The notes under the pieces were generated by a model, which was given only the letters and a program-made list of their open reading frames with translations, was not told the origin of the DNA and ran no database searches. A program made the position numbers and the translations under genes. A DNA stretch of 64,000 nucleotides from Camillea tinctor (lineage: Eukaryota > Ascomycota > Sordariomycetes > Xylariales > Xylariaceae): positions 310,001-374,000 of the forward strand of contig MU394057.1 of assembly GCA_022578605.1 (NCBI GenBank), read 5' to 3'. Every line of letters begins with the position of its first letter. Within the stretch, counting starts at the first letter, position 1. Shown here piece after piece: positions 1-64,000 of the stretch.

Positions 1-979
1 CCCTACTTAGACATGCCCCTTTTTTTTCTCCCCCTTCCGGCAATCCACGCCCCACAATGTTGACAGCGACCCAGGTATCTCAACGGTACCGATCTATTTA
101 TTCATGACGACATGTTGCTAATCAGAAGAAATCCCCGGTTGGCTCCCGTCATTATCTACATATAGTGTGTACATTAATTAACCTAACCTAGTAGGTAAAA
201 GTACTTAGTTGGGAATCCCGCATGCCTGAGCAGAAGGTGGTCCGGGTTCCGTTTTCAAAAGATCGGGACGGATCCCTTTCCCCCCTCCCCTATCCACTTC
301 ACCCCTCCGCCCGGATTAATTGCTATTGGATTCTATATCGAGTAATTGCGAAACTCGATGTGCCGACGTCGCTGCATCTAGGGACCTAGATCTTAATATA
401 TATAAACGAAACTAGACGCGGCTTCTTTACCCGCCTATCCTATCCCCTAAAGCCATCTCTCTCTATTTTACCGGTTATATAAATGCGACAAGGACCAAAA
501 AAGGCTTCTCCCCCTCCCCTCTTCCGCGCTCGTTGCGGGTAGATTGACCATTTCCCCCTGTCCCTTTATCAGATTGCGCCGACGTTAGGCATTTCGTCCA
601 ATTTCGTATGTCCTGTACGTGCGGGATGGCAATGCGGATGCAGAGGCATAAGGCGCAATCCGGGATGAAAAGAAATGAAAGACTGAAAAGGGGAGATAAT
701 GATTTGTCATGGCGAGAAAATACAAAAGGAAGAGGGAGGGCCCTGTAATGAAGCTCTCTTGACACAGCGCCGATCAGGTTGTAGAAAAAAAAAGTCTTGT
801 AGTTATTCGTTCTATAGCTCTCCTGAAAAATACTTTAAACTAAAGCAGAAATCAAAAAAGGGGGAAGCAATATCAAATCCTACATTCATTAAACTCACCA
901 CGACTTATACCAACAGTGCAAACCACAACCAGTCCTCAAAAGCTTCAAAGAGAAAAAAAAAAAGAAGAAAACATTCAAA
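1..979. other. Intergenic region / 5' flank of the LPMO-like gene
   Basis: No coding region is supported here. Short frames are present on both strands but lack recognisable motifs. The last 200 bases become A-rich up to the ATG at 980, as expected for a fungal 5' leader. An AT-rich TATATATAAACG element lies near 397-409, too far from the ATG to be assigned with confidence. Confidence 0.5.
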
Positions 980-1916
980 ATGCTCACCTCCCTCCTCCTC
1001 TTCCCGGCCCTCGCCGCCTGCCACGGGTTCATCTCCAGCCCACCAATGCGCACCCCCGGATCCTCGACAACCGCCGCATGCGGGCCGTCCATCGTCGGCG
1101 AGATAACGCGCGACAAAACCTCGCACGTGGAGGGACTTCCGGAGCTGGGGGCGCAAGACGCGGGCTTCGACGCGGCGGCCTGCAACGTGTGGCTGTGCAA
1201 GGGCCTGCAGTACGGCGACAACGCGGACCACGTGCAGGCGTGGGCGCCGGGGCAGGTCGTCAACCTGCAGGTCGAGCTCACGATCCCGCACGCCGGCGCC
1301 GCGAACGTGTCGCTGGTCGACGCGGCCAGGAACGAGATCATCGGCGCCCCGCTCGTGGCTTGGCCCAGCGGGTATGCCGACGAGAGGGCGTTTTATGCGG
1401 GCAGTACGCCTGCCGATCAGACGGATTTTAATGTCACGATTCCGGAGGATCTGGGGGATCGGTGCGCCGAGCCGGGGGCTTGTGTAAGTGGACTGAAATC
1501 TGCTTTCTATTCCTTATCTTATTTCATTTCATTTCAATTTTTTTTTTAGCAGCTCTTCGTTTCGGCACGGGCAAGTGTGTGCGTAGAATCTGCGGGTGTG
1601 GAAAGAGAAGGAATGCTGTGAGACTTGGTTGGTGTCTCAGGTATACATACATAACCTATATCCTACGTAGTCTGTACCTATGGCTGGGTCTTCTGGGTCT
1701 AGTGGATCCAGTTTGGACCGGGGATTCCGTGAGGCACATTTACACTACACTAAAAGCAACCGAAGGAATATGACCCTCTCCCCCTCCCCCCAAAACGACA
1801 GAGCACACTCCACTGACTATTCGTTATCTAACTAGGTCCTCCAATGGTGGTGGTACGGGACGGGTGCGAAGCAGACCTATGAATCTTGTGTCGACTTTAC
1901 GGTTACCGAGGCCTAA
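980..1916 (+). CDS. Secreted chitin-binding type-4 / LPMO-like protein
   Basis: Two exons, 980-1483 and 1836-1916, joined in phase 0 with a GTAAGT donor and CTAACTAG acceptor, give 194 residues. A short hydrophobic signal peptide ends at about Cys14, so the mature chain would begin with His15 (HGFISSPPMRTPG). A second His is at 104 (LTIPHAGAANVS). Together they could form the copper histidine brace of lytic polysaccharide monooxygenases. The 26-residue last exon restores the conserved end (QWWWYGTGAKQTYESCVDF), with Phe189 as the possible axial residue. I recall similar fungal proteins annotated as chitin-binding type-4 domain proteins (PF03067). The role would be extracellular and oxidative, on chitin or another polysaccharide. 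Seen: both His, the Cys pattern and the signal peptide. Inferred: copper binding and activity. The intron is unusually long (352 nt) and starts with a complete decoy intron. Confidence 0.82.
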
Positions 1917-2518
1917 ATTAGCGGCGCGGGGAGAAGAGAAGAATCGGTGGTTGGTCAGGAACTGAGAAGGACTAAAAAAACCTTAAGGGGGAGAGTTCGA
2001 ACTGGATGTGGCACGGGATAACTAGTAGTGGTATATATATCATGAGCATTGAATTAAAAACTACCTGCTTCGTCAAGGTCTGGTCTAGCCCTGTCAGGCT
2101 CCCCACGTTTTTTCTTCATTCGGTCTTGTACACAGTAAACATAAAAGGAAAGGGAATATTTGACATTGCGGAAAGACGATATCAAAAAAAAGGTAAAAGA
2201 AAAAAAAAGAAAAGAGAAAATAGCAACTATACAAGCGTAGGTATTCCCGAACATCATTGCTCGTCCCTGGACACCCCCTCCCAAAGCCCACCTGATTTTC
2301 CTCGTTAGATATCTTTGTATACGTTGCGAGAGAAAAAACTAAAAACCAAATCAAGATAAAATCAAAAACACGACCCGGATATAAGCCTCGTCAATTGTTC
2401 CCTCCCAGCCAGTCATCGTAACACCACACCACACCACACTACACCTGTTCCCCATTATCTTTGCACTCACGAAGGACTCCTTTTTTCTTTTCTTTGCTTT
2501 TCTTTTATCTCTTTTTAT
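1917..2518. other. Intergenic region between convergent genes
   Basis: This spacer separates the 3' ends of the plus-strand LPMO-like gene and the minus-strand PMP22-like gene. It holds A-rich runs around 2186-2217 and T-rich runs around 2480-2520. It probably contains both 3' UTRs. No gene is supported. Confidence 0.5.
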
Positions 2519-3622
2519 TTAATACGGCGGGTTAGGTCCGACGGGAGGATAATCCTCACCCCGCTCACCCCGTGGGGGACCCATCGAAGGGCCCCCACGG
2601 CTATCACGGCCATCGCCGAAGTGCTTCTTGCGTAGAGCAGCGAGGCGCTTCTTCTTAGTGATGGTGTTGATGTAGGTACCGATAATGAAGGCGACGACAT
2701 TGAAGAAAGGAACCCAGGCGATCTCAGGCAGGAACTTTTGGGCGAAAGCGAGGCAAAGCGGCGACGTGATCCACGAGACCTTCATAACCTTCATGAAACC
2801 GACACGTACTGTCGCACGAACTTGGTGGTAAGTGCGAGCCCCGGCAATCAGAGCCATGGCAATTAGATAGACCGAGTTCTGGATGGGAGCGACCTGTGGA
2901 ACAGGCGTGTTAGTTGGGGGGTGGTGCGCTTCGGGTAAAGCGTTGGTGACATTTCACTTACAATCAAGTTGCTAACAAGAATCTGCAAGATCTTGGAACG
3001 AAGACTCGTGCGACCCTTGAAGGACTTCTGGAGACACCAGATCAAGAAGTGACCCAAGGGAGCGCTGACGAGAGCACCGTAAGCGGCCATCTTGGGCACA
3101 CGGGAGGTGAAGTAGTTGCCATGCTTGTTGCGATCCTTAGCGAGCCATGAGGCAAGAAGTTCCTGCGCACCAGCAAGGGTACCGGCAGTCACCATCTTCG
3201 TCCGGAGAGGGTTCCTCTCGAGTTCGCTGATGTACGCCTGCGATAGTAGAAGAGAAACCAGTCAGTCGGACGCACGGGTCATAAACGTGGGGTCGCGAAG
3301 TACTCGGGTCGCATAAAAAAGAGAGAGAGAGACTTACCATCAGATAGCCTCTAGTGCCAGCGTTCTTCTTGCCTCCAGTAACTGCAGTGCCAATGGCCTC
3401 GGCGATGGGATGCTTACCACTGGTACCAGGTAGAGGAGGAGGACGTTGGAGGCGTTCGAGTTCGTGATGGCTGTGACCGTGGTCACGACCGCGAATACGT
3501 TCGTCGAGACGAGCGACGTCGCGGCTGACCTCACGGGCTACGTCGCGAACCAACTCGTGAGCCGCGCCACGAGTTGGCTCGGTAGCAGTGCGGATCGTGT
3601 CCCGCTCAAACTTCACCGACAT
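2519..3622 (-). CDS. Mpv17/PMP22 family integral membrane protein
   Basis: Three exons read on the minus strand: 3622-3338, 3237-2962 and 2893-2519. Both introns (100 and 68 nt) have GTAAGT donors and CAG acceptors, and the protein is 311 residues. The first 70 residues are charged and hydrophilic, longer than in yeast Sym1 or mammalian PMP22. The remainder has several hydrophobic helices and ends with the family-like segment FFNVVAFIIGTYINTITKKK followed by a basic, Pro/Gly-rich tail. Family members are small four-helix proteins of peroxisomal or inner mitochondrial membranes, linked to metabolite passage and stress tolerance. The ATG at 3622 is chosen because the frame is continuous into the first intron. 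A strongly purine-rich leader (transcript sense) lies just upstream. Which organelle it enters cannot be read from the sequence. Confidence 0.8.
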
Positions 3623-6600
3623 TGTTGCCCCAAGTTTTCAATCGGCAAATCGGCGATTTTCTTTGGTTTTTCTTTTTCTTTCTTTCCTTTTCTTTTTTTT
3701 CCCTTCTTCTTTTTCTTTCTTTCCTTTTCTCTTTTTTTCTTCACTTCAAATATCTGGTTGCGATAGAGTCAGCGGCACAGACAAAAAGACACAACAGGAC
3801 TTATATGGAATGTCAATCGGCGGGCAGCAACGTGTGGATTTGATGTGGACTTGGTGTGGACTTTGTATGGATTTCTCAGGTTCAACCAATTGGTTTGTTT
3901 ACCTCGATCTAGACCCAGAACCCAGAGAGATTTCTTTTGGTTACGAGGGCGATCCTCAGTTGACAAGCAGGATCGAAATCTAAAATGTGCAGAATTATGG
4001 AATTATGGAGGGGAGAGAGAGAGAGAATAAGAAACGGCGCACAACTTACTACGAAAAAAATAAAACTAAAATTAATCGCGATGCAAGTGTTAGATGATGA
4101 GATATGAGATAGATGGTCGTCAAATATCGTGGGGTTCTCTGTTCATCCGGATGGTCGCTGGGTCTTTCTGGGTCGGATGCTGTGAGGGTGGAGAGGAAGT
4201 GGAGGAGGTTGGTAAGAACGAGGTTGGACACAAATTACAATTCCAGGTCCTGGCCAGATCCTGGCAAAAAAGCCCTGGTTATTTTTTATTTTATTTTTCT
4301 AACTTGTTGTCGCGACCTGGGCCGGTTACTGGTGGATACCTTGTGTTTTTAAGCAGAGTTCGTTGCTGCACGACAGCTCGGTCCTTGACTGGCTTGTTCA
4401 TGTTCTAGGGTATCCCCTGTCTAGTAATCTCCGCTCTTATTGGCCTTTCTGGCTTTTTTGTACCAGCTGAAATGTTGTTCCGTCTCCGTCATTACCCTGT
4501 CCTCACTTCTGAACCGGGGCTATCCCCTGTTTATGTCTAGAGGTCTTTTCTTGGTCCCAATCGTCCTTCCCCAGTATGGCTGTCCCCGTCCGTTCCATCA
4601 CGACACACATACTCCATACTCCGTACACACATACACACGCACACGCTCGCCCGCGCCCCTTGCCCCCCTCCAACGCTCCCCTCTTCTCAAAGAATGCCCA
4701 GATGCATACGAGGTCTCCATCTTGTCTCGAAACTTCAATGGGACCCGGATCATCCTATCGGATCGGCGTTTCAAGGGATCGCCCCATTGAAGACTTTTTT
4801 CTTTTCTTTCTTAAACGACTAATATCTTGCAGCTAGGACATACATTAGTTAGCGGTACTTGTGTTATTTAGCCAACTTATCACCGTACCCAAGTGGAAGC
4901 TGTCTCTTGTTAGTGTAGGTAGGCTGGTGGTACTAGGTAAGTAAAGGTGTCGCGAGTTTGTCGCGTCCAATCACGCCTTACATACGCATGTAAGTCAGAA
5001 GTGCGGTCAGACTAGTAAGTTACCTACTACTAGGTTGACCTAGTTCTTTTTACCTGGATTTCTACGACCAAGTACAGCAAGTAGTAACACGCATAAAAGA
5101 CGTCTCTTGTTATCGGTGAAACATCACGTGTTGGGCGCATTAGATGCAAGGAACTGTCTCTACACTACATAATGTGTTGAGGTTTTTAGAGAGAGAGAGA
5201 AAAAGAGGGCGGGACGAAAAAGACCAGCTAGGTACGTATGGAGTAGGTAGGTAGATAGGTATGGTATGTACATACACTACTACATGCCGTGACCTACCTT
5301 AGGTTTGAAATTATATGCATTTGGTTAGGTACATGATGTTACCCACTGGTTACGCACCACATACGAGCTTGCAAGTTGGGGAGCTTTGGAACACCGTCGA
5401 TTTAAGCGCAAGGACCTCGGTTGGAGGGGAAAGCGAAGGCCTCCCCCAGGCCGATCTCATTCTAACCAGGCATAATATTAGAGATTTTGGTACCTCAGGT
5501 GATGAATCAGGAAGGCTAGGTCCTGCTAGCTGGGCTAGATAAGGTAAGAAACTGGGGATTGCCAGGACTGGAATTGGATGATCCCTCAAGGTTTCAGGGA
5601 ATTACAGGCAAGTAAGCTACATGAAGCTACAGAAGCTTACAGGACTGCAGGATCAGATCCGCAAGTACTTAAAGCTCTTATCCACATCGAGCTAATTAAT
5701 TCATTTATACACTATCTGATTCTTCCAATAGGTACGCACCTTTAGTGCACACATACCTCTGATTCTCTGATTATTTACCCATGCTGCCTCGGTTTAATAA
5801 ACGACGTGCATATGTGTGTACACTACTAGTGGTAGTGGTAGTGATAGTAATAGTAACAGTCCGAGTATAGTGGGTTGATTTACATGCTCGGAGAGAAGAT
5901 CAACCCTAGTCCTATTTTATTTATTTTTCTTTCTTTCTCTCTTTCTTTAATCAGTATAATTGCAATGAAGTCACTTGATTCCTTTCATCCCGTATTAGTA
6001 CATTTAAGTACACGGCGCCTACCTATCAGATCTCTACTATGGTACATTAAATACTAACCTACTTACACTAGGTACACTACTTGCTAAACTTAGCATCTAA
6101 TCACCTAGACTACCAAATGCACCAAATGCATGTCGATGCTGCATCTATAATTGAAGATGCGTGCATACCTACCTAGGTAGTGTAAGTATAACATGTAAAC
6201 CTACTGCACTGGACGTATTGACGTACATATATGCATCAATACACACATCAACAAAGCTGCATATCTATGTACTTACATACCTTGGTACCCATACACTAGC
6301 GTACACTACATAGACTTCCAGTTTAGTCCAACATCATCATCTTTCAAGATGGTGATCTATTTTCTATAATACATACGTGCATGCACAGCTACATACTAAT
6401 TTTTCGATACCTTTGCTTCTCTCATCCATTCTGCTGCTTGTATTCTTTCTTCCAAGAAACAACCTAACCTAGGGACGAGGTATTATGGTGATGGGTAAAT
6501 CCAGTCGCCCAGCAACTGTCTAGCCCGCATTGATACATTGCACCTTGTTATTCTTACAACACAACTAAGAAATTCTAGGAAACAATATTTTATTTTGTTT

Positions 6601-6632
6601 TTCAATTTACTCACCCAACATCATCTCCAACC
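3623..6632. other. Long divergent intergenic region
   Basis: About 3 kb between the PMP22-like gene (-) and the gene at 6633 (+). It starts with a pyrimidine tract (3656-3752) and continues with many TAGGTA/ACCTA motifs between about 4910 and 6180, plus a TAGTGG-type microsatellite at 5826-5862. The frames in it are short and overlap on both strands without conserved motifs. I see no gene. Confidence 0.5.
3656..3752. repeat. Homopyrimidine/homopurine tract in the leader of the PMP22-like gene
   Basis: Nearly 100 bases of T with interspersed C on the plus strand (TTTCTTTC-like), broken by only a few purines. In the transcript of the minus-strand gene this is a GA-rich leader directly upstream of the start codon. 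Confidence 0.7.
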
Positions 6633-8317
6633 ATGTCGTCGCACGTCGCCCATCAGTTGGCGGATTCCCAGTCGCCGCGCCAGACTGGCAAGGCGCTAGC
6701 CAGTCCGCCTCTCTCAAGTTACTCAACATATCACCACCTACCGGGTTTCCAACCTAGTTGCACTCACCTAACCATGACGCGCATCTATGATAAGAACTTT
6801 GTGTGTGGGATGTGTCATCGACCTGGTCAGTAGGGTTGGCTCTATCGATGTACACAGGACCGTGAGCATTTGATCCGGAACAACATGGAGCAAGGCCTCC
6901 CGGTAAATACCATTTTCTCTCTTAAGACATTTCCACCCAGACAACTAGAAATGACTAATAACAACATCACTAGGTGAATTTCGACCGTATTGGTGTTAGA
7001 TTCTGTCAGCAGCTCAAACCCGGTCCTCGAGGTCCAGAAATGAGATCGGACAAATTTGCTTTCCTTAAGGAGACGACTCTCGACCAATGGAAGACATACA
7101 CCCCAGATCAAATTGCCGCCATCTTGGAGCAAAGACAGCATGTAAGCAGCGTAGCCCATTACGCAGGCAAAAGTATGTATACCCCCCTTGCTAACTTTGA
7201 CAGCTATTGGAGGTTTGCGAACGTGAATCCAAGGGACAACGACCCTTTTATTTCCCCTCCCGTGGTGGTCGACGCACTATCCAGCCACCGCCCGGTTTTG
7301 ATTTTCCAAACCATAGGAAGCCGTGGGTGCCCGACGAGGACGATGAGTGCCAGGTCAAGTGTTGCCATCGATGCCGTCCTACCTGCGAGCCACGATCGTA
7401 CCTGAGTTTGGACGGAATTGTATCTGGCGATGTGCCCCCTTCTGCGGCTACTGGATTCGGTTTCCATCGCGCAGGAACTAGACCTATTATCAATGCCAGG
7501 GTGGTGCAGAACCTTGGTCTGAGAGCTGTACCCTGGGTATGAGAAGTCCTCGTAAGATATAGTCGGCGATTATAGGTGCTAACACGTCTGTAGCCCAATG
7601 CCAAGGCCAAACACCCGATGTTTTCGTCCCCCATAATCTCAGAATCGTCAGACTGGAGCATCTCCGACCGGAGCTTGTTAGACTTCTCTAGCGACATACT
7701 TTCGGATGCGGGGCGTATCGAGATCGAGTCAAGTTCGTCGGAGGACAACTTGTCAGTTGACAATATCAACGCACCGTTCTCGCGACAGCATGGCTTCAAT
7801 AATTTTATACGCCCTTCCTGGTCGCCCCCTCCCACGCCGAAGGGTTGGGAAGGTATTCGTTTAGATAAAGAAGGAGTGCCGCACTTTGAGCAGCAGCCTT
7901 TCATATGTGACGGGCGAAGGTAAGTAGCCTATTATGTCTTGCTCTCCTCTGCGCTGTGGCTAATAAGCGTATAGCCCGACATCTCTGAGGTCCAACAAGA
8001 AAATCCACCATCAAGTTCTTAGTTCCATCGACAATCTTGTTATAGAAGCACCAGGTGACTGTAGCGACGATATGGATTCGCAAATCGACGATTCATGTCC
8101 GCCGTCTCCAAGGACTACCTTGATCCGGGCTTCCTTGACGCCACTTCCTCCCCCAACTCACGCAGAAGAAATGGTCATTCGAGATACCGCTAGCCCCATG
8201 ATGGTGGAGGAGTCAGAAGGTTGTTTCCACGGCGAGCCTTTGGATGTTGGCGATGGCATGGCGGTCTTGGAAGAGAGTGTCGACTTGGGGGTTCCTGATC
8301 TCATCTCTCAAGTCTGA
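6633..8317 (+). CDS. Conserved fungal Cys-motif protein interrupted by one in-frame TAG (edited gene or recent pseudogene)
   Basis: Five exons: 6633-6902, 6974-7141, 7204-7536, 7594-7919 and 7975-8317, all with GT-AG introns of 55-71 nt. They encode 479 codons if the TAG at 6831-6833 (codon 67) is decoded. Without decoding, the product is 66 residues. The TAG lies between FVCGMCHRPG and GWLYRCTQDREHLI, inside a Cys-x2-Cys...Trp-x-Tyr-x-Cys motif (C58, C61, C73) that I recall as conserved in a family of uncharacterised fungal proteins. Downstream parts are also conserved-looking: a second Cys cluster (CCHRCRPTCEPRSYLSLDGI) and GFGFHRAGTRP. The last two exons are acidic and Ser-rich, so low complexity. 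Frame is kept across all exons with no other stop, which argues against an old pseudogene. No intron can remove the TAG without losing the Cys motif. Metal binding is an inference. An alternative start is Met48. Confidence 0.72.
6816..6850 (+). promoter_or_regulatory. Predicted RNA hairpin around the in-frame TAG
   Basis: CATCGA at 6816-6821 is perfectly complementary to TCGATG at 6845-6850, and CC at 6822-6823 can pair with GG at 6834-6835. The TAG at 6831-6833 then falls in the apical loop. Fungal A-to-I editing sites are reported to favour hairpin loops and UAG contexts. The pairing is visible in the sequence; its function is inferred. Confidence 0.45.
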
Positions 8318-8804
8318 TGTGCGATATTCTTTACCCTGAAAAAGATTCCTGGAATAAGGGGTGATCAAGCCCCGATAGGATTGGAGATCAGGGGTTGGAA
8401 AAAAAACCGGGCACTACCTAGGGTAGCATACGAACAGGAGGGCGAGTGCAAAAAACTTGATTGTTGGAGTACCTCATTAAGGTGGTGTGCTATAGACTGA
8501 CCCGGATACAGGGGTTAGTCTTCCCAGGAGTATGTTATTGTGTGTATATGTACGGTAGCATTGTTTAAAAGCAGCGAAGACGAAAATAAAATAGGGGTTC
8601 GCGTTGGTCATGGCAGTAAGTAATAATCTATTGTAACCTACCTGTGCAAACAGTGACAGCCGAAGTTTTGCCGTGACTTCGATGAAGCAGTAAATCCCTT
8701 TTAACATTACCTGGGTTCATAACTTGGTGCAACCTTTTTGCCCCTTTTTCTCTTGCGCGCCCTCCCGCCCACCAATCACACCAACCATTAATAGCGCTTC
8801 TGCC
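8318..8804. other. Intergenic region
   Basis: A spacer between two genes in the same orientation. It holds the 3' end of the TAG-interrupted gene and a pyrimidine-rich stretch (8733-8775) just before the reductase start. No gene is supported. Confidence 0.5.
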
Positions 8805-10352
8805 ATGAATCCCCTGAGGGGGCACCGCGTGAGATCAATCATAGCAAATAGAATCGCAGCCGCTCGCATGAGTCCGCTACACACGAGCGCATCATGTCGC
8901 ACTAGCCCGGAAAACACCATACCGGCGGAATGGCTCCGGCGGATCCTAGCAGACCGCTCCGAGACATCACCAAAGCTGTACGCATGGACCCTGGCTAACC
9001 TGCCGGGCATCGCGGCTCCACCTCCTGCTACCGCTCCTAGCGCAGCGGACACCGAACACCGCCGCATCTATATCCTCGGCGTTGGCAACATGGGGCGCCT
9101 GTATGCGACCTGTCTTGCACGCCGACGGCCAGCCGCTGAGCGCCCGCCCATCACGCTGGTGGTGCATAAGCGGGAGTTGCGTAAGTGATGTACAGAATTC
9201 TTTACCAAGCGATACATAGCTTGCTTGCCCCCTGGTGAGAGAAAAGAAAAAGGGCGGGAGCGAGGAGTTTGTATCGACAACAGCTAACTCCACACGCCCG
9301 CCAAAGTCGAGCACTGGGCCTCGCACCCCGGCATCGAGCTCGCGCGCGCAGGCCAACCGCAAGCCGAGCGCCGCGCCGACTTCGCCATCGAGTGGTGGAC
9401 CCCGACGCGGCCCGAGGTGGGCCCCGTCGCGGAGCCCGCCGCCCAGATCCCGAACCTGATCGTCGCCACCAAGGCCGCCGACGCGCTGCCCACGGTCGAT
9501 AGCCTGAGGCGGTACCTCGGGCCCCGCTCGACCGTCGCGTTCGCCCAGAACGGCATGTGCAAGCTCTGGCCGCCGACGGGGGCGGCGTACGCGCGCGCGC
9601 GGTTCGCGCCACAGAAAAGCCCCAGCTGGCTCGCCTGCGTGACCACCCACGGCGTGACCTCGCTGGGCCCGTTCCGCAGCCTGCACGCCGCGCCCGCGAA
9701 CGCGCTCGTCGGCCCCGTCCTGCTTAACGCAGACACGGCGGCCGAGGCGGAGTACTTGGTCGACCAGCTGGCGCGCGCGCCGGGCCTGGAGTGCCGCAGG
9801 GTGCCGCGCAGGGAGCTGTGGGTCGCGCAGCTGGAGAAGCTCGTTGTGAACGCGGTTATCAATCCCCTGACGGCGGTGCTGCGCTGCAAGAACGGCGAGT
9901 TGTTCGCGAGGAGGGACGGGAGCGAGGATCTGGCGCCCGTGATCGATGCGCTGGTGGACGAGGCGAGTAGGACGCTCTGCGCGCTGGTGGTGGATCCGAG
10001 TACGGAGCCTATCCTCGCGGGCGATGGAGTGCAAAAGAATGGAGACTCGGCAAAATCTCTGAAAGCTGAAAGGGAAACACTCCTAGAGCGTTTCTCTTTT
10101 TCCAGCCTTCAGAAGATGCTGCTTGTCGTAGGTGAGAAGGTGGCAGAGAACACGAGCTCGATGCTCCAGGATGTGAGGGCTGGCAAGCAGACCGAAATAC
10201 AGGACTTCAACGGCTGGCTTGTAGAAACGGCACGGTATATTGATAAAGATGTTCGACTTCCACTGCACGAGAAGTTGATCACTCTAGTGGAGGACGGGGC
10301 TGTGCTTAGTAGAGAGCAGCTCAGACGGCATTTGATACCTACTGAAAGGTAG
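8805..10352 (+). CDS. 2-dehydropantoate 2-reductase (ketopantoate reductase) family protein
   Basis: Two exons, 8805-9180 and 9307-10352, with a GTAAGT donor in phase 1, give 473 residues. The Rossmann nucleotide-binding motif ILGVGNMGRLYA sits at about residues 90-101, followed by VVHKREL and, across the intron, LEHWASHPGIEL. The C-terminal domain keeps ELWVAQLEKLVVNAVINPLTA, which contains the Lys and Asn of the ApbA/PanE family, and NTSSMLQDVRAGKQTEIQDF. Family members reduce 2-dehydropantoate to pantoate with NADPH in pantothenate synthesis; fungi also have paralogs of unknown substrate. The first 80 residues are Arg/Ser/Ala-rich and could be a mitochondrial presequence. Start choice is uncertain: an earlier in-frame ATG is at 8724 and a later one at 8868. 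Bases 9310-10000 are strikingly GC-rich, and the rest of the exon is not. Confidence 0.85.
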
Positions 10353-11300
10353 AGGTATGCCGTAGTTGGTTTATATCAATTCATCATACATATCAATACA
10401 CTATACTGCGATTATACTAGAGTCAGTCTTGACCTTTCTGAATTTGCCTAATATACGTTGACTTGTTTCTTAACCGATTTTTAGAGCTAAGAAAAGTACT
10501 TAGCAAGTTTTGTTATGAAGCGAAATCGACGACTACTTAACTAGGTTAATATGGATATGGTAGATAGACAAGCTCTATCGCCATACCTTGCCACTCAAGA
10601 GCAGCCTGTTCATAAGGCGGAGTGACGCTGTTGATGGAAAAAAATCCAGGCTTTTCATCTAGACAAAGGGCTTAATACCTGAAGTTTTTTCTTAGTTTCA
10701 GTGGTATTGGCAAGGAGATGTGACCAGTATATTCTGTCGTCTAGGTGCTGGCTTAAATCGTGAAGGCTTCGAGAGGGGAAGGTCATATACAGATATAGCG
10801 CGCCAAATTTTAGATTAAGAGAATGTCCACTAACAAAAACATTGGTGAGGCACTCTAGAATCACTTGCACTTCACTACAGCAGTGAAATGGCTCCTTATT
10901 GTGCATAATGTAGGTGATGGGAGGTTATATTATCACTAGATCTCCCACCTCCGATATGGAGAAGCTAGATACGATTGGTATACTTTACGGATACACCCTT
11001 GATCAGGCGGAAGGAAAGACAAAGTGTACGACATGCGCCATTTGGTGAATTCAGTAACACGAGTCTAGTCTCGACGACACGAAAAAGCCACAGAAGCTTG
11101 AGAAGAGGTTTATAAGCGGCATAAAAGCCATATTTCTGAACAACATCTAGCTCGATTTACTACACACCACAAGCTTGCTACGACTTACTCACGCGCTAAC
11201 GAGTTCAAAACCATTGATATGTTGACGAATATAATGATGCAAGGAAATATACCCGAGAGAAACTATCAGGGGCTGCCGGGCGCAAAACATTTACTGGGTC

Positions 11301-11352
11301 AACCTTTTAGAGCATGTTGTAGTAGTACAGGCACAACCCTTTCTAAAAGGTT
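11301..11352. repeat. 11-bp perfect inverted repeat
   Basis: AACCTTTTAGA (11301-11311) is repeated in inverted orientation as TCTAAAAGGTT (11342-11352) with 30 bases between. It lies in the decayed block and could be the ends of a tiny element or a chance hairpin. Confidence 0.5.
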
Positions 11353-11622
11353 CACTGGAGTCTAAGTAGGAGTTATAAAAAGTAGATTCATTTGAGAGAC
11401 AGACAAGCCAGCAAGGCAGTCGAGATCTTTGGGCGTATTATCAAAGTAAAATAACATTTCTTCCCAGAAGAAACATTTGATCTACCAGAGTTAGCACGCG
11501 GGCTTGGGGTTGTATATTTTTAAAGAATGGCCAGGTTAGAAAAGTAATTAAAAACAAGAACAGAGCACGTCGTAATAGTTCAGCAGACTTTCCAACCCCA
11601 AGACCTTGTGTGGCCAACTTCA

Positions 11623-11648
11623 GAACATGAGCTTGCAAGCTCATGTTC
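11623..11648. repeat. 26-bp perfect palindrome
   Basis: The half-site GAACATGAGCTTG (11623-11635) is followed immediately by its exact reverse complement (11636-11648), with no spacer. It lies in AT-rich decayed DNA with no gene nearby. Confidence 0.85.
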
Positions 11649-14600
11649 AAAAGATAGATGGATAAACATAGTTGCAGGGTTCAAATAGGTTGTGACAGTG
11701 TAGCAACCCCTAGCCTACCAAAAAGGCGACCCTATCCGGCTAAAATCAATACAACAGCCAGCAGGCACCTACCTAGAAATTAGACAGGCTAGAAAAGCAA
11801 TCGAGACCCCCGAGACTGATGCAGTAAATAGACAGTGCTTTCTAGGAAACGACCGCTGTCGACAAAATCATACTGGCTGGCAAGTGTATACCTAGAGACA
11901 AGACGAGCTAGGAACGAAACCGCCATACCCGAGCATGTAAAAGCAGTGTAAAACACTAGGCATAGAACGACACGCGGATGTCGACAACGCGTAGCGGAAT
12001 GCCGCTGCCTCCCCCCCAAAGCTGGACGATGAAGCGCTGTCGGAACAGGAGAGCCTCTGGATAAAGATGGTGATGTATGGGAGGGCTGGCCGTTGTCAGA
12101 ACCACCCCGCTACTCTACGACCTGACGCCGGGCTCCCTTTTGGTCGCTCGATATCTAGTTGGCGGTGTTCGAGCTTATCAAAGTTCCCGGAAACGCCTCG
12201 TGCACCGCCATCGGGGTAAGCTAGGTCAGATGATCAAGGGAGGGAGATGACTATCGATTAGCGTGGCTGGAGGCGGTTCCTGGAGCAAGCAATTGTATAT
12301 GAAGTTCATCGCCAACCACGCGCAATGAGGTTTCTCACACGGGATCATCTGGTTCTCTCTTGGAATCGATGCCGTGGTTTTACCCCCTTTTCCGAGCCGG
12401 CGGGTCGGTGACCGGAAGCGGGACCGGGCCGGGACACACGAATATGCGGTCGGCGTTGTGGGGACACTTGCAGCATCCCTGGCGTATCGATAGGTCCTGA
12501 TCTGGTAATCGGGTCGCAGATTGGGTCGCAGGTTCTCGGACTTGCTAAAAGGGGAAGTCGCGATTTGACGACATCGTGATTGTATCTAGTTCGGGATATG
12601 CATATATTTTGGCGCCGTGCGGATAGATGCATATCGTATATTTAGGGGTTCAAGGAGTCGGGACAATAGGGGTAAACGATGAGGATGACTACTCGTAGAT
12701 TCGCTCTTCCTCACTCCGAAACGTCCCCCCTTAGCTTCTGCACCATTTTGCTTTTCTTCCTCCAATGGGCCGTGCGTCTGATTCTGCGGTATTTTCGTTA
12801 CGTTTACGGACGTTCATCGCTGCCTGGTATCACGAAGTAGAGCCTATATCTCAGTCACAGAAGGCTAGAATAATCAGGAAAAAAGGTTGGTTTCGTATAG
12901 TCCTCCTATTATACATACCAAATATCTGCAGCTGACATCTGCCGATAGTGATCAGCTCCGTTGAAGACAAGCCAATAGATATACACTTTTGTACTAGACT
13001 CTCAAGGCGATAGGGATTATCGCCCGCCGCGACACCATAGGCCTGGCGAGCGTAGTAGCTTGTAGCTACGGCTTCGTATGGCGTTTGGGAAATTCGTACC
13101 AGTCGTAATATGCCGACCAATCATGACATGGTGTAACGGCGCTGATCTCCCTCATCGCCCTTACGAAGGACCGACGGGATCATAGCATCGGAGTCATGTA
13201 TGTTCTTTGCCAACTAGCCAGAGCAACGGAATCTCGTACGGGAGGTTTCTAGATGATAGGTCGATAGCGGTTTCAGGTTGGCATAATCAAGGAAGTTGAG
13301 TGAATAACATCGGATCCGAAGTCTCTTTCTATCGGTCTTGGTAAAAGGGGCGTGGCGATATCAAGTTCGTCGGCTAGGGCTGAGTAGTGAAATAGGGCGT
13401 TAGGAAGCAATCGTCCGATATATGAGTTTCATGTCTAGTTACCGGACCAATATATGAGTGCTTGTCTGACCACATCTTCGGTGTTGTCAGCGAAAAGCAC
13501 ATGGTGCATCGGTATACGAGAGTGTCGATGCCCAAGCATGATGGTCCCTTCATAGTGATCGACGGTGGGAGCTCCCGGTAATTTTTTCTCTTTCGATTTT
13601 GATGGCATCGTGCCTTGTATTCATGCATTCTCACTTCACTAGGGTGTTTGGGGTGCTCCGGCCTGCATATTCTCTGCTGATGTTGGGGTGTCGTTTTTCG
13701 TCAGCTGAGAGCTTCTTAGATGTAACGAATATATTGGCAGCCCATATCTTCGCTGACGCGGCGGGACATCTGCAACTCTCGTAACTAATGAAACAGCTCC
13801 CCCTGATGTGTTGAGAAGATGCTCCTGCTTTCCCTGGCCAACACCGTCGGTATTCGGAACGATGTTTGGTTGAAGTGGGAAGCTGATGTTTGGAGCAAAC
13901 GCTGACTCGTGTTCAACTAGCCGAATGCTGCATCACTGGAGGGGCATTCGGTAACTATGTGTATGTTAATTGTTTCGAACAGGTGAAAGAAAACCCCCTA
14001 TTGATGCTCTCGTAGTATGATTACGAGAAAGTGTATCCGGAGTAAAGCCTGACATACTATACTCGATTCCAAGGTGGTTCCTCTCTCGAACTATATATTA
14101 GTAAAAGTTGGATCCTTGCTTGGTCCGAACATCCCATTATCTATATCTTATTATCTTAAGGTTTCCAGGTTTTCTGAATGCCTTCCCGGTTTCTCTGTTA
14201 TATTATGCAAGGGATGTTAAGTGCAGCCGAAATAAGAGCAGCTGATCCCCGAATGCACGTCCCATGAGTTCAGATGACGCACGATGGAATCGTTCCCATT
14301 GGTTAGGCCCACGAACCATCCGCCGGTTAACCTTAACTTTTTAGCGTCAACATCGTCTAAAGCCTGGAAGTCTTAACAACGTGGATTAAGTATGGAGTTC
14401 TTAACATACATAATAAATCAGGGTTGAGAACTTGAAGGAATCTATAATATAAGAAGATATTACAAGCTTGAAATAATAGCGCTAAACGCAAGGGAAGCTG
14501 TTAGACTAGGCTATTTACGTAACTACAAAATGCGTTAGTTAAGATCCGGTCAGTATAAGTGTAACTCACCTCTTAGGGAGGTAGTTATACGAGTAGTTCA

Positions 14601-15124
14601 AGGGATTGAAAGGCAACACTAGATCTTCGATGGTTTAAGGGGAGGAAAGCCATCCGAGGTAAGTATGTGAGTTTTGATACTCTATGCAGACTGACAATCT
14701 AGCCAACGATGGCATATTTTGGAGTCAACCTGCTTAGGTCCCTGATAGATTACTAGGTTAGAGCCTTCAGGAGACTTGATATATAATATGAAAACCCCCA
14801 AATTTACACGAAATGCTATCAATAAAAGTACATATGAGAGCAAGAGAGGCCCAAGTATGAGTTCTGGAAGGACCGTACCCTATATACCTAGATAAATAAT
14901 GACTTTGACGAGCCCCTTTCATTATTATCAACATAAGTGCTTATCCTTTCGAAGAAATCCTGGAAGCTACGCTAGTATCTAGGATAGTAACTATCGTCCA
15001 ATAATCTCATAGATAAGATGATAAGTAAGAAAAATCCAGGTCAAGATATAGCTTGGTCGTATTTAGTGCAACCATAACGGTATCCTACGAAGAGGTTACT
15101 TTCTAGGGATGCTAGTCTCAGTGC

Positions 15125-15420
15125 TTACTTGATCAGATCGTCGTAATACAGAGCTAGAGATCGACGCTCCCTACATATAATAGATGTAAATGGGAAGGCT
15201 TTCGTGCGCGAGGTAGAGTGTGGGTGCTCCTTCCACGTACGAAAGGGGCTGTTGGCGATGAAGGATCTATAGAAACCTCGGCATGAATAAAGAAGTGATG
15301 ATTCGTTAATATGCCAGTTGTATTTTATATGGTAGTTACCCCTATTTAGAGAATGCACCCCAGTAGCCGAATGACGACAATTCCTCTCGCTTAAGACGTT
15401 GTAGAGTTGATCCTGTCTCT
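15125..15420 (-). mobile_element. Possible Ty1/copia reverse-transcriptase relic
   Basis: On the minus strand an open stretch ends with LALYYDDLIK, resembling the YVDDLI active-site region of copia-type reverse transcriptases. It is preceded by a short segment (SIICRERRS) at the spacing where such proteins have their Asp-Pro-x-hydrophobic stretch. The frame stops right after it. Only about ten residues match what is expected of the family, so chance is possible. Confidence 0.22.
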
Positions 15421-17654
15421 TCTCGATATCTTTTATGCTCTGTCTCGTGAAGATAAAATGTTTTCCCGCTCTTAGGTTCTCCTTGATGGTTTTACCCTCA
15501 CGATAGTGTCTTCATGTAGGGGGCTTTCACGTCGACCGCTTGACAATATCAAGTTAAAAGGGGGGCAGGTAAACATCCGATACCCCCGAACACTCATTTA
15601 TAATCTAGTTAACGCCTTGGTCTTAGAAAATAATTGGACGATATCCTCTGAGCCGTTTCTCCCCATTCCTATAGCCGAAGATGAAAGGTTGGAGCGATGT
15701 AAGTCAAGTAACCTATAAACGATAAACAAGCTCATATCATCTTCAGGTTGGGCATAAACTAATTGGCCTTTCAACTAGACCCACAGAGATATATCTTGCT
15801 AGAGGGACTGATAACTTCGGAGGAATGATCTTTGCCCTAACCGTCTAAACGATACCAGGTTGTATCTCGCTAAAGGCAACCCCCGGGGAGGCTCTCAAGA
15901 GCAGCGTGAAGTACGCAAGCCTAGTGTAGATTATCGTAAGTTGAGTGATTCACTCATCCAGGTATGTGTGCTCCTCACATCAGCTGTTATTCTAATTGTC
16001 ATGGATGGTCTACTATCTCCATTCATCAGAATACATGATAGATTTAATAAAGGAATGTCTGGTACCAACAAAAGGATAAGCGACTCCGTAAAGGCAAGGA
16101 GTTTGTTAGACGAGACATAGATAGCTAGTAGGAGACATTATTAGCTAGACGGCAAGTAATTTCGGGTTGATAATTCTTTTATAGAAGCCTTTGAGCTGAT
16201 CTAAATATACTTGACATATATGGGGCCGTGTAAGGAACCAGTAGTGTCTATATTATATTAGTGGCCTTTCTATTTGGATATGATGTTGGCTATACTGGCC
16301 CCTTATCCTGAAAATGTAGATGAAATGGCCGTAGGATATAGTCATTTATACCAGTTATGAAGGGCGCAGTCTGAGGTAGAACATGGATCCAATCTAGTTG
16401 AAAGCTGAGGTAAATGCTTAATCTATAGAGTACTCCTACCGGGGAAATAAAAAGAGAATACAGGACAATCCGGAATCTTTTCTATGTGTTGTATATGATA
16501 TTCTACACCACACTGTCGATAATTTGCAGCAAACTGAACATTAAACAATCCCCTTTAGTTCAACTGTAGTTCGGTATACACTACCTCTAAAAGCCCGGTG
16601 TCTGCTTAGGTAGTAGAACGCCTAAATGCTGTCCGACAAGTAGTAGTCACATGCGGAACCTACGTTCTACTACGTACCTATCGCTTATTCGGCCATCCAT
16701 GATTCACTCCCCAACCAACAAACTTCACTATAGACTAGCGTGGTCACATCTTTTATTAAGTCATCTATTTAAATTGCTTCGCGTAAACCTGAGGCAATGC
16801 AGTAACGTCTATTATGATGCATTTGTATAGGATGAAGTTTTGTGTATCTACATCTAGCCAAGACGGGAATAGGGGGTCCAATATCAGGCGCTCCCAGGGG
16901 AATAGGGGCTAGGTATGAAGGCATCTTTGACGCGCCAAACGAATGAACAAACTAGTTCAACGGCACTAGATAGAGCTTCAATAGTCCTGTGTTGATAAGA
17001 TCGCTGTAGTTTTGATAGTACTTTGGATTTCCCCCTCTTTTTTCAACCCATCGTTCCCCAATGATCAGGACCCCTTAATACCATCGGTTAAAATAATAGA
17101 AACCTAGACTATAATAGACTATAAAATAGCAACTACGAAATAATGGGATGGAATAGGCCCCTGATTTTGAGAGGAGTCAGCGGATGAACTGGTCTTAACG
17201 ATAGTATTAAGGATCCCCAGATTCCTATGCTTGAGGATGGCACCATGCGATGGATCGTCTTGGGCAATACGGGATATGGATTTCCCTGTCATTAAGTTCA
17301 GGGCACCACGTTTCTACCGAAACATCCAAGCACTTCAACAATGCATATACTAGGCATACCAAAGTCAAGCCATATAATGAGGAGTAATTACTAAACGAAT
17401 GTATCCCGCATAGGCGTGATAGGTGGGAGAGTGGTGGCTTAGTAAAAAGTTAGCCCAGCAAGACCAAGTTTGGTTCTGCTTTGTTGTATCGAGTAGCAGA
17501 ACTCGTTTCACTAGAGAGAAGGAATCTTGCCCATCGCCTCCGCCGAAAATTCCCCTCTCTACCTCACACTGTTAAAGGCTACCCAACATCTGCCGGAACG
17601 AGAGAGAGGTAGTTAGTTAGTTAGAGAGCGAGAAAGATCAGGATCATTTCACAG

Positions 17655-17993
17655 ATGACTTGGCCAGGGGATTCATCCTGCTGGGGCGTCACAGGTCAAC
17701 CTAGTCCTAGTGCCGACAACACTGTCGATTGGTTGACGGTTCATAACTACATCAGAAACAACATCATGCTCACCGCCAGAAGACTACAGGAACACGAGTA
17801 CATGATTGCTCTACTGCAGATGCAGAGGCACCTACTCTTCAGAGCTGACAAGTGTCTGAATCGTCGAAAATGCCTTCATCACCTGCAGGCGCATCATCTG
17901 GGCATGGTTCGCGAGCCTGTCAAGTCAACCGGTATGGTTGATCCGGCTGCAGCGCGCCTAGCGAGGGGTGGCAATTCCATCAACACCCATTAA
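17655..17993 (+). CDS. Hypothetical protein (orphan 112-residue ORF)
   Basis: An uninterrupted frame of 112 codons starting at ATG 17655 and ending at TAA. Residues 25-85 look like amphipathic helices rich in His, Leu, Arg and Met (DNTVDWLTVHNYIRNNIM, then LLQMQRHLLFRADK). The frame sits at the edge of the decayed block. It is preceded by a pyrimidine-rich stretch and a GAGA/GTTA microsatellite-like leader (17602-17636) that resembles a fungal promoter. I recognise no family. It could be a lineage-specific gene, an exon of a larger gene, or a chance frame. Confidence 0.35.
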   Translation: MTWPGDSSCWGVTGQPSPSADNTVDWLTVHNYIRNNIMLTARRLQEHEYMIALLQMQRHLLFRADKCLNRRKCLHHLQAHHLGMVREPVKSTGMVDPAAARLARGGNSINTH

Positions 17994-18122
17994 CACCGGC
18001 CCGATATAGGGAAGGGGTCAACGACAGGGTCAAGAAATTACCTTAACACCCGTACTTAAACCCCCACAAAACAAGGAGATGAGTGGCTATGGAAGCTCTC
18101 TCTGTTGACACCTCAAGAAGAC

Positions 18123-18163
18123 CGAACGAGCCCGCCGTTGTAAGCATTGGCGGGCTTGGTTCG
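18123..18163. repeat. GC-rich hairpin
   Basis: CGAACGAGCCCGCC (18123-18136) and GGCGGGCTTGGTTCG (18149-18163) form a long stem with one extra base and one G:T pair around a 12-base loop. The inner seven GC pairs are perfect. No adjoining gene is evident, so neither terminator nor RNA function is claimed. Confidence 0.6.
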
Positions 18164-20298
18164 ATAGGTCCTCGACCCCGACTCCCTTGCTGCCATCCTC
18201 CCTCACTAGTCACAAGCTCACAAGGATCGAGCCTTTAGTCTAGACTCTTTTTTTCCTTCTCTCTCTCTTCACAGCTCGATAACGACTGATTTTTAGTGCC
18301 TAACCTTTCCCAACGTAAATGAGCAGTAGTTGGCAGGACGGCCTTGATTGGATAGCCGGCGCCCCCGTCACGGTGGTCTTCCTTGGCTACCTGCCCACAC
18401 CCGCGTCTGATAACCATCGACGATCTCTAGTATGCTTTGGAGTCACTGATATGTACTGACAGTTCTCTGATCAAGTTTATCAACGTGAAATCCGCTGACG
18501 CTATCCCTGCTGCGTGTTTAACAAAACCTTCCCGTGGTTGTTCAGAAGGTTCTCTAGGTTGTATTGACCTCAGGGTTATCGTGACAGCCGACAGCACGAA
18601 ATCATCGCGTCATTACTCAAGTACCGGTAAGCCCTGAGATCCAGCTGTCCCACTCATGGGTTGGTTATGTGCATTTTGTCCCTCTGGTTAGTCTTCGGAC
18701 AATAAACCAAGCTAGAACCTACAACGACACGTTAATGCATCCAGCAGCTATGATCCTAGCTCACTGACAAATCTTCATTCCGTATACTTAATCTCGGCAA
18801 CGTGACTTGAGTGAACGATGGCGTTACGTCGCCATTGCTTGGTGGGTGGCTTCTATGGCCGTCACAATTAAACTTGAAAAGAAAGATATGTAGATGTTCG
18901 TCTAGAGGAGTCTAGCAATGAAGAACCACAACCCCGTGACACATCTTGGATTGGAACGAGAGCGATAATCTTTGGTTGATGAAAAAGAATATTCCGATTG
19001 GCTAGAGTACCCTCAAGGGGGGGAAGAAGTGGGCGTGCACAGCAAGCGATGTCAGTTAACTTTTTAATGTCGACTGTTTTCGGCCTTACTTTGAGATCCA
19101 TACATTCGGTGGAACTGTTTTTGAGGGACGGGAGGACGAAAGAAGAGGCCAACCGGTTCATCCCTCTAACGGACCATGTGCCACAATATTTGATGATCAG
19201 ACATCAAGCTTCAAGGAGGGAAGAAAAATAGCCGAGCCTCGCCGAGTTGGCGAGGTTGACGATGGGTTCAGGTGGTGGCACTAGCGTAGACGAGTGAACA
19301 AGCAGCAAAAACATTCCAGCCCCTTCCCTCCCTTCCTCCCCCCTGACTCGTAACTTATGAATTACCACAACCAGCCAAGCAAAACTCACATCGGATGAGG
19401 TTCTGCTTTGAGGCTCAAGGTCGCTTGGGTGCTTGCAGACACCAACAATGAGTGGGATCGCTGGTTCAGCCTGCTATCCGTGGAGACATTAAATTCGTAT
19501 CAAGCTCTCCCGAGGCCAATGCGATCGATCACGGACGTTGCTCATTGACTTACAAGTGCTAATGTACCATGAAGGGCTAAGAAACGGGATCGCCATTCGC
19601 TTACAGATTTGCATGGCTTTGCCGTGGAGAGAGGCATGAAAGGGGAAAACTAAAAAAGGAAAAAAAGAGAGGAACAGGAAAAGAGAGAAACCGGGGCATT
19701 CAAATCCACTGACTATCAGTTTAACGCATATAGAGACTGGACCTTTACGCTCCGCTGATCACGAGAATATCATTCAACATTTCAAACCTCAAGAGTCCAG
19801 CTCTCGCATAGAACGCCTAGGTTAAGGCATTATGGTAAGCCAAGCCCCCTCCGCTTCACCCCCCCAGACTTCTTTCTTCTTTTTTAGTATCATTAGCATT
19901 ATGGCTTGCTTGTACTGTCCGCGGCTCAATGCGGAAGATCCGGATCGATCGGGAGCAGTCGTGCGCCGAGTTCCCTGTCGGACTGTTGTCATATTGGACC
20001 AAGCCGGCGCCATCTCATATGTACAAAGCACGATGCCGATGGCCACATAAGCAGGCCAGTGTTCTCCAAGTCACAGCACAGGCCAACAGATACTGCGAGA
20101 ACCTGGTGATGATGCGTGCATGCTGCATATTTCGCGGTCGTGACCCGCAGGAACCTGGCTGGGTCGGCTGGCAGGCTGGACCTTGCCATCCATGTCCATC
20201 TGCCTCTCCCGCAGAAGGCCTTGCTTCGGCAGCCTGGTTTCGTGCAGAAGAAATTCCCCTAACGTGCGATTAAATTTTCCTAAAGCTGCCTCAAACCA

Positions 20299-20322
20299 GG
20301 GGGGGGGGGAGAGAGAGAGAGA
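20299..20322. repeat. G-run followed by (AG)n microsatellite
   Basis: Eleven consecutive G residues are followed by an AG dinucleotide repeat. Simple sequence only. Confidence 0.85.
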
Positions 20323-21240
20323 AAAGAGATCCTCTCTTCCCCTTCCCCCCCTCCCCCAAATCCATCATCCTCACAACCCCTCCTTCAACCCTTCACCGCA
20401 TGGGCTGGCGGCAGTTGAAACTCGATTACGTCGTGACGGCCACCAGTCAGTTCCATGCTGCTGGATTGCGCAGACGGACCAGATAGATCCAACGTCAGCG
20501 TGTGTGTGTGTGTGCAAGATTCAGCCGCTATAGAGCGCCTGTCATGCAACACCACGTCAGCATTCACAGCATAAGCCCAACCTGCAGAGCGGGCATAGAG
20601 TTGTAGGTCATGGCCGAATGAATGAATGAAGAACGAGAGCTATGGGTAAAATCTCTCGTCCATCTAACCTACCTGGCATGTACCTCGACGGGGTGGTACC
20701 CTACCAGCGAAAAAAACCCGCCAGGGTTTTCCAGGGCGGGCTATGGAGATCTTGCAACACAGAAGGCCGGGATTTCAACAACCCTGCGCATCCTATGTTG
20801 CATCGTGACCCTACTCTACTTAGCGAGGCAGCGCTCTCCTCTCTCTCTCTCTTTCCCCTCCCCTTTCCCCCAAACAAAACGATGGAGGATAACCCACCGG
20901 CCGAAATGTTGTCTCTATGTCGAATGTTTTTTCTTTTCTGTTATAACAGAGGGCTGCGACTCTGCCTCTCGTGATTCCCACCGCCGACGCTTGGGACTAC
21001 CTAGCTCAGCGCATTGCTCCGTTGACATTCAAATCACGCACGCGGTCCCGAGAATTATGCCGCTCTTATGCCATTATCTCGTTCTCTCTTATGTGTATGT
21101 ACGTGTCTTATTTCATGCCCCCAGAGGTGGGCGTGTTGGCGGCTTTGTCATGAGCGATATCTGAAATCGCGATCAACCCCCCCTGCTGTTGTGGATTGGG
21201 GGCGAAACCGACAAGCCGAGCACCACCGCCCCCAGTGGGG

Positions 21241-21282
21241 AATGTAGTGATGGTGGTAGTAGTGGTGGTGGTAGTGGTGGCA
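21241..21282. repeat. TGG/TAG trinucleotide microsatellite
   Basis: Imperfect tandem TGG and TAG units in intergenic DNA, followed at about 21330-21342 by a short CAGTAG repeat. A minus-strand frame across it would encode a Thr run, but nothing else supports coding. Confidence 0.7.
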
Positions 21283-24200
21283 TCTGGGTAAGCTCCTTGG
21301 GCTTTTGTAAGATACTGGATGCCCAAGCAGTAGCAGTAGCAGCAGTAAAAAGAAAGGAAGAAATGGTGTGCAGCCGTCCTGCTAGGTACGGCTCGGATGC
21401 TGCCATACTCCCGTCCTAACAAGGTAAGACGGGGCGTTGGGAGGTAGTCCCCGGCAAAGCGTTCCCTCACCTAGGTAGCTCATCACACTGCGCTAGTCCG
21501 CGTATCTTTCACCGCAAGAACCCATTGCTTCCTGACCAACCCAGCAAGTGAGGGGCTTAGTAGGATCTCTGAGGGTAGTAGCCATTATCAAGGAACGTAA
21601 CCGATTTGCACGTGCGCATCGTAGTGGGAAAACCAAAAGGCAGCCGAAGAGGGAAACTTCAACTTCCGTACGGGCATATGGCTATCTTCGTGGCCAAGAG
21701 GGGGGAAAGGGGGGTTCTTTTTGAGCCAGCGACGTAGAGATCCAAGCCCCAAGATCACTTGTGCTATACTATAACATTTCCTACTTCGGAGGGGAGGGTT
21801 CTCAAATGGGTAGTTGGGAAGCTTGGAAGCATCCGCAAAACATACCTCCCAGTGAACCCAAACTGGGCTTGGATTCCTTACTATTACAGCGAAATGTAGG
21901 TATTTCCCGTGCCGCAAGTGCAGGCGGGCCATTGCATCGTGAGCCAGGGGCACGGAAGCTGGGATTGGGAGGAAATGGAGCTATATCACAGAGAGTGTTA
22001 TATGTGTGACACTGACAACGCACCCGCAACCTACTTCATCCTCGCCCTTGTTGACGAATGTAGGTTGGTATACCCCCTCCCTCCCAGAAGAAGAAAAAAA
22101 AAAGGAAATAAAGGGAAAGAAAAAACAGGAACCTACCTGGGGCTATCTAGGTACAAGGCCATGCGGCAGTAATAGATCGAGTCCAGATCAGAGAGGACCT
22201 ACAGACCGACCTGCTCTCCTCATGTGCTTCTAACCCATCTTGGGTTATCTTTGCCTCCACGTTTTTGTGTCGCCGTTTCACACTCGACTATCCAGCGGTC
22301 CTCGTTCGCCGCCACAATTAGATTATTCCCTGATTCTCAAACACGGGGTTAAGAGACCCGCCTCACCAAAAAAAAGGTTTCCGTTTCCTGCTTGCTCGCC
22401 TCGCCAAATGTATGCGCTTTAACTTGTCGGTCTATGCTTTCTCTCTCTCTCACCGCGAGGCGTTCGGATGATCTGGTCTTAAGCATGTGTGTGGGTAGGG
22501 AACCAGAGCTTGCGGTGTTTCAAAACACACCGGAACCCCCAGAATCCAGGGGTCCCGCGTTCCGTTTTGCTCGTAGGGACAAGGGGGGTGAGGGGGGTAA
22601 GGACACAAGAGGGGATAGAAAAGAAAGACAACGAAAGAGAGAGTGAGATACAGCAGCAGAGGTTACAAATAAGTGGCTGGTATTATAGGGTAAGCTATAG
22701 CCAAGGCAACACGATAAACCCACATGAGCAACAAAAAGTGTGGACACGCACATACACATAACATAGAGACATACATTACACACGTACATGCGTACATACA
22801 TACATGACTAACTTAGATACACACATACATATTCCCCGGGAGATCGTTTAGTAAACTTTAAGCTGTTGAGAAAGCCTACCGGTATTGACAGACACACTCA
22901 TGCTACATAGAGCCTGTAACCTAGGAGGTAGGTTAGGTTAGGTAGGTAACCAATGTTCTCTTTTCTCTCTTCTCCCCCCTGTCGACAGGGGTTGTGGACC
23001 ACTCGCTGCAACACAACGCGGTATTTACCTCGCCAAATGCCCAAAACAACTGAAATGCTTGACCTCGCGCTTGACTTGGGTATGGAGATTCCCACAAGGC
23101 TAGGAAAATAATTGGCCGAGCCAACTATAACAGGGAAGAAGAAGATAAAAAAAAGGTAAAAAGAGGATCCTAGTATCCATTTTTTTCTTCTTTCATTTTT
23201 TTATTTCTTGGCTGGGTTAGTTTCTCAAGATACCCGGATCGACAAAGACGAACGTTGAGGACGGTATGTAGGGGATTAAACTATGTAGTGGCTGGTTGAG
23301 TGTTAGGTAACAAAGTTAGGTAAATAACAACGACTCGAAGGTCTCGCGAGAAATTCTCTGCTGTTTTTGGATAGACAGATGCTTTCTCCCGTTTTTTTTT
23401 CTTTCCCTTCTAGTAAGAGTCGGCCATGGGGCTGTCCTGGAGGGTGTCGTTTTGGTGCTTTGCTTTGCCTTGCCTTGCCCGCCTTTCCTGCTCTTTTCCT
23501 CGCCTTTCCTCCACATAGACAACCCTGAATGCTTATTTTGCCTGAAACTGATTCAGAGCTTCCCCCCCTTTCTTTTGTTGGTGTGATTAACTTTTTTTTT
23601 GGTTTTGTTTTTTCCCCCTTCCGTCGTCTGCTTCGTGACCCGCCAGAGAGATAGTAGTAGGAATAATAGTAAAAAAATAATTAGGTACTCGCCGGGGGTA
23701 TCTTTCCATCGTTTGCCCTCAAACATTAACAATATAGGAACACCCAAATAGCTCTTTTGCCCAATCTACCCGTAACCGCCGCCAAGACCGTAGTCATACC
23801 ATTAAAAAAAAGCCCGGGTTCTCCCCCGCGTTCCGGGATGCTGACCTCGACCCTGTTCACCTTAACTTGTGTCCCACGAGGTCACTGCTCTCTACCTGTC
23901 ACCGAAACAAAAAAGATAACCAGAGAAGGTTTGGACAGAAGCGTGTGCGTGAAGGAAAAAGAGGAGTGAAGTCTTCCGTCATCTCAGACGTGTAATATAT
24001 TGATTTGAAACAATATTGAGTGTCATCGTGATAGAAAGTATAGAAGAAAAAAAAAGGGAAATTCTCAAGCCCGCTCCACGTAAAAATGTCTAAATTTTGT
24101 CGTTAAGAAAGTAAATAGGAACAAGGAAAACATGACCGTCGTGGTTCTTTGGTATCTCTAATATTAACAACCGTTCTGCAGACCGAAGAGCAACACACTC

Positions 24201-24588
24201 AACCCCTATCCATTACCGCTGTTGTACAAGGGGACCGGATGTATGTGCTCAAGCGCAAGGCTGAAAACGCTAAATGCCTTGCTTCGTTGCGGATCGACGT
24301 AGTTTAATGGGATATCGTATATAAGAGAGGCCCTTAAAGAATTATGCTTCTCTAGGGCGTTCAAAAGGAGTGGTAGTCGGCGCGTTTATTGGCGACATTC
24401 GGGTTTCTTTGACGGAGGCCGTCGCCACACTTAACCGAGGTTCTCGACCTCCATAAGTTCCTCCGCTAAAACCATTGCCTATAGGTGGTAAATACGTATT
24501 TTTTGACAGCTCATTTTCATTGGAGCTGTTGCGGATAGATGGTGTCCCCAGACCCAGGAGCCGAAACTCCTGGCGGAGACCTTGATTG

Positions 24589-25882
24589 CTATAAATTTTC
24601 TTCCCCGACTTCTTCAACTTCGCCGCCGAGTAGTTGCGCAGCTCTCTCCCGACAGGCCTGGGGAGTAAAGCCCGGGCCAACTTTGTTCGATACGAAGCGC
24701 CATTTCTCGTTCTCGTAGTCTTGAAGTGCCGTGCGAAGTTTTTGGTCCTAGCAGAACTCCGTGTTAGTAATGCATATCGGTCTAAGGCTCGCTCAAGTTA
24801 GACCTACTGTCTCGTCTGTCCACTGTGTAGTTTTTGCTTTTAGTTTTGTGCAGTAGCGAACTTGAAGAGTACCTGATGACCTTCCAGGGAAGAAATCGGC
24901 TATTTGTTTCCAAGTTAAACTCTTGTTTTCTTTTAAATCGATTAGTAATGCATCATCCTCCGGCGTAAACTTGAGTTTTGGTCCCCTAGGTCTTGGTGCC
25001 GGTGGTGGCATTCCAGCTTGACCCACAACACTCGGCGCGCCTCCACCGCTGCCACCTATACTCCCATCCCCTTCCCGCCTCATCATCTTTGAGGGCGGGC
25101 CCTGGTCTGGAAGCCGGTGATGATGATGAGTGGGAGCGCTTCCAGCTGCTTGTGCGTAGGCTGCTCCCATAGACGACTGTTGCATGGAATCTAGGTCGCC
25201 TTGCTCGAGATCAGGTATACCAGGAACGGAAAGATCAAGATCGTCCGGGCGTCCTCGCTTCGATCCAGCGCTGTGAGGCTGGGTAGGTGTCATCGCCGGA
25301 TATAGCGGTGGGCCGACGACAGCATGCGGTGATGGCCCCGGAGCATAGTGAGAAGGTTGGTGGCCCATATGGCGAGTGCCGGGGTGGCCGCCGAGGTGTC
25401 CAGGATCCATTAGGATCTGGTGATGGGGGTGGTGATGGGAAGGATGATGCTGCGACATGGCGTGGTGTGAGTGCGAGTGCGACTGAGACTGCTCATGTAA
25501 GCTCCCGTGTCCTGTATGTTGCTGCATTGGATTTCCTCGATGGTGGGAATGTGTATCGTATGCGTGTGGCGTCTGGCTCTGCTCGGCCGGATGCGACTCT
25601 TGTGGGGAGTAATCGACATGATAGTCCGGTCCTACTCGATAGTTGCCCGCCAGTGTGCCTTCGAAACATGGGTCCCGCCAGAGCGAACCGCTCTGGACGG
25701 CCGCCGGCCTCTGAATAGAAAGAATTTGATGGACTGGAGCCCCTCGGGGCTTCTGGAGTGCGGTTAAAGGTGGTGAAGGGGGAGGGCGTATGTCGCGTGT
25801 TTCGATAAGGCTGCCCGTCCTGCCGGTTTACACTTGGTATATTAGTAGGTTGAGGGATCACGCGCCTAACAGCCGAGGGCAT
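24589..25882 (-). CDS. Myb/SANT-like DNA-binding protein
   Basis: Minus strand, proposed exons 25882-25832, 25710-24808 and 24747-24589, giving 370 residues. The intron at 24807-24748 has a CTAAC branch and CTAG acceptor and joins two Myb-like repeats. The first is LKFTPEDDALLIDLKENKSL...WKQIADFFPGRSSGTLQVRY (residues about 265-308). The second is DQKLRTALQDYENEKW...FTPQACRERAAQL (319-358). Between the N-terminus and the Myb region the protein is His-, Gln- and Pro-rich (His clusters about 90-115), as in many fungal transcription regulators. It is probably nuclear. The first exon (17 residues) and its 121-nt intron with acceptor TTCTATTCAG are inferred: the frame of the large exon runs open upstream of its first Met (25527), with a TAA only above the acceptor. 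If that intron is wrong, Met25527 is the alternative start. Confidence 0.72.
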
Positions 25883-28800
25883 GTGTTGGCGCAGTGATGA
25901 GTCGTTAGCGAGGCTTCCTGGTTACGGTGTGCCGTAGAATTGGTAATGTCGTGTTGTCGGAGAGTTCCTATAATTCGATAAAAAAAAGAATTAAAAAAAA
26001 TCAAATTCGGTGCAACCGGCGCAAGACGTCTTTTTAACAGTTCATTGCCACCCAAGCTTGTCGAATATAGAAGATCTGCCTTATTTTTTGGATTTCCTTA
26101 ATCGATCTATTATAAGTTGACAAGAAACGTCAGATGAGAGAGCAGGTATGTGTGGGCAAGGGCCGCATTATATCGTCTGATGTTGTTCGTTGCTCCCCAG
26201 GTAGGGGGGACGAGGTTGGGTGCAAAGGGTAAGTACCTGTACTACACTCTTTTCATCCAGAAGTTAAAGCACTTGACCGGATTCGCCATGTACGAGACAA
26301 GTATCGTTCCTGAACGGGTGTGGAGATTCGGTTACCTTGGCCGGCGATGACGGTAGCATAATTTGGGGATCTTATGCCAAACTATGGCCTGCTGGCCGGA
26401 TATAGAAACGAGACGAGACCCCAGCCGGAGGTTATGATGCAACTGGGGCGACCGACGACAGCCACAACGGAACCAATATTTTAACTGGGCGACAGGGTTT
26501 CGAGGTACAAGGAGATAGGTAGATTTCCAAAGACCCCGGGCAGAGCTATTCCCTAAACAAGACTCAAGGAGGTCGAGTACCTAGTTTTGAAATATATGGT
26601 CTGGAAAACGCATAGAAGGATACAAAACAGGACAACCAAATGGAGAAATAAAAGCTGAAACGAGCCCTACCATGTGGTCGGACAGTGCCCATAGAGAGAG
26701 AAGCATGACAGACGAATATAGAGGCGGTCCACAGGCTCACAATACATAACGAGGTCCCTGCTTACCTTTTCTCACCAAGCTAGCTATGGCAAGGCAATCC
26801 CTGGAGAGACAAGAATGCCGGTCAATGGGGTTTGGCTATGATGGAGCATCCACTCTCAACTGGCGGAAGACAGATGGAGGGAGGGGAGAGCAGACAATTG
26901 GGAAGGAATTGGGTGACTCTGTCCTCCCCCCCTCCCCTTCCGCTTGGAGGGATATATTGAAACTGGGGTGGGCTATAATAAGGAACATAGAGCTGCGATG
27001 CCGACACGCCATAGGGCGCGTGCGAACGGCAAGGTTGTAACTAGCCACAGAACCAAGCTGGGTAGATTGCCGAGAGGACCAGGGACAACAGACACTAAAG
27101 CCACTAAATGGATCTCTCTGGTTTTTTTTTGTTTGAGTGCACGGCGACGAAGACCTCCAACCCTTCGCGTAGATAGCAACCTAACTTTGGTGTAAGCGCA
27201 AGTGTCTCTCGACTGGGACTAATACGGGGTTACGGGCAGTGCGAAGAAGAAGCGGCATGAAGCTTGCAGAGAAAAAAAGGGGGCAGGCAGGTAACAACAA
27301 CAATAACAACGACAAAAAAAGGAGCGAAATTGCAACATAACGTGACCACCAGAGATTACCTTGTTTGAGCATCTACCACCAGTAATGGGATAGGCCATGC
27401 CATCGCGGCGAGGGTTGATGGGGGTACCATATGTCAGCTGGGTAGTAAGGTAGTGAAGGTTAAGAGGTCTATGGTGACTCTCGGTGTTGACGGTGATCCA
27501 AAGTCGTCATGTAGGTAGCTCGTAGTCGTTAATCTCAGGTAAGGTGTGTGAACCGAGAATAGTGGAGGTGCGGTACAGGCGGACGGCGCCAGGGCTCAAT
27601 CCTTGCTCCTAGAGTATCGTAATATTGCGCGATTCAATGCGACTGAGGTGGAAGACCAATGGAGGGTGGGTAAAAGTAGCGGGTGCCGTAGCTGAAAGGC
27701 GTTTCGCATGAAGAAAACGCGTCTCACGGTACCCCAAGCAATTAAAACATCAGTTATGCTTGCAGGCCATGGGCAGATTTGAACAGCCGGTTGACTTGGG
27801 CTGGCTTGACTTTCCAGAAGACGTGGAAAAGTTTCTAGAGCTGACCGGGGGTTCAGACACATGAGCCACGGTGTAGTTATGTGTTCTATATCCCGATTCG
27901 GTATGAGGGGAATATAGCAACACTAGGTAGTTGAGGTCGAACGATTACACATAATTTTTTATTTATTTTTATTTTATTTTATGAAATTTGTTCATTGTTT
28001 GTATTGATTGGGGATTTGAAGCTGTAGTTGTAGTGTAAATTGTAGTTGTAGCTGGGAAGAATGGGAAGAGAAGGAAGAGAAGGAGAGGAAAAGAGTTTAA
28101 TCGGGTTCAAGGTACTACGTAAAGTCTGTGTGCAAGTGGGAAGGCGTGATTCAGCTAAGGTTAAGCTTTCGAATAAATGATAAGTTAGGTAAGCGTAGAA
28201 GTTCTAGAAAGCTGCATCGGAAAATTATTTTAATTACCTGCCTATAGAAAGGGCAAGAGATAATTAAGTTAGTATTGAGTGCAGGCGCTGAAGAGGAAGT
28301 TACTTAACCTACATGGAAGCTGTACCGCGACATTCCCTATTCCCTACTTTGTGCATATGCATCAATGGGAGCGTAAAGTTTAGGTTTATACATCCTAATA
28401 GTTACATAAATATTTCCTTATTAACTTTTCAGCTGGACAGCTCAGCTCAGGATTTATGTAACTTATGTATATGTTTATATAGGTTATATACCTTTACCGA
28501 CCTAGGTATGTATTAACTAGTAGTGAGCATACTTTCAATTACTTGCATACCTAAGGTAGGTATGTACACAACAGCTTCACGGAAGGTATGATATAGCCTA
28601 CCTGAACCTTTAGAGTATGCAGGTTATGTACATAAGGTTATGCATAATTAACCTATCTTTTTTAACTTTTCTTAATCTTCTTGTTCCATCCAATGGATCT
28701 CTCTCTCCTTCATATCATTTCTCACGATCTGATTTCCGCGATGTGTTTTCCTTTTTTCTTTTTCCTTTTTTTCTTTTTTTTGTATTCTCTAACTAAATCT

Positions 28801-31800
28801 AAAAATAAAACAAACTACATACATACACTTACATGCCCTGTCTAAACCATGTCAACCTCCCCTCCCTCCATCCCCCCATCCTCCTTATCCACTCGTACGT
28901 CTGTTCATTCTGTTCTAACAATTGGCAAGGTAAAAAAACCCGAAGGGTAAACAAAATTTGTATGCAGAATAAAATTCGCATGCAGGTAGTGCATGTCCTT
29001 ACTTTACCCCTTGTGGGTTGCAGCAGGGCATGATACAACGCCCCTCCACTCCTTCTATTTCACCTTCCAGAACAATGTTACTCTACGAAACACCGCAACA
29101 CCCTACCCATCTATACCTCCTATCCTCGTCGTTCTTCCCGCATCCGACCTTCTGGGTGGACCGCTGCGACAGGGGACAAGGCCACCTATTCCCTGGCCTG
29201 GACTGATTACTGCACGCGATCATGTCTCCATTAGGGACGAGCGTCATCAACCCCCTCGACCACCCCCCCTCGACATCCCTCCGGCTGTCGCCGTTGGGTC
29301 TTTGTATAGTACATGCCTCCTGGCATGCCAGCTCTAGTGGGCTGACGAGGATCAGTCTATACTAACACATTAAACGCCAACCTCTTCTCGGTCCGCGGTC
29401 CGTAGTCCGCAGTCCTCAATCTGCGATCTCCAGGGCAAGCTCTCCTCCAACGTCGATGGCACCACCATGGAACACGCTCCTCGACGTCTCATTTGTCCGC
29501 TAGCCGCGTCTCTGGGCAAAGCTGTCCCCCGTGGCTGTTACAGTCCTGGAATGCCGCTCGGTATTGTCTTCTGTTCTGTGACGCCTGCGAGCGGCTCCGA
29601 CCGTCATCCGATTCCCCTGATCTACGCAGCCGATAGCTAACCACCAGATGACTTATCAGTAAGGACATTAGGTGCGCTGACCAAGATCGTACAAATCTTG
29701 GGCGACTGCAAATCGCTACCTTTGATATCGTGTGCATCAATCCGGGCCATTTCGTATCTACATACTATGTACGAAGTATGCACACTTACATTACACCACC
29801 ATAGCGCCTCGGCTAGGAATGGTATACCTAACCGGTGCTTGGGAGGCATGAAAATGGGGGGATGTCCTGCCTCACATTTCGGACCGTTTTGAGTTTGATG
29901 TATTTCCCAGGGGCTCGGGATCCACCCAAGCCACTTCTCGGAGACGTACCGATCTTGTGTGACATCGTAGTCTAGAACGCCGAATACTTGGCCATGCATC
30001 TTCCATCATCATCATCATACTATGTTGGAACAAGTATCTTTGGTCTTTGGCTATGCTGCCATGCTTTCTTACAAAGGGGAGCCAAGCGGCCACACCACCC
30101 CCTTAACATCTCAGATGCGGTAACATCGCCAATGGCAACGTAACCCAACGCTAGCCTTTGGTTCAGGTGTGTCGTTTGTCCCTGGATTGATGTTCTGCAG
30201 CAGCCGATCCGCTGTAACTTACACTAACCTAGGTGAGTATAACGTATGTACGGAGTACTATATGGTGGTCTATGGTTCTGGAGTGCGGTGCGTGCCAGAC
30301 AGCCAGCTACCAGCTACGCAATCTCAGCCGCAGCAAGCCGTATCGTGCTGGCCCCTGTCTATAATGCACATCCTAGCTGCTGGGGAGATTCTGACAGGGC
30401 AGACAGGGTAGAGGCCATCATACCCCGTTAATCCTTATTACACTATCGCCCTGGCTCATGAATGATAAAAATCCCCGTCGTCAACAGTGCCCCTCCTTTT
30501 GCCGAGAGATCCTACTTACCTGATACGAACTATACACGATAGTTCGCTGTCTCAATCTGGTAATCTGGTCCCAGACGCGGCGTCTAAAAGTTTGGGGCTT
30601 CAGCATGGATCAAGCTCGATTGGGCAAGGTCTTAGGGTCAGCTGGTGGGTTCGCAGTCGGAGATCCCTCTGAAGATCTAACCTGATCGATGCCCCTAGTA
30701 GCCTGAAAGTGTCAAGAGCGGGTGTACCTGACGATGGCGCATTAATGCATAAAGGAGGTTAATTTACCTTTTTCCATTCTCAGCGCAGAATCAACCCGAC
30801 CATTTCGGCACCTCCATAACTTCGGGCTTACCTCTAGATTTTCCTACCGAAACAATGTCTTTTGTCTTTCTACCACGGCTGGCGCGGAACTGAGTCGACT
30901 TGGACTCATCTCCAAAGCCGTCGTATAGAATCAATAGACTCGTCTGCAGTTATGCGACAGCGGTCAGCCTACACCTAACAAGGTTATTGTGCCTCCCCCT
31001 CAACCCCTCCCCGGATCGTCCCCCTCCCTAGTTCTCACCCTTCCCTGCGCAGTAATATGTCTTGCTGACAAACTGATCCCTCAGCTATAATTGCGTCCCA
31101 GATCTGTGGGCTCAGAAGGATCAGCAATCTTGTGCTGGTTCCCTATAGGTATAGATTACTAGTAATACTCTTCCCAGACCCTCGGGTTGCGTAAATGACA
31201 GAAGAGCAAATAGGGGAAAGTTTCTTTATCTTAGGAGTGGACTTTATAGATTGAACCCTATTAACACTACCATTTCCTTCCCGTCAAATCTCGATATCCC
31301 CCTTTGACGTACATATACATATCTGCAACCACACAAATCGATGCCGGGGTGCATTATATATACGTAGCTGCAGTGCAGAGTAGTAAAGAAACGTCATGTG
31401 TACCTTACATGTCCCTGATCACCAAACCACCTTCCCCCCCCTTCTTCATTATACCTACTTACATACACGCACCTGACTTTTGGACCTGCAAATTACCCCG
31501 GACTGGGTAATTCGCCTCAGCTCATGCGAACAAACACTTGACTTCCTGCATTCTCTAAATGACCTCCAAGTCCGTGCCTGCATCACTCTCGATATTGGGA
31601 CCTTCGGGGATCCTCCCTACACCTACATGACTTACGCAGCCGAACCCCGTTTCCTTTTTTCCTCTTTCCCACCTTCTCCCTCTTCCCCCCCTTGTCGAGC
31701 TATACGTAACATATGATGAAAGAAAAAAAAAAAAACCCTGCACGTGAAAGGGGACTAAAACGAAGCAAGTGAACTTGGGTTAATTAACTACGTGCATACT

Positions 31801-32650
31801 TACCTAGATTGGATGAAGGTAGGGTGGTGGTAGGTTAGATAGAGATGCGCTATACGGTGATCACCGCCGTCTATCACCAATAAATGGTGTATTCTGCCGG
31901 TCATCGAATCCCCCCAACCAAGGAACAAAGAAACTAAAAAAAAAAAGACATGTAAAGCAAAACAAGAAAGAAGAAAAACCACCGAACCAACCATAAACCC
32001 CGTTTTCCTTCAATGTGATCCAAAATAGCAGTTCGCCGGTTTACCCAAGCCTGGGACGTCCCGCCGCCGTCCACCGAGGAGCTCTCCACGGGTGGTCTAA
32101 AAATGGGTTGTGGGTCTCCTTTCTTCTCGAAAGAAAGAAAAAAACACACAGACAATACGACGTACCATAGATAATAGCAAGATCCCTAATATTATACAAC
32201 CTGTCTTAAGTTTTTTCCTCCCAACCCTTTATTTTCTTTTTTTAAATCCTCTTTCCCGAATCGGTCACATCGCTTCGGAAGTTAGTTGTCTGGGGTATTA
32301 TCATGCTCTCTTATAAGCCAGGCTATTTTTAGTTTTACTTTTTTACAAAGAACTCAGAATAATGCATTGCTTGCAAGAAAAGAGTAGTTTTACATAAAAA
32401 GCATTCGTACCCGGACGACCCAACCTAGGTACTGCTGACTAGGAACAATGGCCCGCGCGCGGTCGTCCTCTTCAATCTCCTGATTTCGTAGTAACTGGCC
32501 TTCCCATAAACGCCCGTAAATGAATGAGAAATATTAACCACGGCGTCATCTCCAATTTATGTCACTCGTACCAACACAATGATTCATTCCCTTGCCGCGT
32601 CCTTCCTTCATTGGCAAGTATCTGACCACCATTATCATCACCCTCCCTGT
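25883..32650. other. Long intergenic region
   Basis: About 6.8 kb between the Myb gene start and the PRP8 stop codon. Frames are at most 120 codons and lack motifs. The sequence includes AT-rich stretches (27950-28020, 28150-28680), TAGGTA motifs near 28500-28565 and pyrimidine tracts near 28750-28800, 31670 and 32220. It presumably holds the Myb promoter and the PRP8 3' UTR. A non-coding transcript is possible but not supported by anything I can see. Confidence 0.45.
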
Positions 32651-35600
32651 TTATGCGAAATTGTCATTCCTGTCCACACCAATGTCCTCTAGCTCCGCAA
32701 AGTTTTGGAAATGTAGCGGACGATGCTGGTCGCTGTAGAAAGGCATCGGCGTGTCTAACTTGACATGCACCGGTTTCTTCTCGATACCAGCAAAGCTGCT
32801 ACCCATAAAGCTGTAGTTCCATTTGCCATTTTCGGGCACGAGGAAGTATCCTCTGTACCGTGGACTTAGTAGGAGCTTGCGCTTGATACCCATTGATGTC
32901 GTAAAGCCTTGTGGCTGATCACTACCAATGTCCTTGTTCTCCGCACCCCATCTATAGCCATTGGGAGTTAATGCCCAGGCCGACAGAGACACAGAGCCAG
33001 GTGTGAAGGCAACATCTACAGTAACCGTGTTCTCCTTGTCCCATTGAGGATGTGCATCGAGGAGGCGTGCATGCTCGGTGACATCAGCAGCGGACATGTA
33101 GGGCAATTCGTTTCCAGCCATTGTGTGAATGACACCCAAGGGTTCCATCTCCCCAAGATATTCATGTTGTGGCAGTTGGTGAGGAAGTTGGACACTTCGC
33201 AGCCCTCCGATTTGAGGCACCATTGCGATGCATCGGATTTCCTTTACTTGATCGTTGTCAGGGGCTGAGACGCCGTAGAGGTAACCAGCGACTTGCACAC
33301 GCAAATCCGCAATAGTGATGAATTTCTTCAATATGTTGTTTGGCATAACATAAGTGATATCATCAAGATCGTTGTCTACAGAGGAAACGTAGATGTTATT
33401 GGCTCTAGTCCGTAGATTGGACGTAGCGATGGCTCGTGTTCTCCACTCTGTCTTTGACGCGAATGTTTGCTGCTCGAATTGCGATGTCGTTGTGACAATG
33501 ATTTCTTCGCCATGGACATTTTGCGTTTTAGTTGTAACAGCGGTCAGTTGCTGTTGTTCTTGTTGCTGCTTCTCAATCTCGGCCGCCTGTTGTCTTTGCA
33601 TCGATGGCGCAGAAATTTCCATACCCAAGATGATATCTCGAACTTCACTGCTTGTGAGACTGGAAACGTTGACATTGTTCTTCTTTCCGTAGTCGTGTAG
33701 GATGAGATCCCGTAATTGTGTTTCAACCTTGATCCAATCCTCGTCAGAAAGCGTGGGCCAGATATGATGCACTTGGGTAATAACAGTCTTATCAGGTCGA
33801 AGGATCAGTTTTGTCTTGTCAGGATTCACATGAAGTGCACGAAGAATCAAGACGAGACGTGAGAAGGCAGTATACGAAGATATGCTCTTAAGCCATTCGT
33901 CATAGAGGTTGAACAAAACCATCTGTGGTTCCGTGGCCCGAAGAATCATATCGCCGAGCTTTTCGACCTTCATAGCTGCTTGGAAGGGCAGTTGAAGTTC
34001 AGATGCGCGAATCGAGATATTAGGGAAATCCAAAAGGTGAACCTCGAGTGGATCCAGGAGACCTTTGCGGGTAACAATCAACTCCTTGGGCTGTTCCTCA
34101 ATTGGAAGAGATCGAATAAGTGCTGCGACTTCTTCGGCTGTCTTCCACTTGGCCAACTGTCCGAGACGTTTCTGACCGGCCCATACACTGGTATGAATGA
34201 TCTTCAAGAATAATTGACCTGTGCGTGGGTTGAAAATGAAAATAGCGCCGTTTATTGGTTTGGTGGTCAAATTGCCTTCGAAGGTCTTGTGAATAGTGAC
34301 TCGGTATACATTCGTATCATCAATGAAAAGCTTGGTCTGGTTGCTAAACAATTCAGAGTAGTTTTGCGAGTTTAGGAACTCCTGGTTGCTCTCCGATGCA
34401 TACAGCTGAAGACCTTTTCGAATACGTTCACGCAAGACATAGAGCGCGGGATTGGCCTTCATGATCTTGGCCATAGCTTGCTGGACTAGGACTTTCAAGC
34501 CGGGGAAATACTGCCCGTAAGCAGAATATAGATTGTATGCGAGATCGATACCAATCATGAGACCAGTGGCTGAAGGGTAGATACTCATACTGTCGTTGGT
34601 GTAATCCAGGTATTTAGCGCGAGTGTATCGCTCAATGTCGTGAGAATCGTAGTCACCATATCGGAGTTGAACATCCAACCAGAACTTGTTCGTAGTTGTA
34701 GGCTCAATCGTATCCTTGGTATCATACAGAAGAGACGGCCGTGTGACGTTCCACTTATTGCTAGCAAAAAGCAGGATATCAGCACAGGAGCTGTTCATCT
34801 TGTAAGATTTTCGAGGATGGATCGTTTCTTTTTGCACTGTCTCAATTCCGAGTGACTCCAGCTCCTGGTCAAAAACTTGACACAGATCCATGACTACTGA
34901 CTCATGAATCTTCTGCCATAAATGGGCACGGAAAATCTGGATCAAAGAGATCTTTAGAGTTGGGATCTTGCCATGCAAGAAAATACCTGTGAGATCTAGT
35001 TGGACTTGGAAACCGACATAAACGTTTGCTCGATTAATAGTTGGGGACCACCATAGGGTGAATCGACGGTTAGGAATTTGGTTGAGACCGGATCTTTGGG
35101 CGTTTGTTAATTTCTTGAACTTCATAGACTCTTCAAAACCACTGTTATGAAGTACAAGATAATCATGTCGCAGATAGAGCTGGTCTTTATCGACCCTGAA
35201 ACCAGCCCATTCAGTAGTTTCGGATTCTAGTATGATATCTTCGACAGCAAAACTTTGAGCTTGGGAAGTGGGCACTGATTCCTTCGGTGACTGGAAACCG
35301 GGGGCTTTGAAAGCTCTATATGTTTGTCTCTCCTTTAGTTCAAGGGCTGCGAATTGAGCTGCAGTTATTTCGATAGTTTCATCAGGTTGAGTTGCAGCTG
35401 TCTGGCCCTCTTTGTGGAAGACAAGAATGTGGTTCGATGTGACGACTAGGTCTTCTTGATTGCCCTCGATTTTGATGCGGTAGAGGCGATCTTTGCCGTT
35501 CACTATGTTGAAAGCTCGTCGGGGCCCTCCATCGGGACCGAGAAGTAGATCCCCTTCTTGAACATCTTCGACCGCAACCTGGGTGTGGTCATAGCGCAAT

Positions 35601-38600
35601 ATTTTTGTTCCTTTGGCAAGACAAGCTTTCTCCCAGAAAAGTCCTTCCCAAGAAGGGAAGCCTGTTGCCTTGAACAAAGTGTGCTCAAGGATAGTCTCAA
35701 CACCACCTAGAGCCTGAATGACATCGGTACGGTAAGCGTTCAGGTTCCAAAGTTTACCGTCATGCCGTTGACTTGTCCACCAGAAAGGATTACTCTTCAT
35801 CAGTTGGTATATTTTGAATTCGCTCCTGGTTCTGAACCCCTTATCGAAGCTAAGAGTGCTTCGGTCTTTCTGGAAAAGAGTGTTGATACGAGGCAATCCG
35901 CGATCCCAACTATCCTCTAGATCTTCTAGAGTAAGACGCCGATTCTGCTGGTTAGCTTCCAATCGCTTTTGTGAATATTCTGTCCAGACTCGTTGCGAGT
36001 CGATGAATTCGGCTTCCCAAGGGATGATGTATCGGAAAATATTAGGGATTAGAGTCTCCTCATCGTGCGTCATTCCAGCACGGTAATGTGTGACACCCAA
36101 ATCCGTCTGCTTGGACCATCTCTTATCACTGGCTGGGATCAAAATGTGGGAACCTGAGATCATACCAAGGCCACCCAATTCTTTGGGTGTATAGAAGACA
36201 GCAGGAGGGAAACGAGAAGGCATTTTCGAGTTCAGTCCGATTTTGACTCTAGTTTGTATTTTCGTTTCACACTTTACGATGGTATCTAAGAGATTCACCG
36301 TCGACACTGCAGCTTCGCGGTAATAGGTGAATAGGGCAATAAGGGCCGTGTTCCACTTGTTTGCGATTTTGGTGAATGTCGTCGATCCGGAGGACATGAG
36401 AATTTGGCGAATCCGGTTGTTGAATTTCTGGATGTCCTCTTCAGTGACCTGTAGGAAGGCATGTGCTGTCCTCTCCTTTGTGGTGTTGTCGACGAGCGAC
36501 CAAACACTATCCTTGATGGGGAACTCATCATTCTGGTTTCTGATTTTCGGAAGTATCCGCACTTCGAATCCGCACATCGAGAATAGCAAGTTCGGATTAT
36601 CACGGCTGTAGACACTAGCGAATGTATCATCCCATTCTATAGTAGTAACAGATCGAGGGAGACGATTCTTGAGGTCCCAGAAGACTGCTCGGCCAAGATT
36701 GACGTCATGCCTCATGAGCCTCATCCTGGAGTCTCTTGGCCAACACTTCTTGCTCTTATAACCGATGACATTTTCGAAATTAGGGTCAGGTTGCTCCGTC
36801 AGGAATCGTTGGATAAGATCACGAGACTCTTCGGCGGTGAATCTCAAAAAGACCCAGATCTTATCAATGTATCTCGTGTATAGACGAATGGGATGCTTTG
36901 ACTCCGTCTCGCGGTCGCGGAATTGCAAGAAGTCATTTGGACTCGATGGTGGTCCAGCAATCTCGCTGGCCCGATTCAAGCCGAGGAGCAAGAGATCCAA
37001 GACAAGGCCATAGTATTGGAACACAAAGCCCGAGAACTGAAGACCACGGATCATACCATAACTGTTGACATGGTTCATGTCCTTATATGTAAGCTGCACA
37101 TTGTTCTTCGAGCTGATATAATCAGCCAAGTTATGATCCATGATCAACCTAAGAAGTCGGTTCAGTAACGTTAGATCGATTTTCTCATAAACCTTAGACA
37201 ATTCGGTCTCGATCATGACGTTGCATTCGCCATCAGCAGTTTCCCAGACCCTGTCAAGGTTGTTAATGCCTTGGGCCCATTTATATACAAGCAACGGCGG
37301 AACCTCTGAATCGGAAGGCTTTATCCAGGCAGGGAAAAGATGTCGCTGGTCTGCTTGATACCAAAGATATTGATCAAGGTAGGCATCACTGATCTTCTCG
37401 ATCGGTTCGATATCGTAAACCGGGTTGATGTTGCTGTAATTATCGTTCATGTCAATTTGCACTTCTTTGAATGCACGTTGGGTTAGAAGAAAACGTTTGA
37501 TCCTTTCCAACGTAGTTCCTGGGCTGTCATAAGCCTGCTCTATTAAAGCAAGCTCTTCTCGCTGGCTCTGATTCAAGCGACCCTTGACAGAATATGCTTC
37601 TCTCAGTCTCTCAAGAGCAAGGATTAGAATCTTTGTGTCGTGTTTGTAAGAGACACTTGGGAAGGGGATGGGAGTGAATTTTCGGGATTCAAGCCAGTGC
37701 ACAGTGGTTGTGTAGATGGCTACAGCTTCTTCAGAAGACACATATGGTCCGTCTTTCATGTAGTTATGTTGACGCTCTTGCTCAGCCTTTAGCCAAAGCC
37801 GCGTCAATCGGCCAACGTTCTTTTTAGCCACCGTCTTATCAACGGTGGCGCCTCGCCGAATTCGTTCGCGATTGTAATGAGCGACGGAAATCCACCAGTC
37901 TGCTTTGGACTTGACATAACGAAGGATAATGTTTTCAATAGGGGCCGGCAGACCAGGAACCTTCCAAGGGATGTTACTCTTCCAACACCTCCATGCTTCG
38001 GAAAGATGCTGCAAGACTGTGTTCACCTTATTCTGCTTAATACCTTCAGGCATCATGTCCATGAGATCAGCCATGACGGAAGCCCGAAGTTCGAGATCGA
38101 AGTGTGATTCAACACGCTGTTTTGTCACAGTCTTGGCTACTCCCTTACTATGTCGGCCCTCGAATTGACGAGAGAGCAGATTGCCTAGCCATCTTTCAAG
38201 GAGAGGAATGATACCTCTCATGAAGAAAAGCCAGACCCTCCAAGCAGGAGCCCAGAAACCACAGCCAGGGCCCTTGCCAACAGGGCCACTGTTGAACCGA
38301 TAGTAAATGAGATGCTTCAGATCCTTGCATGACCGAATCTGGTGCATAAGCTTATACTTGTAACGGTACATACCAGTCAACTGACCAACGTGATTGAAGG
38401 CGTATAGGATACCGTCAGCTAGCTGGAACGCATCAATATTGCCTAATCGGTACTGCACTTGTGCATCGACGATGAGCTTTGTTAGGCGCAGGATTTCTCG
38501 CATCAAATGGAACGCATTGCCGAATCGAGACTTCTTTCGCTCCTTTGTCGTCAGCGTCTTCACCGGTTTAAGGTTGAAATTGTAGTCAAGATGGAGATAC

Positions 38601-40249
38601 GTCAGATTTTTGCGATGGATGAGGAGATTCAGCATGTTGAATCCCTGCCGGCAAACCTGTAGACCAGCCTCGACCCAATCAATGGTAGTCTGCTGGAAGA
38701 ACTTGGTCTGTTTCAGGCTTCGAAGAAGATTCTGCCTATTGAGAGCCTTGGGCTTTTTCTTATGGAGCTCATTGAGGACATAAGTCTTCAGCAGCTTTTG
38801 GTACGATACGCGCACTTTAACAGGCTGCTTTGGCGGGCAGTGTTCTAGATACCACTGTTTTACGAGGGGGACATCTTGAGCCCGCACCATACGCCCAGAT
38901 CGGCGATCAAATGGGAAAGGGGCCCACCAAAGCGCGATAGCAGATGAGGTGTCCTCGGTGTACAGCTCCTCGTCAGCGAGGAATGGTTCAGCACTAGCGG
39001 GCAGCTCAAATGCATCATCCTCAGGTTCCTCATTATTACCCTCACCAAATATCTCATCTTCGTGGCTAATAGTCATATTCTTAGGCGCAACTGAACGGGA
39101 GGATATGGGGTTAATCATAGGGTCGAAATGGAACGCAGGGATATTCGGGTCATCGGACTTGATATACACGATTTGCGGGTGTGAATACCAGTTGAAGTGT
39201 ACGCTACGAGGAAGGGAGTTGTAGAGGTACGGGTAGGCGACTCGATACTCGGTTCTGATGGGGAAACGAAAGATGATTCTGTCGATAGCATTGAACTCCC
39301 CAAAGTCTTCGTCATTAGGGTCAATATCTTTGTACAAAGGCTCAAATCGAGGGCCGCCGGGCAACGCAACATTGAGAGCCTTTGCGGTCAAGAAGCTCTT
39401 CAAATCAAAGAGGTAGAAATAGTTCTGATCGACCGTCTCGCTCAGCAAGGGACGGCTAAGTCGGTGAAGGGTGGCCATCTGTGGTAGGGTAAGATTCCAG
39501 GTCTTGTAACTCGGGCCGTTGACATTATCAGTATCAACTAACGGCCGGTGTTCATAAAACCATTCATAAACAGCAGCATCTTCTTCTTCATCAAGTTCCA
39601 TCTGAATAGGCTCCAGAGGTTCCACATCCTCGATGTTCTCGGACCAGGACAACGGCGGTTCCTCGTCGTCAAAAGGCGGAAATCTCATCCGCTTGAATAA
39701 TCTTCGGTCGCTCTTCTCTTTCCGCATCGTCAACCACATGGTGGCCCACTGTGCGTGGAAAACGGGTGGAATAACACGGGGTATCTCGTTGACAAGCGTC
39801 AGGCAACCATTAACGTGATACAGCACCTTCACTTCTCTCGCAGATTCCCAGGGCATGGGCATGTTCTCCAGCAGCTTCATGACAGCGTGTGGCATGAACT
39901 TCAAAGCACCGAGATAGCTTCGCTTGTCGCTCGTGTACTTCTTCTGGGAAACGTCGCCAATGTCCTTCACGATCTTGCGCAAGTGTTCGGGAGGCATGTC
40001 CGCCTTCTGGGTCTCGACGAAGCCGCCCTTACGCTTCTCGCCGAAGCGATTCCTCTGCGTCCGAAGCCATTCCTTCTTCTTCTGCGCGAACTTGGCAATC
40101 TGCGGATCGGTGGGAGGTCGATACCCAGGAGGCGGCGGAGCTGGTGCTCCCGGGGGAGGAGGAAGGAAGTCAGAAGGAGGTCCAGGAGGAGGAGGGGGAG
40201 GTGGAGGAGGTCCCCAGCCAGGGGGCGGAGGTGGTGGAAAGGACGACAT
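32651..40249 (-). CDS. PRP8: Pre-mRNA-splicing factor Prp8 with mini-intein
   Basis: One uninterrupted frame of 2532 codons, or 2372 residues after intein removal, close to Prp8 of other eukaryotes. Prp8 is the central U5 snRNP protein. It contacts both splice sites and the branch point, and cradles the U2/U6 catalytic RNA. The order of the family is visible: a Pro-rich N-terminus (residues 5-46), the PRO8NT segment ([20 protein letters not shown]), the PROCN core ([17 protein letters not shown] onward), the reverse-transcriptase-like and linker parts, the intein insertion after residue 1542, the RNase-H-like domain ([20 protein letters not shown]) and a C-terminal MPN/Jab1-like domain ([20 protein letters not shown]) that regulates Brr2. 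No intron is needed, unusual for so long a gene here. It is divergent from the eL34 gene with 638 bp between start codons. Confidence 0.98.
35144..35623 (-). other. PRP8 mini-intein (160 residues)
   Basis: The insert lies between extein sequences LFWEKA and [12 protein letters not shown], the known Prp8-a intein site of fungi. It begins with Cys ([12 protein letters not shown], block A). It contains the block B TxxH motif ([10 protein letters not shown], Thr62 and His65 of the intein). It ends with block F/G residues [20 protein letters not shown] followed by the terminal His-Asn, and the +1 extein residue is Ser. All residues needed for protein splicing are present. The region between blocks B and F is only about 55 residues, with no LAGLIDADG motifs, so the homing endonuclease is absent. 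The intein should splice itself out post-translationally. Confidence 0.95.
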
Positions 40250-40887
40250 CTTCGAGTCAGCTGGAGCTGGAGCTAGAGCTAGGCTTAGGCGACTGTTGAT
40301 GTTGTCACTTTCGCGCCGCGATGTACCGCGGATATGGTGTAGAGAACGGGCGCAGTAAACACGTTATGTTGGTATAAATTAGATGAAGAAATAATTATTA
40401 GATGGTAGAACGGGAATCCAGCCACACACAACGTTCCCCGGTGATAAATGGCGACGAGTCGTGATGCTTTACGTTACGGGGTTAAAAAAAAGATTAAGTT
40501 GATGAAACAAACAACCCGAGTCGCCTCGCGATCTTCGATTGGGGGATTTGGGATTTTTTTCCCAATGACTAAGACCCAAGCTAGCCTAGCGTAAAATGCA
40601 CGTACAGCCACACTTTGAGGGAAAGCTAGGAGTGGACTGGTAGCTTGGACCCAGTGAATTTTAAGTATCTAGATCACGTGGCGATATCAGTGTGGCATAA
40701 GTGTGGCTAATGGATTGGAAGTGGCTGATGTAAATGGGAACTTGGCAATTTTCTGATTGGTCCCGTACCATAAGCGGGCTCACACAGATCTTTCTTAGAA
40801 AACACCAAAAATTCATCCACACAAGAACAAAAAAAAGTTCTCGAGAAAGAAGTCAACCATTCCAGCACCACCAGCAATACCGTCACA
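40250..40887. promoter_or_regulatory. Bidirectional promoter region of PRP8 and eL34
   Basis: A 638-bp spacer between two divergent housekeeping start codons, so it must hold both promoters. It contains a palindromic CACGTG (40675-40680), the class of site bound by bHLH factors. The eL34 side is A-rich near the start codon. The extents of the individual promoters cannot be read. Confidence 0.5.
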
Positions 40888-41504
40888 ATGGCCGACAACC
40901 GAGTTACTTACCGCCGCCGCAATCCGTATGTTCCATGATCCCTTTGAATTATTTTCTATTATTTTTTTATTCAAATCAGTCGTTATGTATTCGTATTTGC
41001 TAGCTAGGGAATGCGCTCTAACATGCGATTAATAGGTACAACACCTCTTCCAACAAGACCCGGATTGTGAAGACCCCCGGTGGTGAGCTACGAATCCTCC
41101 ACCTCAAGAAGCGAGGAACTGCCCCGAAATGCGGTGACTGCGGTGTCAAGCTACCTGGCGTAAGTCCATCTCGACATTTATTTTTATATCCTGCCGATTC
41201 GGAGGGAAATTCTTTGGGGGGAGGGACACGATCGAGGAATTTTCTATGGCGATACACTCCCCGAATTACATATGAATGATTAGCAGCGCAGAAGTCTTGC
41301 TAACATTCCTCTTCACGATAGATCCCCGCCCTCCGACCCCGCGAATACTCCCAGATCTCCAAGCCCAAGAAGACCGTCCAGCGTGCGTACGGTGGTTCAA
41401 GATGCGGTAACTGCGTGCGGGACCGTGTGGTCCGCGCGTTCCTTATCGAGGAGCAGAAGATCGTCAAGAAGGTGCTGAAGGAGCAGGACAGCAAGAAGAA
41501 ATAG
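40888..41504 (+). CDS. RPL34: 60S ribosomal protein eL34
   Basis: Three exons, 40888-40925, 41036-41159 and 41322-41504, with GTATGT and GTAAGT donors, give 114 residues. The sequence matches the eukaryotic eL34 family throughout: start [20 protein letters not shown], then [21 protein letters not shown] zinc-ribbon is formed by C45-x2-C48 and C82-x2-C85, and the tail is basic ([11 protein letters not shown]). It is a structural protein of the large ribosomal subunit. The first intron falls after twelve codons, a typical position for fungal ribosomal protein genes. The ATG sits in CACAATGGC, a good initiation context. Confidence 0.96.
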
Positions 41505-42716
41505 ATGCGTTAAAGAACTCGGGGGGGATGAAATGGTTCGGGCTGTCATTGCTTTGGGTGTTTATGAGGGGACTGGACTTCATGCCATATAAACGGCTAC
41601 GGAAAAGCTGGTTCTGCTTTCAGGGCTTCTTCTCATTGTCTACATGATAGGAACGGAATAAATGGCATTCGAGACAATCGGCTATTTGCTCATGGTGAAT
41701 TTTCAGGTTTCCTGAGAGGAAAAGAAGAGTCCAATCCGCTCAGGGTATTCGCTCTTCGTGGTGTGCCGTACCACCTAACTGTGCAAATGGGCGCATCACC
41801 GGGTTATCTATAGAGGCCGGGTAAGGGTGCGTAGGACGAAAAGGATAAGAAGCACCAGCACATCCCGTAACCAATAATCCATATCCTACCAAAATTTGTG
41901 ACCTTATTCAATTAAGTTAACATTACATTCGGATGGCTCTCCTATATTCGACGTTTCCTTACATGTAGAAGCCATGTACGCGGTATGAATATTTTTTCAC
42001 ACATAGGGTCATTTAACATGAATTAGTGTCTACTTTCTATAATAGAGACTCTATTCGGAGTAACACGATACCACATAATTTCGTGTATCAGAGCACACGT
42101 CGTACCCGTTGGTTTTCTATACACCACCTAGCCCAGGTAGTACATATATTCTTATGTTACCTGTCTTACCAAGATAACCTGCAATACACCATTTCGCTAA
42201 ATATCTCGGATATCTTGATGTGGTCTTTTTTTCTCTTTATAAAAATTGAATACATGAACATCTGCTCGTTTAGGAGGTAGGGTGCTAAATGGAGGATATT
42301 AATTAATTACCTAGTTAGATAAATAAATAAATCAAATTACCTATTTGGGGAAATAATAACGAGTTGGGTAAGAAAAGAATACCTTAACCTTAGGTAGATA
42401 GGTTAAGTACCTAGGTATATTTTAATGACGAGGAGCTGACGGGATTCTGTTCGATTGGCGTTTGTGTAAAAAAAGACCAAAAAAAAAACCAACCGATGAC
42501 GTTCATCCCACCCTTTTAATTCATAAGGTTCTACTCCGTACTTAATCTAAGTACTTATCGATGCTTTTTCTTCCATTCTTTTGCGCCATGCCACTTCACA
42601 AGCTCCATATCGCAGCAACCCAACCATCCTCCGAAACGGACTCGAGCATAACACATCGGTAAGATGAGTGTGTTATTCGGACAGTCATAACATACATATA
42701 TCAATTATTCGCCACA
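41505..42716. other. Intergenic region
   Basis: 1.2 kb between two plus-strand genes. It contains the eL34 3' UTR, AT-rich sequence with TAGGTA/ACCTAGGTA motifs at about 42385-42420 and a TACTCCGTAC element near 42534. No gene is seen. Confidence 0.5.
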
Positions 42717-43531
42717 ATGGCTTGCCCGTTACGTGCAGGCACTATGCGACCCCTCGGCGCAATATCCTCCGCCCTGCGAAATCAGGGTCCTCGAAGTTAC
42801 CGGCAGCAACTATCTTCGATCACAGCGAGATCTACTAACCACCCAGCTTCGTCTACTACTACTGTCGCGCCTCAAAATCGCAATTGCATTCTCACTCGCA
42901 CTCGTGCCATTGCATCCTTCCATACTACCTCACGCCGCAACCGCGATGGGAGGCCGCCTACAGACCTGGGCGCCCTCGACGTCCTGGGCAACACGCCTGT
43001 GCCCTCCACCTCGGTCGACGTCTGCATGTCGGAGGGCTTCCAGCTCAACAGCGGCGTGAGGATCACGGACGGGTCCGGCGTCCTGCTCATCGGCGGCGAG
43101 GCCTTCAAGTGGCGGCCGTGGCTGCTCCGGGGCGAGGAGCGGCTGCTGAACAAAAAGGGGCAATGGGAGGTGCCGAACGAGTCTCTGGCCATGCTGGATC
43201 TTCTGTGGCCTCGGCCGGGTAAGAACGCACTGCCCCTCCGCATCTTCCGGGCTGGCTGGCTAGTTAACCTGCCTCTCGAGAGGAAGGACTGAGGTTCTAA
43301 CTAACTTGTTCTCGTACAGATCTCTTAATATTGGGCCTTGGCCCGGAGATTCGACCGATTAGCCCGGAGCTCAGGCGGTATATTAGCAGTCTAGGTATCA
43401 GGGTGGAGATCCTCGACACGCGCAATGCCTCCTCGCAGTTCAATCTGCTAGCTACCGAGCGAGGAGTCATCGATGTTGTAGCTGCCTTGATACCGATTGG
43501 TTGGAGGGAAGGCATGGGAGCGAGATGGTAA
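42717..43531 (+). CDS. NDUFAF3/DUF498-type mitochondrial complex I assembly factor
   Basis: Two exons, 42717-43218 and 43320-43531, with a GTAAGA donor in phase 1, give 237 residues. The first ~75 residues are Arg-, Ser- and Thr-rich with almost no acidic residues, a typical mitochondrial presequence. The conserved domain follows: FQLNSGVRITDGSGVLLIGG, then FKWRPW, DLLILGLGPEIRPISPELRR, GIRVEILDTRNASSQFNLLA and VIDVVAALIPIG. This is the Mth938/DUF498 fold, whose eukaryotic member NDUFAF3 acts in early assembly of respiratory complex I in the matrix. Length and motif order are as expected. The same codons could also start at the internal Met10. A shadow frame on the same strand was discarded. 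Confidence 0.88.
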
Positions 43532-43990
43532 AATAGGCATCATAATTCGCAATCCCGGCATTATCTACCTGCCTTGCTAGTAGATTGGGGGCCCTGCGGG
43601 TTGCCGATACTTGAGAGATGGGTGAAGACTATATATAATATTCCTCTCAGTATATATCTAGCTCCTGGCTTTTATGTAAGCCTGCTGGAGATGGGTGGAA
43701 GGATGGTCTTCTCCTCCTAAGAGACCACGCGGTCAAGTGGATGATCATGTATCGATTACCATATTGTATCACTATTATCTGGGGTCTCCGGCATCAGATA
43801 GATCACGCAATTCCCTTCACTACATAGCAGGACATGCAATGCACGTCTTTACATCGCAGTAATTCAGCTCGTCAGCACCTTAGTGGCGTGATCGTCGGCC
43901 ACGTGCAACTAGACGGTATTGAACGAACGAACAAAACAAAGCACACCATGCACTCTCGTGGGAGAAGCCAGAGAGTTCTGATAGGTAGCT

Positions 43991-44020
43991 AGAGTTGGCT
44001 CGAGTTGGCTCGAGTTGGCG
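43991..44020. repeat. Triplicated decamer
   Basis: Three tandem copies of CGAGTTGGCT, the first with A for C at position 1 and the last with G at the end. Intergenic. Confidence 0.8.
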
Positions 44021-44820
44021 TACCCCTTAAGGTGCGGTGTACGATATCAGGAAGTAAGTAATTTTGCGTTTAGTTGTACACTTAAGGTAGTTAGTGCACG
44101 CTAGAAGAATTTACCGACCATTAGAAGCCCCACAGAAGGAAAGGAAAGGCGCATGCATGAATCATCTATCCGGTTTCGTGGAAATATAATTGGAATCGGA
44201 AGGGGGAAAAGGGTTGTGGGCGTTGGTTTAGGTACCTAGCTAGCCCAAGGTACGGATCCGTACCTGACCTACCGTGTAGTACTATATGTAGGTAGTAGGC
44301 ATGCAATTCTACGTAGGTTAGCACACTTTCCCTAACATCATGGGTAGTAAGGTACATGGAATGTTGGTAATAGGCATGTAGCCAGGCAAGTAGTAAATCC
44401 AGCCTCGTGTGGCTGAAATCCCGACAATTGGTTGGCGTACCAGGGTTAGCCCAATCGCAGCCCCCCAACGGCTCCACGTTGAGGTGTCTGATTGATTTAG
44501 TGGAGAACCCTTCTGAACTTTAGTACAAGGCAGGCAAAGGGCGGGCCGAAGCTTATGACATCTTCTCAAGTCATAATTGAGCACAGCAGGTATCCAGCCA
44601 GTAACAGTCAACTGGGACAAAAATGCCAAGGCCGGCTTTGCTAAACTGCTTAAAAGCAAGACATAACTCACACAAAGTCCATCTTGTCCATCTCGTTTCT
44701 GTGCTACAGTCTACATCTCCGGTCTTCTCGCCATATCCGGACTCTTCTCTTGTGACTAGGTAGAAAAGAAAAGAAAAAAAGAAAAAACAATCAAATTTTC
44801 AGCTCGGGCATCTATTGGGC

Positions 44821-44838
44821 TTTTTTTTTTTTTTTTTT
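44821..44838. repeat. Poly-T run
   Basis: Eighteen consecutive T residues upstream of the hydrolase-phosphatase gene. Simple sequence, possibly nucleosome-excluding promoter DNA. Confidence 0.85.
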
Positions 44839-45493
44839 ATAAATCTTTTCTATCTATATTTCATTTTCCACTTCTTCTGAAACTTTTCTTATTAGTTATT
44901 ACCAAAAACCCCTGGTCTTATCTTAAACGGAAGTCGGCTTCTTCATAACTTATTAGCCCAACAAGGTTCCTATTCACTTTAACTTCTTACCTTACTAGGG
45001 CTTCCCTTGTCTTGGTCGGTTTTCAACCGGAGAAAGAAAACTACTAGTAAACTTCATCGCTCATCGCTCATCCTCATCCTCACCCTCATCCGTCCTCCGA
45101 CAAAGGAAGAACGACGAACTTTGAACATCTAAAATATTCAGTTCCGGGGAGAGCACGCGCGCAACTTCTCATCTATCATCCATCATCCATTCCTTCAACA
45201 CCTATTCACCCTTTCAGACAAACCCGTGGATCGCGGCTTATAAACCCCCTTCGACGCTCTAAGGCAGTAAGTGCAGTCAATCAATTTTCAGTCAAGTCAA
45301 GTCTTCCTCTTATCAGGGGTCCTGAAGAAGGAGGATGCAAGCTACGATGGTTCAGCGTCTACTCGGCTTGGTCAAGGGCACTGTTATTCTCATTCCAATC
45401 ACACCGTAGTCCATTCCATTATTATCTACCTATCCACCCACCTACTACGTCTGTTTGTTGCTTCTTGGTACCCCAATACATACAATATTCACC

Positions 45494-47668
45494 ATGTCTA
45501 TCTCATCTGTAGTTTCATCTTTATTGGGAGTCAAGCACCTTATCTGCGGCCTCACCCTCGTCGTGAGCGGCGCGGTTTGTGTGCATCAAATGGCCAAGAC
45601 CCGGGCTAGCGGGCCCGAATCGAAGGATGCGGACGCCACTGACCCGGCGCTTTTGCGAGATCACTCGGATATCAAGTCGTATAAAGCCCAGCAATCTGGC
45701 ATCGTCTATCCTCGGGTCCGGGTCTTCTACCGCCGCCATCCCAAAGCAGATGAGCTCCCCAAGGAGCCTGGCCCACTTCCGTTATTAGTCTTCATCCACG
45801 GCCTTGGGGGCTCTGTCGCCCAGTTCCACCCCCTTCTGACTAGTCTCGTAAATACGGCCTCTTGCTTAGCTATAGATCTACCCGGCTGTGGCAGATCGGA
45901 GTTTGCACCTAAATCATGGGATGCTTATACGACCGATGCCCTCACGGATTTGCTAGAGACTATCATCGATGACTACCGAGAGAAGGACCAGGGAGTGGTG
46001 CTCATAGCCCACAGTATGGGGACCGCCCTTGCTGCTCGCATAGCGAATAAGAAGTCAGCTCATCATCTATCGCCCCCTTCCCACGTGATGGGTTTGGTAG
46101 CGATATGTCCGGTATCTGGTCCACCATCAGAAACGGATGTGCGTAAATTCAGAAAGCTGCTCTGGATCCCCAACTTCCTATTTGACCTGTGGAGAGCCTG
46201 GGACCGCTGGGGAGGACCGAATAGTGCGAGTGTGAAACGCTTCGTTGGACCTGGAGCAGACCTAGAGGCGCGGCAGCTTCAAAACAAATTCAACAGCCAA
46301 AGTCGGACGCCGGTATTTCGTCGAATGGCATGGGGATCACTACCAGTATATACTGACGGAAGACCAACAGGTGGGCTTTTCGGAAAAGCTGCTTGGGATG
46401 GTCTTGATATCCCAGTGTACCTCGTGGGCGGTGAATACGATACTGTGACCCCTAAGAAGGAGCTCGACAAGATACGGGAGATACTCACTCTTGCCTCACC
46501 AACTGAGCTGACAAAAGCTGATGGAGAAGCCGGTGGGGATGATGCTGATGACAAATCGAACGGAGATGTCACAATTGCGACGGAAGGGAGCGGAATGGCA
46601 GAAGCTGCAGCCCCAGTAAATCTAGGATCACAGCCTCGGGACCACATGCCGAAGTCTATTAAGGATATCCGCCAGGAGGATTTTATGCCCAAACAACCAC
46701 GTACTGTGAACATCGAGGATTCTTTTGAAGATCCTACCACGCCTAGAGATCATCCAGAATTTCCTGGTGGTATCCCCCCACAGCCGTTAACCCCGGCTAA
46801 GGTTGTGAAGTGTTCTGTGCTCTCCGCCGGGCATGCTTTGCTTTATATGCCTACCACGGTGCGCACGCTGGCTGGACTCATAGAGGACTTCATGAACGAC
46901 CACATTACCGGTCGGTTTTCCCTGTGAGTTGGAATACCTATATCTCTCCCACCAGAATTATAACCGAATATCTAACCAGAAATTCTACGCAGTGGGTGGC
47001 AGCTACAATATCTCTCACGTGAGGGCAAATGGGACGTCAAGAACCTTGCGAAGTGGAAGAGCGTACGGCCTGTTTCCGAGCCGATTGGCGGCATTTTCCG
47101 CGCCATGAAGACGCTCCGCGAGGTTGACGAGGAACACTGCCCCAAAGTGTTCGCCGCTAACTGGTAAGACCCCCGCAATCCCTTTAACGGTGCTAATAGA
47201 CTTTCGGGGGACACCACCACTGACACTCGACGGGATGGGGTGGGGGTGAATAAAAATAGGGGCAAGATAATAAAGGACATCATCGACATCAGCCACGCAG
47301 ACCCAGTCTACGACCCCAAGAGCTTCGGCCCCGGCATCAAGTACCACAAGTTCCCCACGGTGTCCAAGATCCCGCCCACGGACGCCGAGGTGGAGAGGTT
47401 CATCCAGCTCGTCGACCGCGTGCGCGCGGACCAGAAGGAGCGCGCGGCAGCCGACCCCGCCTGGCCCGACGACGCCGTCGTCGGCGTCCACTGCCACTAC
47501 GGCTTCAACCGCACCGGCTACTTCGTCGTGTGCTACCTCGTCGAGCGCTGCGGGTACCCCGTCCGCGACGCCATCGAGACCTTCGCCGAGGCGAGGCCTA
47601 ACGGCATCCGCCACTCCCATTTTCTCGATCGCTTGTTTGTACGGTACGCCGGGGGGATCAAGGCGTGA
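45494..47668 (+). CDS. Alpha/beta-hydrolase fused to RNA-triphosphatase-like cysteine phosphatase
   Basis: Three exons, 45494-46923, 46993-47163 and 47260-47668, give 669 residues. The start ATG has a good context (CACCATGTC). An in-frame ATG 39 bases upstream is the alternative. Residues 8-30 are hydrophobic and could anchor the protein in a membrane. Residues about 95-460 are an alpha/beta hydrolase: oxyanion loop FIHGLGGSVAQF (102-111), nucleophile elbow IAHSMGTA with Ser174, acid Asp316 (VGGEYDTVTP) and His447 (SAGHALLYMPT). An acidic insertion (345-430) precedes the His. Residues about 500-669 are a cysteine phosphatase with the P-loop VHCHYGFNRTGYFVV (Cys612, Arg618) and a possible general-acid Asp nearby. 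The HCxxGxNRTG pattern is that of metazoan capping-enzyme RNA triphosphatases and PIR1-like phosphatases. The substrates of both halves are unknown. The C-terminal exon is clearly more GC-rich than the hydrolase exon. Confidence 0.87.
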
Positions 47669-47827
47669 GTTTTGGGTATGGCTGGGCTAGGAAAAGGGGA
47701 AGCGGAAGGCGGAGGGGTTAGCTGTAATCAAATCATGAAATGATTTAAGGCATGTTAGTTGGAGAGAGGAAGTTGGATTGGGTTCTCGGGATCTGGGCCG
47801 CTCACTGTATTATCATTATGTTTCCCT

Positions 47828-47885
47828 TTTTTTTTTCTTCTTTTTTTCTTTTTTTTTTTTTGGATAGTTACCCCCCCTTTTTTTT
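47828..47885. repeat. T-rich homopolymer tract
   Basis: Long T runs interrupted by C or short non-T stretches, directly 3' of the hydrolase-phosphatase gene. Simple sequence. Confidence 0.8.
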
Positions 47886-48550
47886 CTTGGTATTGCGCTT
47901 TGGTTTCTTCTCTCACTGTTTCTTTTTTTGCCTCTGGGTTAGATAGGGATAAGTTAGCGATTTCATCTTGGAGGGAAAGGGGGGAGTATGGGTTAGGTTT
48001 TATGTAGGTATACGGGGTCTTTTCGTCTTGCTGCGTTTATGAGTTCTAGGTCCAGCCTTATATGATGTTTTTTCTCTTTGCGTTCTTCCCCAATTGAGCT
48101 CGGAGTTTCTTCTTTCTTTACTATTTCTTGTATGTGATGATCGAGCGTTTTTATACTAATATTTATCACGAGTTATGTATTGGAACATATGAATATTTTG
48201 GGCGGTTCAGCTACTAGGTAAGTATAGCCAGCAAATCATGGTGTTTTGACAAATATATTTAAAAAGACTGCTAATTTCGGAGTGAGGATCTTTCCTGTTA
48301 TGAGTATTATGCTTCCTAGAGTACGGTCCTATCTATTTATTTGGCGATGTGGTATAAGTCTGAAAGGGGAACGAGGGTATGCCTCCTAGAAGGCTGTCTA
48401 ACCATGAAACCAACCCAAGCCCAATGCTACACATCTAGCCACGTCTATTTTCTATCCTCTTTTTTGTTTTTATTTTTCCCTTTGCACCATGAACATCATA
48501 CGCTTGCGTCCCCCGAATTTACAAGACACCGCTTTTCTTTTATTCATACT

Positions 48551-48570
48551 ATTATTATTATTATTATTAT
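48551..48570. repeat. (ATT)n microsatellite
   Basis: About seven tandem ATT units in intergenic DNA. Confidence 0.85.
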
Positions 48571-48868
48571 GCCAATATCATCGGAATACCATCTTATCCA
48601 TCCTGAAGTGAAAAGAAGGAAGATGTCATCGCCGGTCTATTAGTTGATTGCAGTCCAACCCAGAGGATATTCGTATGGTTGAAATTTGAAGAAAGAGAAG
48701 GTAGGATAGCTCCCCCTTTCTCGTCGTCCCTGCGTCCAAACGCAGAGATTCGGGACATCCTTGGATACGATACCACCACCATCATTACCCTTGCCTCACC
48801 CCTAGCATAAGATCCAACCCCCCAATCCAATCCCTTCCAATACAACTAGCTGCTCAACCGGTGCTAGT

Positions 48869-49381
48869 CTACCAAGACGACGTGGCCCGGCAGTGCCGCC
48901 GGTAGTGCGCGTACTCGCTCCACAGCATGTGGAACCCCCGTCGGTGGGGAGGCGGGCCCGGGATCGTCGGCGGCAGCGTCTTGCCTGATGTGGACACCTC
49001 CTGGTGACTAGCGGGCAGGGCGACGGTGGAGGGCGCCACGGTCGCCTCACCGACGTGGCGCGTGCCTCGGGCGCTGTCCTGGGGGGTTATGGTTGTTGCT
49101 TGCTCTCCCTGGGTCTGGGTCTGGGTCTGGTTCGGCTCCTTGGGCTCTTTTGGCGGGGATAGGCGCGGCGAGGTGTAGAGCGAGGGGTTGGGCTGCTCGA
49201 AGGCGATCCAGGAGGTGCTGCGGGTGGTGGCCTGTGGATGGGCGGGAGAGTGTGAGAGAGGTTGGTTGGTTTTATCGTTGGGGGAGATGTGAGACAGGCT
49301 TACCATGGTCACGGGAGGGACTCGGAGGGCACAGCTGGGTCGCCGGCTCAGGAGAGTGAAGATACGAGTTGGTGCAGACAT
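48869..49381 (-). CDS. Hypothetical, putative mitochondrial protein
   Basis: Minus strand, exons 49381-49304 and 49231-48869 with a GTAAGC donor and CACAG acceptor, give 146 residues. The first 26 residues (MSAPTRIFTLLSRRPSCALR...) have the Arg/Ser-rich, acid-free look of a mitochondrial presequence. After the intron the protein is Pro/Thr/Ser-rich with a short Gln-Thr repeat from the GGGTCT-like tandem repeat at 49116-49131. It ends with an aromatic and basic segment (FHMLWSEYAHYRRHCRATSSW) that may be the conserved part. I do not recognise the family. The downstream codons are GC-rich, in line with real coding sequence here. An in-frame ATG at 49438 would add 19 residues. Confidence 0.6.
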   Translation of the reverse strand: MSAPTRIFTLLSRRPSCALRVPPVTMVSLSHISPNDKTNQPLSHSPAHPQATTRSTSWIAFEQPNPSLYTSPRLSPPKEPKEPNQTQTQTQGEQATTITPQDSARGTRHVGEATVAPSTVALPASHQEVSTSGKTLPPTIPGPPPHRRGFHMLWSEYAHYRRHCRATSSW

Positions 49382-50454
49382 GTTGGCGACAAGTCGTGAA
49401 TGAGATGCTGTTAAATAATTTCTGGGTGTTGTCGGCAACGATGTATTTATGTGTGTCTAGTTGTGTGTTGTATGTGTGTTGTATGTGTGTTGTTTACTTT
49501 AGTCTAGAAAAAAAGGATGGGAAGAATTAGGTACTTAACGAAGGAAGTGTTCAGATTACCTAGGTTAAGTAATTCAAATCTTTCTCAAATTCTCTTTGGG
49601 TTGGAAGTTAGTGCTGGACAATTTGTAGAAGGCGCGAGTTATGGATGTATGTTCTCATCAAGTGGAAGGAAGATTGTAGGATAAAAAGGAACTTAAATCC
49701 TAAGTAAGTACTTAGCAAGTACATGAGATCCCCCCAAGTATCAGGTATTCTTATAGGTTGTACACAAGCTTGGGAGTATTAGAATGATGCTTAGGTTAGT
49801 ATCATTATTGTTCTTTGGTTTAAGATGTTAACTGTTTAGTTAGTGAGAAAGTATGCAGGTATATTACCTCCATAGGTATTCAACTTTCTTTAAACAATAC
49901 TTGCTCAACTCAACTTACTACCTAGGACTTTATCAAGTACATATAATATACACATAGATCGTGATTTTTTTTTATTTTTTTATTTTTGGATTTTTTTACA
50001 CGCGCATGAACAATGCACAGCCAGGTGACTGACTGACTGGTTTATTACTCCCATTATCTAAACTCGTGATCAAGATAACTTCACATTCACTACTAATGTA
50101 CATAGGGATCGAAGCCCCTATGTACCTTTGCAAATCCAGCCAAGGTAAAAGACACTTACTTTAGGTACGTCAGATAGATAGGAGTTTCCCGTCTCTTAAG
50201 AAGAGCTAATAAGTAGGTATCAATAGGTATTAAGGTTACATGTACCTACCTACTTAGGTATGTTTGTCAACTGTATAGATCCCAGCTTAGATCCCAGCTT
50301 ATCGGTGCTTATTCACTTGACCAGAACCCCTTTCTCCCCTTTCTCCCTTTAATTAAGTAATCTTTCAAGTTATCATTGCAGTACCTAGTACCTAGGTAGG
50401 TATTCATCAAATTCCCCTACCATTGTGTCCTATATAAATAATACTTAGTATAGA
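49382..50454. other. AT-rich intergenic region
   Basis: About 1.1 kb with a short TGTGTTGTA tandem repeat (49461-49494), T-rich runs near 49965-49997 and a dense group of TAGGTA/ACCTACC motifs (50160-50265, 50380-50403). No gene is seen. Confidence 0.5.
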
Positions 50455-52433
50455 TCACAAACCTTCAATGATAAACTCTGCGACCCTTTCCGCAACCGCA
50501 TACAGCGTGGCAGTCAGGTGGCCACTGATCTGCAGAGGCAGAATCGATGCATCAACAACTCGAACATTAGAAGTATCGTAAACCTTCAGTTTCGGATCTA
50601 CCACTCCCCCCAGCTCGCGGGACATCATCGATGCCGTCCCTATAGAGTGATGGTTCGCAGTCACTACAGAAAGAATAAGTAAATCAACACTGCAACCAAG
50701 TAACGGTAGGGATGTATGTTATGTAGAAATATTATACTATCTTACCTGCACTCCGAAGAAAGCTCTCCCACTGCCTATCCGTCGCGTTCCGTGGCAAGTC
50801 AGCCTCGCTGGGAGATACGCTGCCCGTGACCACCCTGCTGATCGGCTCTGTATACCGGAACTCCTGCGACACCCGGCCGAGGCGAGTCTGCACGTCCAGG
50901 TCGAAGTCGATCAAGAAGTACTTCGGGTCGATCTCTGGGGACCCAACGGCCTGAGCCGACAGGAGGTGAAGACTTCCCCATGAGAATGGCAATAGGAACC
51001 AGAAAGCTAGCCCTAGATACTCTGCCGTCACAAATACCAGTGACTCCCCGATCGTGACGTTCTTGTTGAATATGAGGTCGTGCTGGATGCGAAAGAGTGT
51101 CTCTATTGCCTTGGAGTCGATAGCTCCCTCATGTGCAGCAGCTACTTGGCTGGCCCAATGTGGTAGTTTGGCTGCTGTGGCTGCTGCTATGGCGGAGATG
51201 TCACTTCCGAATAGGTCTTCTGCCGAGGTAAAGGTCGCATAGGGCGAAGTTCCCGTTAGGTTCAGCGAGTTGGTATAGATGATGACTACATTTGTCTGGT
51301 CCTGGAAATGCTCCCCTACTCCTGGAAGCTCTATCTTAGTTTCGATACCGAGCTTGTCTAAAATCCTAGTTAACGTCAGTATCGAAGGAAATATGGTAAA
51401 CTAGAAGTTTTTTTTTCGTTTGATTGTGCCACTCACTGGGAATTTCCAACACCAGAACTCTCGAGGATCAAAGGCGATCTCAACGCGCCGGCGGATAGTA
51501 TGACTTCTTTGGTAGCGTTGATCTGGACAACCTTTCCATCAGGGGTAACATATTCAAGGCCTTCAGCGACGGCATCCGTGGAAGAAACCGTGGTGTTCGC
51601 CCATATTATCTTGGTAACAGTACCATTTATAATCTTAAGATTTGGCCTATCTTCGATGTGATAATAATATGCTCGGGCTGCGTCGTCTCGAATGTTGGCG
51701 TCCCTATCCAGCGTTTGAGGCCAGACGCTGAAACCTCGAACATCTCCGCTATTGACATCCCTATTCAAGGGATACCCTAGCGACTCCCAGGACTTTTGAA
51801 CAGTCTCGTGTAAACTGCCGTTAATAAGACTGAATGGGTACCCTGTGTGTACATGGCCTCTCTCACCATGGTATTTGGGCTGGTATGTGGCTCCGGCTGC
51901 TTCTTGGGCCGCTGACGGAGCTGTGAACCTCTCAATCTGTTCAATATAGGGGAATAGGGTATCCCAGTTCCAGCCCTCGTTCCCGAGAGCTTCCCAAGCG
52001 TCAAACTCGGCCTTGTCACCCCGGACATAAGTCATCCCTATACAACCTCGTTATCAACCATGGCTTCCGTTGTACCTACTTCTTGGTGAACCTTCTCATA
52101 CATACCATTGATCGTGCTCGTTCCGCCTATGGCCTTCCCAGCATGGTAGGCGATCGTTTGGTTTCCCGCCCCGGGCTGTGGTGTTGTGACATACTGCCAG
52201 TCAATTGAAGTGCCGAAAGCCGTGGTGAAACCACCCACGTCTGTGACGTTGGGGTTGTTGCGTACGTCGGCCCCAGGTTCGATCACCGCGACTCTGACAT
52301 TCGGGTCCTCGGAGAGCCGGTTCGCGAGTACTAGGCCGCAGGTCCCGGCACCGGCAATAACATAATCGTAACCTTGGGCATTGGCCGAAATGCACAGCGA
52401 AATCCATGCTAGATAAGTGTGCCTCGACTTCAT
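50455..52433 (-). CDS. Secreted GMC (glucose-methanol-choline) oxidoreductase
   Basis: Minus strand, four exons: 52433-52106, 52037-51437, 51365-50746 and 50663-50455, all GT-AG introns of 68-82 nt, giving 585 residues. A signal peptide ends near residue 20 (MKSRHTYLAWISLCISANAQ). The FAD-binding Rossmann motif YDYVIAGAGTCGLVLANRLSE follows directly. The GMC signatures are present: AIGGTSTINGM at the first exon junction and ATKEVILSAGALRSPLILESSGVG. The C-terminal catalytic region has TANHHSIGTASM (His521/522) and LQISGHLTATLY (His565), the expected His-His pair. It belongs to the aryl-alcohol/glucose oxidase-like group (CAZy AA3-type), oxidising an alcohol or sugar and making H2O2 outside the cell. 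The substrate cannot be read. It is divergent from the SDR gene at 53657. Confidence 0.93.
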
Positions 52434-52502
52434 TTTGTTATATTGATGCTTGAGCGGCTTCTAGTCTAAACTAGAAGGCTCATGCACGACGAACACGCGT
52501 GA

Positions 52503-52510
52503 TTTATATA
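52503..52510 (-). promoter_or_regulatory. Putative TATA box of the GMC oxidoreductase gene
   Basis: TATATAAA on the minus strand, about 70 bases upstream of the start codon, a suitable distance for a core promoter element. Only the match and the position support it. Confidence 0.4.
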
Positions 52511-53656
52511 TAACGACCCTGAACCTTTTTACAAGCATGGTCAGTCCTCGGTCATCCGCCGCAACGGGCCGATTAGAGCTCGTCATGTTGTTGTTTTGGG
52601 TAATCAGCCTTGGTCCATACTTATTGACAGTAAGCAAGCCACAATCGCTATAATCAACACGGCGGTGAAGGGGGCATCCTTTAAGGCTAACGTTCACCAG
52701 AAATCCGGAGAATGCGGGGAAGCTGGTTATTGCTTGTTCCTTTGCATCCTTCGTAGTAGGTTAAATATGGCTGTAATGTAACTATACCTGATTGTATTGC
52801 TGTAGTGAACTCATCATGCTGTTTATCTTTTGAATCCCTGACACCATACATATAAAGGTAGTTGTCGTATTTTGGTAACGGCGGGGCTTGCGGTTCGAAT
52901 TAAGGGTAATGGGCATGGTATGAAAGTAAACGCAAAGAGGAATGATTAAATATAATGCTTTCGCATCATTCCTTTTATATCGAAGTATGGTTGACTCTAA
53001 ATAGAAGCAAATGCAATTTACATAAAACCATTCTACTGAGGTGACCTGAGAAAAAAAAGAATCTCTTTTGAAGAGTTTTAGCTTCATTGTCCAAGGCATA
53101 TGCTCTAAGAGAGCTATTCATGTGAGGCTAATTGGAGAAAAGGATGTTGAGCAACCGCAAATTCACTCATCGTCTGAGCTTAAAGGCCTATCTAGAGGAA
53201 ATTTGAGCATGTGAGTTGGACGAATACCTTATAAAGTCATTACCTTGTGGTGGATCTAGATATGGATATTATAATCAAGGAGCCCGGAATTCCGTGGATT
53301 TTGTGTATAGTACCACTCAGTCTGAAAATTCCGTATCCTGTTGACGATTAGTAATTTAAGTATTATTCACGGTATCTTTGTTACTAGAAGCGTATATTTG
53401 ATGTTAAAGCGTTGAATGTAAGCACTACATCTTGGACTGACGCTGAATAATTACAGAAGAGGACTCCGGTTCCCTTGAGCTAATGATAAAACAAGATGAA
53501 GAGAACATTGATGTACCACTAGGGAATTGCTTGGTTAGAAATGTAATGCTATATAGCTGTGTCATTCTGTTCAAGAGGTTGAGTTCCGAGCATCGGACCA
53601 TCGATTACGTATCAATTCGCCCCTGCAGTACTATATATAAATGAAAAATAAAAGAA
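52511..53656. other. Divergent intergenic region between GMC oxidoreductase and SDR genes
   Basis: About 1.1 kb of AT-rich DNA between two divergent start codons. It probably carries both promoters, so the two genes may be co-regulated. A TATATATAA stretch at 53632-53640 lies only 17 bases before the SDR ATG, too near for an ordinary TATA box. No extra gene is supported. Confidence 0.45.
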
Positions 53657-54867
53657 ATGAAGATCACAAGCCCAGCTATCCCATTCGACTCTGTCGTGGT
53701 AGTCATAGGCGCCAACGGCTACATCGGAGTCGAGACATGCGAGAAAGTCCTGCAAGCCGGGTTCCGCGCCCGCGGCACCGTCCGCGACGTACAGAAGAAC
53801 CAATGGATGCATAAGCTTTTCGACGAGAGATGGCCGGGCAAATTCGAGCTCGTGCGCGTGGAAGACTTCGAGGTAGACGGTGCCTTCGACGAGGCTTTCA
53901 GGGGCAAGGCCAGCCTATATCATTTAGCACAGACAGACAAATAGGGGCGCTAACCAACAGCAATAGGCGCAGCAGGCGTGATATACGTCTCCACCCCGAT
54001 CCTCTTCCGCACCGACCCTTCCACCGTCATCGACCCCATCGTCCGGGGCACGCTAAACACGCTCGCGGCCGCCGCCCGCGCCGGCGTGCGCCGCTACGTC
54101 CTGAGCTCCAGCTCCAAGGCCGTCGAGGACACCGTGCTCAACGCGCCGCACGAGCTCACGGCCGAGACGTTCAACCGACCCGCGCTGGCGCGTGCGAGAG
54201 AGAGTTACTATGACTCTGCTGCGGATGCGCAGCGCGCCCTCACGGTGTACTGCGCTAGTCGCACGGCAGCCGAACTCGCTTTCTGGGACTGGCTCCGCGA
54301 CAACAACCCCCCTTTCGTGGCGAATGCCGTCGTGCCCGATGGGAATTTCGGCCGCGCGCTCGGAGCGCCGTATGTGGATGCTGGAGCGGCCTCATCGGTG
54401 GGGATGCTGAGGAGGGCGCTGGCGGGGGAGAGGGAGGGGGTCATACCGCATGTTGGTGCGTTGAACCATGGTTTTTTTTTTTTTTCCTTTTTTGTTTACC
54501 TATGCATGGGAGCAGTGCTTTAACCTTTGACACAGGCTACCTCATTGACGTACAGGACACAGCACGGCTTTTGGTAGCGGCATTGGCGCTTGAGCACGTG
54601 GCCAACGAGCGCATCTTCGCGTTCTACCTCCACTACACGTGGAACGAGCTGCGGCACCGCGTGCGCGACTTGTATCCCGGCCGGACCGACATCGTCACCG
54701 GGAAGGATCTGGATCTCGTGGGACGAGACGAGGGAGATGCTCGCGCGCTGATCGCTCGCGCGGAGAAGCTGCTCCAGGAGCTTGGTGAGCCGAGCTTTGT
54801 TAGTATGGATAGTATGCTGCACGACTTCGTGGACTGCTTTTACCCTGCTCCTTCAGTAAGGATGTAG
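53657..54867 (+). CDS. Extended SDR NAD(P)-dependent reductase/epimerase-like protein
   Basis: Three exons, 53657-53903, 53967-54455 and 54536-54867, give 355 residues. The Rossmann motif VVVVIGANGYIG (GxxGxxG at Gly18, 21, 24) begins the chain. Then come GTVRDVQK, GVIYVSTPIL and RYVLSSSSKAVED, the order of the dihydroflavonol-reductase/aldehyde-reductase group of extended short-chain dehydrogenases. The active-site segment reads VYCASRTAAE, so the usual Tyr-x3-Lys is Tyr177-x3-Arg181. LIDVQDTARLLVAAL after the last intron is the conserved DVRDVA-like stretch. The first intron has a GC donor (GCAAGG) with a CTAAC branch and CAATAG acceptor; no GT donor fits. The likely reaction is NADPH-dependent reduction of an aldehyde or ketone, substrate unknown. 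It is divergent from the secreted GMC oxidoreductase. Confidence 0.87.
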
Positions 54868-55113
54868 CTTGAGAGCCGGGCTCTCTGAGATGTTAGTGAT
54901 CGTCGCGCTGCGAGTATGCTACCATGTGGATGTTTGAGATTTATGATTAGATTTCGTTGAAAGAGTTTACATGCATAGGTATATATATACAAGAAAATGC
55001 TCCCCTGATCCTGACCCTATCTACTTCGGAACTTAGGACTTGCTGTAGTGCAGAGATTGTCATTGATCATTCATACATATTTCCTCGCGTATCGTAACAG
55101 ATGAAAAACAAAT
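54868..55113. other. Short intergenic spacer between convergent genes
   Basis: 246 bases between the stop codons of the SDR gene (+) and the RNase gene (-). It should hold both 3' UTRs. Confidence 0.5.
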
Positions 55114-55727
55114 TTAGCCGCTGCACGCGACGAAGTTGTTACCGCTAGCACCGGTGTGGGTGATGGCGCCCTGGAAGTCACCGGCGCTGTTGAAAACAAC
55201 GCGGTCAGCACCGGGCGAGCCGCCAGTGTACACATCGTAAGAGCTGAGAATGGGGAATTCGTAGTACGGGCTTGCGCCGGGGAAGTCGAAGCCTTCGCGG
55301 TTGTTGTACTGGTGAGGGTAGTCGTTGGATCCTATTAAGAGTATTAGTGAGGGAGAATAGTCATGAATATCCTAGTTATATATGTATATAATATGTGCAT
55401 GGTCACATAGCTTGGGGTATGTATGGTGATAGCTAGATTGACGATGATGATATGCGAAGGAGGCATAGACTGTGAATACATACCAACAGTGTCTCCCTCC
55501 TGGTAGAGCTTGTAGCCGGCGGCGACGGCCTCATCAATATCCTCCTGCCAATAGCATACGGAGCCACAAGTCTCAACGCATGACTGTCTCTTGGTAGGGG
55601 AAGCTGTAACGCTTACGGCGGAAATAGCCGCAAGAAGAACGGGGAGGATCTATTTGCGACGGATATTAATATCAAAAATCGATCGGCGACGAGCCTTATT
55701 GGTCTATCGTACCTTGAAAGACAGCAT
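55114..55727 (-). CDS. Secreted guanyl-specific ribonuclease, T1/F1 family
   Basis: Minus strand, exons 55727-55713 (five codons), 55649-55484 and 55331-55114, with GTACGA and GTATGT donors, give a 132-residue precursor. A signal peptide is followed by a dibasic Lys-Arg (25-26), a Kex2-type site, so the mature enzyme starts at Gln27, as in RNase F1-like proteins. Mature length is 106. Cys29, 33, 37 and 130 match the two disulfides of RNase T1. All catalytic positions are present: Tyr65 and His67 (NDYPHQYNN), Glu85 (YYEFPIL), Arg104 (GADRVVF) and His119 (ITHTGASG). Such enzymes cleave single-stranded RNA after G outside the cell. The first exon is very short, so the gene is not obvious from single reading frames. 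Some relatives in fungi act as effectors; nothing here shows that. Confidence 0.94.
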
Positions 55728-55857
55728 GATGGACAGGGAAAATACTATAGCGAGCTAACTTAACGAATGTGATATGAACAAAGTGAATGTGACTCTGCCT
55801 GCCAGTTTGAAGGTGTAAAACCAATAGGTGGCCCAAAGAAGTACGATTTATGGGCTT

Positions 55858-55865
55858 CTTATATA
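55858..55865 (-). promoter_or_regulatory. Putative TATA box of the RNase gene
   Basis: TATATAAG on the minus strand, about 131 bases upstream of the start codon. A CCAAT sequence occurs on the opposite strand about 40 bases closer to the gene. Supported only by consensus and position. Confidence 0.35.
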
Positions 55866-57062
55866 CACCATCCCAACATCATAGATAAGAGTAACGATGA
55901 ACAGAGGTCACGGTCGCCCAGCATTGTGAAACAACCAATCTGGCGACTCGACGAGGCAAGTGGTCGAATCTAGTGGACGAGAGATGCCAAGCTCCTGCGG
56001 CATTGAGTAGAGTTCTGTGGAGGTTGGAACCCCGGAGACTAACATTGGCCAGGGGTTGGAGAAAACAACCTTCCCTTTCGATGCATACGGCCGCCCGCAA
56101 ACGATAATAAGTAAGCAGGGCAACTAGACATATGATAGCAGCTGTTTGGAACAACCCAATCCACTTGTCAACCGTTTGTCCAAGGTCAGCCCACTTCCAA
56201 AACGGACATACTGCCGGCAAACGATAGCACGGGCTTTATAAACCTGTCTATCTGTCTTAACCTAGCTCTGTGCTATGCTTCACGAGCAGTAGGTAAGTCG
56301 GTAAGTGAAGGGAGGTTAGCCCATGCCTAGGTCACAGGAGAAGAGCACGCAGAGGTCGTATTGTATCGTGATTGGCGGAGTCGACTCAGCTCTAGCACCG
56401 GCAGATCGACGCTCGTGCATGCATTCACCTGCCTATCATTGCCTAGATCTGCCAACAATGGTGCAGGAACCAGTACTATCATAGCATGTGCCAGTATGGC
56501 ACGACGCCGTGTCCCGACAGTCATTTGCTTGTTCGACAAGATTACTAGAAACGGGATTGACCAATCCAAGATTTTGTTTTTTTGATCTCGGTTCTCGGGT
56601 TGATTCAGTATAAGGTCTTGCTACCCCATGCCTGTAACATCTTGATCAAGTCTTGGCCTATGTCAGGGCGATCGCCGACCCCTGACGAGAGGAGAAACCG
56701 CGTGGCTCGGCGTGTACATATACTCGTCTAACACCAGGTGTAGGCTGATAGGCAAACGAAGCTCGATCTACATGATGGCATAGTGTCACCTCTCCTGAAA
56801 CTTAAAAAAAAAACGCATATCACAGAGAAGAAACGAGGAATCGAATTTGAAGGGGAAGGAGGATATCCAAACAAAACATTGTATCATTGGTATTAATTCA
56901 ATTCATCGCTCTACACGGATTACTGCATCATTCGTATCTGATATATGTAAATACGTGAGGTTAGAAAATCCCAGAACGTGCCTAATCAGCGTTAGGTCAT
57001 GGTCCAAGTTCTGGGCTGTGCTCCATCTAGTGCTAGGGCACCAGGCGCCTAATAAGTATCAA
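55866..57062. other. Intergenic region between the RNase gene and the peptide transporter
   Basis: 1.2 kb separating the RNase 5' flank from the transporter 3' end. Frames of up to 113 codons are present but without motifs. I see no gene. Confidence 0.5.
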
Positions 57063-59377
57063 TTACTGCTTCTGCGAGATCATCATCTCCTCGTTATCCG
57101 CTATAGGAGCGGGTCTATTCGAGGACTTGTTCAGCTCGTTCTCTCCTACGACATTATTAGTGCCTTCCAAGTTCAGGTGGTAATCCTTGTTTTGGCTGAG
57201 AACATATTCTTCCTTGTCGATGTGTCGGAAGGTGAAGTAGAAAATGATGGTGAGCACACCACCAGCAATAGCTGGGCCACCGAAGTCCCAAGTGAGATAA
57301 GGATCCGTAACGACCGCAGAGCAGGCCAAACCAATGGCATAGGCGACGGCAGTGTTGAATAGGTTGATCGCAGAAACGAGACCTCTCATGTTTACAGGAG
57401 CACGAGAATAAGCGATACCGTAAGCAGGGACGTTGATGAACAACTCCGAGATACCACCGATGGCGAAGGGAATAGCCATCCACCAAATGCTAATGGGGGC
57501 AACACCAGTACCGATCGTACAGTCGCTAGAGCCATACTCTCCGCAAGGCGACTCCTTGTAAGCGTAGTAGTTGAGAATGGTGTAGCCAACACCACCGAGC
57601 GTAGATAGGCCGAGACCGGTTGTGATACGGGCGATGGGACCGTAGTGGATATTCAGTCTCCGAAGGAGAGGGTAGAGACCGTAGTTCAGCACTGGAGCCA
57701 TGGCAATGATACTGAGCGAGTTGAAGTTCGAGATGACGTCGTTGGGCACACCATTAGTGGTCAACATAGTCGACAAGAAACTAGCCGCAGAACCAAGACC
57801 GTTGTCGTTAATGTACTGGATCGGGAAGAAGCAGAAGATTCCTGTGGCCTGGAAAGTTCTTCGAACATCGTCTACAAACTGGTCGTTCCACTCAGTCTTG
57901 ATGCTCAATCCCGAAGCAGCGATGTGAGAAGGCTTGGCCAGATCCCAGAAGCCAGCTCGGCCAAATCTCTTGATACCACCACGACGCAAGCAAACGCCGA
58001 GGACCCTGAACACATTTCCGAGATCACTTCCACCGGGAGGGTGGAGGAGCAGGCGCTTGTACAGGAACCAGAGAAGAAGAGGGAGAGGCAAGTAGAGGAG
58101 GAGTGGCAACAGGAAGGCTAGCCACCAACCAACATACTTCTCAGAGTAACTTGTTGCGACACCGAAGAATCCACCAATGTTGATGAGAAGGTAAAACCAA
58201 AGCATGACCCGTTCCGTAGTCGATTCTGGGTCCTGGATAACCCGTTCACCACTTGATAGGGTCACAACCTTGGGAACGGTGGTGGTCACCTGGTCAAGCA
58301 ACAAGGGCGAGACATTGGGCTTGAACATAGCTGTACGTAAACCCATTGAGTAAGCCAAAGAACCGCTTATAGGCATGCTTCCAAAGGAGCTAACTTACCA
58401 GCACCGATTGACAGAATGTAGACCGACAAAAAGTATGGGACCTTAGCCTGGCCGGTAGCAAGAAGGTTTTTAGCACCAGCGGCTACCATCAAGACGTGAG
58501 CAACACCGAAGACACCGACACCCCAGCAAATCAGCCGGAAACGGCCAGTCTTCGTATCGGCGAGCCATCCGAACAGCAGTGGAAGAGCGTAGGCGAGTAA
58601 ACTGAAAGATTGCGTGATCGCGTTGGCGACCACGGTTCCCATGCCAAGAGCACCGGCCGTCTGTTGGTCACCGACTGGAGGGGCTCCATAACCATTTCCA
58701 CCCGTCGGCACTAAAAGAAAAATTTAGAATGTTAGTAAAAGATTCATTTCGAAATTAAGACCGGAGTAGAAGAGGTTCGGAAGGAATTCGGGATTGCGGA
58801 GTCCCCTGATTTCAAGGGAAGCTCAACAATAGTTGTTAGGAAAATGAAGTCAGTTGGGTAGAAAAGCTCTCTAGTTGACATTTGCCGACAGACCCTTTCC
58901 ATCCACCCCTCCTTCACGGTGGCGGTTTTCATGGCTAAAGTGCTGTAGCCCTGTTTTCCCACCCTCCCTGCTTCACTCTTTACACGAAACCATGTAGAGC
59001 CCAAGTGTGCTTCTGGATTGAACAAGCTCGAAAATCATATAAAAGGGGAAAAAAAGAATAAAAAGAAAAAGGGTGTACTAACAAGGTCTATTGACAAAGT
59101 TTGATATAAGAGGTTGGACTCCATAGTACGAGGCTCGTTCGCAAAACTCGACGACGCAGATTAGGTAAGCAACAACTGGTAGACTCCCGGGTACACGACG
59201 GAGGGTTTTAAGATCGTCCTCGGTAGGTTTTCCTTCGTAGTCTTCTTCCATAATCGAGGGATCAAGATATGCCGCGTGCTTGTCGCCAGGAGGCGTATGG
59301 GCCATCTTCTCGTCCCCCGAGGGGGAACGCTCGAGATCCTTCTCGCTAGCTGTAGAGAAATCATACGTGTAAGTCAT
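57063..59377 (-). CDS. PTR2: PTR2-type proton-coupled oligopeptide transporter (POT family)
   Basis: Minus strand, exons 59377-59083, 58710-58399 and 58330-57063, give 624 residues, the normal size for fungal Ptr2. The N-terminal 70 residues are hydrophilic and acidic (cytoplasmic tail). Then family segments appear in order: PVVAYLICVVEFCERASYYG with the ExxER-type proton-coupling motif, FVNRPLPTGGNGYGAP joined across intron 1, LLFGWLADTKTGRFR, KPNVSPLLLDQ across intron 2, MLWFYLLINIGGFFGVATSY (the PTR2 signature region), and a C-terminal half with paired helices ending FYFTFRHIDKEEYVL. About twelve membrane helices can be seen. It imports di- and tripeptides with protons across the plasma membrane. 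Intron 1 is long (372 nt) with donor GTTAGT. A long hydrophilic C-terminus follows the last helix. Confidence 0.94.
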
Positions 59378-60320
59378 TCATCAGGGTCTTTGGGTAGGAA
59401 TATGCGGGAAAAAAATAAAAACATAAAAAACACCTACCCATTGGTTTGTATATTCTCCCCCGCAGGCACAAGCACAGATTCAGTAGTGGGGAAAGAAAAA
59501 GGCGATACGTAGTGACACGAGACACGAAAGGGAGAGAGAAGTTCAGAATGCACAGGTAGGAGGGTCTCAGTCGACTTTTATGCGGATCATTGACTCGAGT
59601 ATCGAATTGATACCTGCAAATGACGCGATTACTCTAAGACTGGTGAATGGACTAGGATAGCAAGACACTACATCGTATATTGCCGGGGTCCCCGTATCAT
59701 TCCAGCCAGCCCATACAACCAGTCACAGTCTCGCGTTGTTGGATTTTTCCCTTATCTACATGCCGCTGGGGCTGGGAGTCTGTGGTCTGTGGGGGATGGC
59801 AGGGGGGAAGAAAGGTTGATAGAAGGAACCTGGTAACCAACTTGGGAGGAGGCAAGCAAGCAAACAAGCTGGAACAAGCAAAGGGACTACGACCGCCTAC
59901 ATTGATACACTACAATACACTACTTCACGACAGGTGCGCACAGAGCGTGCTGATCGTTGAGACACAAGCGGGACAGGGAGGGAGGGGGAAGGACATCTGT
60001 CGGCCACAGCCGTTCTCTCTCGCACACACCAAAGTTCATCATCCATTGCGGATTTTCCACAGGCTGCCGTGAGCGACCGAGGTGGCTCCGGACAGAGATT
60101 GCCTGTTCGGGTAGGTCGTTTAGTTGGGTTATCCTATTCGAATTCTAGACTATATGGCCAACTATAAGACGACCCAATGGGAATGCGCTCACTGTCTAGA
60201 CTTGGCTACTTGGATAAGCATTGCCAAGCAGGGATCCGAGGGAGGGGGGATGGCTGCAATAGAAGCCTCGGAAGCCTCAATCGAAGGCGAATTAGTGTTG
60301 GAGGGAGGCTTGGGGGAAAG

Positions 60321-60380
60321 TCTTGTCAAGGCTTGTCAAGGCTTGTTCAGTCTTGTCGACTCTTGTCGAGTCTTGTCGCC
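60321..60380. repeat. Six-copy degenerate decamer repeat
   Basis: Six tandem ten-base units of the form (T/G)CTTGT(C/T)(A/G)AG: TCTTGTCAAG, GCTTGTCAAG, GCTTGTTCAG, TCTTGTCGAC, TCTTGTCGAG, TCTTGTCGCC. Related CTTGTCTCGT units recur near 60650-60680. Confidence 0.75.
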
Positions 60381-61223
60381 CGTTCATTCTGTACCGTCAA
60401 GCTTCTGCCAAGTTGGGCTAATGTTGGTTATGTTTGTACACTATACTAGTTAGCCGCAGCGCCGCGAGGAAATCAAGAGATGAATTGCCCGTCAAGCTTT
60501 CTCTGCCCAGGCCCTAGTTGGTCGTAGCCCGTCGTAGCCCGTCGACCCAAATCTGGGTGCGCCGATACAACGTTGTATTGGTGCAGCTTACATATGCGTA
60601 TGTGGTGTAAGCTCGTTCCGTGTTGTACAACCGGATGTCCTGCTTTCATTTCCCTTGTCTCGTCTTGTCTCGTCTGTCTTGTCCCCATCGCCTCCTTCAT
60701 TGGGCGTTACACCGAAACAAGAAAGGCAGTAGAGCACGATAGACATGAACAAATAAATGGACGAACGAACCACAACACTTAATACACGCAATGCAGATAT
60801 TCTTGTGTCTCTTCAATTTAATGAATAACACCTACCGGCAACCTATAAGGTTCGTTCTTTTGACTCTTCCTCTATATTTTTCATTTCCAATACCATATGC
60901 ATGTGACCATGTGGGTATAAACGATCATCCAACAATTGACTCTATGGGGGTAGTAGTAGTAGTAGGAATAAGGAGGTTAGGAAGAAGCAATAGCAACAGT
61001 CAAATAGGGTATTATGAAAAAACCATTACTACCTACTTTGGAATATCACCGGAAGGATCTGAGCCCTAATACTATGTAAATGAATGAAAACACAATGTCG
61101 GCTCATATCTACTGGATGTAGAAGCTAAATAAATCAAGGACAGAAGCCCCAGAATTCACTCTCCACTCAAGGAGAAGGACTTTTTTTTTTTTTACGTGTT
61201 AGTGTTTGTGAGTGTTTGGTGAG

Positions 61224-61265
61224 GGAAAAAAAAAGAAAAAAAAAAGAGAGAGAGAGAGAGAGAGA
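61224..61265. repeat. Poly-A and (AG)n tract
   Basis: Two A runs followed by an uninterrupted AG dinucleotide repeat of about ten units. Intergenic simple sequence. Confidence 0.85.
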
Positions 61266-62691
61266 CGTCCTGCTCGCTTCGCCCTCCTACACTTTACAAT
61301 ACGGGTCTGTTCTGAATTTAGGTTAAAGCACCCCACGTTCCAAAAGCACTGTTCGACTCGTAGTCCGCGTTGTTTTCCGCATCTGGGTCCATCTCCAAGA
61401 TGAAAGTTTTTTCTTAGAATGGATGCCCCATGTTGCAGTCGGTGTCGCGTGCTTCTCACCTGACGCAGGGCATCTTGTGCGAGCAATGCGCCCGTCCGGT
61501 CAACGCCTATCTAAAAACTAAAGAGCTAACAACTTAACCTAGACTTTGCTAACGCCCGGAGCCGCATTGCTTATAACATGGAATCGCCTGGTCCGGTTGT
61601 TCTAGGAGAAAACTCCCATATGGCGACATTGGCACGATGTGGTCCCACTAGCTAACTAACTACATAACCACGACAAGTTGACTAAGGAAAAGGATGTGGG
61701 AAAGGATCCCTGATACAGTGCTATCTTTCGACAATATTCAGATGAATCCTACATATGGTTCAATGCTAGTTATGGCCCTGTTCTCTGTTCTCTCATTGTC
61801 CCAAACTCTCGGTTCCTTCATGGTCCACCAAGCTGCGGGAACGACATGGGTGAAATACAAATTCGAGCGGGGAGGGGGAGGTTAGAGACCCTACTTGCCT
61901 ACATATAGGTATGTACTTACATTACCTACCTTGTCTGTAGGTATTGATGTGTATGTATGTATCAATGTAGGGTAGGTATGTACAGTTGTAAGTATATATT
62001 GCGTGCCGCTAGCTATCCGTGTATTCTGTATTGTTGAAACTAGCACACTCGCCTGACCCATTGAGCTATGCGTATCCCTTACGCACCCTCGTGCGTCACG
62101 AGTTATACAGGTTCTCTGTGTCTGCACTGTTCTGCATATGGTCTAAGTATTTTAAAGATAAGGAATGGCAGCGGCAGGATTTCCCCGCTGCCCATAGCTT
62201 CAGCATCAGATCAGCCTGGTGTTCGAAAGTTCTTCACATAGGTACATTTACGATGCCTTTCAAGGGTGGCGCCCAGTAGAATCTCAAGCATTTCTCATCG
62301 ACGCTCCCACCCCTCATACATGATTCGCCAAGTCGCTGCATGTGCCCGCAGGAGGAATTGATATAAATATCACGTGTGATGGATTATACATAACTTACAT
62401 CGTAATCAGGTAAACTAGGGTATTGATCTTGGTAGCATTGATGCAACGTATACCCATCATACGTCCCTGCACACGAAACCTCACTCAGCTGAAATCTTCC
62501 ATGATAAGCAATAATTGCTTTTCTGGTGTAGCCTACACGATGTCTGAACACATGTATTATCTATCTACCCGGTCGATTATACCATCTAGTCTTGACAGAT
62601 ACCCCTAAGATGATACCTCGGATGAAGTTAAACCAGAATATTGGAAGCCACTTTCACCATGCAGGTCCCACGTATACACAAGGATAATTTC

Positions 62692-62709
62692 GTGTGTGTG
62701 TGTGTGTGT
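62692..62709. repeat. (GT)n microsatellite
   Basis: Nine tandem GT units in intergenic DNA. Confidence 0.85.
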
Positions 62710-64000
62710 TGCGAATATGCTGTTTCTCTCTAGGGATCACAAGACGCCTTGGTCTTAGGTTAATTGGGTGGCGAGGTTACCGAAGCTTGATAGAAGCCAA
62801 CAAAATGTTCAATCGGGTGTGGCAATGAGAATCGAAAATCCAGCGGCGAATTCAGCCAGAAGGCCCTTGATAATACTCGTGTCTTATCTCGGGCCTCCGG
62901 GAATGTCAGCATTTACCTATATTTGCATAGTTTACATGATCTCTCTCCCTTTCTGCAGATTTAGCGGGCCTGGGTTCCGAACCTAGCCTACAGTTGCCAA
63001 GAGATCTATTCAGCCCACGGTCCCGTTCGACATACATTACTAGCCCTCCCGGAGTCCCGCGATGAAACTGTACCAACATATTGGTATAGCATATCTCTGC
63101 ATAATACCTAGCTACCCCGTATCTAGAAAAGTTCCGTCTTCCATAGCGCTTCCATAGCGCTCTCAAGAAGTCTTGCCGAATCCTGAAGTGGTAGGTAGGC
63201 GCCGTAGGATTGCAACCTCCCCTCCCCATCCCGATCCGGATTATAACAGCCTCACTATCATTGTAACTTCAGTCCAGCTACCCAAACAGGTTTGGGTCAT
63301 GGCACGCTAGTTATAAAGCTCGTGTTGCGTCTGATGAAGGACTAACTGCATAATCAGCTAACTTCGGCCCAACGCCACGAGCGTCGGTCAGAAGAGGGCA
63401 ATGAAAAGACTCGCGCAAAGACTGCTGTCGCGTAATTATTCGCTCGACGCTAACTTTCTCATATCAGGCAATCAGGATACTATTAGAGCTACAAGCGTCG
63501 GGTCTCTATCCTTACGAGGATATACCACGAGCTCTCATCAAAGAGAGCGCTTTTCCAAATACATGTTATTACCAACTTAGGCGGGAAACATGAAAGTGGA
63601 TTGCTTGCAAAGTATCGAAAGGAGAGTGATTCTTATTCTTCTAGTGGGAATTTGGCCTCCGACAGAGTACGCCATTTCTGGTCTCAGTTTTCGGTTCATA
63701 CACCATCGTACATCATCGGGGCTGCTTGTTTCACTCGGGTGTACGCCTCGGGAACCAGATCGCAGGCAACTAGCACGAGTATTACCTTCGGTACTTAAAG
63801 TCAGTCAGTGCTATGTTTGACTACTAGTATCTGCGACGCCTTTATCCATATATCAAAATACCCAAAGACCATGATATGGCGTATATAACCCCCTTGCAGT
63901 AAGTACTGCATATCTCCCTTCGCACCCGGGAATGTCCCTTCTATTCAGAAGCAACATTTGGCAGATATTTTATTACAGACTCTCGTTTGGCACTGCTTCA

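What the first reader, a model, noticed from the sequence alone, without database searches (positions are those of the whole stretch)
6816..6850. In-frame TAG inside a conserved Cys motif, in a hairpin loop: candidate A-to-I RNA-edited stop codon
Seen: an otherwise intact five-exon, 479-codon gene is broken by a single TAG (6831-6833) between CGMCHRPGQ and GWLYRCTQDRE. The frame is preserved on both sides, no intron can remove the stop, and CATCGA/TCGATG (6816-6821 with 6845-6850) pair so that the TAG lies in a loop. Established: in Fusarium graminearum, Neurospora and relatives, A-to-I mRNA editing during sexual development converts UAG to UGG and restores many apparent pseudogenes, with preference for U before the edited A and for hairpin loops. 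Inference: editing A6832 would give Trp, an aromatic residue where I recall Phe in related proteins (RPG-x-aromatic-GW). The gene would then yield a full-length protein only in fruiting bodies and a 66-residue peptide otherwise.
Basis: partly seen in the sequence, partly recalled or inferred. Interest (0 to 1): 0.9.

Follow-up and report, generated by a model that had tools for sequence, protein, structure and literature searches.

The report
Conserved editable stop in fungal gene

Summary
The window fits the Camillea tinctor assembly (Xylariales). A five-exon gene (6633-8317; 478 sense codons) has one in-frame TAG (6831-6833) inside CGMCHRPGQ*GWLYRCTQDRE. Of 52 annotated relatives from the subclass Xylariomycetidae, 51 do not read across this codon: their models use poor, mutually inconsistent introns or late starts, and two (Xylaria nigripes, Hypoxylon sp. 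NC1633) end exactly there. Outside the subclass, 31 of 31 named proteins with the upstream anchor read through, most often with Phe. So the stop is very probably real and old, not an error or a fresh pseudogene. The genome also has an Ame1-type DUF726 gene with the Met-Val pair needed for mRNA editing, and a kinase with TAGTGG in D*WSLG, like the known edited PUK1/stk-21 site. A6832 has U at -1 and lies in a predicted 5-base loop, but that hairpin is not unusual. [quoted passage not shown] a new member of a known kind with unusually wide conservation. No RNA data and no DNA of relatives could be had: editing, its stage and its enzyme are inferred. Alternative splicing is the main rival; 'no intron can remove the stop' is too strong.

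The parts
6633..8317 (+). five-exon gene (introns 6903-6973, 7142-7203, 7537-7593, 7920-7974) for an uncharacterised Cys-rich protein
   Evidence: only model with a single internal stop among those tried; product equals P0001 of Camillea tinctor outside the skipped stretch; no Pfam family; one copy in the genome
6831..6833 (+). in-frame TAG, proposed A-to-I edited stop codon (A6832)
   Evidence: avoided or used as end in relatives
6633..6830 (+). coding part for the 66-residue product of the unedited mRNA
6801..6857 (+). 57 bases skipped as an intron in the deposited model P0001; coding by all signs
   Evidence: donor GTGTGT, no CTRAY branch site; codes for all seven residues that are invariant in 31 outgroup proteins in this stretch
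6811..6856 (+). predicted hairpin (6811-6821 with 6845-6856, 6825-6830 with 6836-6841), loop 6831-6835 holding the UAG
   Evidence: stability not unusual

Best explanation
An uncharacterised single-copy gene, whose product has a Cys-rich and perhaps metal-binding N-terminal motif, carries an old in-frame UAG between its CxxC pair and the following GW-x-Y-x-C. A stop at this codon seems to be kept through most of the subclass Xylariomycetidae. On unedited mRNA translation ends after 66 residues. During sexual development the Tad2-Tad3-Ame1 deaminase probably turns A6832 into inosine, so that the codon is read as Trp where relatives mostly have Phe, and the full protein is made. Shown here: the stop, the intact and conserved rest of the gene, non-crossing models at the same codon in relatives, two relatives that end exactly there, an Ame1-type gene with its key residues. 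Inferred: that editing is the way past the stop, that Tad2-Tad3-Ame1 does it, that it happens in fruiting bodies, and that the residue is Trp.
For: (a) 1 of 52 Xylariomycetidae proteins spans the codon against 58 of 62 named others; among proteins with the upstream anchor 0 of 30 against 31 of 31. In the first search alone, whose query had X at the stop, 1 of 46 against 8 of 8. (b) Two proteins end exactly at the codon before the stop (P0128, P0130), their downstream halves being separate models on contigs of the same length (P0018, P0055). (c) Model junctions differ between species and both flanks are kept as protein in one species or another, unlike one conserved intron. (d) The skipped stretch codes for all seven residues invariant in 31 outgroup proteins chosen by the upstream anchor only. 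(e) The protein is conserved to its C-terminus in the relatives. (f) One of three DUF726 genes has the Met-Val pair of Ame1 (rule from section 17 of PMC11087585). (g) A kinase of the same genome has GAC-TAG-TGG in D*WSLG, like the edited N. crassa UAGUGG site (PMC4817773, passages). (h) U at -1 and four of six preferred flanking bases (rules from PMC9600606 sections 6-7). (i) False introns over edited UAG codons are how 69 such genes were found in F. graminearum (PMC4817773, passages).
Against: No RNA evidence. The codon in relatives was not seen in DNA; it could be another stop in some. The hairpin is ordinary. Two of six flanking bases (-2 G, +4 U) are of the depleted kind. No relative has Trp at the site among 76 spanning proteins. 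P0021 and P0129 carry unrelated residues after CRRP or CRRPG, and P0005 has Gln. The 22 Xylariomycetidae proteins without the anchor include 21 late or odd starts that may have other causes. Relatives share descent, so the counts reflect few independent events.
Confidence: 0.74

Rival explanations
1. The stop is bypassed by alternative splicing: an intron inside exon 1, or an intron 1 with an earlier donor, removes it in some transcripts.
For: 11 GT-AG pairs remove the stop in frame, one (6801-6973) with a branch site. Four deposited models (P0001, P0002, P0004, P0017) share the junction F|DRE. For FgBUD14 both editing and alternative splicing at the stop occur (PMC11156358, passages).
Against: Donor GTGTGT and no branch site in the 57-base candidate, unlike the four other introns. 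Junctions differ between species. Splicing would delete the most conserved motif, whose residues are kept.
Confidence: 0.12
2. Editing occurs, but by an OLD-type (OTT_1508-like) deaminase, not by Tad2-Tad3-Ame1.
For: Two OTT_1508-type genes in the genome; OLD proteins also favour hairpin loops and U at -1 (PMC12754623, passages).
Against: Both lie on other contigs (C2, C17) than this gene (C7). Described targets are mainly adjacent C2H2 zinc-finger genes; this protein has no Pfam family.
Confidence: 0.05
3. Translational readthrough of the UAG, or restart at a Met after the stop, gives the functional product.
For: Several deposited models start at a Met after the site (for example P0003, P0018, P0030).
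Against: The Met of MEQG in Camillea is not conserved: at this column 2 of 31 outgroup proteins have Met, and relatives such as P0004 and P0006 have Ile and Leu. The flanks before the stop are conserved as protein. No readthrough signal was looked for beyond the bases next to the stop.
Confidence: 0.05
4. Pseudogene, or an assembly error in one genome.
For: A single stop breaks the frame.
Against: No other disabling change; two other species end at the same codon; downstream protein conserved in relatives.
Confidence: 0.04

Closest known systems
PUK1 / stk-21 (NCU03242), premature-stop-correction editing in Fusarium and Neurospora
   Same: UAG inside a conserved domain, false intron in automated annotation, site shared between distant species (PMC4817773, passages)
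   Different: Kinase; editing shown by cDNA and RNA-seq. Here a different protein and no RNA data.
CHE1 of Fusarium graminearum
   Same: conserved UAG in relatives causing three kinds of annotation error: early end, late start, false intron (PMC11169179, abstract and passages)
   Different: [quoted passage not shown] here no C2H2 family and a range over a subclass
OLD-ZAO module of Neurospora crassa
   Same: UAG correction as a control of protein length (PMC12754623, passages)
   Different: ZAO is a zinc-finger gene next to an OTT_1508-type deaminase gene; the two such genes found here lie on other contigs

Membership tests
Genes with premature-stop-correction (PSC) A-to-I editing | in-frame UAG in an otherwise intact conserved coding sequence | tested here: met
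Genes with premature-stop-correction (PSC) A-to-I editing | U at -1 and A in a predicted hairpin loop | tested here: met
   met but weakly informative
Genes with premature-stop-correction (PSC) A-to-I editing | A-to-G change in RNA at the codon | not testable with these tools
   no RNA reads available
Genes with premature-stop-correction (PSC) A-to-I editing | expression or editing in the sexual stage | not testable with these tools
   no expression data available
Genes with premature-stop-correction (PSC) A-to-I editing | species has the Tad2-Tad3-Ame1 machinery | tested here: inconclusive
   Ame1-type gene with Met-Val found, one residue nearer to the catalytic Ser than in the paper's numbering; nine PF00383 deaminase matches not assigned to Tad2 or Tad3
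CHE1 / ZAO | C2H2 zinc fingers after the stop | tested here: not met
   no Pfam family in the protein at E up to 10
OLD-ZAO module | OTT_1508-type deaminase gene next door | tested here: not met
   PF14441 matches on C2 and C17 only; gene on C7

The most novel reading that the evidence does not exclude
The stop is an old genetic switch kept by selection over two orders of Xylariomycetidae: a full-length protein made all the time is harmful in hyphae, so the edited state (Trp) has not been fixed in any lineage seen, and the protein is switched on only where the deaminase is active. The 66-residue product may have a role of its own.
Probability: 0.42. Interest if true: 0.75.

Novelty: new member of a known kind. 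Interest (0 to 1): 0.62.

Why it matters
Individual fungal editing sites were found to turn over fast between species (PMC5381528, passages), and whether restorative editing is adaptive is debated (PMC12754623, passages). A stop held at one codon in genera of two orders, with no Trp and one sense replacement among 52 proteins, would be a strong natural case for retention by selection. It would also extend stop-correction editing to Xylariomycetidae. Paper searches joining A-to-I editing with Xylariales (1 paper) and Xylaria (2 papers) gave two papers in all, and the passages seen in them report no editing there; a search on correction-editing terms (31 papers, 12 listed) was seen as a listing only. 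Unread papers may report it.

Tried and rejected
Pfam gave no family for the protein nor for P0005, P0051 and P0001, and only a sub-threshold chance match for P0026; NCBIfam none for P0026 (the other piece in that call was cut in a wrong frame or place and says nothing). A profile search of solved-structure sequences gave 0 matches. An AlphaFold2 model of the relative P0005 (mean pLDDT 65, pTM 0.46) gave no PDB match at E <= 0.001, so the role of the residue in a fold stays open. Hairpin energy as evidence: rejected as not discriminating. OLD-ZAO for this locus: rejected; a crude pattern search round both OTT_1508-type genes found no C2H2 motif. Error or pseudogene: rejected on comparative grounds. 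A search for a paper naming the Trichoderma reesei relative gave none. PMC10776026 is not held. My first count of conserved residues picked proteins by a pattern that itself demanded most of these residues; one search repeats it on proteins picked by the upstream anchor only, and the report uses that.

Full report
What is there. The window is G000:C7:310001-374000 of a 44.7 Mb assembly in 154 contigs. C7 is 974,978 bases long, the contig length listed for protein P0001, Camillea tinctor F4810DRAFT_707518, so the window is very probably that assembly. P0001 equals the product of the five-exon model except that it lacks VCGMCHRPGQ, the stop and GWLYRCTQ, that is, a predicted 57-base intron at 6801-6857. 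The TAG at 6831-6833 is present and no other disabling change was seen in the model.

Is the 57-base stretch an intron? Its donor is GTGTGT and it holds no CTRAY branch site; the four other introns have GTAAAT, GTAAGC, GTATGA and GTAAGT, with CTAAY starting 13-19 bases before the end. In 31 named outgroup proteins, chosen only by the CTHLTM-like anchor upstream, seven positions of this stretch are invariant (C, C, G, G, W, C, Q), and Camillea codes for all seven. Of the GT-AG pairs tried, 11 remove the stop and leave an open frame; one of them, 6801-6973, has a branch site. A spliced form can therefore not be excluded.

Relatives. Three protein searches gave 148 distinct proteins: 52 with names from Xylariomycetidae, 62 with other names, 34 unnamed. 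One of the 52 spans the site (P0005, Gln at the codon) and 58 of the 62 do; the four others start downstream. With the anchor the figures are 0 of 30 and 31 of 31; the 18 unnamed anchored proteins all read across, 17 by the pattern and P0136 by eye. In the first search alone the figures are 1 of 46 and 8 of 8. The Fisher value printed ignores common descent and is not used. Residues at the site in 76 proteins matching the motif: F 39, S 10, N 8, M 7, L 3, Y 2, A 2, and Q, D, I, V, T one each; W none.

Of the 30 anchored Xylariomycetidae models, 26 skip the codon with varied junctions, two (P0128, P0130) end exactly before it, and two (P0021, P0129) go on with unrelated residues after CRRP or CRRPG. 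Some models keep the left half (CSTCHRPG, CSLCHRPG, CSLCRRPG), others the right half (GWLYRCTQDRE in P0007, GWLWRCTTDRE in P0031). P0128 is Xylaria nigripes (Xylariaceae) and P0130 Hypoxylon sp. NC1633 (Hypoxylaceae); the downstream halves P0018 and P0055 are separate models of the same species on contigs of the same length. Seiridium (P0017) and Pseudomassariella (P0007), order Amphisphaeriales, show the gap too. The remaining 22 models lack the anchor; 21 of these do not span, and some may be short for other reasons. Two genes are counted twice as halves. The codon itself was not seen in the DNA of any relative.

Why editing. In F. graminearum 69 genes like PUK1 were found because automated annotation put false introns over edited UAG codons (PMC4817773, passages), and CHE1 relatives show early ends, late starts and false introns (PMC11169179, abstract and passages). 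mRNA editing needs Tad2-Tad3 with Ame1, whose Met-Val pair is essential (PMC11087585, section 17 read). Camillea has three DUF726 genes: that on C2 reads DNPWTVAMVRAEKAG, those on C19 and C8 have RN and QD in the aligned place; Met lies 30, not 31, residues before the GYSLG Ser, so the alignment to Fusarium has a one-residue shift. Tad2 and Tad3 were not assigned among nine PF00383 matches. As a control in the genome, 12 kinase regions out of 133 matches were looked at for a PUK1-type stop. One, on C54, has D*WSLG with GAC-TAG-TGG, 217 open codons before and 132 after, as described for N. crassa; orthology was not tested with the N. crassa sequence, and this A is unpaired but in no simple claim about its loop.

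Context of A6832. U at -1, G at +1, +2 and +3 are preferred, G at -2 and U at +4 are not (rules from PMC9600606, sections 6 and 7 read). Of 329 A's of the CDS tested, 20 have at least four preferred bases and U at -1. The predicted hairpin is ordinary.

Meaning. The gene has one copy, no known domain and no known fold. The stop lies between the CxxC pair and the next Cys, so the 66-residue product cannot complete the motif. Fungal editing sites were reported to turn over fast (PMC5381528, passages), so retention over a subclass is the unusual part. That the subclass is well over 100 million years old is recalled, not computed.

Noticed in passing
window 32654-40363, minus strand: An uninterrupted 2570-codon frame for the splicing factor Prp8 with a Hint (intein-type) domain at residues 1581-1687, between parts of the U6-snRNA interacting domain: a likely Prp8 intein without a listed homing-endonuclease domain.
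   Followed up: partly
G000:C54 around 207719 (locus L032): Kinase with an in-frame TAG in D*WSLG (GAC-TAG-TGG), a probable PUK1/stk-21-type editing site.
   Followed up: partly
G000:C2 and C17 (loci L020-L023): Two OTT_1508-type deaminase genes of the kind of Neurospora OLD; a crude pattern found no C2H2 gene within the 9.5 kb regions round them.
   Followed up: partly
window 9288-10349, plus strand: Downstream neighbour with ketopantoate reductase (PanE/ApbA) domains.
   Followed up: no
window 57066-58394 minus; 45410-46924 plus; 24796-25827 minus: Frames with a POT-family transporter domain, an alpha/beta hydrolase fold and a Myb-like DNA-binding domain.
   Followed up: no
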